A stretch of 36,795 bases of DNA, taken from positions 1-36,795 of the forward strand of contig CAMDMY010000025.1 in assembly GCA_945902775.1 (NCBI GenBank), given 5' to 3'. Shown here piece by piece: positions 1 to 36,795 of the stretch. The DNA is from Chryseobacterium gleum. GTDB taxonomy: Bacteria; Bacteroidota; Bacteroidia; Flavobacteriales_D; Crocinitomicaceae. Position 1 is the first letter of the stretch, and each line of letters begins with the position of its first letter. The position numbers and the translations under genes were made by a program. The notes beneath the pieces were generated by a model. That model saw only the letters and a list, made by a program, of their open reading frames with translations, was not told the origin of the DNA and made no database searches.

Positions 1-393
1 ATCCGCCATCCCCCCAACATCCGAACAATTACCATTTTCAAACGAAATATTCCCAATACCATTATCCCCATCGTTAATTTCCTCGGAATCCATCATTATT
101 TTATCATCATCAATATATCCGCCATTTAATGTCAATATCGCGTGTATATGGTTGGGCATAACAACAAATGCATCCAATTTGATGTTTTTTGCGTGATTTT
201 TTATTTCATACCAAAATATATCGGCGAGGACACCGATGTTGGATAAATTCATTTTACCATTTACAATTTCACCAAAAAAATGTTCCCGATTTTTTGTGCA
301 GATGGTTATAAAATAGGAACCATCCCATCGATAATTCCAATTTTGTAATCGTATTGTTTCGTTTCGAAATTTGTTTTGAAAATAGGTTGTCAT
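1..393 (-). CDS. REP-associated tyrosine transposase (RAYT), C-terminus off window
   Basis: Reading from the ATG at 393 the frame stays open for 131 codons to the window edge. It starts MTTYFQNKFRNE and carries an FITICTKNR strand and, near residue 80, MPNHIHAIL, the HUH (His-hydrophobic-His) metal site of the Y1/IS200-type transposase domain. The order of these motifs (WNYRWDGSYFITICT, then MPNHIHAIL) is that of RAYTs, single-copy domesticated relatives of IS200/IS605 enzymes that process REP hairpins. The catalytic Tyr would lie in the missing part. An acidic, Asn/Gly-rich stretch follows the HUH motif (about residues 93-125) and looks like a variable insert. No terminal repeats are visible beside it, which fits a RAYT rather than an IS. 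REP-like hairpins occur near 36.1-36.4 kb. Confidence 0.85.
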   Translation of the reverse strand, partial: MTTYFQNKFRNETIRLQNWNYRWDGSYFITICTKNREHFFGEIVNGKMNLSNIGVLADIFWYEIKNHAKNIKLDAFVVMPNHIHAILTLNGGYIDDDKIMMDSEEINDGDNGIGNISFENGNCSDVGGMAD

Positions 394-495
394 TGAGTTA
401 AATTATTTCATTCTCTATCTAATTTAGTTAAATAGTTGAAATAAATCAATAACAAAATGATTTATTTGAATTTTTTTAAAAACCCAAAATGAGAA

Positions 496-1074
496 TTATT
501 TCCCCATTAATCTCGCCACATATTTTCCAATAATATCAAATTCTAAATTGATTTTATCGCCCACTTTTAGTTGGTGAAAATTGGTGTGTTCGTATGTATA
601 AGGAATAATGCAAACTGAAAATTGTCTGTCTTTGGAATCAACAACCGTTAAACTTACACCATTGACAGTGATAGAACCTTTTTCAACCGTTACTTGCTCG
701 GTTAAATAGTTGAAGGTAAATTTCCAACTTCCGTTTTGATCTTCGATGTTTTTACATGTTGCTGTGGTATCAACGTGACCTTGAACAATGTGTCCGTCCA
801 AACGTCCGTTCATTTGCATACATCTCTCTAAATTTACTTTAGTACCTACTTTCCATTCACCTAGATTTGTTTTTTCTAAGGTTTCGAGAATTGCAGTAAC
901 GGTATATTCATCGTTGTTTATTGAAACAACTGTTAAACACGTTCCATTGTGTGCTACACTTTGATCTACTTTTAATTCATTAGTAAAAGGAGACTTAACT
1001 GTAAAATGGATATTTTCTCCTTCTTTTTGAATCGCTGTAATGTGACCTAACTGTTCGATGATACCCGTAAACAT
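496..1074 (-). CDS. ribE: Riboflavin synthase, alpha subunit
   Basis: The 192-residue protein starts with MFTGIIE, the signature N-terminus of riboflavin synthase, and is built from two lumazine-binding barrels (about 1-90 and 95-187). The two repeats show the expected paired motifs: NGTCLTV in the first and NGVSLTVVD in the second, with the MNGRLDGHIVQGHVD segment between them. The enzyme dismutates two 6,7-dimethyl-8-ribityllumazine molecules to riboflavin, the last step of vitamin B2 synthesis, in the cytosol. Length is typical of the family. It lies 8 bp downstream of the NYN-domain gene on the same strand, so the two are probably co-transcribed although no functional link is known. The other rib genes are not in this window. 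Confidence 0.96.
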   Translation of the reverse strand: MFTGIIEQLGHITAIQKEGENIHFTVKSPFTNELKVDQSVAHNGTCLTVVSINNDEYTVTAILETLEKTNLGEWKVGTKVNLERCMQMNGRLDGHIVQGHVDTTATCKNIEDQNGSWKFTFNYLTEQVTVEKGSITVNGVSLTVVDSKDRQFSVCIIPYTYEHTNFHQLKVGDKINLEFDIIGKYVARLMGK

Positions 1075-1082
1075 AGCCGTAT

Positions 1083-1826
1083 TTATTTATTTTTAACGTA
1101 AATCAATTTTGTTCTTCCTTTCGAGTTTTCTCTTTGTTCAATTTCAAATTTATTCGTTGAATTAATCAAAGGAGTTAATTTCTCGAAACCGTAATTTCTG
1201 GAGTCAAAGTTAGGTTGTTTTTTCATTAATAAACTTCCAACATCTCCTAAAAATGCCCATCCATCATCGTCTGCTAAATCTGAAACCGTAGAAGCCAGTA
1301 ATTTAATGACTTTAGGTGTAATTTTATCGACCTCATTTTTCTTTGGTTTCTGACCTTTTTCAACCGTATTCGAAGTTTCCTGTTCGATTTCTTTCTTCAA
1401 GATTTCAATGTAAATGAAACGATCGCAGGCAACTATGAAAGGCTCAGGTGTTTTCTTTTCACCAATACCAATCACATGCATGCCAGCTTCTCTTAAACGA
1501 GTTGCAAGACGTGTAAAATCACTATCACTCGAAACCAAGCAAAAGCCATTTACTTTTTCAGAATACAACAAGTCCATCGCGTCGATGATCATCGCAGAAT
1601 CAGTTGCGTTTTTACCGCTAGTATAACCGTATTGTTGAATCGGTGTTATCGCATTTTGAAGCAATAAATGTTTCCATTTTGAAAGGTTTGGTTTTGTCCA
1701 GTCCCCATAAATCCGCTTTACAGTTGGATTACCATATTTCGCAATTTCTTCCATCATTTCCTTCAAGTAAGCCGAAGGTATATTGTCGCCATCAATTAAG
1801 ACCGCTAATTTTAAATCTTTTTCCAT
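1083..1826 (-). CDS. NYN-domain (PIN-like) protein with C-terminal LOTUS/OST-HTH domain
   Basis: This 247-residue protein has an N-terminal NYN domain, a PIN-like nuclease fold of the LabA/DUF88 group. The acidic residues expected for metal binding are visible: IDGDN (11-15), TDSAMIID (D76, D82) and SSDSDF (99-104). A Lys/Glu-rich linker (about 145-167) leads to a second domain (about 168-245) with a DDDGWAFLGDVG-like pattern, as in OST-HTH/LOTUS RNA-binding domains. The NYN plus LOTUS layout suggests an RNA-processing or RNA-binding enzyme, but substrates of the bacterial members are unknown. It is the first gene of a probable two-gene unit with ribE. A -7 box lies about 85 bp upstream. Confidence 0.9.
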   Translation of the reverse strand: MEKDLKLAVLIDGDNIPSAYLKEMMEEIAKYGNPTVKRIYGDWTKPNLSKWKHLLLQNAITPIQQYGYTSGKNATDSAMIIDAMDLLYSEKVNGFCLVSSDSDFTRLATRLREAGMHVIGIGEKKTPEPFIVACDRFIYIEILKKEIEQETSNTVEKGQKPKKNEVDKITPKVIKLLASTVSDLADDDGWAFLGDVGSLLMKKQPNFDSRNYGFEKLTPLINSTNKFEIEQRENSKGRTKLIYVKNK

Positions 1827-1830
1827 TTTT

Positions 1831-1868
1831 TCTAGATAATAGATATTTAGATAATAGACAGTAGACTT
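1831..1868. repeat. Intergenic TAGA-rich repeat, family copy 1
   Basis: The upstream spacer of the NYN gene holds TAGATAATAGA, then TAGATAATAGACAGTAGAC. The same word set (AGACATTAGA, TAGATAATAGAC) recurs in the spacers at 19262-19353 and 25602-25641, always next to a housekeeping gene. No coding content is seen. Confidence 0.5.
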
Positions 1869-1910
1869 TTGAAAATCTTTATCTTAAAATTTCTTCTAAA
1901 TTTCTTAACT

Positions 1911-1918
1911 CAAAGGTA
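1911..1918 (-). promoter_or_regulatory. Candidate -7 promoter box for NYN-ribE
   Basis: On the minus strand this reads TACCTTTG, an exact match to the Bacteroidota -7 consensus TAnnTTTG. A TTTG at 1936-1933 could serve as the -33 element, though the spacing of 14 nt is shorter than usual. The predicted start would leave a leader of about 80 nt. Confidence 0.5.
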
Positions 1919-1959
1919 TATTTTTTAAGCGACAAAGGGATTTAAAGGAAGGATTTATT

Positions 1960-3063
1960 TCATTTTTTCAATTCATAATTTGTACTTCTTCCACCTGCCG
2001 CTTCTTTTTGTAAAATCTCTTTATCAATTAAATCATTAATATCTCGAATTGCTGTGTCTTTTGAGCACTTTGAAATTTTTGCATATTTTATCGAAGTTAG
2101 TTTTCCTTCAAACCCATCTAACAATTTATTAATTAGCTTTTTCTGTCTTTCATTAATAATTGTTTTTGAATGCTTATTCCAGAAATCTCCCTTGAATAAT
2201 ACTTTCGTTAAAAGTATATCTGTTGATTTTAATGCATTTATTAAGCAATTTAAAAACCATTCTATCCATTCAGTTATATCGAGTTCTCCTTTTTGTACTT
2301 TCTCAAGTATTTCATAATATTGTTTTCTTTCGATTCTGATTTGAGCTGACATACTATAAAATCGTTGGGAACTCTTATCCGATTGAGCTAAAAGCATATC
2401 AGTCAATGCTCTGGTTATTCTTCCATTTCCGTCTTGAAAAGGATGAATTGTAATAAACCATAAATGGGCAACTGCGGCTTTTATAACTAAATCAATTTCC
2501 CCATTTTCGTTAAACCACTTTAGAAAACGATTCATTTCTGTCTCTATTAGAAATGCATCAGGTGCTTGAAAATGAATATTTTCTTTTCCTGCTGAGCCAG
2601 AAACGACTTGCATTGGTCCATTCAAATCTTTTCGCCAATCAGCTACAATTATTTTAAATATACCACTTCTACCCATTGGAAACAATGCTGCATGCCAATC
2701 AAAAAGTCTATCTGAAGTTAATGGTTTAAAGCAATTATTAGTCGCATCAATCATCATTTCGACCATCCCATCAACGTTTCGATCAGAATCAACAGAACCT
2801 GCGAGTTCCATTCCTAATCTCCTTGCAATTGATGATCTAACTTGATTGGGATTCAATATTTCTCCTTCTATTTCTGTAGATTTTAAAACATCTAATGCCA
2901 AAGTTTCAAGTAAAGCTTCGTTTCTCAAATCAAAGCCTAGTGTTTCCATTTTACCAATTAAGCGTCCTTGCAAATTTCTTGCTTCAGATAATTGATTTAA
3001 AAATGCTTCATTTCTCCAAGTAAAATTTGGCCAATTATCTTTTTGATGTATATAAAGCTTCAT
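1960..3063 (-). CDS. Class II Fic family protein with winged-helix C-terminus
   Basis: The protein carries the full Fic motif HPFQDGNGR (about residues 207-215), the active site of enzymes that transfer AMP or another NMP onto target side chains. Upstream, about residues 62-67, is STEIEG, matching the inhibitory motif [S/T]xxxE[G/N]. Its place before the Fic core marks a class II, self-inhibited Fic. The N-terminus (YIHQKDNWPNFTW) is the DUF4172-type cap, and the last 60 residues look like a winged helix (SKDTAIRDINDLIDKEIL). I choose the ATG at 3063 (MKLYIHQ) because this fits the family start; an ATG at 3072 and a TTG at 3081 are in frame. The start codon lies inside a perfect palindrome, suggesting the HTH controls its own gene. 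The targets are unknown. Confidence 0.92.
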   Translation of the reverse strand: MKLYIHQKDNWPNFTWRNEAFLNQLSEARNLQGRLIGKMETLGFDLRNEALLETLALDVLKSTEIEGEILNPNQVRSSIARRLGMELAGSVDSDRNVDGMVEMMIDATNNCFKPLTSDRLFDWHAALFPMGRSGIFKIIVADWRKDLNGPMQVVSGSAGKENIHFQAPDAFLIETEMNRFLKWFNENGEIDLVIKAAVAHLWFITIHPFQDGNGRITRALTDMLLAQSDKSSQRFYSMSAQIRIERKQYYEILEKVQKGELDITEWIEWFLNCLINALKSTDILLTKVLFKGDFWNKHSKTIINERQKKLINKLLDGFEGKLTSIKYAKISKCSKDTAIRDINDLIDKEILQKEAAGGRSTNYELKK

Positions 3064-3148
3064 TCGTTGCATATTATGCAACGAATATATAGATTATTCG
3101 TCGCATTTTAAAATTAATCGATGCATAATTTGCATCAATTAGGTGCAT
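3062..3148. promoter_or_regulatory. Operator-like palindrome and half-sites at the fic start
   Basis: A perfect inverted repeat, ATTCGTTGCATA (3062-3073) and TATGCAACGAAT (3075-3086), has a 1-bp spacer and covers the fic start codon. Related half-sites follow: TTCGTCGCAT (3097-3106), ATCGATGCAT (3117-3126) and a GATGCA/TGCATC pair (3120-3125, 3131-3136). On the minus strand TATATTCG (3089-3082), a near match to TAnnTTTG, lies within the palindrome. Binding here would block both transcription and translation start. That it is bound by the Fic protein itself is inference. Confidence 0.65.
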
Positions 3149-3277
3149 TACTATTTTCAGTTTTCTACTTCAGTACTGTTATAAGTGCAGAAATAGCAAA
3201 AAGTATGAAACAAAATAGGAGGTACTTAAATATGATTATATTGTTTTCAAACACTTTTGCGTCTAGAAAATTTTGTT

Positions 3278-3964
3278 TTATTTAGGTTTTGTAATATTTT
3301 CTGAGTCTTCTTGTTTTTTTTCTGCTACAAACCAAGAAGCTAAAAAGGCTGTAAATGTTCCAAACAAGCCAACACCAACTGTCATTAAAGCTGCTGCAAT
3401 TATACGTCCTTCAGTTGTAACAGGAAATACATCACCATAACCAACAGTGGTAATAGTTGCGTATGCCCACCAAATAGCATCTTCTGCTGTTTTAATGTTG
3501 CTATTTGGAGCGGTTTCAACTTGAAGTATAGCAACAGCAGAAAAGATAATCATAAGCACAGCAATTAATGAAACTGTTGTAAAAGCTCCCTGCGTTTTGT
3601 TTTTGTAAATGTGATTTACTAGATGTTTGGTTGAGCGAAATGCTCTTAATATTCTTAAAAGACGAATAAGTCTTAATGTTCTCCCAACTCTTAGAAAATC
3701 AAATGTAGGGATGCTTGAAATTATATCAATCCATCCCCATTTCATAAACTTTAATTTATTTTCTGCTTGGTAAAATCTGATACAAAATTCAATTAAAAAA
3801 AATAGGCAAATAAAGTTGTCCACTAAGTCAAGAACTTTTGAAACTTCAACTGACATTTTAAAGAAAGTGTCAACTATTAGTGCTACTAGAACATATATTG
3901 ATAATGCTAGCACAATTATGTTTAGAGGGCCAAGAGATTTTTTTTCGTCTTCTGTATTACTCAT
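3278..3964 (-). CDS. Voltage-gated-type potassium channel / ion transporter
   Basis: The 228-residue form starts MSNTEDEKKS. It has six hydrophobic segments, an S4-like helix with Arg about every third residue (RVGRTLRLIRLLRILRAFR, 92-110), a pore loop and the K+ selectivity filter TTVGYGD (172-178), so it is a Kv-like tetrameric channel subunit of the inner membrane. A charged tail (AEKKQEDSE) ends it; there is no RCK/TrkA-N domain. I prefer the start at 3964 over an in-frame start at 4042: it gives an 8-bp ATGAGTAA overlap with the upstream gene, typical of coupled translation, whereas the longer form would overlap by 86 bp and add a non-conserved polar leader. It is the last gene of a three-gene unit. 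Confidence 0.88.
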   Translation of the reverse strand: MSNTEDEKKSLGPLNIIVLALSIYVLVALIVDTFFKMSVEVSKVLDLVDNFICLFFLIEFCIRFYQAENKLKFMKWGWIDIISSIPTFDFLRVGRTLRLIRLLRILRAFRSTKHLVNHIYKNKTQGAFTTVSLIAVLMIIFSAVAILQVETAPNSNIKTAEDAIWWAYATITTVGYGDVFPVTTEGRIIAAALMTVGVGLFGTFTAFLASWFVAEKKQEDSENITKPK

Positions 3965-4256
3965 TATTTCTTCGTCTTTCTTTGATGATATTTTTATGTG
4001 TTTCGTAATAATATCTGCTTCTTGCCCTGTTTTTGTATGCATTTTTGTTTGTTGATACAGGTTTTCTTATATGCCCCTTTACAAACTTACCAGTTCTTGT
4101 TATATGAGGCTCTATATATTTATAACCACTATTATCTTCATTTGAACTTTCGGTTGAAAAGTTGATTTTTACTTTGGTGATTTCATTATCGTGCTTAACA
4201 GAAAAAAATAAGGCAACAATTAAAAGACCTAATATGAAAACTAAAAAATTTCTCAT
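3957..4256 (-). CDS. Small membrane-anchored basic protein, function unknown
   Basis: This 99-residue protein has a single N-terminal hydrophobic segment (about 3-20) and a soluble, very basic remainder. The central part, about residues 50-85, reads HITRTGKFVKGHIRKP followed by NKNAYKNRARSRYYYETH. This resembles a small His/Arg/Gly motif (HxRxxGxxVxGHxRKP) seen in short phage and Bacteroidota proteins of unknown role; that comparison is from memory. It overlaps the upstream gene by one base (TAATG) and the channel gene by eight, so the three are translated together. It may be an accessory subunit of the channel, but nothing in the sequence proves this. Confidence 0.7.
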   Translation of the reverse strand: MRNFLVFILGLLIVALFFSVKHDNEITKVKINFSTESSNEDNSGYKYIEPHITRTGKFVKGHIRKPVSTNKNAYKNRARSRYYYETHKNIIKERRRNNE

Positions 4257-4729
4257 TATCTATCAATGAATTTAACTACCTCTCCATTTTCTATAACGAA
4301 ATAATCCCCACTACTTTTATTTCCGTATATATAAGTAAGTTTCGTTTTTGTTTTTAAAACCTGCTTTTCAATTTTGTCAGGATTACCTTTACACTCAATT
4401 AACTGTTCCTCAGTCATACCAATCCAGTATTGATGATTTACTAAACGACTACCTATTTCTTCACCATATTTTTGAAGTAAAGCTTCTTGATGTTTTTTGA
4501 TAAACTTAAAAGCCTCAATTTTTTCGTCAATGTTTTGTCTCCAAACAGAATTAAAATCAATTTTTTCAATCAGAATATTCTTCTGTTCTTCGTTTATTTC
4601 ACCTGTTTTCAATGCTGATTCAACTTTTGATTTTGCTGTCTCAATTTCGATTTGTTTTTTCTTTTTGCTATTAGATGAACTTAATAAAATTAATACTATT
4701 ACAATTGCTATTATTATTCCTGTTGTCAT
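4256..4729 (-). CDS. Membrane-anchored protein with BamE/SmpA-like C-terminal domain
   Basis: The 157-residue product begins with one transmembrane helix (about 3-17), followed by a Lys/Glu-rich helical region (20-95). The C-terminal 50 residues read WIGMTEEQLIECKGNPDKI, then TYIYGN, then YFVIENGEVV. This order (GMTxxQ, GxPxxI, W/Y strand, ENGxV) is the pattern of the small BamE/SmpA-type alpha-beta domain, which is used in many envelope proteins for protein contacts. It is first in the overlapping three-gene unit with the 99-residue protein and the K+ channel. A -7 box lies about 90 bp upstream. Function is not known. Confidence 0.72.
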   Translation of the reverse strand: MTTGIIIAIVIVLILLSSSNSKKKKQIEIETAKSKVESALKTGEINEEQKNILIEKIDFNSVWRQNIDEKIEAFKFIKKHQEALLQKYGEEIGSRLVNHQYWIGMTEEQLIECKGNPDKIEKQVLKTKTKLTYIYGNKSSGDYFVIENGEVVKFIDR

Positions 4730-4817
4730 TTATTTTTTGATTTTTTCTGTGTTATTCGTGTTTACATTATTAAATATTTTCCGTTTTTTCGATTTCAAAC
4801 AGTTTGTAACTACACCA

Positions 4818-4825
4818 CAAATTTA
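4818..4825 (-). promoter_or_regulatory. Candidate -7 box for the channel operon
   Basis: The minus strand reads TAAATTTG, matching TAnnTTTG. It sits about 90 bp before the first gene of the three-gene unit. Confidence 0.45.
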
Positions 4826-4965
4826 ACCTTTTAAAAACTACCAAACAACTTAAAATCTTTCTATTATTCTTAGTTATTCTAATTAATTTTTAAAATAAAT
4901 ATTACTTTATAAATAATTGTAAATCAACAATAAAACCGATTATAACTACTTACAAACGAAAGACA

Positions 4966-5048
4966 TTCGACAGTAATCAGTTCATAACCGTATAAAGTTT
5001 TGAAGTCTACCAAACTTTGCAGTGTCGAAATCAGATAACGACTTCTGA
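4966..5048 (+). ncRNA. Folded 5' leader or small RNA before the ssb cluster
   Basis: The spacer 4730-5084 holds no gene. Its last part can fold: TTCGACA (4966-4972) pairs with TGTCGAA (5023-5029), enclosing AAAGTTT (4994-5000) with AAACTTT (5012-5018). A separate TCAGA/TCTGA hairpin follows (5031-5035, 5044-5048), 36 bp before the first ssb start. Nested stems in this place suggest a regulatory leader. It matches no riboswitch class I recognise. The rest of the spacer is plain AT-rich DNA with the promoter of the divergent operon. Confidence 0.4.
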
Positions 5049-5084
5049 TGGGTTACGAAACAACAAAATTTAAAATTAATTAGT

Positions 5085-5453
5085 ATGAACACGTTAAGAA
5101 ACAAAGTAAGTTTAATTGGAAGAATTGGTCAAAACATTGAAATGCAAAAAGTAGGTGCGTCAAAAGATTATTCTTTAGTGAAAGTATCGTTAGCAACGAG
5201 CGAAAATTACAAAGACAAAAACGGACAATGGCAAGATAACACACAATGGCATAATTTAGTAATCTGGGGTAAAACAGCAGAACGTATGTCAAATACGATT
5301 ACTAAAGGACAAGAAATTATGATCGAGGGGAGATTGGTGAACAAGCAATATGAAAAAGACGGTGAAAAAAGATATTCTACTGATATTGAGGTAACTGATT
5401 TCTTATTGGTTTCAACTAGAACAGCTGAAAAAACAGAACAAGAAGTGAAATAA
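5085..5453 (+). CDS. ssb: Single-stranded DNA-binding protein, paralog 1
   Basis: The 122-residue protein is one OB fold of the bacterial SSB family: NKVSLIGRIGQNIE at the start, then VKVSLATSENYKD, the conserved TQWHNLVIWGKTAE, and GQEIMIEGRLVNKQYE. The invariant W-H-x-V pattern and the GRL strand are all present. The C-terminus (TAEKTEQEVK) lacks the acidic DDxxF tip that classical SSB uses to recruit repair and replication proteins, and the Gly/Pro-rich linker is missing too. It is first of three tandem paralogs (61 and 73 bp apart). It is thus unlikely to be the main replication SSB; a role in recombination, uptake or regulation is possible. Confidence 0.92.
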   Translation: MNTLRNKVSLIGRIGQNIEMQKVGASKDYSLVKVSLATSENYKDKNGQWQDNTQWHNLVIWGKTAERMSNTITKGQEIMIEGRLVNKQYEKDGEKRYSTDIEVTDFLLVSTRTAEKTEQEVK

Positions 5454-5514
5454 TCAACTTCAACCCATTCTTAGAAACAAGTTTAATTTTAATAATCATT
5501 CAAAACGCTACATT

Positions 5515-5829
5515 ATGAATCACGTAAATTTAATTGGTAAAATGTGTTCAACTCCAAAGATTGTTGAACTAGAAGGAGGAAAAAAAATCGCTCAATTTAC
5601 GCTTTCTACCAAAGAAACGTACTTAGATGAGAAAGGAAATCCGAAAAGTAGAAGTCAATGGCATCAGTTAGCCGCTTGGGGAAGATGGGTTAAAATTCTA
5701 GAAGAACTTGGATCGGTTGGCATGGGAATGGCCGTTGAAGGTAAATTAATAACTCGTTTCTATAAAAACAAAGAAGGAGAACGGAAGTATATCTCACAAG
5801 TAGAAGTAAATGATTTAGTAATTCTTTAA
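5515..5829 (+). CDS. ssb: Single-stranded DNA-binding protein, paralog 2
   Basis: A 104-residue single OB-fold protein: MNHVNLIGKMCSTPKI, KIAQFTLSTKETYLDEKG, the SQWHQLAAWGRW core, MAVEGKLITRFYKNKEGE and a final VEVNDLVIL strand. The sequence ends directly after the OB fold, with no linker and no acidic tip. It differs clearly from its neighbours (for instance AAWGRWVKILEELGSVG instead of VIWGKTAERMSN), so the cluster is not a recent triplication. Same strand and close spacing suggest transcription with paralogs 1 and 3. Confidence 0.9.
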   Translation: MNHVNLIGKMCSTPKIVELEGGKKIAQFTLSTKETYLDEKGNPKSRSQWHQLAAWGRWVKILEELGSVGMGMAVEGKLITRFYKNKEGERKYISQVEVNDLVIL

Positions 5830-5837
5830 ATCTTATT

Positions 5838-5880
5838 CTCAACCTCAACCTCAAACTTAATTTTAACCTCAATCTTAATA
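5838..5880. repeat. CTCAACC-type short repeat between ssb genes
   Basis: The spacer between paralogs 2 and 3 is an irregular array of CTCAACCTCAACCTCAAAC, TTAACC and CTCAAT words ending in TTAATAAATT. A similar string (CTCAACCTAAACCTCAAT) with TATAATAAATT lies at 13903-13929, at the end of the LytTR gene. Confidence 0.45.
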
Positions 5881-5902
5881 AATTAATCTAAAAACTTGAA
5901 TT

Positions 5903-6229
5903 ATGAATATTTTAAAAAATCACGTAACGTTAGTTGGAAATATGGGAATGCCACCCCTGATTACACAGTTTGAGAATGGAAATAAAATCGCACGATTTAG
6001 TTTAGCGACCGATAACTTATACAAATCAAAAAATGGCACCGATGAAAAAAATACCGAATGGCACCGTGTTTTTGCCTGGGGTAACATGGCTCAATTTATT
6101 GAGAACTATGGCGAAAAAGGCAAACAATTAGCAATTCACGGAAGGCTGGTTAACAGAACCTATCTTTCCAAAGAAGGACAAAAAAGAAATATCACCGAAA
6201 TAGAGATAAAGCATATAATTGGAATGTAG
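5903..6229 (+). CDS. ssb: Single-stranded DNA-binding protein, paralog 3
   Basis: This 108-residue OB-fold protein begins MNILKNHVTLVGNMGMPP and has the SSB core: KIARFSLATDNLYKSKNG, NTEWHRVFAWGNMAQ, LAIHGRLVNRTYLSKEGQ and a final ITEIEIKHIIGM. As in its two neighbours the acidic C-terminal tip is absent, so protein-partner recruitment through that tip cannot occur. It ends the cluster; a strong inverted-repeat terminator follows about 70 bp later. The TAG stop codon overlaps the first copy of a short GTTAATTTGAAAAT direct repeat. Confidence 0.9.
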   Translation: MNILKNHVTLVGNMGMPPLITQFENGNKIARFSLATDNLYKSKNGTDEKNTEWHRVFAWGNMAQFIENYGEKGKQLAIHGRLVNRTYLSKEGQKRNITEIEIKHIIGM

Positions 6230-6266
6230 TTAATTTGAAAATTTGAAAATTCGTTAATTTGAAAAT
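6229..6266. repeat. Direct repeat GTTAATTTGAAAAT after ssb paralog 3
   Basis: Two exact 14-bp copies (6229-6242 and 6253-6266) are 24 bp apart, separated by TTGAAAATTC. The first copy shares its G with the TAG stop of the ssb gene. Confidence 0.55.
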
Positions 6267-6297
6267 GAATTAGCTAATTATCTAAATCGGATTGTTG

Positions 6298-6360
6298 AAT
6301 TATCCTCCTTGGGTAGGTGAATTATTAAAAGGAGGATAATTCTCAATCTATTTTTTATTT
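6298..6360. terminator. Bidirectional terminator between ssb cluster and GH3 gene
   Basis: Perfect 13-bp arms AATTATCCTCCTT (6298-6310) and AAGGAGGATAATT (6329-6341) enclose an 18-nt loop, followed by T-rich DNA. It separates two convergent genes. Confidence 0.75.
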
Positions 6361-7872
6361 TTCTGCTAAAAAAGAAATCCAATTCTTTGCTTGATCATTG
6401 TTCAAGACTCTTGGGAATTTATTTTGAGCTCCAGATTTACCAATTTTTTCGAGATAATTGTAAAATAAATCTGGACTTAAAACCTTGATCGTTGGAGTAT
6501 TCAAATTATGTTTTCTACACGTTTTGTAATCGTCGTTTAATTCTCCTAGTTCTTTGTCAATTTCGGCTTTTAATTCTTCAGCATCAATTTCAGCAGTTGA
6601 TCCGATGAACCATTCGTGCTTTTGTTCTTCACTATTTGCATAAATGGTAAATTCTGGAATTTCAATTTTCAATCGATTCGAAATATTAGATAATGCTGTG
6701 TTGATATTATCTAGTGATAAATGTTCTCCAGCCAAACTTAAATATTGTTTGATTCTTCCCGTAATTTTGATTTCATTGTTCTCTACATCAACAAATTGAA
6801 CTAAGTCACCAATCATATAGCGCCAAAGTCCTGCGTTAGTTGAAATAACCATAGCATAATCGACACCAGTTTCTACTTGGCTAATTGTCAATGCTTTATA
6901 ATTATCTTTTAAAACTCCTTCGTTATCAAAGTACTCACTAGTAAAAGGGACAAACTCATAAAAAATACCATTTGAAAGCAATAATTTCATTCCTTCTCTA
7001 TCCGGTGCAGTTTGGTATGCAAAATAGCCTTCACTCGCTAAATAAGTATCAAGAAGATATACTTTTTTACCAATAATTTTATCCAAACGTGCCTGGTAAG
7101 GTTGCATATAAACGCCTCCGTGCATGTAGACCTCAAAATTCGGCCAAATGTCGTGGATGGTATTTAAATTGTAATGCTCAATAATTTTTTCCATTAACAT
7201 CAAACACCAACTCGGAACTCCTGCAACAATTCCAATATCCCAAGAAGGAGCTTTTTCGATCATTTTCTCTAATTTTTTATTCCAATCAGAGATTTTAGCG
7301 ATGTTGTTGTTTGGTTTGGTGAAAGGATTGAAAATAAATGCAGTATTTTTCTTCAAAATTCCGCTTAAATCTCCTTCGAAATGATTTCCTATTTTTTTTA
7401 AATTAGATGAACCACCAACTACAAGAAATTTAGCACCATAAAATTCTTTTGATAAATCTAATTTATAAAGTGTTGAAGATTGACTAACACTTGTTTTTTG
7501 AAATGAACGAATCATTTGTTTCGTCACAGGTATTCTTTTACTTGGAGAACCAGTTGTTCCAGATGATAAAGCATAGTAACTTATTTTACCAGGCCACGTG
7601 TGATTTTTTTCACCTTCAATTGATTTAGCTAACCAATTCTCATAAAATTCTTCGTAGTTGGTAATAGGTACATTTTTTTGATAATCGTTTACAATTTCTT
7701 GATTTTCAATAACTTGTGTGTACCGATGTTTTATTCCAAAATTTGTTTCTTTTGATTTATCGAGTAATTTGTATAGTGTTCTTAGTTGACTGTTGTATTT
7801 GATTCCTTTTTTATAATTCCTTTTGAAACTTAGTTCAGTAGATTTCTTAAAAAGCTTTCCTATTATTGGCAT
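6355..7872 (-). CDS. GH3 family acyl-adenylating protein
   Basis: This 505-residue protein matches the GH3 (auxin-responsive promoter) family across its length. An ATP/AMP-binding motif SSGTTGSPSKRIPVT lies near residues 104-118, as in the acyl-adenylate-forming superfamily. Further on are the GGVYMQPY and LLDTYLASEGYFA blocks and YMIGDLVQF (about 350-360), which contribute to the adenylate site. Plant members join amino acids to auxin or jasmonate. Bacterial ones, common in Bacteroidota, are of unknown substrate, so a carboxylate-activating or ligase role is inferred only. The gene stands alone between convergent ssb genes and a divergent universal stress gene. Confidence 0.9.
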   Translation of the reverse strand: MPIIGKLFKKSTELSFKRNYKKGIKYNSQLRTLYKLLDKSKETNFGIKHRYTQVIENQEIVNDYQKNVPITNYEEFYENWLAKSIEGEKNHTWPGKISYYALSSGTTGSPSKRIPVTKQMIRSFQKTSVSQSSTLYKLDLSKEFYGAKFLVVGGSSNLKKIGNHFEGDLSGILKKNTAFIFNPFTKPNNNIAKISDWNKKLEKMIEKAPSWDIGIVAGVPSWCLMLMEKIIEHYNLNTIHDIWPNFEVYMHGGVYMQPYQARLDKIIGKKVYLLDTYLASEGYFAYQTAPDREGMKLLLSNGIFYEFVPFTSEYFDNEGVLKDNYKALTISQVETGVDYAMVISTNAGLWRYMIGDLVQFVDVENNEIKITGRIKQYLSLAGEHLSLDNINTALSNISNRLKIEIPEFTIYANSEEQKHEWFIGSTAEIDAEELKAEIDKELGELNDDYKTCRKHNLNTPTIKVLSPDLFYNYLEKIGKSGAQNKFPRVLNNDQAKNWISFLAEK

Positions 7873-8056
7873 ATTTTTTCTTTTAAATAAATTCTATTTT
7901 GACGAATACTTTTTTAATTTTGTAATATAATTTTTACTTGTCAAATAGTAAGCCAAATTTGATGATATTTAGATGAACTAATATTTTCTTATTGTTAAGT
8001 TTGTTTTAAATTAGATAAATCATTCAATTTTTTAACCGTCTGATTTTGATAATGAT

Positions 8057-8064
8057 TACTTTTG
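8057..8064 (+). promoter_or_regulatory. -7 promoter box of the universal stress gene
   Basis: TACTTTTG matches TAnnTTTG and lies 33 bp before the start codon. Confidence 0.6.
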
Positions 8065-8096
8065 TACTAAACTATATCTAAAAAGATACATTACTT

Positions 8097-8921
8097 ATGG
8101 AAACTAAAACATTTATTGTTCCTCACGATTTTACTGCTGTTGCTGAAAATGCATTAAACCATGCAATTGCTACTGCAAAAACATTAGATTCTCAAATTTA
8201 TGTTGTGCATGTTGTTCAAAAAGAGAAAAATATCAAAGAAGCTGAAGTTAAATTGGCTGAAGTTCTTGGTGCTCTTGACACAACTGTAAAATTAATTCCT
8301 AAAGTTAGAGTAGGAAATATTTTTGATGATATAGGAGATTTTGCTGCTGAACACCACGCGGAAATTATTTTTATGGGAACGCATGGAGCAAGTGGATGGC
8401 AACATGTTACAGGAAGTAATGCTTTAAAAGTTGTTACCCATTCTGATGTTCCTTTCATCATTGTTCAAGAAAAAAAAATCAAACCAAATGGATACGATGA
8501 TATAGTAGTTCCATTGGATTTGAATAAAGAGACAAAACAAAAATTAGCAATTGTTGCCAATTTAGCTGCTTATTTTAAATCGAGAGTACACGTTATTACT
8601 CCAAATGAAACGGACGAATTTTTGCGTAAAAAAGTACAAGCAAATATTCTTTTTGCAAACCGTTTTTTCTCTGAAAGAGGAATTGAAGTGACAACTACTT
8701 TAGCTCAAAAAAGTAATTTTGAAAAAGAAGTTTTAAAACATGCTGTTACAATTGATGCAGATTTGATTGCTATTATGAACTTAAATAGAAACAACCTTTT
8801 AGGTGCAATCGGTACAAATTCTGAACAATATATTATTTCTAATGAAGCTCAAATACCAACGTTGGTTATCAATCCAATTGATAGTCCATATGGAACAAGC
8901 GTTATGTTTGGAAATTATTAA
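8097..8921 (+). CDS. Universal stress protein with two Usp domains
   Basis: The 274-residue protein is a tandem Usp. The first domain (about 1-145) starts KTFIVPHDFTAVAENAL and ends with GTHGASG then TGSNALKVV and VPFIIVQ, the G-x2-G...GS ATP-binding pattern of the family. The second domain (about 150-270) starts DDIVVPLDLNKETKQKL; its loop (MNLNRNNLLGAIGTNSEQ) keeps only part of the glycine pattern and so may not bind nucleotide. Such proteins act in the cytosol during starvation and stress, usually by binding nucleotides or partners. It has its own promoter and terminator, so it is a single-gene unit. Confidence 0.93.
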   Translation: METKTFIVPHDFTAVAENALNHAIATAKTLDSQIYVVHVVQKEKNIKEAEVKLAEVLGALDTTVKLIPKVRVGNIFDDIGDFAAEHHAEIIFMGTHGASGWQHVTGSNALKVVTHSDVPFIIVQEKKIKPNGYDDIVVPLDLNKETKQKLAIVANLAAYFKSRVHVITPNETDEFLRKKVQANILFANRFFSERGIEVTTTLAQKSNFEKEVLKHAVTIDADLIAIMNLNRNNLLGAIGTNSEQYIISNEAQIPTLVINPIDSPYGTSVMFGNY

Positions 8922-8941
8922 TTAGAGGATTCATTTATTTT

Positions 8942-8979
8942 AAAAACTCCGTTGATATATCAACGGAGTTTTTTGTTTT
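8942..8979 (+). terminator. Intrinsic terminator after the universal stress gene
   Basis: AAAAACTCCGTTGA, a TATA loop and TCAACGGAGTTTTT form a perfect hairpin ending in a T run. Confidence 0.9.
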
Positions 8980-9048
8980 ACACCACTTTATTTTAAAAGT
9001 TTATCAAGTCTTGTGTCTTATGACTTATATCTTTCGGTCTAAAATAAC

Positions 9049-9056
9049 TAACTTTG
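9049..9056 (+). promoter_or_regulatory. -7 promoter box of leuS
   Basis: TAACTTTG matches TAnnTTTG, 28 bp before the leuS start codon. Confidence 0.6.
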
Positions 9057-9083
9057 CATGATTAAAAAGAGATAATTATTACC

Positions 9084-11906
9084 ATGGAGTACAATTTTCA
9101 AGACATCGAACCTAAGTGGAGAAAAATTTGGGCAGATAACAAAACGTTTAAAGCAGAAGATAATAGTTCAAAACCGAAATATTATGTTTTGGATATGTTT
9201 CCTTATCCTTCAGGAGCAGGACTTCACGTTGGTCATCCGCTTGGATATATCGCTTCAGATATTTTCGCTCGTTACAAACGTTTGAAAGGATTCAATGTAC
9301 TTCACCCAATGGGTTATGATTCATTTGGTTTACCTGCAGAACAATATGCAATTCAAACGGGTCAACATCCAGCTGTAACAACGGAACAAAATATTGAACG
9401 TTATAGAGATCAATTGGATAAAATCGGTTTTTCTTTTGACTGGGACAGAGAAGTTCGCACTTCATCTCCAGAATATTACAAATGGACACAGTGGATTTTT
9501 AAACAATTATTCGACTGTTACTATGATAATAAAACGAACAAAGCAGAACGTATTTCGAAATTAATCGCTGAATTTGAGGCGAATGGAAATTCAAATGTGA
9601 ATGCTTGTTCTGATTGTGAATTTACTTTTACTGCTGAAGAATGGAAAGCATTTGACATAAAAAAGAAAGACGAAACATTACAATCATATCGTTTGACTTT
9701 CTTAGCTGATTCTTGGGTAAATTGGTGTCCAGCTTTAGGTACTGTTTTAGCAAATGATGAAATTGTAAATGGTGTTTCAGAAAGAGGTGGTCACCCAGTT
9801 GAACAAAAACTAATGCGTCAATGGTCAATGCGTATCAAAGCATACGCTGAACGATTATTGACAGGTTTAGAAGGTTTAGATTGGACAGATTCTGTAAAAG
9901 ATATTCAAAGAAACTGGATTGGAAAATCGGTAGGTTCTTCAGTTAAGTTTGAAGTGTTGACTTCGAGTGCCTCAGTCAACAATACGGGGGTTGAGGCACT
10001 CGATAATACGGGGGTTGAGGCACTCGAAACCCAAGTTATCGAAGTTTTCACAACTCGACCAGATACAATCTTCGGAGTTTCATTCATGGTGTTAGCGCCC
10101 GAACATCCTTTAGTAGATCAAATCACTACACCTGAATTCGCTTCACAAATAGCTGAATACAAGAAAAACGCTTCTTTAAAATCAGAACGTGATCGCCAAT
10201 CGGATGTAAAAAATATAACAGGACAAAACACAGGAGCTTTTGCGATTCATCCATTTACTGGAGAAAAAATTCAAATTTGGATAGGCGATTATGTTTTAGT
10301 TTCTTATGGAACCGGAGCAGTAATGGCCGTTCCTTGTGGAGATCAACGTGATTGGGATTTTGCGAAACACTTCAATATTGAAATCAAAAACATTTTCGAA
10401 AATATAGATGTTTCGGAAGCAGCTTATACAGAGAAATCAGGCTTTATTGCAAATTCAGATTTCTTAAACGGTTTGGAGGTGAAAGCGGCAATAAAAAAAG
10501 CGATTGAAGCCATCGAAACAAAAGGATTAGGTCAAGGAAAAACAAATTACCGTTTACGCGATGCTGTTTTTTCAAGACAACGTTATTGGGGAGAGCCTTT
10601 CCCAGTATATTACAAAGATGGACTGCCTTATTCAGTAGATGATAAGCATTTACCAATTACTCTTCCAGAAGTAGATAAATATTTACCAACAGAAACAGGT
10701 GAACCGCCATTAGCAAGAGCAGAAAAATCAGCGTGGAATCATTTTGAAGGGGATCACATGGAATTCAATACTATGCCAGGTTGGGCAGGAAGTTCTTGGT
10801 ATTTCCTTCGTTACATGGATCCTAAAAATGAGCAAGCTTTTGTTAGTAAAGAAAAAGCAGATTATTGGAAAAATGTAGATTTATACATTGGAGGTTCTGA
10901 ACATGCTACAGGACATTTATTATACGCTCGTTTCTGGACAAAATTCTTGTACGATCAAGGGTTTATTTCATTTGATGAACCTTTCCAAAAAATGATCAAT
11001 CAAGGGATGATTTTGGGAAGAAGTAGTTTTGTTTATAGAATAAACGACACAAATCAATTTGTTACGTGGACTAAGAAAAACGATTTTCAAACTACTGCTT
11101 TACACGTTGATATTTCAATAGTTGACAACGATAAATTAAATTTAGAAGCATTCAAAAAATCTAGAGCTGAATATAAAAATGCTGAATTTATTTTAGAGGA
11201 AGACGGAACTTACATTTGCGGTCACGAGGTAGAAAAAATGTCTAAATCTAAATTCAATGTTCAAACTCCGGATGAATTAGTTGAGAAATTTGGAGCAGAT
11301 ACGTTGAGAATGTATGAAATGTTTTTAGGTCCTTTAGAGCAATTCAAACCTTGGGATACAAAAGGTATCAACGGAGTACATAACTTCTTACGAAAATTAT
11401 GTCGTTTGTTTGAAGGTGAATTGTCATCTGAAGCTCCGACTAAAGAATCTTTAAAAACACTTCACAAAACGATAAAGAAAATAGGAGATGATTTAGAACG
11501 TTTTTCTTTCAACACAGGAGTTTCGAATTTTATGATTTGTGTAAACGAGTTAACGGAACAAAAATGCAACAATAAATCGATCTTAAAAGAGTTGGTAATT
11601 ATACTTTCTCCTTATGCTCCGCACATTGCAGAAGAGCTTTGGGAGAAATTAGGGAATGAAACAGGAACGATAAGTTATGCTAAATTTCCATCGTTTGACA
11701 AAAGCATATTAGTAGAAGCAAATTTTGAATATCCAGTATCTTTTAATGGAAAAATGAGATTTAAAGTCGATTTACCATTGAGTTTAACGCCACAAGAAGT
11801 GGAGAAAGAAGTGATGAGTAGAGCGGAAGCAGTGAAATATTTGGAAGGAAAAGATCCTAAAAAGGTGATTGTTGTTCCGGGTAGAATTGTGAATGTGGTT
11901 CTATAG
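9084..11906 (+). CDS. leuS: Leucyl-tRNA synthetase
   Basis: The 940-residue class I synthetase charges tRNA-Leu with leucine. It has the HIGH-type motif HVGH (48-51) after FPYPSGAGL, and KMSKS (718-722). The editing domain begins after the NWIGKS segment and holds TTRPDTIFG. The length (about 80 residues over the E. coli enzyme) reflects inserts usual in Bacteroidota, such as the CSDCEF segment and the block before KMSKS, plus an unusual one: residues about 291-315 contain a perfect tandem NTGVEAL[DE] repeat (300-307, 308-315). This is encoded by a palindromic DNA repeat and falls in a surface-loop position at the start of the editing domain. The frame is intact, so the protein should work. 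Confidence 0.98.
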   Translation: MEYNFQDIEPKWRKIWADNKTFKAEDNSSKPKYYVLDMFPYPSGAGLHVGHPLGYIASDIFARYKRLKGFNVLHPMGYDSFGLPAEQYAIQTGQHPAVTTEQNIERYRDQLDKIGFSFDWDREVRTSSPEYYKWTQWIFKQLFDCYYDNKTNKAERISKLIAEFEANGNSNVNACSDCEFTFTAEEWKAFDIKKKDETLQSYRLTFLADSWVNWCPALGTVLANDEIVNGVSERGGHPVEQKLMRQWSMRIKAYAERLLTGLEGLDWTDSVKDIQRNWIGKSVGSSVKFEVLTSSASVNNTGVEALDNTGVEALETQVIEVFTTRPDTIFGVSFMVLAPEHPLVDQITTPEFASQIAEYKKNASLKSERDRQSDVKNITGQNTGAFAIHPFTGEKIQIWIGDYVLVSYGTGAVMAVPCGDQRDWDFAKHFNIEIKNIFENIDVSEAAYTEKSGFIANSDFLNGLEVKAAIKKAIEAIETKGLGQGKTNYRLRDAVFSRQRYWGEPFPVYYKDGLPYSVDDKHLPITLPEVDKYLPTETGEPPLARAEKSAWNHFEGDHMEFNTMPGWAGSSWYFLRYMDPKNEQAFVSKEKADYWKNVDLYIGGSEHATGHLLYARFWTKFLYDQGFISFDEPFQKMINQGMILGRSSFVYRINDTNQFVTWTKKNDFQTTALHVDISIVDNDKLNLEAFKKSRAEYKNAEFILEEDGTYICGHEVEKMSKSKFNVQTPDELVEKFGADTLRMYEMFLGPLEQFKPWDTKGINGVHNFLRKLCRLFEGELSSEAPTKESLKTLHKTIKKIGDDLERFSFNTGVSNFMICVNELTEQKCNNKSILKELVIILSPYAPHIAEELWEKLGNETGTISYAKFPSFDKSILVEANFEYPVSFNGKMRFKVDLPLSLTPQEVEKEVMSRAEAVKYLEGKDPKKVIVVPGRIVNVVL
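9956..10028. repeat. Palindromic repeat element inside leuS coding sequence
   Basis: Two tandem 24-bp units (9981-10004, 10005-10028) differ only in the last base. Each contains TGAGGCACTCGA, and the second ends TGAGGCACTCGAA, the exact reverse complement of TTCGAGTGCCTCA at 9962-9974. The left arm is itself enclosed by GTTGAC (9956-9961) and GTCAAC (9975-9980). The GC-rich GGGGG and GAGGCACTCG words contrast with the AT-rich gene. The element keeps the reading frame (24 bp is 8 codons). Confidence 0.85.
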
Positions 11907-11936
11907 ATTCAAGACTAAAAGACTGATTATAATTTT

Positions 11937-11967
11937 AAGGTCAACCAATTTGGTTGACCTTTTTTGT
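11937..11967 (+). terminator. Intrinsic terminator after leuS
   Basis: AAGGTCAACCA (11937-11947) and TGGTTGACCTT (11951-11961) form an 11-bp stem with a 3-nt loop, followed by a T run. Confidence 0.9.
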
Positions 11968-11975
11968 TCGATTTT

Positions 11976-12079
11976 ATTTCAAATTGACGGAATTAATGTT
12001 ATTTCCGTCACTTAGTTGACGGAATTGATATAATTTCCGTCATTTGATTGAAGGAATTCATGTAATTTTTATTTGAAAT
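11976..12079. repeat. Array of 32-bp hairpin repeats flanked by an inverted repeat
   Basis: Units start at 11984, 12016 and 12048, an exact 32-bp period. Units 1 and 2 each form TGACGGAA...TTCCGTCA (11985-11992 with 12003-12010; 12017-12024 with 12035-12042). Unit 3 is decayed (TTGAAGGAATTCATG). The array is enclosed by ATTTCAAAT (11976-11984) and ATTTGAAAT (12071-12079). Confidence 0.75.
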
Positions 12080-12111
12080 TAAGCATTATTCGATGAGTTA
12101 CATTTATTTAA

Positions 12112-12228
12112 CAGTCTAAAAAAGGAAAAGCAAAAGAGCCATTCGCTTGGAAAAAAGGATATCCAGATTCAATTTTTGAAGTTATAGATAGAAGTAATTA
12201 CCTTGATTTTATAATAGATGTAAAATAA
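12112..12228 (+). pseudogene. Possible 3' remnant of a lost gene
   Basis: A frame open from just after a stop at 12109-12111 runs 38 codons to TAA at 12226-12228. It reads QSKKGKAKEPFAWKKGYP then [20 protein letters not shown], with protein-like composition and no ATG. It ends 11 bp before the pgk -7 box. I do not recognise the family. It looks like the C-terminal end of a gene whose front was lost, perhaps when the neighbouring repeat array formed. Confidence 0.35.
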
Positions 12229-12238
12229 TTAAATTCAC

Positions 12239-12246
12239 TATCTTTG
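12239..12246 (+). promoter_or_regulatory. -7 promoter box of pgk
   Basis: TATCTTTG, followed by C, is an exact TAnnTTTG match 18 bp before the start codon. Confidence 0.7.
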
Positions 12247-12263
12247 CAAAAAAATTCAATACA

Positions 12264-13469
12264 ATGGCTGATATACATACATACGATTTTGCAGGAAAAA
12301 GAGCGTTAATTCGCGTTGATTTCAATGTTCCTTTAGATAAAGAAACACTAGAAGTATCAGATGATACGAGAATTAGAGCTGCAGTTCCAACAATTCAACA
12401 CATTTTAAATAATGGTGGAAGTGTTGTTTTAATGTCTCATTTAGGACGTCCGAAAGAAGGCTTCGAAGACAAATATTCTTTGAAACACATTGTTAAAAGA
12501 GTTTCTGAATTAGTTGGTCGTCCAGTTTCTTTTGCTGAAGATTGTATTGGAGATAAAGCTTTTGAAATGAGTTCAAATTTACCAGCTGGTGAAGTATTGT
12601 TATTAGAAAATTTACGTTTTTACAAACATGAAACAACTGGTACAGAAAGTTTTGCAGAACAATTAGCGAAACACGGGGATGTATATGTTAATGATGCATT
12701 TGGAACAGCGCACAGAGCGCACGCAAGTACAGCAATTATTGCTAAATTTTTCCCAAAAGATAAAATGTTTGGATTCTTATTAGAGGCTGAGATTATCAGT
12801 GTTGATAAGGTTTTAAATAGTACAGAAAAACCATTAACTGCAATTGTAGGTGGAGCAAAAGTATCTTCAAAAATTACAATCATCGAACGTTTATTAGATA
12901 AAGTAGACAATCTGATAGTAGGAGGCGGAATGGCATACACATTCGTAAAAGCAGTAGGAGGAAATGTAGGAAATTCATTAGTTGAAGACGATTATATTCC
13001 AATGGCTTTAGAGATTTTAGCAAAAGCGAAAGCAAAAGGAGTTAATTTATATATTCCAACTGATACAGTTATTGCGGATAAATTTGCGAATGATGCTAAT
13101 ATTCAAACAGTTAAAATAGATCAAATTCCTTCTGGTTGGATGGGATTAGACGTTGGTCCAGAAACATCAAAAGCATGTGCAGAAATAATCGAAAATTCTA
13201 AATTGATTTTATGGAATGGTCCGATGGGAGTATTTGAAATGGAAAACTTTCAACAAGGAACAAAAGACGTTGCTAATGCAATTGTAGCAGCAACTGAAAA
13301 AGGAGCTTTTTCACTAATCGGTGGAGGAGATTCAGTCGCAGCAATTAACTTGTTCAACTTAGCTAATAAAGTTAGTTATGTTTCAACTGGAGGAGGAGCG
13401 ATGTTAGAATACTTAGAAGGAATTGAACTTCCAGGTATTAAAGCAATTAGAGAAGAAGCATTGGTTTAA
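12264..13469 (+). CDS. pgk: Phosphoglycerate kinase
   Basis: The 401-residue enzyme moves the acyl phosphate of 1,3-bisphosphoglycerate to ADP in glycolysis (cytosol). The N-terminal half has RVDFNVPLD (18-26), the substrate-binding SHLGRPKEG and [11 protein letters not shown]. The C-terminal half has the nucleotide-site blocks [18 protein letters not shown] and GGGDSVAAI. The length is typical. It has a short leader from a consensus promoter and a strong terminator, so it is a single-gene unit. No other glycolytic gene is adjacent. Confidence 0.98.
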
Positions 13470-13483
13470 ACCAAATTATAAAA

Positions 13484-13522
13484 ACAAAAAGGTCGACTAA
13501 ATCAGTCGACCTTTTTTGTTTT
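13484..13522 (+). terminator. Intrinsic terminator after pgk
   Basis: AAAAAGGTCGACT, a 5-nt loop AAATC and AGTCGACCTTTTTT form a perfect stem with a T tail. A-rich DNA on the other side makes it possibly bidirectional. Confidence 0.9.
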
Positions 13523-13580
13523 TAAAGTTATTGTAGTAGTAGTGTAATAACTTTTTATGTAGTATTTTAAATTTCAATTT

Positions 13581-13767
13581 AAAATCAGGTTAAATCTTCC
13601 GTTCTGTAAATTTAATTACTTACTTAGAAATAGGACTGAGGAAATAAGAACCGTTAAACTCTTTATCAAAACTAGAAAATGAAACTGCCTCTCCAAGCAG
13701 CTACCTCAATACTATTTCAAAGTGAAACTAAGAAAGATTATAACCTGATTTTTCCTTATTTCTTCTT
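13581..13767 (+). ncRNA. Structured non-coding RNA candidate, 6S-like
   Basis: No gene lies between pgk and the LytTR gene, yet AAAATCAGGTTA (13581-13592) pairs perfectly with TAACCTGATTTT (13741-13752), and the stem continues with AATCTT (13593-13598) to AAGATT (13734-13739) across a one-base bulge. Inside, GAAATAG (13627-13633) pairs with CTATTTC (13712-13718), then TGAGG (13637-13641) with CCTCA (13704-13708), and CTGC/GCAG (13685-13688, 13697-13700) makes a small hairpin. The 3' end runs into a U-rich tract. TAAATTTC (13568-13575), one base off the -7 consensus, would start RNA at about 13581. The size (about 172 nt), closing stem and large internal loops recall 6S RNA; Flavobacterial 6S variants exist, but the match is not proved. 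13768-13901 shows nothing further. Confidence 0.55.
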
Positions 13768-13902
13768 AAATATAGAAAGTCTATTTAATCCAATTGATTC
13801 AAATGAATATTGATTGTTTTTAAACTATCAAAATACTATTTTAAATGAAAATTGATTTTTTGATTGAGGATAAGCATAAGTTTAAGGGTGAGGAATTTTA
13901 AT

Positions 13903-13929
13903 CTCAACCTAAACCTCAATTATAATAAA
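13903..13929. repeat. CTCAACC-type short repeat at the end of the LytTR gene
   Basis: CTCAACCTAAACCTCAAT followed by TATAATAAATT resembles the string at 5838-5880. It runs into the stop codon of the response regulator gene. Confidence 0.35.
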
Positions 13930-14666
13930 TTCTCTAAAATTTTAAAGAAAATATCTCTTTTAGCAGGAGACAATGGAACTTCAGAATCATCTTTCATTAC
14001 AACACATCCACCATTTCCTTTATCATATCTTGAAACATAGTCCAAGTTAATTAAATGGGATTGTTGAACTCTTAAAAAATTATGTCCTGATAATAGTGTT
14101 TCGTAGTCTTTCAGTGTTTTAGAAACTAAAATTTTCTTACCACTTGTTAAATAAAAAGAAGTGTAATTTCTATCTGCTTCACAACGTATAATATTGTCTA
14201 ATTCAACGACATGGACACTCTCTTGTGTTTTTAAAACTAACCTTCTTTTTTGATTTGGTTGAATATTGAGTTGAAGCGCATCGAATTGACTCTCTTCTTT
14301 TTTGTGGCCAATTGATTCTATTGCTCTTTCAACAGCTGCTTTTAATTCATCAGCATCTACAGGTTTTAAAATATAATCTAAAGCACTAAATTTTATTGCT
14401 TTTATTGCAAACTCTTCATGAGCGGTAATAAATATAACGTCGAAAGATTTGTGAGGAATCGAACGGAGTAGATCAAATCCTGTACCGTCTGGCATTTGAA
14501 TATCTAAAAATACGATATCTGGATTATGTTCTTCAATTGCTTTTAAACCTGTAGATACACTTTCACCAGCAGGTATGGCTATAATGTCTAATCCAAATGA
14601 ATTGATCATTTTAGCGATCAGATCTCGAGTCCTATTTTCGTCGTCTATTACAAGAGCCTTTTTCAT
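13920..14666 (-). CDS. LytTR-family response regulator
   Basis: The 248-residue protein has an N-terminal receiver domain (1-125) with the acidic pocket DDE (8-10), phospho-acceptor Asp at 55 in VFLDIQMPDG, Thr in FITAHEE and Lys in ILKPVDADEL. The C-terminal LytTR DNA-binding domain (about 145-248) shows RRLVLKTQESVHVVELDNII, YTSFYLTSGKKILVSKTLKDYE and LRVQQSHLINLDYVSRYD, typical of the family. It lies 2 bp after the sensor kinase gene, so the pair works as a two-component system. LytTR regulators of this kind often bind direct repeats upstream of targets; the targets here are unknown. Confidence 0.95.
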   Translation of the reverse strand: MKKALVIDDENRTRDLIAKMINSFGLDIIAIPAGESVSTGLKAIEEHNPDIVFLDIQMPDGTGFDLLRSIPHKSFDVIFITAHEEFAIKAIKFSALDYILKPVDADELKAAVERAIESIGHKKEESQFDALQLNIQPNQKRRLVLKTQESVHVVELDNIIRCEADRNYTSFYLTSGKKILVSKTLKDYETLLSGHNFLRVQQSHLINLDYVSRYDKGNGGCVVMKDDSEVPLSPAKRDIFFKILENLL

Positions 14667-14668
14667 TT

Positions 14669-16894
14669 TTAATTCGATTTTTTTGTTTGAGCATCAATTT
14701 GATATGGTAACGAAATTAATACTTTTGTTCCGGTTTCCAAGTTTTTATCAAAATCTTCTATAATTAAATAACCTGAGGTTTTGTATTTTTTATTTAGATT
14801 ATCAATTCGTTCTTTTGTGATATTCAAAGCCATACTTGTATGGTCTTGCCTTTTTTTATTTTTTTGAGCATTTTTTCTACCAATTCCATTGTCTTCAATT
14901 CGAATTTCAAGCATCTCCTCTATTTTAGAAAAAGTGATGTTAATTAAACCACCTTCTACTGTGTGTAATTGACCATGTTCAATTGCATTTTCTATAAATG
15001 GTTGCGTTATCATTGGAGGAATCATGGCATTTTCTAACATCATTTTATCTTCAATATGTATCGAATATTCAAATCTTTCCTCGAATCTTAATTTTTGAGT
15101 TTCTAGGTATTTTTGAAGAATTTCAACTTCGGTAGAAATAGGAATAAATTCTTTAGGAGAATTTTCTAATATCAATCGAATTAAGCGGGAAAAGTTAACT
15201 AAAAATTTAGAGGAGTTTTTTACATCATTATCATAAATATAACTTTGAATTACTGACATTGAATTAAAAATAAAATGAGGATTCATTTGAGTCCTTAAAA
15301 GTGTTTGAAGCATTTCAGCTTCTTTTTGTTGTTGTTTGATGGTTCGTTGATTTAATCGATAAAAACCAATTACAGCACCTAATAGTATTATGATTATGAA
15401 ACCAATAATAATGTACGTTTTCTCGTTATTTTTTAATTCAGTATTTTCTAATTTTGTCGATGTCCAAGCTCTTTCTCGGTGCTGACGTTCAATCGAATCA
15501 GCTTGTAATTGAATTAATCTTTCTCGTTGTTCTGATCGATATAATTCACCTAATTCTGCAATTTTCGCGGATTCTTGAATCGATGAGTTACTATCTAAAA
15601 AGTTCAAATACAAATGCATGTATTTTAATGATTCTTTGATTTTTCCTATATCACTAAAGACATCTGCCATAATTCTATATGTATGAAAAATCTGATTCTT
15701 AGCACCAAATTGTTTACGAATTTCAATCGAACGATTTAAGTAATTTAAAGCAATTGAATATCTTTTTTGTTGCTGAAAAACCATACCAACATTATGATAA
15801 ACACTTGCAATTTGTTCACGATTGTTAGTGGACTCATAATTCACAAGTGATTTATTGAAATTAAGAGCAGCTAATTCGTATTGATGTTCTTCTCGGTATA
15901 TAACTCCTAAGTTGTTGTAGGCCTTTCCTAAACCATTGTGATCGTTTAATTTGGTAAGAATACTAATTGCCTTAATATTAAACTCAATGGCATTTACATA
16001 CTCGGTTCTTTTTGCAAAGACGGTTCCAAGATTTGAATAACCAAGGGCAACTTGTCTATAATCTTTGATTTGTTTTGAGTAGTTTATAGATTGCTTAAAA
16101 TATTTCTCTGCTTCAATATAATTTGAAATAAATAATTGAGCCTCACCAATTTCTCGGGTATACCTAGCCATACGTGGAAGGTCATTAATTCCAGAAACCA
16201 ATTGTAAACTAAAGTAATTTTTCGCGACACTTAATTCAACTTGACCGAAATTTGCATAAATGTTTGATTGTGTATTAAAACTTTCGGCTAAAATGCTTTT
16301 GTTAGCAGAACGTCTAGCATATTTGATGGATTCATCAGTGAAATAGTAGGCAGAATCTTTGTTATTAGCAATTGTAGAATTATAAGCGAGAGAAGAATAA
16401 CTTTCAGCTATTTTTTCATAATTCCGGGCTTTTATTGCTAATCGAAGTGAATACTTGAAATAATATTTTGCTTTTTTTAAATCAAGCGAATTATTATAAT
16501 AATGCCCTAAATGATGATAAACGTAATATTGGTTTTCTTTTGATATTGATTTTTTTAAATACGGAAAAAAAGCGGTGACGGTTTTAAAATAATCATCGTT
16601 ATTACCTTGTATTTCAGCGATTTGCGCAATGTATAGAAGTGCCTTAAATTGATAGGTATCGTTTAAGTTTTTACTTGTTTTTAAAATAACAGTTTTTAAA
16701 GAATCAGCTCTATAAATATCATGGCGTTTGTAATATTCTCCTAAAGCAATCATTCTCATAAATTGCTTAGAAGGATTTTTTTCAGTTCTTAAAAGTTGTT
16801 TAAGCTGTTTTTCATGATTTTTTTGAGAATAAGAAATCACTGAAAACAAAATTGTTATCAAACAAACGAAATATGTTTTCAATGATTGTTGCAT
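14669..16894 (-). CDS. Sensor histidine kinase with TPR domain (LytS/YehU type)
   Basis: The 741-residue protein starts with a signal peptide (about 1-23, ending SYSQ). A long TPR region follows (about 30-440), with repeats such as ALGYSNLGTVFAKRTEYVNA and YNNLGVIYREEHQYELAA. After a coiled stretch, one transmembrane helix (about 494-515) leads to the cytosolic His_kinase domain: MNPHFIFNSM with the phosphorylated His, then FIENAIEHG (N-box) and RIEDNGIGRKNAQ (G1-type box). The TPRs are thus probably periplasmic and sense a protein or peptide signal. It follows mtnA by 1 bp and precedes the LytTR regulator by 2 bp. Confidence 0.95.
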   Translation of the reverse strand: MQQSLKTYFVCLITILFSVISYSQKNHEKQLKQLLRTEKNPSKQFMRMIALGEYYKRHDIYRADSLKTVILKTSKNLNDTYQFKALLYIAQIAEIQGNNDDYFKTVTAFFPYLKKSISKENQYYVYHHLGHYYNNSLDLKKAKYYFKYSLRLAIKARNYEKIAESYSSLAYNSTIANNKDSAYYFTDESIKYARRSANKSILAESFNTQSNIYANFGQVELSVAKNYFSLQLVSGINDLPRMARYTREIGEAQLFISNYIEAEKYFKQSINYSKQIKDYRQVALGYSNLGTVFAKRTEYVNAIEFNIKAISILTKLNDHNGLGKAYNNLGVIYREEHQYELAALNFNKSLVNYESTNNREQIASVYHNVGMVFQQQKRYSIALNYLNRSIEIRKQFGAKNQIFHTYRIMADVFSDIGKIKESLKYMHLYLNFLDSNSSIQESAKIAELGELYRSEQRERLIQLQADSIERQHRERAWTSTKLENTELKNNEKTYIIIGFIIIILLGAVIGFYRLNQRTIKQQQKEAEMLQTLLRTQMNPHFIFNSMSVIQSYIYDNDVKNSSKFLVNFSRLIRLILENSPKEFIPISTEVEILQKYLETQKLRFEERFEYSIHIEDKMMLENAMIPPMITQPFIENAIEHGQLHTVEGGLINITFSKIEEMLEIRIEDNGIGRKNAQKNKKRQDHTSMALNITKERIDNLNKKYKTSGYLIIEDFDKNLETGTKVLISLPYQIDAQTKKSN

Positions 16895-16895
16895 T

Positions 16896-17981
16896 TTATT
16901 TGTATTCGGGGAAAAGTGCTAATAATCCTTCTTCAGATGCATCACAAACGCCTCTTTCTGTAATTATTTTTGTCACTAATCTAGCTGGAGTTACATCGAA
17001 TCCATAATTGCTAGCGGGTGTTGTTTCAGGACAGATTAAGACGTTGCCAATTTTTCCTTGAGCATCTTTTCCTATCATATAGCGAACTTCGTCTTGGTTT
17101 CTTTCTTCAATTGGAATTTCTGTTAAACCATTATTAATTGACATATCCAATGTTGTAGAAGGTAACGCAACATAAAAAGGAATATTGTTGTCTTTTGCAG
17201 CCAATGCTTTTAAATAAGTCCCAATTTTGTTAGCAACATCTCCTTGACGGGTCGTTCTATCTGTTCCTACTATAACCATATCCACCATTCCATGTTGCAT
17301 TAAATGTCCACCAGCATTGTCAACTATTAAAGTATGGGGAACATTATGTTTTGTTAACTCATAGCATGTTAAGTTTGAGCCTTGGTTTCTTGGTCTAGTT
17401 TCATCCACCCAAACATGGACTTTTATTCCTTTTTCAATTGCTTGATATATAGGTGAAGTGATTGTACCCCATTCTACACAACCTAACATTCCTGCATTAC
17501 AGTGAGTTAAAATATTGACAATATCTCCTTTTTTTCGATTCGATATTTCTTCTATAATTGGTAATCCATGTACTCCAATTAAACGACAAGTTTCTACATC
17601 TTCTTCGACTATTGCAGCAGCTGCTTCCCAACTTGTTTTTAAGAAGTCACCTTCACATTCGTCTAATGCTTTTAACATTTTATCCAATGCCCAAAACAAA
17701 TTCACGGCAGTAGGACGAGATGCTCTTAAATCAGAAAATGCTTGATCTAAAAATGTACCATCTAATTCATTTTCAATCATTTCACGAACAGCTAAATAAA
17801 TACCATAAGCTGCAGTTGCACCAATTAGAGGCGCCCCCCTTACAGTCATTTCTTTTATTGCTAACTCAGCATCTTTGTAAGTTTGTAATTTTACAACAAC
17901 AAATTCATGGGGTAATTTACGTTGGTCTATTACTTCAATAAATTTATCTTCTGTCGGCCAAATTGTTCGGAACTTTGTCAT
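16896..17981 (-). CDS. mtnA: Methylthioribose-1-phosphate isomerase
   Basis: The 361-residue protein converts 5-methylthioribose-1-phosphate to the ribulose form in methionine salvage. Motifs of the MtnA/eIF2B-like family are complete: RGAP (48-51), ILTHCNAG with the catalytic Cys161, and VGTDRTTRQGDVANKIGT with the catalytic Asp241, then ALPSTTLD. It is the first gene of a unit with the TPR sensor kinase and LytTR regulator (gap of 1 bp), an unusual partnership. No other salvage gene (mtnB, C, D, K or P) is visible here. A promoter-like element also found before ricT lies just upstream. Confidence 0.95.
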   Translation of the reverse strand: MTKFRTIWPTEDKFIEVIDQRKLPHEFVVVKLQTYKDAELAIKEMTVRGAPLIGATAAYGIYLAVREMIENELDGTFLDQAFSDLRASRPTAVNLFWALDKMLKALDECEGDFLKTSWEAAAAIVEEDVETCRLIGVHGLPIIEEISNRKKGDIVNILTHCNAGMLGCVEWGTITSPIYQAIEKGIKVHVWVDETRPRNQGSNLTCYELTKHNVPHTLIVDNAGGHLMQHGMVDMVIVGTDRTTRQGDVANKIGTYLKALAAKDNNIPFYVALPSTTLDMSINNGLTEIPIEERNQDEVRYMIGKDAQGKIGNVLICPETTPASNYGFDVTPARLVTKIITERGVCDASEEGLLALFPEYK

Positions 17982-17999
17982 TGTTTAAGGATTTGAAAA

Positions 18000-18015
18000 T
18001 TTAGTGTAAAAATAC
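18000..18015 (-). promoter_or_regulatory. Promoter-like element before mtnA
   Basis: The minus strand reads GTATTTTTACACTAAA. The identical 16-mer occurs at 25600-25585 before ricT at a similar distance from the ATG. TATTTTTA is one base off TAnnTTTG. Confidence 0.5.
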
Positions 18016-18064
18016 AGAAATAATTAATCCATTATTGAGTGTAAATGAAATCACCTAGAATTAG

Positions 18065-18072
18065 TATCTTTG
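18065..18072 (+). promoter_or_regulatory. -7 promoter box of purM
   Basis: TATCTTTG (followed by C) matches TAnnTTTG, 18 bp before the purM start, the same form and spacing as at pgk. Confidence 0.7.
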
Positions 18073-18089
18073 CACTTTCAAAATAGAAT

Positions 18090-19256
18090 ATGTCTGATAC
18101 ACGTTACAATCTAAGAGGAGTTTCTGCCGGAAAGGAAGATGTCCACAATGCAATTAAAAATGTCGATAAGGGTTTATTCCCTCAAGCTTTTTGTAAAATT
18201 GTACCTGATACTTTGTCTGGAGATAAAGATTATTGTATTGTTATGCATGCAGATGGAGCAGGAACAAAATCTTCTTTAGCTTATATGTATTGGAAAAAAA
18301 CAGGTGATATTTCTGTTTGGAAAGGCATTGCTCAAGATGCTTTAATAATGAATATTGATGATTTATTATGTGTTGGTGCAACAGATAATATTTTACTTTC
18401 TTCAACAATTGGAAGAAACAAAAATCTAGTTCCTGGAGAGGTTATTTCAGAAATTATAAATGGAACAGAATCATTATTAGAAGATTTAAGAACACAAGGA
18501 ATTGGGATTTATTCTACAGGTGGTGAAACTGCTGATGTAGGTGATTTAGTTCGTACTATAATTGTTGATTCTACGGTTGTTTGTAGAATGAAACGTTCGG
18601 AAGTTATTTCAAATCATAATATTAAAGGTGGAAATGTAATTGTTGGTTTGGCTTCTTTTGGTCAAGCAACATATGAAACCGAATACAATGGTGGAATGGG
18701 AAGCAACGGTTTAACTTCTGCACGTCACGATGTATTTTCGAAAGAATTAGCGACTGATTTTCCAGAAAGTTTTGACGCTAGTGTACCAAGCGAATTAGTT
18801 TATTCAGGTTCAAAAAAATTAACTGATTCTGTTGAAAATTCTCCGATTAATGCAGGTAAATTGGTGCTTTCTCCAACAAGAACGTATGCTCCTGTAATCA
18901 AGCAAATTCTAGACAAACATAGAAAAGATATAGCTGGTATGGTTCATTGTAGTGGTGGAGCTCAAACGAAAGTGCTCCATTTTGTTGATAATGTACATAT
19001 TATTAAAGATAATTTATTTTCAATTCCTCCTCTTTTTAAATTGATTCAAGAAGAATCTAAAACGGAATGGAAAGAAATGTACAAAGTATTTAATATGGGA
19101 CATAGAATGGAGATTTATGTACCAGAAGAAATTGCTTCATCGATTATTGAAATTTCAAAATCATTCAATATTGATGCTAAAATCGTAGGTAGAGTAGAAA
19201 ACCACGATGGAAAAAAATTAACGATTACTTCAGAATTCGGAGAATTCGTATATTAA
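18090..19256 (+). CDS. purM: Phosphoribosylformylglycinamidine cyclo-ligase (AIR synthase)
   Basis: The 388-residue protein is of the PurM/AIR-synthase type. The N-terminus has RYNLRGVSAGKEDVHNAIKN, then HADGAGTKSSLAYMYWKKTG, MNIDDLLCVGATDNILLSS and GGETADVGDLVRT, the ATP and substrate-binding glycine and acid motifs. The C-terminal half has GLTSARHD, SPTRTYAPVIKQIL and MVHCSGGAQTKVL. It makes aminoimidazole ribotide from FGAM and ATP in purine synthesis. It is some 40 residues longer than the E. coli enzyme, as in the long Bacteroidota form. prfA follows on the same strand after 122 bp. Confidence 0.95.
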   Translation: MSDTRYNLRGVSAGKEDVHNAIKNVDKGLFPQAFCKIVPDTLSGDKDYCIVMHADGAGTKSSLAYMYWKKTGDISVWKGIAQDALIMNIDDLLCVGATDNILLSSTIGRNKNLVPGEVISEIINGTESLLEDLRTQGIGIYSTGGETADVGDLVRTIIVDSTVVCRMKRSEVISNHNIKGGNVIVGLASFGQATYETEYNGGMGSNGLTSARHDVFSKELATDFPESFDASVPSELVYSGSKKLTDSVENSPINAGKLVLSPTRTYAPVIKQILDKHRKDIAGMVHCSGGAQTKVLHFVDNVHIIKDNLFSIPPLFKLIQEESKTEWKEMYKVFNMGHRMEIYVPEEIASSIIEISKSFNIDAKIVGRVENHDGKKLTITSEFGEFVY

Positions 19257-19261
19257 TCTTT

Positions 19262-19378
19262 AGACAAGAGATTCTTAGACATTAGATAATAGACTAATTA
19301 AAATATTAAAATAGATTCAAAGAAGTTGAGACAAGTTAAGTCTAATGTCTAACTTCTAAAAATCTAAAATCTAAAAAA
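19262..19378. repeat. purM-prfA spacer with TAGA-rich inverted repeat, family copy 2
   Basis: TTAGACATTAGA (19275-19286) is the exact reverse complement of TCTAATGTCTAA (19341-19352). TAGATAATAGACTAA, shared with the spacer at 1831-1868, overlaps the left arm. The spacer ends in TCTAAAATCTAAAATC-type words before the prfA start. A hairpin here could affect read-through from purM to prfA. Confidence 0.55.
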
Positions 19379-20458
19379 ATGGAAGATTTACTAAAAAAAC
19401 TAGAAGCAATTAATTACCGATTTGTAGAAGTTGGAACATTGATTGTGGATCCTGATATTATCTCAGATATGGATCGCTATGTTAAACTGAGTAAAGAATA
19501 CCGTGATTTAGAAGAAATTGTTTCTGCTTATAAGGAATATAAAAATATTTTCGACAATCTCAAAAGTTCAAGAGAAATGCTTGAAAAAGAGAAAGATCCT
19601 GAAATGCGTGACATGGCAAAGATGGAAATTGATGAGTTGGAACAAAAACGACCTATCGTAGAAGAAAATATTAAAATGTTATTGATTCCAAAAGATCCTG
19701 AAGACGATAAAAACGCCATCATGGAGTTACGTGCGGGTACTGGAGGTGACGAAGCGTGTATTTTTGTGGAAGATATTTTCAGAATGTATACCATGTTTTT
19801 CAAGGAAATGGGCTGGAAGTACGAAGTAATTAATTCTTCTGAAGGAACAACAAAAGGGTACAAAGAGATTTCAATGAACATTGAAGGGATGGGTTTATAT
19901 GGAATGTTAAAATTTGAATCGGGTGTTCACCGTGTTCAACGTGTTCCTGAAACAGAATCTCAAGGCCGTGTTCATACTTCAGCGATTACGGTAGCTGTTT
20001 TACCAGAAGCAGAAGAAGTTGATTTTGAATTAAATATGGGTGATGTCCGAAGAGATACTTTCCGTGCATCAGGAGCTGGAGGTCAGCATATTAACAAAAC
20101 TGAATCGGCAATTCGTTTAACACATATTCCAACAGGTTTAGTAGTTGAATGTCAAGATGGTCGTTCTCAACATAAAAATTTAGCGCAAGCAATTACCGTA
20201 ATGCGTTCACGTCTTTATCAAAGAGAATTAGATCGAGTTCATGAAATAAGAGCGGCTCATCGTAAAACATTGGTTTCTACAGGAGATAGATCAGCAAAAA
20301 TTAGAACGTATAACTATCCTCAAGGTCGAATTACAGACCATCGAATAGGTAAAACAATTTACAATCTTTCTTCATTTATGAATGGAGACATACAAGAAAT
20401 GATCGATTCATTAAAAATGGCCGAAAACGCCGAAAAAATGAAAGGAGAGGAAGTGTAG
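19379..20458 (+). CDS. prfA: Peptide chain release factor 1
   Basis: The 359-residue factor reads UAA and UAG stops and triggers peptide release. The peptidyl-transferase motif GGQ is at 234-236 in SGAGGQHINKTESAIR. The codon-reading loop is RVPETESQGRVHTSA, with PET in place of the PxT motif of RF1 (RF2 would have SPF), so it is RF1. The N-terminal PCRF domain (LRAGTGGDEACIFVEDIFRMY) is complete. The stop codon TAG lies within a 20-bp direct repeat. Confidence 0.97.
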   Translation: MEDLLKKLEAINYRFVEVGTLIVDPDIISDMDRYVKLSKEYRDLEEIVSAYKEYKNIFDNLKSSREMLEKEKDPEMRDMAKMEIDELEQKRPIVEENIKMLLIPKDPEDDKNAIMELRAGTGGDEACIFVEDIFRMYTMFFKEMGWKYEVINSSEGTTKGYKEISMNIEGMGLYGMLKFESGVHRVQRVPETESQGRVHTSAITVAVLPEAEEVDFELNMGDVRRDTFRASGAGGQHINKTESAIRLTHIPTGLVVECQDGRSQHKNLAQAITVMRSRLYQRELDRVHEIRAAHRKTLVSTGDRSAKIRTYNYPQGRITDHRIGKTIYNLSSFMNGDIQEMIDSLKMAENAEKMKGEEV

Positions 20459-20526
20459 CTTCCGAAGACTGAGGTTCCGTTTGGAAAACGGATAAAACCG
20501 AGGGAAGAAGTGTAGCTTCCGAAGAC
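20450..20526. repeat. 20-bp direct repeat overlapping the prfA stop
   Basis: GAAGTGTAGCTTCCGAAGAC occurs at 20450-20469 and again at 20507-20526. Each copy forms a small GGAAG/GAAG...CTTCC hairpin. Between them CCGTTT/AAACGG makes another stem. The first copy holds the prfA TAG stop codon. This stretch is more GC-rich than its surroundings. Confidence 0.8.
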
Positions 20527-20630
20527 CAAACGTTAGTGCTGGCCCTCTATCTCTTAGTCAGTTAAGAAATGTTCGCATTATATTAATTTTAATCATTTTA
20601 TTCTTTTTTTTCTTGCCCTTAATATTTTTT

Positions 20631-20990
20631 TTACTCATAAAACTTTGTCGTCAAGCGATTTTTTAAAATTTCAATAGCCAATAAAGTTACCTCATAGTAT
20701 GATTTTATAGATTTTTCATGTTCTTTTTTTATATAAAATTCAAAGAATAAAAAATGACAAATTATATAAATAAAAAACACCCATAAACTGAAGCCTTTTA
20801 AACAGGTAATATAAGTAAAGAATGATATAAAAATTAAAAAAGTAAATACAAAGGCAAATTTAAGCGAGGAAATTATTCGCATAAAATAGAAAAATAATAT
20901 ACACTTAATTATCTCCGGCTTTTTTGCAGATTTAGTTTTTAAATCATCCAACATTTTTTCATCTTCAGCGTTAAATATTTCTCGTATCAT
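20631..20990 (-). CDS. Small membrane protein, function unknown
   Basis: The 119-residue protein has a charged N-terminus (MIREIFNAEDEKMLDDLKTK), then two or three hydrophobic helices (about 29-57 and 64-88) rich in Phe and Ile, then a Lys/Glu-rich C-terminus with a probable helix (SYYEVTLLAIEILKNRLTT). No family is recognised. It is unusually AT-rich even for this window and lies alone in an accessory stretch between prfA and a regulator gene on the other strand. Its codon and base use and Phe-rich make-up are consistent with transfer from elsewhere. Confidence 0.6.
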   Translation of the reverse strand: MIREIFNAEDEKMLDDLKTKSAKKPEIIKCILFFYFMRIISSLKFAFVFTFLIFISFFTYITCLKGFSLWVFFIYIICHFLFFEFYIKKEHEKSIKSYYEVTLLAIEILKNRLTTKFYE

Positions 20991-21032
20991 AATGTAGTAT
21001 TTTTATTAATTAAACAATTTGCACGAATAATT

Positions 21033-21113
21033 TCATTTTTCAAATGTTTTTCTAAAACCATTAATCACTTTAAGTTCAGTAACATTTGTTGAGTATTTGT
21101 TTGTAATTTTCAT
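21033..21113 (-). CDS. Possible very small ORF upstream of the membrane protein
   Basis: An ATG-started 26-codon frame reads MKITNKYSTNVTELKVINGF then RKTFEK, stop TGA. Its amino-acid make-up is protein-like, and it precedes the 119-residue gene on the same strand by 42 bp. It could be a leader peptide or chance. Confidence 0.25.
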   Translation of the reverse strand: MKITNKYSTNVTELKVINGFRKTFEK

Positions 21114-21171
21114 TTGATTTATTTTTTATTGTTTCAGCAAAGAAACACTCTTAATGAAGATAAGTCAAATA

Positions 21172-21359
21172 TAGTGTGTCATTAGTGTGTCATTGTTTGA
21201 TTTTTATGATTTATATTTGAAAATCAAACCAAACTAATTTTAGTAATACTACATCCATCTACTGATAATACTCTAGATATGATAAAATGCAAGATCAAAT
21301 AAAAGTATACAAAAGCTTATCCAAAGCACTGGCGACACACTATTGTCGCTCTATTTTTG
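21172..21359 (+). promoter_or_regulatory. Promoter and operator-like sites before the HTH regulator
   Basis: TATTTTTG (21352-21359), a consensus -7 box, lies 32 bp before the regulator start. Directly upstream is GCGACA (21332-21337 region) paired with TGTCGC (about 21344-21349). The word TAGTGTGTC occurs twice in tandem (21172-21180, 21183-21191) and once inverted as GACACACTA (21334-21342) inside this palindrome. The repeated site suggests binding by a regulator, possibly the product of the next gene. The rest of 20991-21391 is plain AT-rich DNA. Confidence 0.5.
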
Positions 21360-21391
21360 CGTTTGCAATTATTTCATTGTAGTTTTGAAAT

Positions 21392-21985
21392 ATGACAAAG
21401 AATAATGAAAGTTTTATTTACGCCATATGGTGTGAAAATGAGCAAAATATACAACTATTACAAACTGCTATTTCGAAAATAACTGACAATTGTTTGGTCT
21501 TGAAAAACATAAAATCGATTTTCAAAAAACCTAAAGTTGTTGTTTTTGTAGAGGAAGAACTCTTGCATGAATCATTTTTTGGAGATAATAAAAATATCTG
21601 TGAAAAGATTGAAGATTTGCAGTGGTTTGTTATTGTAATAGGACATAAGAAAAAATTAAACCCTTTCCCATATATGGCTAAAAGAATTGATAAACCATTA
21701 AAAAGTGTTTCGCAAATAGCGCCTGTTTTGGATAAAATTAGTGCTTCAGCCCAAAAGCCTAATTCAAGAAACAATGTTTTAGCTAAAAAAATGAACAGGT
21801 TATTTTATATCTATCATTGCCTGTACGAAAAAGAAAAAATTACTTACGAGGAAGTGAAAAATATCTCAAATATAAGCCAAAGGACATTCTTCAGAGATTT
21901 GGATACATTAAGAGAGGTGTTGGTGACACAAACCATTACTTATGATGAAAATGAAAAACATTACACCATAGATTATATTAAATAA
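21392..21985 (+). CDS. Degenerate receiver-like domain fused to DeoR-type winged HTH
   Basis: The 197-residue protein has a C-terminal helix-turn-helix (about 130-197): YHCLYEKEKITYEEVKNI then SQRTFFRDLDTLREVL, the form of HTH_11/DeoR-type winged helices used by WYL-type regulators, though no WYL domain follows. The N-terminal 115 residues alternate strands and helices (IYAIWCENEQNIQLLQ, PKVVVFVEEELL, WFVIVIGHKKKLNP, RIDKPLKS) like a receiver fold, including the Lys-Pro pair near its end. The acid pocket and phospho-Asp are not evident, so it would be a pseudo-receiver. It is followed 4 bp later by the next gene. This reading is inference; the specific family is not recognised. Confidence 0.6.
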   Translation: MTKNNESFIYAIWCENEQNIQLLQTAISKITDNCLVLKNIKSIFKKPKVVVFVEEELLHESFFGDNKNICEKIEDLQWFVIVIGHKKKLNPFPYMAKRIDKPLKSVSQIAPVLDKISASAQKPNSRNNVLAKKMNRLFYIYHCLYEKEKITYEEVKNISNISQRTFFRDLDTLREVLVTQTITYDENEKHYTIDYIK

Positions 21986-21989
21986 AACG

Positions 21990-22388
21990 ATGCAATTGAT
22001 TAATCATATTGGTGAAAAATTTGAAATTCGTATACTAGGCAAACAAAAACTGTCTAATAATGAAACGGTTGAATGGTGGTACAAAAGCACTATCATAATT
22101 ACAGAGGGAGGAAAAAAAAGAAAAACAAACCTTAGATTTTTAACGCGGGAAGATTTACATCTTTTAAGTTCTTGGCTGGAAAATCTCATGCAGTATAATT
22201 ATGAAAAAACTGTATTTGAATTTGTTGATGCGCATGTATGGTTTCGTTTATGGAAAAAAGGTGATGAGCGTTTCTTGCGTTTTTTTATTCAGGGTGATAA
22301 GTACCGCAAATTTTATTGGGATTGGAGGTTGTCAAAAATTAACTTAAATTTATTTAAATCTTATATGGCTGCATTAATGACAATTTGA
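21990..22388 (+). CDS. Small protein of unknown function, possibly WapI-like
   Basis: The 132-residue protein starts MQLINHIGEKFEIRILGKQ and contains many aromatic residues (EWWYKSTIIITEGGKKRK, DAHVWFRLWKKGDERFLRFF, KFYWDWRL). A beta-rich pattern with FEIRILG at the start, a mid-region helix (LTREDLHLLSSWLENL) and a later FEFVDAHVWFRL strand recalls the WapI-type immunity proteins, but the match is weak and from memory. It lies 4 bp after the HTH regulator gene and so is surely co-transcribed with it. No signal peptide or membrane segment is seen. Confidence 0.6.
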   Translation: MQLINHIGEKFEIRILGKQKLSNNETVEWWYKSTIIITEGGKKRKTNLRFLTREDLHLLSSWLENLMQYNYEKTVFEFVDAHVWFRLWKKGDERFLRFFIQGDKYRKFYWDWRLSKINLNLFKSYMAALMTI

Positions 22389-22573
22389 TTAAATAAGATT
22401 TTGATTAAAAATTCAAAATAGGACTCTTGAAAAATTTATTCATTTTTTAATAAGTAATTGATTTTTATGTACTTTTTAAGCAAAGTAAATTGTGCGGTTA
22501 TTAGGTCAAAAAGTTTTGAAGATTTGGGGAGAGTGGATTTGAAAAAATGTAGAATTAAAATAAAACTTGTAAA

Positions 22574-23563
22574 ATGATAAATTTAAAAGCATACAGATTT
22601 AATAGCGAAGAACTTATAGCCATAAACCAATTAAAAGATCTTTTTGAAGGTAGTGGATATATTTTGGAACGTTTTCCTGAAGTTTATTATGATGATTATG
22701 AAACTTTGCCTTTTAAAATAAATCACGAAACCCAAGAAGAAGATACTCCTGACTATTTGGCTGTTTATTTCTATGATTATATTTCTGATAATTCTCAACG
22801 AACAATTGAAGGTAAAATTATATTATTCAAAGACAGAATTGAAGACTTCGCCTATAGAAAGGAAATTAGTGTTGACGATTTAAGGTACATTTTGTTAATG
22901 CATGAATTTGGGCATTGGCTTTGTCATTGGCCAATTTGTAATAATAATAATTGGAGTTTTGGTTTTGCTGTTAAAAATAAAAAAACCAAAGAATCACTTG
23001 CGCAATTGATTGCATATTGGATGGTTGATGGAAAAAAAAATAAAGAAGCAATTTTAAATGAATATTTAACCCCAAAAAATAAAACAAACCCTTACTATTT
23101 GTACAATAATTTAAAGGATAAATCAAAATCTGAAATGTTGCATAAAATAATTTCATTACGAGAAAACTATTTTTTAAGTGATGAAAGTATGTATCAGTTC
23201 CTGCTAGAAAAAGAAAAAAATACAATGTTTGAATTTTTAATTAGTTTCTTTTACAATGAAATTAAAATGTTTGATAAGAATACAAAATTGTTTAATGATT
23301 CTGATTTCCCAGCATCAACAAGAGACTATTCAGAAGAAATTTTTTTATTAGATAATGAAGTAAGTCCAATTACTTTTGATGATTTGTTCCTTCTTAAATT
23401 AGAAAGAACACTTAAATCAAAAGATGAAATTGGAAAATTTGATACTGGGACTGGATTATTAGAGCGTATCGAATATTTTTACGATATTAATGACGACTAC
23501 TACCAGGAATTAGTGGATTTATTTAATAATTACAGAGGTTCAATCACTGGGAACAATTACTGA
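22574..23563 (+). CDS. Zincin-like protein with HExxH motif
   Basis: The 329-residue protein has no family I recognise, but HEFGH (110-114) in LLMHEFGHWLCHW fits the metal site of zincin proteases. A Glu at 140 in KESLAQLIAYWMV, on a later helix, is placed like the third zinc ligand in ImmA/IrrE-type peptidases. No signal peptide or membrane segment is seen, so it would act in the cytosol. The DNA is extremely AT-rich, and the gene stands after a 185-bp spacer downstream of the regulator pair, with a strong terminator after it. Proteolysis of a repressor is a family role of ImmA but only a guess here. Confidence 0.6.
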   Translation: MINLKAYRFNSEELIAINQLKDLFEGSGYILERFPEVYYDDYETLPFKINHETQEEDTPDYLAVYFYDYISDNSQRTIEGKIILFKDRIEDFAYRKEISVDDLRYILLMHEFGHWLCHWPICNNNNWSFGFAVKNKKTKESLAQLIAYWMVDGKKNKEAILNEYLTPKNKTNPYYLYNNLKDKSKSEMLHKIISLRENYFLSDESMYQFLLEKEKNTMFEFLISFFYNEIKMFDKNTKLFNDSDFPASTRDYSEEIFLLDNEVSPITFDDLFLLKLERTLKSKDEIGKFDTGTGLLERIEYFYDINDDYYQELVDLFNNYRGSITGNNY

Positions 23564-23647
23564 CTTTAAACAAAAAAATAATAGCTATTACTTATTTTAC
23601 CATTGATAAAAATCTTAGTTGCAATAATCGAGATCAATAAATTAAAA

Positions 23648-23690
23648 AACAAAAACCCCCTCGACTATTAATCGAGGGGGTTTTTGTTTA
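23648..23690. terminator. Bidirectional terminator between zincin and gldH genes
   Basis: Perfect 17-bp arms end in CCCCCTCGA (to 23664) and begin TCGAGGGGG (from 23672 approx.), with a 7-nt loop and A- and T-runs on both sides. It serves both convergent genes. Confidence 0.95.
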
Positions 23691-23705
23691 TAGTATCTTT
23701 ATAGA

Positions 23706-24179
23706 CTATTTTCCTTTTCCTTCAGTAACTCTTAAACCGATATCTAATACTTCATCGATTTTAGAATCTGTAATCCCTTGTTCTAAGGTAAACGTATACT
23801 TCCCTTTTTTAGGCAATCTACGATTATTAAATTGTAATGGAAGTTCAACGATTGTACCTGTTTTAATTCCAGCCCAAGATCCATCTGGATTTGTTACTGC
23901 AATTTGAAAAGGTTCTCTTGCTTTTGTTCCATCTGGTGTTATTGTATTCATATAAATCCATAAATTACTGAATTTATAGTCAGTCGTTGTTCGAAGAGTA
24001 ATCGCGAAGTTATATTCAATATTAATGTCCTTAATATCGATTGTGAAACTTGGCTTTACCCGTTGCGACCATTCATTGTTTTTAAATGAATACACTTTTT
24101 CGTAAAATGGTTGCTCAGAACAAGAATAAAGCACACCTATTAATAGACAATAAAAGAGATACTTACGCATTGTTTTCAT
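23706..24179 (-). CDS. gldH: Gliding motility lipoprotein GldH
   Basis: The 157-residue protein has a lipoprotein signal: KYLFYCLLIGVLYSC with the lipid-attached Cys at 20. The mature part is a beta-rich domain matching GldH in pattern: FYEKVYSFKNNEWSQ, then NFAITLRTTTDYKFSNLWIY, PFQIAVTNPDGSW and a YTFTLEQG strand. GldH is required for gliding in Flavobacterium johnsoniae and is a marker of Bacteroidota. It overlaps the end of ricT by 17 bp (an ATG at 24170 would give 8 bp), so the pair is co-transcribed, as in many Bacteroidota. This suggests gliding or a retained non-gliding role. Confidence 0.9.
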   Translation of the reverse strand: MKTMRKYLFYCLLIGVLYSCSEQPFYEKVYSFKNNEWSQRVKPSFTIDIKDINIEYNFAITLRTTTDYKFSNLWIYMNTITPDGTKAREPFQIAVTNPDGSWAGIKTGTIVELPLQFNNRRLPKKGKYTFTLEQGITDSKIDEVLDIGLRVTEGKGK

Positions 24180-25572
24180 TGTTAACAGGATTTATAGGTT
24201 TTGGTCTATTCTTATTATTCCTTCTTTTTTTATTGTTCGCTTTTGGCTTTATTGGTTCACCATTTTCCCCTAAAACAACAGGTTGTGCAGGTTTAGGCTC
24301 AGCCTGAACTTGTGTCTGATTTTGTTGTTGCACTTTATTAGGGTGAGGATTTGGCTTGTGAATCACTTTAGCAGGTTTTGATGGATCTACTTCCGCGTCA
24401 GTTGGTTTACTTTGACGAGGATTCGGTCTAAATTCACCTTTTGGACCATTATTTGGTTTTGGTTTGTTTTTTTTCTTTTTGAAAGAATTTTCAAAACGAC
24501 TTAAACTATCTTGACCAACAACATTCGAATAATCAGGCTCTTTTACAACTACTGGAGCTGCATATTCTAATAATTCTTTTGGTTTTTTTCCAGCTATATT
24601 TAATTCAATAATTTCCTTTACTCTTTCAGGAGTTAAAGCAATTAATCCAGATGCACTATCCCCTTCATAGGCATACCACATTTGACGTTTAAACACATCG
24701 GTTTTGATATGGTAAGCGGATGCTTTATCTGTTTTTAGTCGAACTTCCGCTTTTGGAAATGATTTCATCGTATCGATGTACATATCCAATTCGTAATTTA
24801 AACAACATTTTAATTTACCACATTGTCCAGCTAATTTCTGAGGATTTAATGATAATTGTTGGTAACGAGCAGCTGATGTAGATACAGAGCGGAAATCAGT
24901 TAACCAAGTTGAGCAACATAATTCTCTTCCACATGAACCAATTCCACCTAAACGAGAAGCTTCTTGACGTGAACCAATTTGACGCATTTCAATACGCACT
25001 TTGAATTCTTCCGCCATGTTTTTTATTAACTGACGAAAATCAACTCTTCCTTCAGCAGTATAGTAAAAAGTAGCTTTGGTTAAATCTCCTTGATATTCAA
25101 CATCCGAAATTTTCATTTCTAATGCTAATTCAATAGCCATCGTTCTAGAACGTTGCATTAAACCTGATTCCAAAGATCTAGCTTTAATCCATTTATCGAT
25201 ATCTTCTTGAGTAGCGATTCTGTGAATTTTTTTAGCTTCCAACGGTTTAAAGTTGGTTTCTTTTTTCTTAACTTGTATTCTGGCTAATTCTCCAACAATT
25301 GAAATAACTCCAATGTCATATCCTGAAGTTTCTTCAACTACTACAACATCTCCAACTTGTAGAGAAATTGATTTGCTGTTACGATAGAAATTCTTACGAC
25401 TATTTTTAAATCTTACTTCAACTATATCATAGGGTGTTTGACTACTAGGTAAGGCCATATTTGCCAACCAATCATACACTTCCAATTTATTACATCCACC
25501 AGAACTACAGTTTCCATTATTTTGACAGCCACGAGGGGTTCCACCACCCGAGCTACAATTTGAACAACTCAT
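24163..25572 (-). CDS. ricT: RicT/PSP1-domain protein (YaaT family)
   Basis: The 469-residue protein has the PSP1/RicT core: DIVEVRFKNSRKNFYRN, LARSLESGLMQ-like helix, CGRELCCSTWL and GQCGKLKCCLNYELD, the cysteine set that in RicT binds iron-sulfur clusters. The N-terminus is Cys/Gly/Ser-rich (MSCSNCSSGGG, four more Cys by residue 27), and the last 120 residues are Pro/Lys/Asn-rich and disordered. In Bacillus RicT acts in the Ric complex for RNA maturation; in Bacteroidota its role is not settled. It precedes gldH with overlap. Confidence 0.92.
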   Translation of the reverse strand: MSCSNCSSGGGTPRGCQNNGNCSSGGCNKLEVYDWLANMALPSSQTPYDIVEVRFKNSRKNFYRNSKSISLQVGDVVVVEETSGYDIGVISIVGELARIQVKKKETNFKPLEAKKIHRIATQEDIDKWIKARSLESGLMQRSRTMAIELALEMKISDVEYQGDLTKATFYYTAEGRVDFRQLIKNMAEEFKVRIEMRQIGSRQEASRLGGIGSCGRELCCSTWLTDFRSVSTSAARYQQLSLNPQKLAGQCGKLKCCLNYELDMYIDTMKSFPKAEVRLKTDKASAYHIKTDVFKRQMWYAYEGDSASGLIALTPERVKEIIELNIAGKKPKELLEYAAPVVVKEPDYSNVVGQDSLSRFENSFKKKKNKPKPNNGPKGEFRPNPRQSKPTDAEVDPSKPAKVIHKPNPHPNKVQQQNQTQVQAEPKPAQPVVLGENGEPIKPKANNKKRRNNKNRPKPINPVNNENNA

Positions 25573-25584
25573 AATTTTGAATAT

Positions 25585-25600
25585 TTTAGTGTAAAAATAC
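25585..25600 (-). promoter_or_regulatory. Promoter-like element before ricT
   Basis: The same 16-mer found before mtnA, GTATTTTTACACTAAA on the minus strand, 13 bp from the ricT start. The shared distance and sequence argue for a real promoter element. Confidence 0.5.
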
Positions 25601-25601
25601 T

Positions 25602-25641
25602 TAAAAAGACTTAAGACAGCAAGACATTAGACATTAGACTT
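25602..25641. repeat. TAGA-rich repeat, family copy 3
   Basis: AAGACTTAAGACAGCAAG then ACATTAGACATTAGACTTTG: the word ACATTAGA is shared with the purM-prfA spacer. Confidence 0.5.
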
Positions 25642-25688
25642 TGTGAATTTACTCACTTTTAAATTGATATGCTATTATGATTTGTATT

Positions 25689-25720
25689 TCCTCACCCTTA
25701 GTCCCCCTTCAAAAGGGGAT
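25689..25720. repeat. Short CCCTTAG/AAGGGG hairpin
   Basis: CCCTTAGTCCCCCTTCAAAA followed by GGGGAT forms a small CCCCTT/AAGGGG stem. Its neighbours are the terminator and the TAGA-rich repeat, so the spacer is a patchwork of short elements. Confidence 0.4.
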
Positions 25721-25724
25721 AGAA

Positions 25725-25762
25725 TAAAAATAAAAAAGGTGATACCTTTTCAGATATCACCT
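25725..25762 (-). terminator. Intrinsic terminator after nrdA
   Basis: On the minus strand AGGTGATA and TATCACCT (25738-25745, 25755-25762) form an 8-bp stem with a 9-nt loop, followed by TTTTTTATTTTTATTC. Confidence 0.8.
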
Positions 25763-25819
25763 AGTATAAATTGTTTTGGTCTAATTAAAAATCAAACATT
25801 CAAAATTCAAAATCAATTT

Positions 25820-28177
25820 CTACCCTGAACACATTTCACAGTTTTCTGGATTTTCCAAAGAACAAGCGATTGCATTTTGAGCATCTAAATCTTCAGTTGT
25901 TGAATCATATACCATTGCTTTGTCTACAGTGAATTTAATTGCGTCTGTAGCGGCTTTCGTTCTTAGGTAGTACATTCCAGTTTTCAATCCTTTTTCCCAT
26001 CCGTAGAAGTGCATTGAAGTTAATTTTCCAAAGTTTGCATTTTCCATGAAGATGTTCAACGATTGAGATTGGCAAATGTATGCACCTCTATCTGAAGCTA
26101 AATCAATGATTGATTTTTGTGAAATTTCCCAAGCAGTTTTGTATAAATCTTTCAAATTTTGAGGAATTTCAGAGATATTTTGAATAGAACCACTTGTTGA
26201 CATAATTGTTTGACGCATTTCTTTTGTCCACAATCCTGCTTTCACTAAATCTTTTAATAAATGTTTGTTAACGATGATGAATTCACCTGAAAGTACACGT
26301 CTTGTATAAACGTTAGATGTGTATGGTTCAAAACATTCATTGTTTCCTAAAATTTGAGCAGTAGAAGCTGTTGGCATAGGAGCTAATAACAATGAGTTAC
26401 GAACACCGTATTTTTTCACTTCTTCTTTTAATACATCCCATTCCCAACGTGGAGATGGAGTTACATTCCACATATCTGGTTGGAAAATTCCTTTCGATAC
26501 TGGAGAACCTTCGTAAGATGCGTATGGTCCGTCAACTTTTGCTAAATCTTTAGAAGCAGTCATTGCTGCATAATAGATTGTTTCAAAAATCTCACTGTTT
26601 AATGTTCTTGCTTCTTGAGATTCAAACGGGAAACGCATCATAATGAATGCATCAGCCAATCCTTGAACACCTAATCCGATTGGACGGTGACGGATATTTG
26701 AATTTCTTGCTTCTACTACAGGGTAGTAGTTTTCATCAATAACTTTGTTTAAGTTAATTGCTGCTTGGTAAGAAACTTCGAATAATTTATCGTGATCAAA
26801 TACTCCTTCATCTGTTACGAATTTTGGTAACGCAATAGATGCTAGATTACAAACTGCAATTTCGTCTGGAGAAGTGTACTCGATAATTTCTGTACACAAG
26901 TTAGAAGACTTAATAGTACCTAAATTTTGTTGGTTAGATTTAGCGTTCGCAGCATCTTTGTACAACATATATGGTGTACCAGTTTCGATTTGTGATTCTA
27001 AAATTTTGAACCATAAATCTTGCGCTTTGATTGTTTTTCTACCTTTTCCTTCAGTTTCGTATTTTGTATATAACTTCTCGAATTCAGCACTGTGTGTATC
27101 AGATAATCCTGGACATTCGTGAGGACACATTAATGTCCAATCTCCATTTTCTTTCACACGTTTCATGAATAAATCTGGAATCCATAAAGCGTAGAATAAA
27201 TCTCTTGCACGCGCTTCTTCTTTTCCGTGGTTCTTTTTCAAGTCCAAGAAATCGAAAATATCTGAATGCCATGGCTCGATGTAAATAGCGAAAGATCCTT
27301 TTCTTTTACCTCCACCTTGGTCAACGTAACGAGCTGTGTCATTGAATACACGTAACATCGGCACGATACCATTTGACTCACCATTTGTTCCTTTGATGTA
27401 TGAACCTTTTGCACGAATATCGTGAATTGATAAACCAATACCACCAGCAGATTGTGAAATTTCAGCACAGTTTTTCAACGTGTCATAAATTCCTGCGATG
27501 CTATCTTCTTTCATTGTTAACAAGAAACAAGATGACATTTGAGGTTTTGGAGTACCTGCATTGAACAAAGTTGGTGTAGCATGTGTAAACCATCCTTCAG
27601 ACATCATGTTATACGTTTTGATAGCTGATTGAATATCACCTTTGTGAATTCCAACAGATACACGCATTAACATTTGTTGAGGACGCTCAACGATTTCACC
27701 GTTCAATTTCATTAAATACGAACGAGTCAATGTTTTGAAACCGAAGTAATCGTATTTGAAATCACGGTCATAGATAATACTTGAATCAAGAGCTTCTCTA
27801 TTTTCCATAATTACATTGTACACATCTTCAGCTAATAAAGCTGCTTTCTCCCCAGTTTTAGGATCAATGTATGAATACAAATCTTCCATTACTTCAGAAA
27901 ATGTCTTTTTCGTTTCTTTGTGTAAGTTAGATACTGCGATACGAGATGCTAACAAAGCATAATCTGGGTGATCAATTGTTTTTGCTGCTGAAACTTCAGC
28001 TGCTAAATCATCAAGGTCGGTAGTTGTAACCCCATCATAAATCCCTTCGATCACTTTCATTGCTACTGCTTCTGGAGACACCAATGGGTCTAAACCGTAA
28101 CACATTTTAATAATTCGAGCAGTTATTTTGTCAAATTTTACAGGCTCTTTTCTACCGTCTCTTTTTACTACGTACAT
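25820..28177 (-). CDS. nrdA: Ribonucleoside-diphosphate reductase, alpha chain (class Ia)
   Basis: The 785-residue large subunit reduces ribonucleotides to deoxyribonucleotides. The N-terminus is an ATP-cone (about 1-90, [14 protein letters not shown]). Active-site residues are visible: Cys in [16 protein letters not shown] with the radical Cys and Glu, [10 protein letters not shown], and the radical-transfer region with SNVYTRRVL. The C-terminus ends CEMCSG, the redox Cys pair. Motifs such as CPHECPGL and [19 protein letters not shown] resemble the eukaryotic R1 closely. nrdB lies 42 bp upstream on the same strand; terminator after nrdA. Confidence 0.98.
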
Positions 28178-28219
28178 ATGGCTGTTCGTTTTTAATTTAA
28201 AATATTAATATCTATATAT

Positions 28220-29194
28220 TTAGAAGTCTTCGTCAGTTGTAAAACCGTGACTTTCTTTTCCATTTAAAACACCCGCTTTTTGGTATTCTCCAACTCTTTT
28301 CTCAAAGAAATTTGTTTTTCCTTGAATAGAGATCATATCCATAAAATCAAAAGGATTTGCTGTGTTGTACACTTTTTCATTCCCTAATTCTACTAATAAT
28401 CTATCCGCAACAAATTCAATGTATTGCGCCATTAAATCACTATTCATACCAATTAAACGAACTGGTATTGCATCCGTTACAAATTCTTTTTCAATTGCAA
28501 CTGCATCCATAATGATTTCTTTCACTTCTTCTTTCGAAAGTTTATTGTTCAAGTGATCATTGTATAATAAACAAGCGAAATCACAATGTAAACCTTCATC
28601 ACGAGAAATTAATTCGTTCGAGAATGAAAGACCTGGCATAAGTCCTCTCTTTTTCAACCAAAATATAGCACAGAAAGATCCTGAAAAGAAAATACCTTCA
28701 ACTGCTGCAAAAGCAACCAAGCGTTGTGCGAAAGTCCCTTTGTCAATCCATTTAAGTGCCCATTCCGCTTTTTTATTCACACAATCTAACGTGTCAATTG
28801 CATTGAATAAATGTGCTTTATCAGCTGTGTTCTGGATATATGTATCAATTAACAATGAATATGTCTCAGAGTGAACATTCTCCATTGCAACTTGAAAACC
28901 ATAGAAAAATTTCGCTTCAGTGTATTGCACTTCAGATAAAAAATGCTCTGCTAAATTTTCATTCACAATTCCGTCCGAAGCAGCAAAAAATGCTAATACG
29001 TGCTTAATGAAAAAACGCTCATCTTCTGTTAATTTATTTTCCCAATCAATTAAGTCAGGAGATAAATCAATTTCTTCAGCAGTCCAAAAACTTGCTTCTG
29101 CTCTTTTGTAAAATGACCAGATGTCATCGTGTACAATTGGAAAGAGAACAAATCGACTATTATTTTTCTCTAAAATTGGTTCTGCGTACGTCAT
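28220..29194 (-). CDS. nrdB: Ribonucleoside-diphosphate reductase, beta chain (class Ia)
   Basis: The 324-residue small subunit carries the di-iron tyrosyl radical. Metal ligands are placed at D43 (AEEIDLSPD), E105 and H108 (MENVHSETY), E166, and E200 and H203 (ISRDEGLH); the radical Tyr is 112. The whole protein is strikingly like animal R2 ([35 protein letters not shown]). It precedes nrdA in an operon, the order nrdB-nrdA. No glutaredoxin (NrdH) or NrdI is nearby, as expected for class Ia. Control may involve DnaA-like boxes upstream (29221-29229, 29471-29479). Confidence 0.97.
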
Positions 29195-29666
29195 TTTTAC
29201 TTTTTACTTTTATTCGATAAATATCCACAGTAAGTTTTGTGAGAAACTTACAATCTTCTCTAAATTTTAAACAATTTGTGTGTCTTAAATGTTGGAATAT
29301 GAAATAACTTTTTACTAATTTATTTCTCCAAATTTCAGACTACAAAAATCGTCATTTTTCTCTGTTGTTTCTAAGGAAAGAAATTCACAACTTCTAAACC
29401 TTATTAACATTTTCTATCTCAATCCCTTTATTTATAAACCGTTCTCTTCTTATTAACACCTTCATTAAAGATATTCACAGTTTATATTTGTTATTTTGTC
29501 GATAAATTTTTAAAACTCATCAATAGCCTGACAACAAAGAAGTTTGCAAATTTTATATAAATTTACTTAAGTTTTTTACCTTTGTCAAGTTAAAAAAAAT
29601 GTTGTTTTTAACATAGAAATGTGTATAGATTCAACTAAGAAAATATAAACGAATAACCACGCGGAA
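29195..29666. other. Divergent spacer between nrdB and comF with DnaA-like boxes
   Basis: This 472-bp AT-rich spacer holds no gene I can support. It has near-DnaA-box words: ATATCCACA (29221-29229), ATATTCACA (29471-29479) and, inverted, TGTGTATAG (29620-29628), each one base off TTATNCACA, plus weaker TTCACA words at about 29385. These could be DnaA control sites for nrdB, or chance in AT-rich DNA. No clear minus-strand -7 box for nrdB was found. Confidence 0.35.
29577..29584 (+). promoter_or_regulatory. -7 promoter box of comF
   Basis: TACCTTTG matches TAnnTTTG, leaving a leader of about 77 nt before the comF start. Confidence 0.5.
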
Positions 29667-30380
29667 ATGACATCAATTTACCTTCAAAAAATTAAAAAAA
29701 TTAAAAATGATTTAGTTCATCTTGTTTATCCTTCAATTTGCATGATTTGCGAAAATGAACTTCCATCTCACCAAAATTTTATTTGTTCGTTTTGCAAAAC
29801 AGAATTTCAGTTTACTTACTTTGAACGATTTTCTGAACCAACACCTTTGGATCAATTATTTTGGGGAAGGGTGAAAGTCGAAAGCACCTATTCTTATTTG
29901 TATTTTGAAAAAGGAAAAAGTGCGCAACCTGTTCTTCATGCTTTAAAATACAAGGATAAACCTGAAGTTGGTGTTGAAATGGGTAAAATTATAGGTGAGA
30001 ATGTGAAAAATATTGCCTCTTTTCAATCGATTGATGCTTTAGTTCCTGTTCCGATACATCCTAAAAAGGAATTTATTAGAGGATACAATCAAAGTGAGAA
30101 GTTAGCAGATGGAATTTCAGAAGTGTTAAAGGTACCTGTTGTTGTTGATTTTTTAGAACGAACGAAATTTTCTGAAAGTCAAACGAAAAAGAATCGTTTT
30201 TTGAGATGGGACAATGTGGAGAATAATTTTAAGTCAAAAAATAGGTCACACTATAAACACATAGCGATAGTTGATGATGTGATTACAACGGGTGCAACAT
30301 TAGAGGTCATAATTCGAACGATTCAGGAAAATAATCCCGAAATTCGCATCAGTGTTATCAGTTTAGCACTTACAAAATAA
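29667..30380 (+). CDS. comF: ComF family protein (phosphoribosyltransferase)
   Basis: The 237-residue protein has an N-terminal zinc ribbon with Cys at 25, 28, 40 and 43 (CMICEN and CSFC) and a C-terminal phosphoribosyltransferase fold, with VPVPIHPKKEFIRGYNQSE (about 125-145) and the PRPP loop IVDDVITTGATLE (about 200-214). This is the ComF (GntX/DprA-partner) family used in DNA uptake, although many members lie in non-competent bacteria. It overlaps the oxidoreductase gene by one base (TAATG). Confidence 0.92.
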   Translation: MTSIYLQKIKKIKNDLVHLVYPSICMICENELPSHQNFICSFCKTEFQFTYFERFSEPTPLDQLFWGRVKVESTYSYLYFEKGKSAQPVLHALKYKDKPEVGVEMGKIIGENVKNIASFQSIDALVPVPIHPKKEFIRGYNQSEKLADGISEVLKVPVVVDFLERTKFSESQTKKNRFLRWDNVENNFKSKNRSHYKHIAIVDDVITTGATLEVIIRTIQENNPEIRISVISLALTK

Positions 30381-31435
30381 TGGAAAATAAAAAGTACTTA
30401 ATTGTAGGAGCAGGTTTATCAGGAATTTGCATGTCGTTTCACCTTATCAAGAACGGTCATTCGGTTACGCTTCTTGATAGTGGCGAAAATTACAGTACTG
30501 CTGTGGCTGCTGGTCAAATTAATCCATTGGTTTTTAGACGAATGACAAAATCCTGGCGAGTGGATGAATACCTTCCATACGCTGAGAAATTTTATACGGA
30601 TTTAGGAATCGATACAGGATTACCTATTTATTTTCCTATTCAAATTCGACGAATGTTTTCTTCTGCTCACGAAAAAGTGATGTGGGAAGAGAAACAAAAT
30701 AGAGATGGATTTTCACATTATTTAGAAACAATAACGGAAGAAGATGATGCATACGATTTGGCTCAAAATGATTTTGGTTCAGGAAGAATTAAACAATCTT
30801 CGTATGTTAATGCAGCGAATTTTTTAACTGGTGGAAAAAATTGGATCAAAGAAAATGGTGAATTGATTTCAGAAAAATTAGTTTATACGGATATTGACGC
30901 AACTGAGTCTACTTATAAAGGAAGAAAATTTGATTTCATCCTTTTTTGTGAGGGTTCAAATAATTCGGATAATCCTTGGTTCAATAAATTTATAGTTGAA
31001 CATACGAAAGGGGAGGTGCTGACGTTAAAATCAACAGAAATAGCTGAACACGAAGCTTTGAATCGTAAATGTTTTTTACTTCCAGTTGGAGATCAGATGT
31101 TTAGATTGGGAGCTACGTATGTATGGAATACTCCAGAACGCTCATTAACTGAAGAAGCGAAAGCTGATTTACTGGAAAAGGTGAAATTATTAACGAGCAA
31201 GCCGTTTGAAGTAATTGACCATCAAGTTGGTATCCGTCCGACTACTCCTGATCGTCGACCAATTATCGGGAAACATCCTGAATTTCAAAACTTGCTGATA
31301 TTTAACGGGTTAGGAACGAAGGGTTATTTAATGGCTCCTCTTTTAGCAAAAGAATTTGCTGATTTTTTAGATGGCAAAGGAGAGTTAGATAAAGAGGTGC
31401 TTATTGAGCGATTAGTTAAAAAGATGGAGGCTTGA
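30380..31435 (+). CDS. FAD-dependent oxidoreductase (DAO family)
   Basis: The 351-residue protein begins with a dinucleotide-binding fold, KYLIVGAGLSGICMSFHLIK (GxGxxG). The C-terminal part has the DAO signature GIRPTTPDRRPIIGKHPE and NGLGTKGYLMAPLLAKEFADFL. These mark amino-acid or sarcosine-type oxidoreductases, and the N-terminal SGIC and later INPLVFRRMTKSW resemble those of uncharacterised Bacteroidota members. The substrate cannot be told. Its start overlaps the comF stop, so the two are co-transcribed. Confidence 0.85.
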   Translation: MENKKYLIVGAGLSGICMSFHLIKNGHSVTLLDSGENYSTAVAAGQINPLVFRRMTKSWRVDEYLPYAEKFYTDLGIDTGLPIYFPIQIRRMFSSAHEKVMWEEKQNRDGFSHYLETITEEDDAYDLAQNDFGSGRIKQSSYVNAANFLTGGKNWIKENGELISEKLVYTDIDATESTYKGRKFDFILFCEGSNNSDNPWFNKFIVEHTKGEVLTLKSTEIAEHEALNRKCFLLPVGDQMFRLGATYVWNTPERSLTEEAKADLLEKVKLLTSKPFEVIDHQVGIRPTTPDRRPIIGKHPEFQNLLIFNGLGTKGYLMAPLLAKEFADFLDGKGELDKEVLIERLVKKMEA

Positions 31436-31445
31436 GAATAAAGTT

Positions 31446-32060
31446 TTATTTCTTCAAATGTAAAATCTGATACAAAGAAGAAATTAAAACAATTGAAATA
31501 ACAATAATTACTTCTGGGATTTTTATAAAATGAACCAATCCAAAAGTTAAGGCAGTAAATGCAACGAGTATTAGCATTGCTTTTAAATGTGGTTGCCAAA
31601 GTTGTGAATTATTCATTCTGGTAAAAACGGTTGGAGCTAAAAATTCCATTTTGAATTGGGTGTATCCCATAAAAATAATCAGTGGAACAAAAATATACCC
31701 TTGTTCAATTCCCATTTCTTTGTACGACCAAAATCGAATGATTTCATTTTTAGCATTGAATTGATCCTGAATGAAAGGCATTGAAATCTGAATTAAAAAA
31801 ATACTGAATATCAATAATATAAGGCTAATTATACCCCATTTCATCCAAACCTTTTTTTCATTTTGAACGGTTGGACTTTCAGTTTCTATCTGATGTTCTA
31901 CGATTTTCTTTGCCTTTAAGTGAAGAAGGACTTCCTTTGTGAACATATCAATAAAGTAGAATAGAAGAATAAAGTACAAATTCCAATCCCAAAAGAAAAA
32001 CCCTAACAGCGGAATAATTCCATCTCCTAAAACTTGAATATACTTTGGGTGAATGCGCAT
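31446..32060 (-). CDS. Multi-pass membrane protein, possibly DUF6498-like
   Basis: The 204-residue protein has hydrophobic segments near 10-36, about 75-95, 120-135 and two at about 155-199, so roughly five passes. The early WDWNLYFILLFYFIDMFTKE and later WSYKEMGIEQGYIF are the only motifs noted. I see no catalytic signature; DUF6498 is a tentative comparison from memory. It lies 1 bp downstream of the TPR lipoprotein gene (same strand) and converges on the oxidoreductase gene with 10 bp between. Confidence 0.65.
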   Translation of the reverse strand: MRIHPKYIQVLGDGIIPLLGFFFWDWNLYFILLFYFIDMFTKEVLLHLKAKKIVEHQIETESPTVQNEKKVWMKWGIISLILLIFSIFLIQISMPFIQDQFNAKNEIIRFWSYKEMGIEQGYIFVPLIIFMGYTQFKMEFLAPTVFTRMNNSQLWQPHLKAMLILVAFTALTFGLVHFIKIPEVIIVISIVLISSLYQILHLKK

Positions 32061-32061
32061 C

Positions 32062-33051
32062 TTAATTGTACTTCTCGATTAATTCTCTTGAAAGTTTGAA
32101 ATTTGGATTAAAACTTAATGCTTTTCTAAAAGACAACATTGCATTCGGTTTATCTCCTAGATCTAAATAACAAATCCCTAAATTATGCCACGCTTCAACA
32201 TATTCTGGTGTTGTTTGGATACAACTATTATAGAAATACATCGCACTGTCTAGGTCGCGTTTATTTTCTAACCATTGTTTGATATATCCTTGTTGAAATA
32301 ATGCTTCAGAATAAGTTGTATCTAATTCAATCATTCTTCTGTAAATACTTTTTGCTTTTTCAATTTTATTAAATTCTTGATTTGCATAGGCTAAAGAGTA
32401 CAATACATCTGTATTTGTAGGTTTTATTTTTGCTGCAGTTGTATAATATTCGATACAGATTGGATCTTTTTCTGCTTGGTAGATTGAACCTAACATCAAA
32501 TAGGCTTCAAAAAATTTCGGATCTTGTTGAACGGCAGTCTCATAGGATGATTTCGCCAAATCCACTTTATTTAAGTGTAAATAATTTGTACCTTTTAATA
32601 CGTAAGCATCTCTGTAACGAGGATTAATTCTCAAAGCAACATTGATATACTGAAATGATTTGTCAAAATCTTGTTGTTGACTGTAAGTTGTAGCCAAACT
32701 AATCAAAGCTTTTAAATTTTTCGGATCTTTTTTGATAATTAATTTGAAATGTCTCTGCGCTAACATAACATCAGCAATACTTCTATTCGGGCGGTTATTT
32801 AAAACATCGGCATATAAAAGTCGAACTTGTAAATTATTACTATCTAAACGAAACGCTTTTGCACCATCAGCAAATGCTTTATCATATTGATATTCTTTTA
32901 ATAATTTTTCGCCTCTTTTTACTAATAAAGGAATACTATCCGGGTATTTCATTAGTAAACTGTCTAAATCTTTCGGTGATGTTTTGGTCGATTTTGAATC
33001 GCTGCAGCTTAAAAAGAAAAGAATAGGAAGTAATAAAAAGAAGTATTTCAT
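32062..33051 (-). CDS. TPR-repeat lipoprotein
   Basis: The 329-residue protein has a lipoprotein signal (MKYFFLLLPILFFLSCSDS, lipid Cys at 16) followed by a chain of tetratricopeptide repeats from about residue 45 to 325, for instance YVEAWHNLGICYLDLGDKPN and AYVLKGTNYLHLNKVDLAKS. The repeats form a superhelix for protein contacts. It should be anchored in the membrane facing the periplasm or outer face. It has its own -7 box and is followed at 1 bp by the membrane protein gene. Confidence 0.9.
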   Translation of the reverse strand: MKYFFLLLPILFFLSCSDSKSTKTSPKDLDSLLMKYPDSIPLLVKRGEKLLKEYQYDKAFADGAKAFRLDSNNLQVRLLYADVLNNRPNRSIADVMLAQRHFKLIIKKDPKNLKALISLATTYSQQQDFDKSFQYINVALRINPRYRDAYVLKGTNYLHLNKVDLAKSSYETAVQQDPKFFEAYLMLGSIYQAEKDPICIEYYTTAAKIKPTNTDVLYSLAYANQEFNKIEKAKSIYRRMIELDTTYSEALFQQGYIKQWLENKRDLDSAMYFYNSCIQTTPEYVEAWHNLGICYLDLGDKPNAMLSFRKALSFNPNFKLSRELIEKYN

Positions 33052-33073
33052 TTTTTAGTAATTTTTGAATTGA

Positions 33074-33081
33074 CAAAGTTA
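33074..33081 (-). promoter_or_regulatory. -7 promoter box of the TPR lipoprotein gene
   Basis: The minus strand reads TAACTTTG, matching TAnnTTTG, with a leader of about 17 nt. Confidence 0.6.
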
Positions 33082-33189
33082 GCCGATTTTTACAAGTTTC
33101 AATCGCTCTTTACTAATTGAATACTACCTTTTATTTTAAAATGAGTTTATTTTCTATTAAATATCATATTTATATCCATAAAAAAGGAA

Positions 33190-33197
33190 TAAATTTG
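33190..33197 (+). promoter_or_regulatory. -7 promoter box of the small membrane protein gene
   Basis: TAAATTTG matches TAnnTTTG, with about 20 nt from the likely start to the ATG at 33223. Confidence 0.6.
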
Positions 33198-33222
33198 TAG
33201 TACTATTTTACAATTAAGCAGT

Positions 33223-33474
33223 ATGAGCAAGTACATTAAAATTTTCGCTTTATTATTCGTGACATTTTTTGCTTTTGATATTTTTAGTCAAGGTTGTTCG
33301 CAATGTAAAATGTTGTCAGAACAAGCATCGGAATTAGATGAAGCTTCTTTCGGAACAAATATCAATTTTGGAATTATGTATTTGATGTTGATTCCTTATA
33401 TTTTATTGATGATTCTTTTTAGAAAACGATTGAAAGGGTTGTTTTTAAATCTTACTAAGAATATTAATAAGTAA
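33223..33474 (+). CDS. Small membrane protein with CSQC motif
   Basis: The 83-residue protein has a signal peptide (about 1-22, FFAFDIFSQ), then GCSQCKMLSEQASELDEASF with a CxxC pair, and a hydrophobic helix (about 49-67) followed by a Lys/Arg-rich tail (RKRLKGLFLNLTKNINK). It has a consensus promoter and a normal start, so it is a real gene despite its size. I recognise no function. The CxxC lies just after the signal cleavage site and may be a redox or metal site. Confidence 0.75.
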   Translation: MSKYIKIFALLFVTFFAFDIFSQGCSQCKMLSEQASELDEASFGTNINFGIMYLMLIPYILLMILFRKRLKGLFLNLTKNINK

Positions 33475-33483
33475 GGTTTTGTG

Positions 33484-33533
33484 GATCAAGTCATATTGTT
33501 GTGGGGAGCAAAAAAATTTCTACATCGATTAAC
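33484..33533. repeat. Single copy of the 36-kb tandem-repeat family
   Basis: This 50-bp stretch matches the 94-bp unit at 36.2 kb: CATATTGTTGTGGGGAGCAA then TTTCTACATCGATTAAC, with a few changes. It lies 2.7 kb from the tandem copies. Confidence 0.7.
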
Positions 33534-33576
33534 AGCTATAATTTAAACTTGTCAATCATAATAAGGTTATTATTCT

Positions 33577-33602
33577 CTTACTTTTTCTTGATAAAAAGTA
33601 AG
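33577..33602. repeat. 10-bp hairpin in the repeat-rich spacer
   Basis: CTTACTTTTT (33577-33586) and AAAAAGTAAG (33593-33602) enclose CTTGAT. It begins a stretch (to about 33690) of dispersed-repeat look, with GCTCCTCTACGTAAAACCGC. Confidence 0.6.
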
Positions 33603-33839
33603 CAAAAATCAAGACCATTTTAAGGTAGTTTTTACTTCGCTCCTCTACGTAAAACCGCAGGTAAATACTCTTCTACATGCTCATTTTCGCTGAAAAAGCG
33701 AAACGCAATTGCGAAGAAATTTACAGCTACTACTATAAAATAATCAATTAGAACATCCTTGAAATAATTTAATATTTCATTTCCAAAATTTAGTATTCCA
33801 CTATTTTCCTACAAGTTTTAGTCTTAATCCGGTTTTGTT

Positions 33840-33942
33840 TAACCACAGAGGGTTACAGAGTATTTGCATAGAGTTTCACGAAGTTTTCTTATTCAAACTC
33901 TGAGATACACTGTGAGAACTCATTTTAAACTCAGTGGTAAAA
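33840..33942. repeat. ACCACAGAG-type dispersed repeat
   Basis: The element opens with ACCACAGAG (33842-33850) and ends with CTCAGTGGT (33930-33938), nearly inverted, and is full of ACAGAG, ACTCTG, CACTGTGAG words. Similar ACCACAGAG...CTCAGTGG strings occur in many unrelated bacterial genomes. It ends before the hflX gene. The stretch 33690-33840 shows nothing else of note. Confidence 0.6.
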
Positions 33943-33947
33943 AAAAG

Positions 33948-35153
33948 CTAGAATAAAAAGTCATTATAAGGATATCGAATTTTGAATATTCGTTTGACTT
34001 CTTCGTAAATTACTTGTTTTAATTCGTCTACATTTTCTTTTTCTTGTGCTGAGATAAAAACACAAAGCGTTCCGTTTAATTTAGACATCCACGTTTTTTT
34101 CAATTCTTCCAATGAATAATTTTCTTTTAACATGGGTGATGGGTCATCCTCGTCTTTTTGAACGTATTTGTAGGCATCAATTTTATTGAATACTAGAATA
34201 ACTGGCTTTTCTGTTTTATCGATTTCTGCAAGTGTCTCATTTACAACGATATATTGATCTTCGAAGTTGGCATGCGAAATATCTAAAATATGAATTAACA
34301 AATCAGCTTCTCTTACTTCATCTAACGTAGATTTGAATGATTCTACTAGTTGATGTGGTAATTTACGAATGAATCCTACTGTATCTGTTAATAAAAAAGG
34401 CAAATTATCGATAACAACTTTTCTAACGGTTGTATCTAGCGTAGCGAATAATTTATTTTCAGCAAATACTTCCGATTTACTCAATAAGTTCATCATTGTG
34501 CTTTTTCCAACGTTGGTATATCCAACTAAAGCAACTCTAACTAATTGACCTCTATTGCTTCTTTGAACTGTAGTTTGTTTGTCAATGTCTTTTAGTTTTT
34601 CCTTTAAAAGAGCAATTTTTGTATTGATAATACGTCTATCCGTTTCAATTTGAGTTTCTCCCGGTCCACGCATTCCAATCCCCCCTTTTTGACGTTCAAG
34701 GTGCGTCCATAAACGCGTTAAACGAGGAAGTGAGTATTGTAATTGAGCTAATTCTACTTGTGTTTTAGCACTTGAAGTCCTAGCTCTACTTGCGAAAATG
34801 TCTAAAATTAGATTGTTTCTATCAAGTACTTTTATTTGTAAAATCGTTTCGATATTTCTCAATTGAGAAGGAGAAAGTTCATCGTCAAAAATGGCTAAAT
34901 CGATTTCATTTTCAACAACATACTGGCGAATTTCTTCAATCTTTCCTGTACCTACAAACGTTTTAGGATTTTCAATTGTCACTTTTTGTAAAAATACTTT
35001 ATCTGTAATCGCTCCTGCTGTTTCAGCTAAAAAACGAAGTTCATCGATGTATTCTAACGCCAATTCTTCCGTTAATTTTTGAGTGATAATACCTACTAAA
35101 ATGCATTTTTCCTCAACGGCATCAACGAGTATGTGACTTGTTGTAGTTTCCAT
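33948..35153 (-). CDS. hflX: GTPase HflX
   Basis: The 401-residue ribosome-binding GTPase has the HflX N-terminal domain with VGTGKIEEIRQYV and DDELSPSQLRNIE, the linker motif GPGETQIETDRR, then the G domain: GYTNVGKST (G1), LDTT (switch I), DTVGFI (G3) and NKID (G4). The family acts on stalled or hibernating 70S ribosomes in stress. It is last in a unit behind a cytochrome c lipoprotein gene (1-bp overlap, TAATG). Confidence 0.96.
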   Translation of the reverse strand: METTTSHILVDAVEEKCILVGIITQKLTEELALEYIDELRFLAETAGAITDKVFLQKVTIENPKTFVGTGKIEEIRQYVVENEIDLAIFDDELSPSQLRNIETILQIKVLDRNNLILDIFASRARTSSAKTQVELAQLQYSLPRLTRLWTHLERQKGGIGMRGPGETQIETDRRIINTKIALLKEKLKDIDKQTTVQRSNRGQLVRVALVGYTNVGKSTMMNLLSKSEVFAENKLFATLDTTVRKVVIDNLPFLLTDTVGFIRKLPHQLVESFKSTLDEVREADLLIHILDISHANFEDQYIVVNETLAEIDKTEKPVILVFNKIDAYKYVQKDEDDPSPMLKENYSLEELKKTWMSKLNGTLCVFISAQEKENVDELKQVIYEEVKRIFKIRYPYNDFLF

Positions 35154-35482
35154 TATTTTCTGAGTGATTTAACAATCGGCACGAGTGCATCTAATTGTTC
35201 TTTTGTAAAGGAATCACCAAATGCTGGCATCCCATTTTTACCGTTGTAAATTATTGAAGTAATTTCAGCATCTGTCAGTTTACTAATAGACAAATCTTTC
35301 GCACCTGAAGCACCTAATTTTCCATCATCACCATGACAAGAAGCGCATCTCATTGTAAATAAAGAGGTTGCATCTGCTTTGGTAAACGGTTTTTCTTCGG
35401 TAGTTTCTTCTACTTCTTTTGTTTTTGGTCCACAAGAAACAAGTAAAAATAGTCCCAAAAAAATAGATAGTCTTAAAACCAT
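35153..35482 (-). CDS. Cytochrome c lipoprotein
   Basis: The 109-residue protein has a lipoprotein signal (LGLFLLVSC, lipid Cys at 17), a short acidic linker, and one c-type haem site CASCH (46-50) followed by GDDGKLG, with an axial Met in KNGMPAFGD. This is a single-haem class I cytochrome c, anchored in the membrane and facing the periplasm. It lies between a multi-pass membrane gene (10-bp overlap) and hflX. Confidence 0.93.
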   Translation of the reverse strand: MVLRLSIFLGLFLLVSCGPKTKEVEETTEEKPFTKADATSLFTMRCASCHGDDGKLGASGAKDLSISKLTDAEITSIIYNGKNGMPAFGDSFTKEQLDALVPIVKSLRK

Positions 35483-35922
35483 TGTCCTCCTAATGCAGCT
35501 CTAAAAGGCCACGGAATAGCCGCTAAAATAAGGATAAGCGCGATAGTATACCACACAACAATTTTTTGATGTTTTACGATTGGAGCATCTGCTTTTTCTG
35601 CTTTTTTTCTACCAATTGTTACCAAGACGGTCGCAATTACCATCATTAACCAATGCTCTAATCCAAAGAAACGAAGTCCTCCAGGTTTTTCTGTCATCCA
35701 TCCTTCATGATAGTTTATTTTCCCTGAAACAAATGATAATAACGTTCCAATTAGTAATTGAGTATGCAATAAAATCATTGCAAACAGATTAATCATTTTA
35801 TCTTTTTTCAAGTATTCACCTGAGCTTTTTCCTTTTACAGCGTTGAAAATTGCTGTTACTAATAATATAAGTGCTACCCATCTTAATCCTGAGTGAGCGT
35901 GTTGTAAAAGTTCCTTGTACAT
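35473..35922 (-). CDS. Four-helix membrane protein, possibly haem-binding
   Basis: From the ATG at 35922 (MYKELLQHAHSGLRW) it is a 149-residue protein with four hydrophobic helices and His in or near helices (LLQHAHSG, LLHTQLLIG, GLEHWLMM). This recalls small cytochrome-b-like proteins, but no proof is seen. A TTG at 35940 would add six residues; the ATG fits the -7 box at 35945-35938. The cytochrome c gene overlaps its end, so a joint electron-transfer role is likely. Confidence 0.8.
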   Translation of the reverse strand: MYKELLQHAHSGLRWVALILLVTAIFNAVKGKSSGEYLKKDKMINLFAMILLHTQLLIGTLLSFVSGKINYHEGWMTEKPGGLRFFGLEHWLMMVIATVLVTIGRKKAEKADAPIVKHQKIVVWYTIALILILAAIPWPFRAALGGQWF

Positions 35923-35937
35923 AAATTTATTTTTTAA

Positions 35938-35945
35938 CAAAAATA
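35938..35945 (-). promoter_or_regulatory. -7 promoter box of the membrane protein-cytochrome-hflX operon
   Basis: The minus strand reads TATTTTTG, matching TAnnTTTG, about 16 bp before the ATG. Confidence 0.6.
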
Positions 35946-36117
35946 ACCAAAAGACTGATTGATTTGAGAGAAAAAGTGATTTTTATTCAGATGAGTTATA
36001 TGTTATAAAATCGTAATGGTCTTTTGCTTTTGAATTGGCAATATTTCAAAACATAGAGTTAAGGCCTGTGAAAACCGATAGGTGATTTCTTTAAAGTCTG
36101 GTAAGGGTTATATAATT

Positions 36118-36398
36118 TCACCCTATTCAGGGCTTTTATGTATAGGTTAGGATGATTCGATGGGCTTCACCCATCGTTGTTAGATATATCCCTTTCAGGG
36201 ATTTTAGATGAATAAGTTATATTGTTGTGGGGAGTAAAATATTTCTACATCGATTAACCTTCACCCATCGTTGGTAGATGTATCCCCTTCAGGGATTTTA
36301 GATGATTAAGTTATATTTATGTGGGGAGCAAAATATTTCTACATCGATTAACCTTCACCCATCGTTGCTAGATGTATCCCCTTAAGGGATTTTACATT
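36118..36398. repeat. 94-bp tandem repeat with REP-like hairpins
   Basis: CTTCACCCATCGTTG occurs at 36165, 36259 and 36353, an exact 94-bp period; two full units are followed by a partial third. Each unit holds an ATCCC...GGGAT hairpin (for example ATCCCTTTCAGGGAT at about 36188). The first copy is preceded by CGATGGGCTTCACCCATCG (36158-36176), a strong hairpin, and by CCCTATTCAGGG (about 36121). Units also share GTGGGGAG and TTTCTACATCGATTAAC. Part of a unit lies at 33484-33533. The remaining spacer parts (35946-36117, 36399-36529) hold no recognised feature. Confidence 0.85.
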
Positions 36399-36529
36399 AA
36401 TTTTTATTGACATTTAAATCAGCCATTTTTTAATATTCCTTTACTTCCGATTTTATTTACCTATGTATTATCAAACATTTAATTGCTTTTCGTTAATTTC
36501 ACATTCTTATCAAGGATTCAAGTAAACAT

Positions 36530-36795
36530 ATGAACTATATATTTCTTCTTTTATTAGTAATAACTACGACTGTTTTTAGTCAGGAATTAGCTCCTCAAAA
36601 TGGAGTAAAAACTTCTACTGCTGGTTATTATTTACTTCAAAATGCAACAATTATTGTTTCTCCAACTAAAACAATCAAAAAGGGAGAGATTTTAATTAAA
36701 AACAATGAAATAATCGAAGTTGGGACTTCCGTTAAAGCGCCAAACGAAGCTGTAATTATTGATTATAGCGGTAAAACAATACTTCCCTCATTTAT
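36530..36795 (+). CDS. Amidohydrolase family protein, N-terminal part
   Basis: From the ATG at 36530 the frame is open to the window end. The protein starts with a signal peptide (MNYIFLLLLVITTTVFSQ) and continues YYLLQNATIIVSPTKTIKKG, ILIKNNEIIEVG, then VIIDYSGKTILPSFI. This is the N-terminal beta-sandwich of secreted metal-dependent amidohydrolases, in which the next residues are typically the start of the metal-binding barrel (PGFID-type). Only the first 88 codons are present, so the metal sites are out of view. Confidence 0.8.
   Translation, partial: MNYIFLLLLVITTTVFSQELAPQNGVKTSTAGYYLLQNATIIVSPTKTIKKGEILIKNNEIIEVGTSVKAPNEAVIIDYSGKTILPSF

Follow-up and report, generated by a model that had tools for sequence, protein, structure and literature searches.

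To our knowledge, the RNA outputs of LytTR systems have so far come from Gram-positive bacteria (Firmicutes), the examples being RNAIII, FasX and VR-RNA. These three RNAs, tied to AgrA, FasA and VirR respectively, represent comparable circuits in which a small RNA (sRNA) is linked to a LytTR regulator (PMC3673130). Regulators of this family use 9-bp direct repeats, mostly 12 bp apart and thus with a 21 bp period, that lie just upstream of promoters (PMC6193735), and AgrA sites are centered near -60 (PMC4227749). From the phylum Bacteroidota, FopS and GibS of Bacteroides, which are bound by RbpB, offer a second comparison; both pair with translation starts, in the case of FopS through the seed GTGTTTTTCATAG..., whose partners are translation initiation regions (PMC11697453). 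Translation starts in this phylum favor A upstream, and its mRNAs are without Shine-Dalgarno (SD) sequences (PMC6847099). A third comparison is with the 6S RNAs, namely 6S (RF00013), 6S-Flavo (RF01685) and Bacteroidales-1/6S-Bacteroidales (RF01693), which the RNA analyzed here resembles in its size, its closing stem and its occurrence as a free-standing gene.

The RNA gene lies between pgk, on the plus strand with its end at 13469, and a LytTR two-component system, in the window (the whole stretch of 36,795 nucleotides that was analyzed). It is a conserved structured element on the minus strand, the same strand as the two-component genes, and is predicted to be transcribed as an sRNA of about 182 nt (13581-13762, minus), running from GAAATAAGG to a U-run past the closing stem; both ends are putative, and the element is supported by homology, covariation and a covariance-model match (13579-13762 minus, 138.5 bits, the window sequence being one of the 24 from which the model was built). 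A bidirectional terminator common to pgk (13486-13516) would halt read-through from the sRNA. On the upstream side are the gene of a LytTR response regulator (13920-14666, minus), with Pfam Response_reg and LytTR domains, convergent to pgk and proposed as the activator, and that of its partner, a sensor with TPR and His_kinase domains (14669-16894, minus). We consider it reasonably probable that the gene encodes a free-standing, LytTR-activated, trans-acting sRNA of about 180 nt, probably pairing with A-rich translation starts via UUUUCAUUUUCUAGUUU. Elsewhere in the window, leuS contains a short in-frame repeat (NNTGVEALDNTGVEALE) at 9905-10087.

Homologues were collected at 80 public loci by means of a core pattern, and the titles of these records are nearly all Crocinitomicaceae, Fluviicola or Flavobacteriales. 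Because part of the core served as the search pattern, its conservation in the 80 loci is partly due to selection; the covariance-model matches, and a DNA search that found strong homologues among relatives, are independent of this bias. The covariance model (R1) matched 26 of 150 genomes of the order, all within the organism's own family and none in the other families, in a search with a coarse first pass, so that absences within the family are no proof. No match to the sRNA was found in plasmid records or, with one pattern, in viral contigs, and a search of open-licence papers for sRNAs of Fluviicola turned up no earlier account of it. Having no Rfam match either, the RNA appears to represent a separate, previously undescribed family within the Crocinitomicaceae. 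One record among the homologues, CP034120.1 (L055), is titled Glaciecola amylolytica and carries the Bacteroidota RNA with its kinase and LytTR genes (the latter 79% identical); either this title or the strain assigned to the record seems mistaken, as do the titles of several metagenome-assembled genomes (Chryseobacterium gleum, Chitinophaga pinensis, Kuenenia).

In the element (13581-13767), about 20 base pairs interrupted by one bulge make up the closing stem; in addition there are a second stem, two hairpins at the apex and, on the 3' side, one small hairpin. On the minus strand, the closing stem P1 is formed by a 5' strand at 13732-13752 and a 3' strand at 13581-13604, with the U-run at its end, and P2 by strands at 13704-13728 and 13622-13641. 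The apical part consists of the almost invariant P3 hairpin CUGCUU-GGAG-AGGCAG (13683-13702), the single-stranded UUUCAUUUUCUAGUUUUGAU (13665-13685), which is the best-kept stretch of the family and the proposed seed, and the P4 hairpin AAGAG-UUUAACGG-UUCUU (13646-13663), seen both in the fold and by RNAalifold. Between P2 and P1 on the 3' side, the fold also places P5 (13606-13619), the sequence of which varies among relatives. In 40 divergent copies, the native arms pair with -37.5 kcal/mol, compared with -23.1 for permuted arms (z -18.2), and none of 10,000 permutations was as good; P2 alone gave z -16.4 and P1 alone z -12.9, again with 0 of 10,000 permutations each. This permutation leaves relatedness in; what it shows is that each arm pairs better with the partner from its own copy than with those from other copies, as is expected of compensatory change. 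From the large difference between native and permuted arms we conclude that changes in P1 and P2 have been compensatory, and RNAalifold on 24 copies detected two-sided changes in P1 too. The sequence-only reading had proposed an unannotated structured RNA, with the same closing stem, inner stems and span; covariation and family-wide conservation bear this out, and the 80 loci with their compensatory stem changes put the element far beyond chance, 13581-13752 being one folding unit whose stems change in sequence while keeping their pairing and whose closing stem passes the permutation test by itself.

The flanks of the rod vary in sequence, and conservation is concentrated at the apical three-way junction, CUGCUUGGAGAGGCAG-UUUUCAUUUUCUAGUUUGAU-AAGAG..UUCUU, which is almost invariant. 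The core, CUGCUUGGAGAGGCAG-UUUUCAUUUUCUAGUUUGAU-(A)AAGAGUAUAACAGUUCU, shows hardly any variation over about 54 nt, and UUUCUAGUUU, on the 3' side of the P3 hairpin, is kept even by the most divergent members. One genome (G027) has a minimal RNA that retains the tandem promoter boxes, P2, P3 and UUUUCUAGUUU without P4. A pseudoknot between CUaGUU and the P4 loop was also considered, and is not needed because this minimal RNA is without P4. Another genome, G286, has two copies of the RNA (L227 and L230), in which AAGCAG replaces AGGCAG in P3 and the seed is without CAU.

The sequence-only reading was right about the structure and had left the strand unspecified; it is now assigned to the minus strand by three features of the homologues, namely their fold energies, their counts of G-U pairs and a -7 box that is conserved. 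For 13575-13770 read as minus-strand RNA, the folding energy is -50.9 kcal/mol (z -4.19, equaled by 0 of 200 shuffles), compared with -38.8 kcal/mol (z -3.79) for the plus strand of the element. The minus reading is the better fold in all 39 divergent copies, whose stems contain 165 G-U pairs in that reading and 48 in the plus reading. It is likewise on the minus strand that the homologues conserve the start GAAATAAGG, the boxes upstream of it and the -7 box of TAnnTTTG type.

In the proposed action of this sRNA, P1 and P2 would form a long rod supporting the apical three-way junction, which displays the near-invariant single strand UUUUCAUUUUCUAGUUUGAU; this strand most likely pairs with the A-rich starts (complement CUAGAAAAUGAAAA) of several mRNAs. 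Such pairing would repress those mRNAs, in the manner of the FopS and GibS seeds in Bacteroides, and the partner mRNAs would have CUAGAAAAUGAA-like starts. Both targets and mode of action we infer from sequence: pairing with mRNA is favored because the proposed seed, UUUCUAGUUU with the preceding UUUUCAU, is complementary to A-rich starts, for example CUAGAAAAUGAAAA, and because it resembles the seed of FopS and GibS. Like those RNAs of the same phylum, the present one has a single-stranded putative seed that contains UUUUCAU and matches A-rich AUG starts, and it shares its promoter type with FopS. The architecture differs, in that FopS is a 5' single strand followed by a terminator hairpin and is present in many copies, whereas the seed here sits inside a covarying three-way junction of an RNA that is usually single-copy; there is no homology, and the sole match of the Rfam GibS model, below its cut-off, is at the pgk terminator region.

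Searches for partners of the seed gave a weak excess of matches. The 19-nt anti-seed had 231 matches in 20 genomes, about 20 of them the RNA gene itself, compared with 135 for the control, an excess that A-rich start codons by themselves could explain. No conserved mRNA target was found by exact anti-seed search in the organism's own genome and the 20 genomes, and the top matches at start codons were to a weakly BatD-like protein in two genomes of one genus (G025 and G261). The CAU of the seed is missing in some members of the family (L226-L228, L230, G027). LytTR start regions overall pair with the sRNA hardly better than those of other genes (-8.9 versus -7.8 kcal/mol). At four loci (L087, L098, L100 and L114) the LytTR start region, AAAACTAGAAA..ATGAA, is a nearly full complement of the sRNA strand, and the strict form of this complement occurs at 0 of 354 control starts. 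Negative feedback of the sRNA on LytTR is possible, as judged from complementarity, in one sub-clade; feedback on the LytTR mRNA throughout the family was rejected, the complement (AACUAGAAA..AUGAA) being strong in a few species of the same genus and absent from the window and from the family.

In the main rival to this reading, the same LytTR-controlled RNA binds a protein or the ribosome instead of mRNAs. Its docking site would consist of the UAAGGAG leader, the loop GGAG and the strand rich in U, and its partner might be, for example, an RbpB-like RRM protein or 16S rRNA, through the anti-SD end of the latter. The nearly fixed core of about 54 nt exceeds the usual need of a seed, UAAGGAG is a perfect SD sequence in a phylum whose mRNAs are without one (PMC6847099), and the anti-seed search in 20 genomes yielded no single conserved target. 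However, the SD-like leader is missing at four loci (L050, L088, L091 and L102), one genome (G244) keeps the U-rich strand without the GGAG loop, and a search of the genome for CsrA, the protein best known for binding GGA, found none (best match 12 bits, cut-off 27). We regard this mode of action as unlikely. The failure to find CsrA also led to rejection of a CsrA sponge like CsrB or RsmZ. An RNA acting on the ribosome in particular, with the UAAGGAG leader and GGAG loop shown to the anti-SD of 16S rRNA along with an anti-start-codon strand, is quite improbable; were it true, a LytTR sensor would tune translation globally.

The sequence-only reading had noticed a -7-like box at the right distance. 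The -7 element of the minus strand, TATATTTA (13767-13774, minus; consensus TAnnTTTG), keeps its position among homologues. It begins 36-37 nt past the start of a LytTR-type operator box, ATATTCAT (13803-13810, minus), that matches ATRTTCAT at 8 of 8 positions; the same start-to-start spacing is found in 21 of 39 divergent loci, and the operator box itself is 8/8 in all but one of the 39. Exactly 21 bp upstream of the best box, the 8-mer has a mean score of 6.54 of 8, with at least 6 in 31 of the 39 loci, compared with scores of 1.9-3.9 at other spacings from 12 to 30 bp. Tandem repeats with a period of about 21 bp upstream of the promoter, as in LytTR-controlled sRNAs, are therefore present in those 31 loci, and some genomes have a third box at -91. 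The window has a single good box, its second position (13824-13831, minus) being occupied by the degenerate TTGATAGT, with 4 of 8 matches. The sRNA looks like the RNA output of a LytTR sensor because these boxes are laid out like LytTR sites, and LytTR control of the sRNA is strongly indicated by the arrangement. Most likely, the ATRTTCAT direct repeats, which have a 21 bp period and a center near -55, are bound by the two-component system encoded immediately upstream, and this binding would switch on the sRNA from a primary-sigma -7 promoter. In the whole genome of the organism, tandem ATRTTCAT-N13-ATRTTCAT with at most 2 mismatches occurs 77 times, compared with 25 for the reversed control, a possible LytTR regulon.

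Synteny points to the same regulator. A LytTR gene, 72-92% identical, lies just upstream of the RNA on the same strand at 51 of the 80 loci, with the kinase seen at 48; at the remaining loci, the RNA has unrelated neighbors or the locus is not long enough for them to be judged. Searched by protein, 15 of 15 RNA-bearing genomes, including unlinked cases, have a LytTR orthologue of at least 62% identity, and five relatives without a model match have one of at most 51% or none, a co-occurrence that is inflated by shared ancestry. In several genomes (G023, G025, G032 and others) the orthologue is on a contig other than that of the RNA. The minimal RNA of G027 coexists with a LytTR protein 71% identical, and in G024 the LytTR protein is 80% identical and no RNA was found beside its gene. 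Where sampled, relocated RNAs are flanked by unrelated genes and have the same promoter, and this relocation argues for action in trans. At 51 of 80 loci the RNA immediately follows the LytTR gene in the same orientation, and it could therefore also be a 3' UTR processed from the kinase-LytTR operon, or a cis element of that operon, with no separate gene; we hold this to be very improbable, since the RNA is preceded, after the LytTR stop, by a -7 box and tandem operators of its own and, elsewhere, resides among unrelated genes with the same promoter.

The sequence-only reading suggested a 6S variant, and a 6S RNA of diverged sequence, capturing RNA polymerase, would fit a free-standing rod of about 180 nt with a closing stem, single-copy in most genomes and found in a genome without any 6S above the Rfam cut-off. 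The long closing stem is present, as P1 with covariation, but the conserved promoter-like central bubble is absent, its place being taken by the conserved apical junction, and the promoter has LytTR-type operators. No Rfam family reaches its gathering score at the element, where RF00013, RF01685 and RF01693 gave no match even at E 10; 6S and 6S-Flavo were not found genome-wide, and 6S models run over the window, its own genome, relatives and the class placed no 6S at the element. A separate sequence, G000:C17:40627-40808 (L135:1501-1682 minus), matches the Bacteroidales-1/6S-Bacteroidales model with 33 bits (E 0.001; gathering score 60) and has the motifs AAUGGCGGGCC and GUGGAUUACA in common with the model consensus, and is probably the true 6S of this genome, lying below the curated cut-off. 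A diverged 6S was rejected on sequence, place of conservation and promoter type, and is highly improbable. Least credible, and given almost no weight, is the reading of the plus strand as a transcript or as the gene of a small peptide (ATGAAACTGCCTCTCC...); the window offers an ATG with a 44-codon frame there, but one-base indels shift that frame between relatives, with stops at 15-73 codons, and the strand tests go to minus in 39 of 39 copies.

The sRNA as read here, LytTR-activated and acting in trans, is like RNAIII, FasX and VR-RNA in that the gene of a regulatory RNA is associated with a LytTR-type system, with tandem repeats of 21 bp period centered near -55 to -60 of the promoter. It differs in having no known sequence relation to them, a Bacteroidota promoter, no coding part seen, a rod with an apical three-way junction as its fold and a sensor with TPR repeats; LytTR control is here proposed from sequence layout and synteny. 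Because a few hosts are cultured (Fluviicola, Taishania), the regulator, operator, sRNA and targets are directly testable. The circuit would be complete in one set, comprising sensor kinase, LytTR regulator, tandem operators and sRNA, and, if the reading is true, a LytTR RNA output would be present in a whole family of aquatic Bacteroidota.

Follow-up and report, generated by a model that had tools for sequence, protein, structure and literature searches.

A candidate local autorepressor and its putative palindromic operator in a rare, possibly conflict-type gene cassette

CapW and BrxR are WYL-domain repressors of CBASS and BREX. According to PMC9122588, CapW represses from palindromic sites that overlap promoter elements, and its control is bidirectional. 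CapS is a STAS-wHTH repressor of immune operons and the partner of the kinase CapK. In the description given in PMC13373217, CapS has an N-terminal domain of 111 residues and a C-terminal winged helix-turn-helix (wHTH) reaching to residue 184, and its sites lie at its own and at a second promoter. Here we describe a regulator gene with its promoter and neighbours. We propose that the regulator represses its own gene, as the local switch of a rare conflict-type cassette, through a palindrome at its promoter; our confidence in this reading is only a little above even.

The window (the whole 36,795-nt stretch analysed) is contig 25 of a 3.09-Mb genome in 168 contigs. The cassette is flanked on the left by a gene ending at 20458, which we take by eye to be prfA, and on the right by gldH (23706-24179, minus strand, by Pfam). 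The presence of gldH and the type of promoter suggest a genome from the Flavobacteriaceae. Immediately to the left of the cassette, two direct copies of the 20-nt sequence GAAGTGTAGCTTCCGAAGAC were seen by eye (20450-20526), one where prfA ends and the other 57 nt further on. Elsewhere in the window (5085-6229), three consecutive genes resemble, by eye, single-stranded-DNA-binding protein paralogues. The regulator gene is as follows.

21392-21985, plus strand: regulator ORF of 197 aa with an ATG start; N-terminal alpha/beta region at about aa 1-120, winged HTH at about aa 125-195

Two other loci carry related regulators. The L010 contig is filed under a Sphingobacterium thalpophilum bin, and its regulator allele is 97% identical over the 93 residues present on the contig. 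The near-identical cassette allele in this bin reflects either transfer or misbinning. The 93 common codons hold 5 synonymous and 3 non-synonymous changes (dS 0.106, dN 0.013), giving a dN/dS of about 0.12 on 8 changes only. G222 is a genome of another genus in the same family, and its regulator is 33% identical to that of the window.

The wHTH of the window regulator matched the PADLOC WYL model at positions 2-47 of 229 (E 1.2e-5), and the G222 regulator matched it at positions 2-53. Pfam HTH_11 gave E 0.025 for the window regulator and 1.7e-4 for that of G222, both below the cut-off, and the FUR match of the window regulator was similarly weak (E 0.019, Pfam). When the wHTH model was compared with solved structures, BrxR came out best (Z 8.9, 2.9 Å, 69 aligned residues), together with a second BrxR row (Z 8.4, 2.0 Å, 67 aligned) and CapW (Z 8.4, 1.7 Å, 71 aligned). 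The CapW and BrxR rows overall covered Z 7.5-8.9, rmsd 1.7-2.9 Å and 64-71 aligned residues, and ScpB-like and NiaR rows at Z 8.0 were tied with them. As modelled, the wHTH resembles that of CapW and BrxR. By sequence, the regulator found nothing convincing among solved structures (best E 0.07). Its chain stops at residue 197, directly past the wing. The first-pass annotation had named a DeoR-type HTH. The PADLOC WYL, HTH_11 and CapW/BrxR structure matches support a predicted C-terminal winged HTH of the HTH_11/WYL-regulator kind, but DeoR as such was absent from the matches listed.

The same annotation had read the N-terminal fold as a receiver with a KP pair and no evident phospho-Asp. The region would then be an aspartate-less receiver joined to the wHTH, working like orphan response regulators without phosphorylation, which we regard as doubtful. 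The AlphaFold2 model of the whole regulator, from two rows, had pLDDT 69.3 and pTM 0.62, and the N-terminus modelled alone, from three rows, had pLDDT 61.9 and pTM 0.55. Strands and helices alternate in the models, which speaks for a receiver; in the whole-regulator model they are strand 9-13, helix 17-30, strands 34-36 and 49-53, helices 60-63 and 69-76, strands 79-84 and 97-99 and helix 106-118, then the winged HTH. K101-P102 follows the last predicted strand, and G222 has the same pair. The third predicted strand ends at residue 54, which is E in the window and D in G222, and Glu is given in PMC4395418 as the most frequent substitute in aspartate-less receivers. No canonical DD pair was found in the N-terminus. 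Receivers also occurred among the weak Foldseek matches of the N-terminus (DesR, RstA, VicR and Spo0A at E 0.19-0.32), mixed with AAA+ and other proteins. With these low-confidence models (pLDDT 62-69), Foldseek, the kind of fold search that had been suggested as a check, returned nothing below E 0.001, with receivers only at E about 0.2-0.3. The 50 VIA-align rows listed for the N-terminus, a weak model, were P-loop and other proteins (Z 6.7-8.0); that receivers are missing among them is not evidence against a receiver at this model confidence.

At the level of sequence, Pfam gave no Response_reg match for the regulator at E<=1. A receiver profile was built from 13 rows recovered from 30 receiver loci of the same genome, with three row pairs being duplicates. 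Profile-profile comparison (hhalign) of the N-terminus with these receivers gave a probability of 0.09%, and 170 of 200 column shuffles in the local mode, and 140 of 200 in the global one, scored as high as the N-terminus. In contrast, all 13 left-out receiver rows (7 of them with no duplicate remaining in the profile) and the window's own receiver were recovered at more than 97%. The KP pair and the missing DD pair held, but the receiver assignment had no profile match above shuffles. Because an hhalign query of two or three rows can easily miss a domain that has diverged strongly, we treat the receiver assignment, on sequence grounds, as unproven rather than refuted.

The promoter region holds four features.

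21334-21347, plus strand: proximal putative operator GACACACTATTGTC, core of the palindrome at 21332-21349; the pattern is also exact in L010 (twice) and G222 (once)
21352-21359, plus strand: -7 box TATTTTTG of the regulator promoter; fits TAnnTTTG and is identical in L010
21166-21191, minus strand: distal putative operator plus -7 module GACACACTAATGACACACTATATTTG; holds both tandem copies of TAGTGTGTC on the plus strand
21166-21173, minus strand: -7 box TATATTTG facing the divergent gene; TAAATTTG at the L010 counterpart

The word TAGTGTGTC had been noted twice in tandem and once inverted inside a palindrome beside the -7 box, and this arrangement was confirmed, with exact copies at 21172-21180 and 21183-21191 (plus strand) and 21334-21342 (minus strand). 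The inverted copy sits in the palindrome GCGACA-CACTAT-TGTCGC (21332-21349), which has perfect 6-bp arms. With at most one mismatch the word had 10 matches in the window versus 4.13 expected, and none of 100 shuffles reached 10. The whole 3.09-Mb genome holds 7 exact copies (3 of them here) versus 5 for the reversed-pattern control. The clustering is therefore genuine, although the word carries no genome-wide signal.

In a flavobacterium, the -7 consensus reads TAnnTTTG (PMC9723704). The putative operator unit is not TAGTGTGTC itself but the palindrome GACACA-N4-TGTC, 4 nt upstream of a -7 box of this type. The full-module pattern (operator plus -7 box) occurs in the window exactly at 21334-21359 (plus strand) and with 1 mismatch at 21166-21191 (minus strand), and the distal module is 81% complementary to the proximal one. 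Two modules per window compare with 0.29 expected, and 3 of 100 shuffles reached two; these counts are descriptive, since the operator pattern was derived from the same loci in which it is counted. The tandem TAGTGTGTC copies are best read, from their sequence, as one minus-strand operator with a changed left arm, not as a direct-repeat element. A generic sigma-70 scan was uninformative (16 sites versus 21.2 expected).

Comparison with the two related loci pointed in the same direction. In L010 the proximal palindrome is conserved except for one arm base, and the place of the tandem TAGTGTGTC copies is taken by another palindrome that matches the operator pattern exactly. The two matches in L010 sit on different strands, and 4 nt separate each of them from a TAnnTTTG box; relative to them, the distal window site has changed and lost its left arm. 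In G222 the single match lies upstream of the regulator, and the distance from operator to ATG is 59 nt, as in the window. The G222 -7 box, TAGAATTG, fits TAnnTTTG imperfectly and is spaced as in the window. A second operator at a divergent promoter is absent from G222, where the only other GACA-N6-TGTC falls in another ORF. In a fixed register from the ATG, the upstream regions of the window and G222 are identical at 20 of 27 positions, and none of 5000 Markov resamples was as good; in a free register, 5 of 500 were. The fixed-register comparison is the firmest sequence test of the operator. These results support a putative palindromic operator common to three loci, one of which is nearly identical to the window.

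The palindrome might instead be the stem of an intrinsic terminator or attenuator. A terminator scan flagged 21331-21350 with a T run, and RNA hairpins were predicted for the proximal module of the window (-9.8 kcal/mol, z -2.43) and for the proximal (-7.5, z -1.76) and distal (-5.8, z -1.73) modules of L010. However, the T run is found only at the proximal window and L010 modules of the five modules, the distal window module is unfolded (0 kcal/mol, z 0.42), and the G222 module folds no better than shuffles (z -0.12). DNA bases and spacing are conserved while RNA folding is not. Because the hairpin is missing in the distal window and G222 modules, we judged this reading highly improbable.

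In the own genome the exact operator pattern has 2 matches, one at this locus and the other within a coding region at 27124 that we take by eye to be nrdA, with no control matches. Regulation by the predicted operator therefore looks local. A genome-wide regulon is not supported by this count of 2 or by the 7 versus 5 copies of TAGTGTGTC and its control. The proposed search for the site elsewhere thus recovered the palindrome in L010 and G222 and gave no genome-wide TAGTGTGTC signal.

At both window modules the operator sits between the -7 box and the expected -33 place. For this reason, occlusion of RNA polymerase, and hence autorepression, would be the simplest reading of the operator's place, by analogy with CapW, which it matches. 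TTG is the consensus of the -33 box. No -33 TTG was seen at either window module, so the regulator is possibly an activator instead of a repressor.

Four further features surround the regulator gene.

20631-20990, minus strand: divergent gene of 119 aa with a hydrophobic part from about aa 27 to 88; also next to the L010 regulator
21990-22388, plus strand: partner gene, WapI-like, 132 aa, starting 4 nt after the regulator
22518-22543, plus strand: 3' scrap of a SLOG-like gene, with a frame ending WGEWI-stop
22574-23563, plus strand: HEXXH metallopeptidase-like protein of 329 aa, with H110-E111-H114-W115-H118-W119 and E140

The divergent 119-aa protein had no Pfam match. Its gene differs from that of L010 by 8 synonymous and 20 non-synonymous changes (dN 0.072, dS 0.133). 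It evolves faster than the regulator, and these sequences suggest only weak constraint. Likeness between the window and L010 (86%) starts at 20630, where the 119-aa gene stops, and continues up to the end of the L010 contig at 21670. Left of the shared stretch L010 carries other genes, by eye presumably an M13-type peptidase and a HicA/HicB-like pair. Because the likeness stops at this point, it is probable that the regulator and the 119-aa gene travelled together.

The partner had been called a gene of unknown function, and this is to be revised. It matched Pfam PF24716 (WapI-like) over nearly its full length with 29.8 bits, versus a cut-off of 27; the G222 partner stayed below the cut-off (23.4 bits). 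Conservation is higher for the partner than for the regulator (61% versus 33% identity in G222). Regulator and partner were both found in the same 2 of 399 genomes of the order, own included, in the same order, with a gap of 4 nt in the window and 1 nt in G222. That the pair is kept together in G222 makes the suggested small, undescribed regulatory module plausible. No title describing such a module stood among the papers listed in literature searches of a library with few subscription papers.

In the G222 operon the partner is followed by a 210-aa gene, SLOG-like by eye, and this in turn by an HEXXH gene. The 210-aa protein had no Pfam match; its one relative in plasmid records is 46% identical and lies on the Microscilla plasmid pSD15. 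In the window, partner and HEXXH gene are separated by 185 nt, and this gap holds the scrap. Its best 26-nt stretch agrees with the 3' terminus of the G222 gene at 23 of 26 positions, a score that none of 300 Markov resamples of the gap attained. The window and G222 HEXXH proteins share 27% identity across 137 aa, with E 4e-10 as a single comparison. Given the G222 order, the scrap and the similar HEXXH gene, the ancestral cassette probably ran regulator, WapI-like, SLOG-like, HEXXH. Because of the 185-nt gap, the HEXXH gene of the window is only a candidate for co-transcription with the operon.

The SLOG-like scrap also fits a module in decay, that is, an orphan regulator and an immunity-like gene that outlasted a larger, now lost system. 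The altered distal operator arm, the weakly constrained 119-aa gene and the rarity of regulator and partner agree with such a remnant. But the frames of regulator, partner and HEXXH gene are all open, the promoter is conserved with L010, and the regulator's low dN/dS, for all that it comes from 8 changes only, speaks for maintenance. We think decay improbable.

The cassette is rare, occurring in 2 of 240 genomes of the family, own included. A regulator profile matched 21 of 395 class genomes at E<=0.01, at full length only in the own genome; the other matches (16.5-22.5 bits) covered part of the profile, most of them the HTH. Three partial matches were rejected as other proteins by eye on ORF lists. 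With the partner profile, matches came from 8 of 247 class genomes, and only the own genome matched strongly (270 bits; others 16.7-20.1). Neither window protein of the pair matched plasmids, phages or viral contigs, their profiles matched no viral contig, the G222 regulator matched neither viral contigs nor plasmids, and the HEXXH and 119-aa proteins matched no plasmid. prfA was found in 10 of 11 genomes of the genus, and none of 7 other window genes tried lay on the 10 prfA stretches (2.5-8.2 kb), so that insertion into a clean site was not demonstrable.

The HEXXH protein had only Zincin_1 (E 0.14) and AHJR-like (E 0.3) among the Pfam matches listed, with no ImmA/IrrE match, and solved structures gave a best E of 0.13 for the family by sequence. 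When 8 members are aligned, 18 columns are invariant, and the seven residues given above fall within these. This uncharacterised family occurs in 17 of 240 genomes of the bacterial family, own and G222 included. The gene context was taken from 15 stretches of 14 of the 15 other genomes, G034 being left out. NADAR genes were often neighbours (7 of 15 stretches, a count that is uncontrolled for the general frequency of NADAR genes in these genomes; two by Pfam and the rest by BLAST to these). A small related gene, u134, lies directly 3' of the HEXXH gene on 5 of 15 stretches, a cpYpsA SLOG gene on 2 (identical copies in one genus) and a SIR2-like gene on 1. The HEXXH genes of L068-L082 near NADAR and the small related gene may possibly form a conflict system of their own.

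The HEXXH protein could also be an intracellular or delivered toxin with the WapI-like protein as antidote, the regulator only keeping their ratio. The partner's match to an immunity-protein family favours this, as do the HEXXH relatives, which stand alone or within proteins of 607-871 aa, and u134 directly after them. The domain lies in 827-871-aa proteins at L073 4128-6611, L074 3466-6081 and L075 468-2984; the large L074 protein had no Pfam match at E<=0.01. However, no secretion signal or delivery domain was identified, neither the regulator nor a WapI-like gene was found on the 15 stretches (BLAST 0.01, ORFs of at least 70 aa), and the G222 partner is below the WapI cut-off. We hold a toxin and antidote pair to be rather unlikely.

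Alongside the observed conservation and place of the operator, the gene order in two lineages and the family matches, we infer the steps of local autorepression as follows. The C-terminal winged HTH, as a dimer, would bind GACACA-N4-TGTC just upstream of the -7 box and block RNA polymerase at the regulator's own promoter. In the window and L010 it may also block the divergent promoter, which points towards the 119-aa membrane-protein-like gene. The controlled operon would comprise the WapI-like and HEXXH proteins, directly in G222 and probably in the window, and the cassette genes may be a mobile conflict-type set (toxin-immunity or defence). Release of the DNA would be brought about by the N-terminal alpha/beta region, acting as a sensor; no match was found in support of this role. 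If local autorepression is true, a compact layout of alpha/beta sensor and CapW-like wHTH would join the few known conflict-operon switches, and an immunity-like family would gain a regulated operon context. A bolder version, which we consider unlikely, is a new class of Cap-type controller for adjacent conflict operons, with a small wHTH repressor, a new alpha/beta sensor and a WapI-like/SLOG-like/HEXXH cassette whose peptidase is an effector or cleaves the repressor. It adds a divergent membrane protein in one lineage.

CapW and BrxR gave the top structure rows for the wHTH of this regulator. The palindromic site overlapping promoter elements and the bidirectional control described for CapW (PMC9122588) have counterparts here that are predicted from sequence. 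Unlike in CapW and BrxR, the wHTH is C-terminal, with no room behind it for WYL or WCX domains, and the regulator has 197 aa versus 266-290 residues in the chains listed. The partner resembles the WapI-like family PF24716, above cut-off and over nearly its full length, but by eye no WapA-type toxin gene was noticed among the window ORFs, and the context is a regulator operon. CapH-CapP and PprI-DdrO, as far as described, likewise pair a DNA-binding repressor with a metallopeptidase; the HEXXH protein, however, had no ImmA/IrrE model among its matches listed, and the 15 stretches of its relatives lack this regulator. The aspartate-less receivers RitR and ChxR share a DNA-binding output, the K-P pair and Glu/Asp at the possible acceptor place, but the regulator has no detectable receiver sequence similarity. 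As to CapS, no STAS match of the regulator was listed at E<=1 (Pfam), and the models are too weak to tell the fold. An adjacent CapK kinase gene was not found, the 119-aa, WapI-like and HEXXH neighbours having no kinase match, and the CapS half-site, TTAA, is different. In layout the regulator nevertheless agrees with CapS as described in PMC13373217, a likeness drawn from descriptions and not from sequence comparison.
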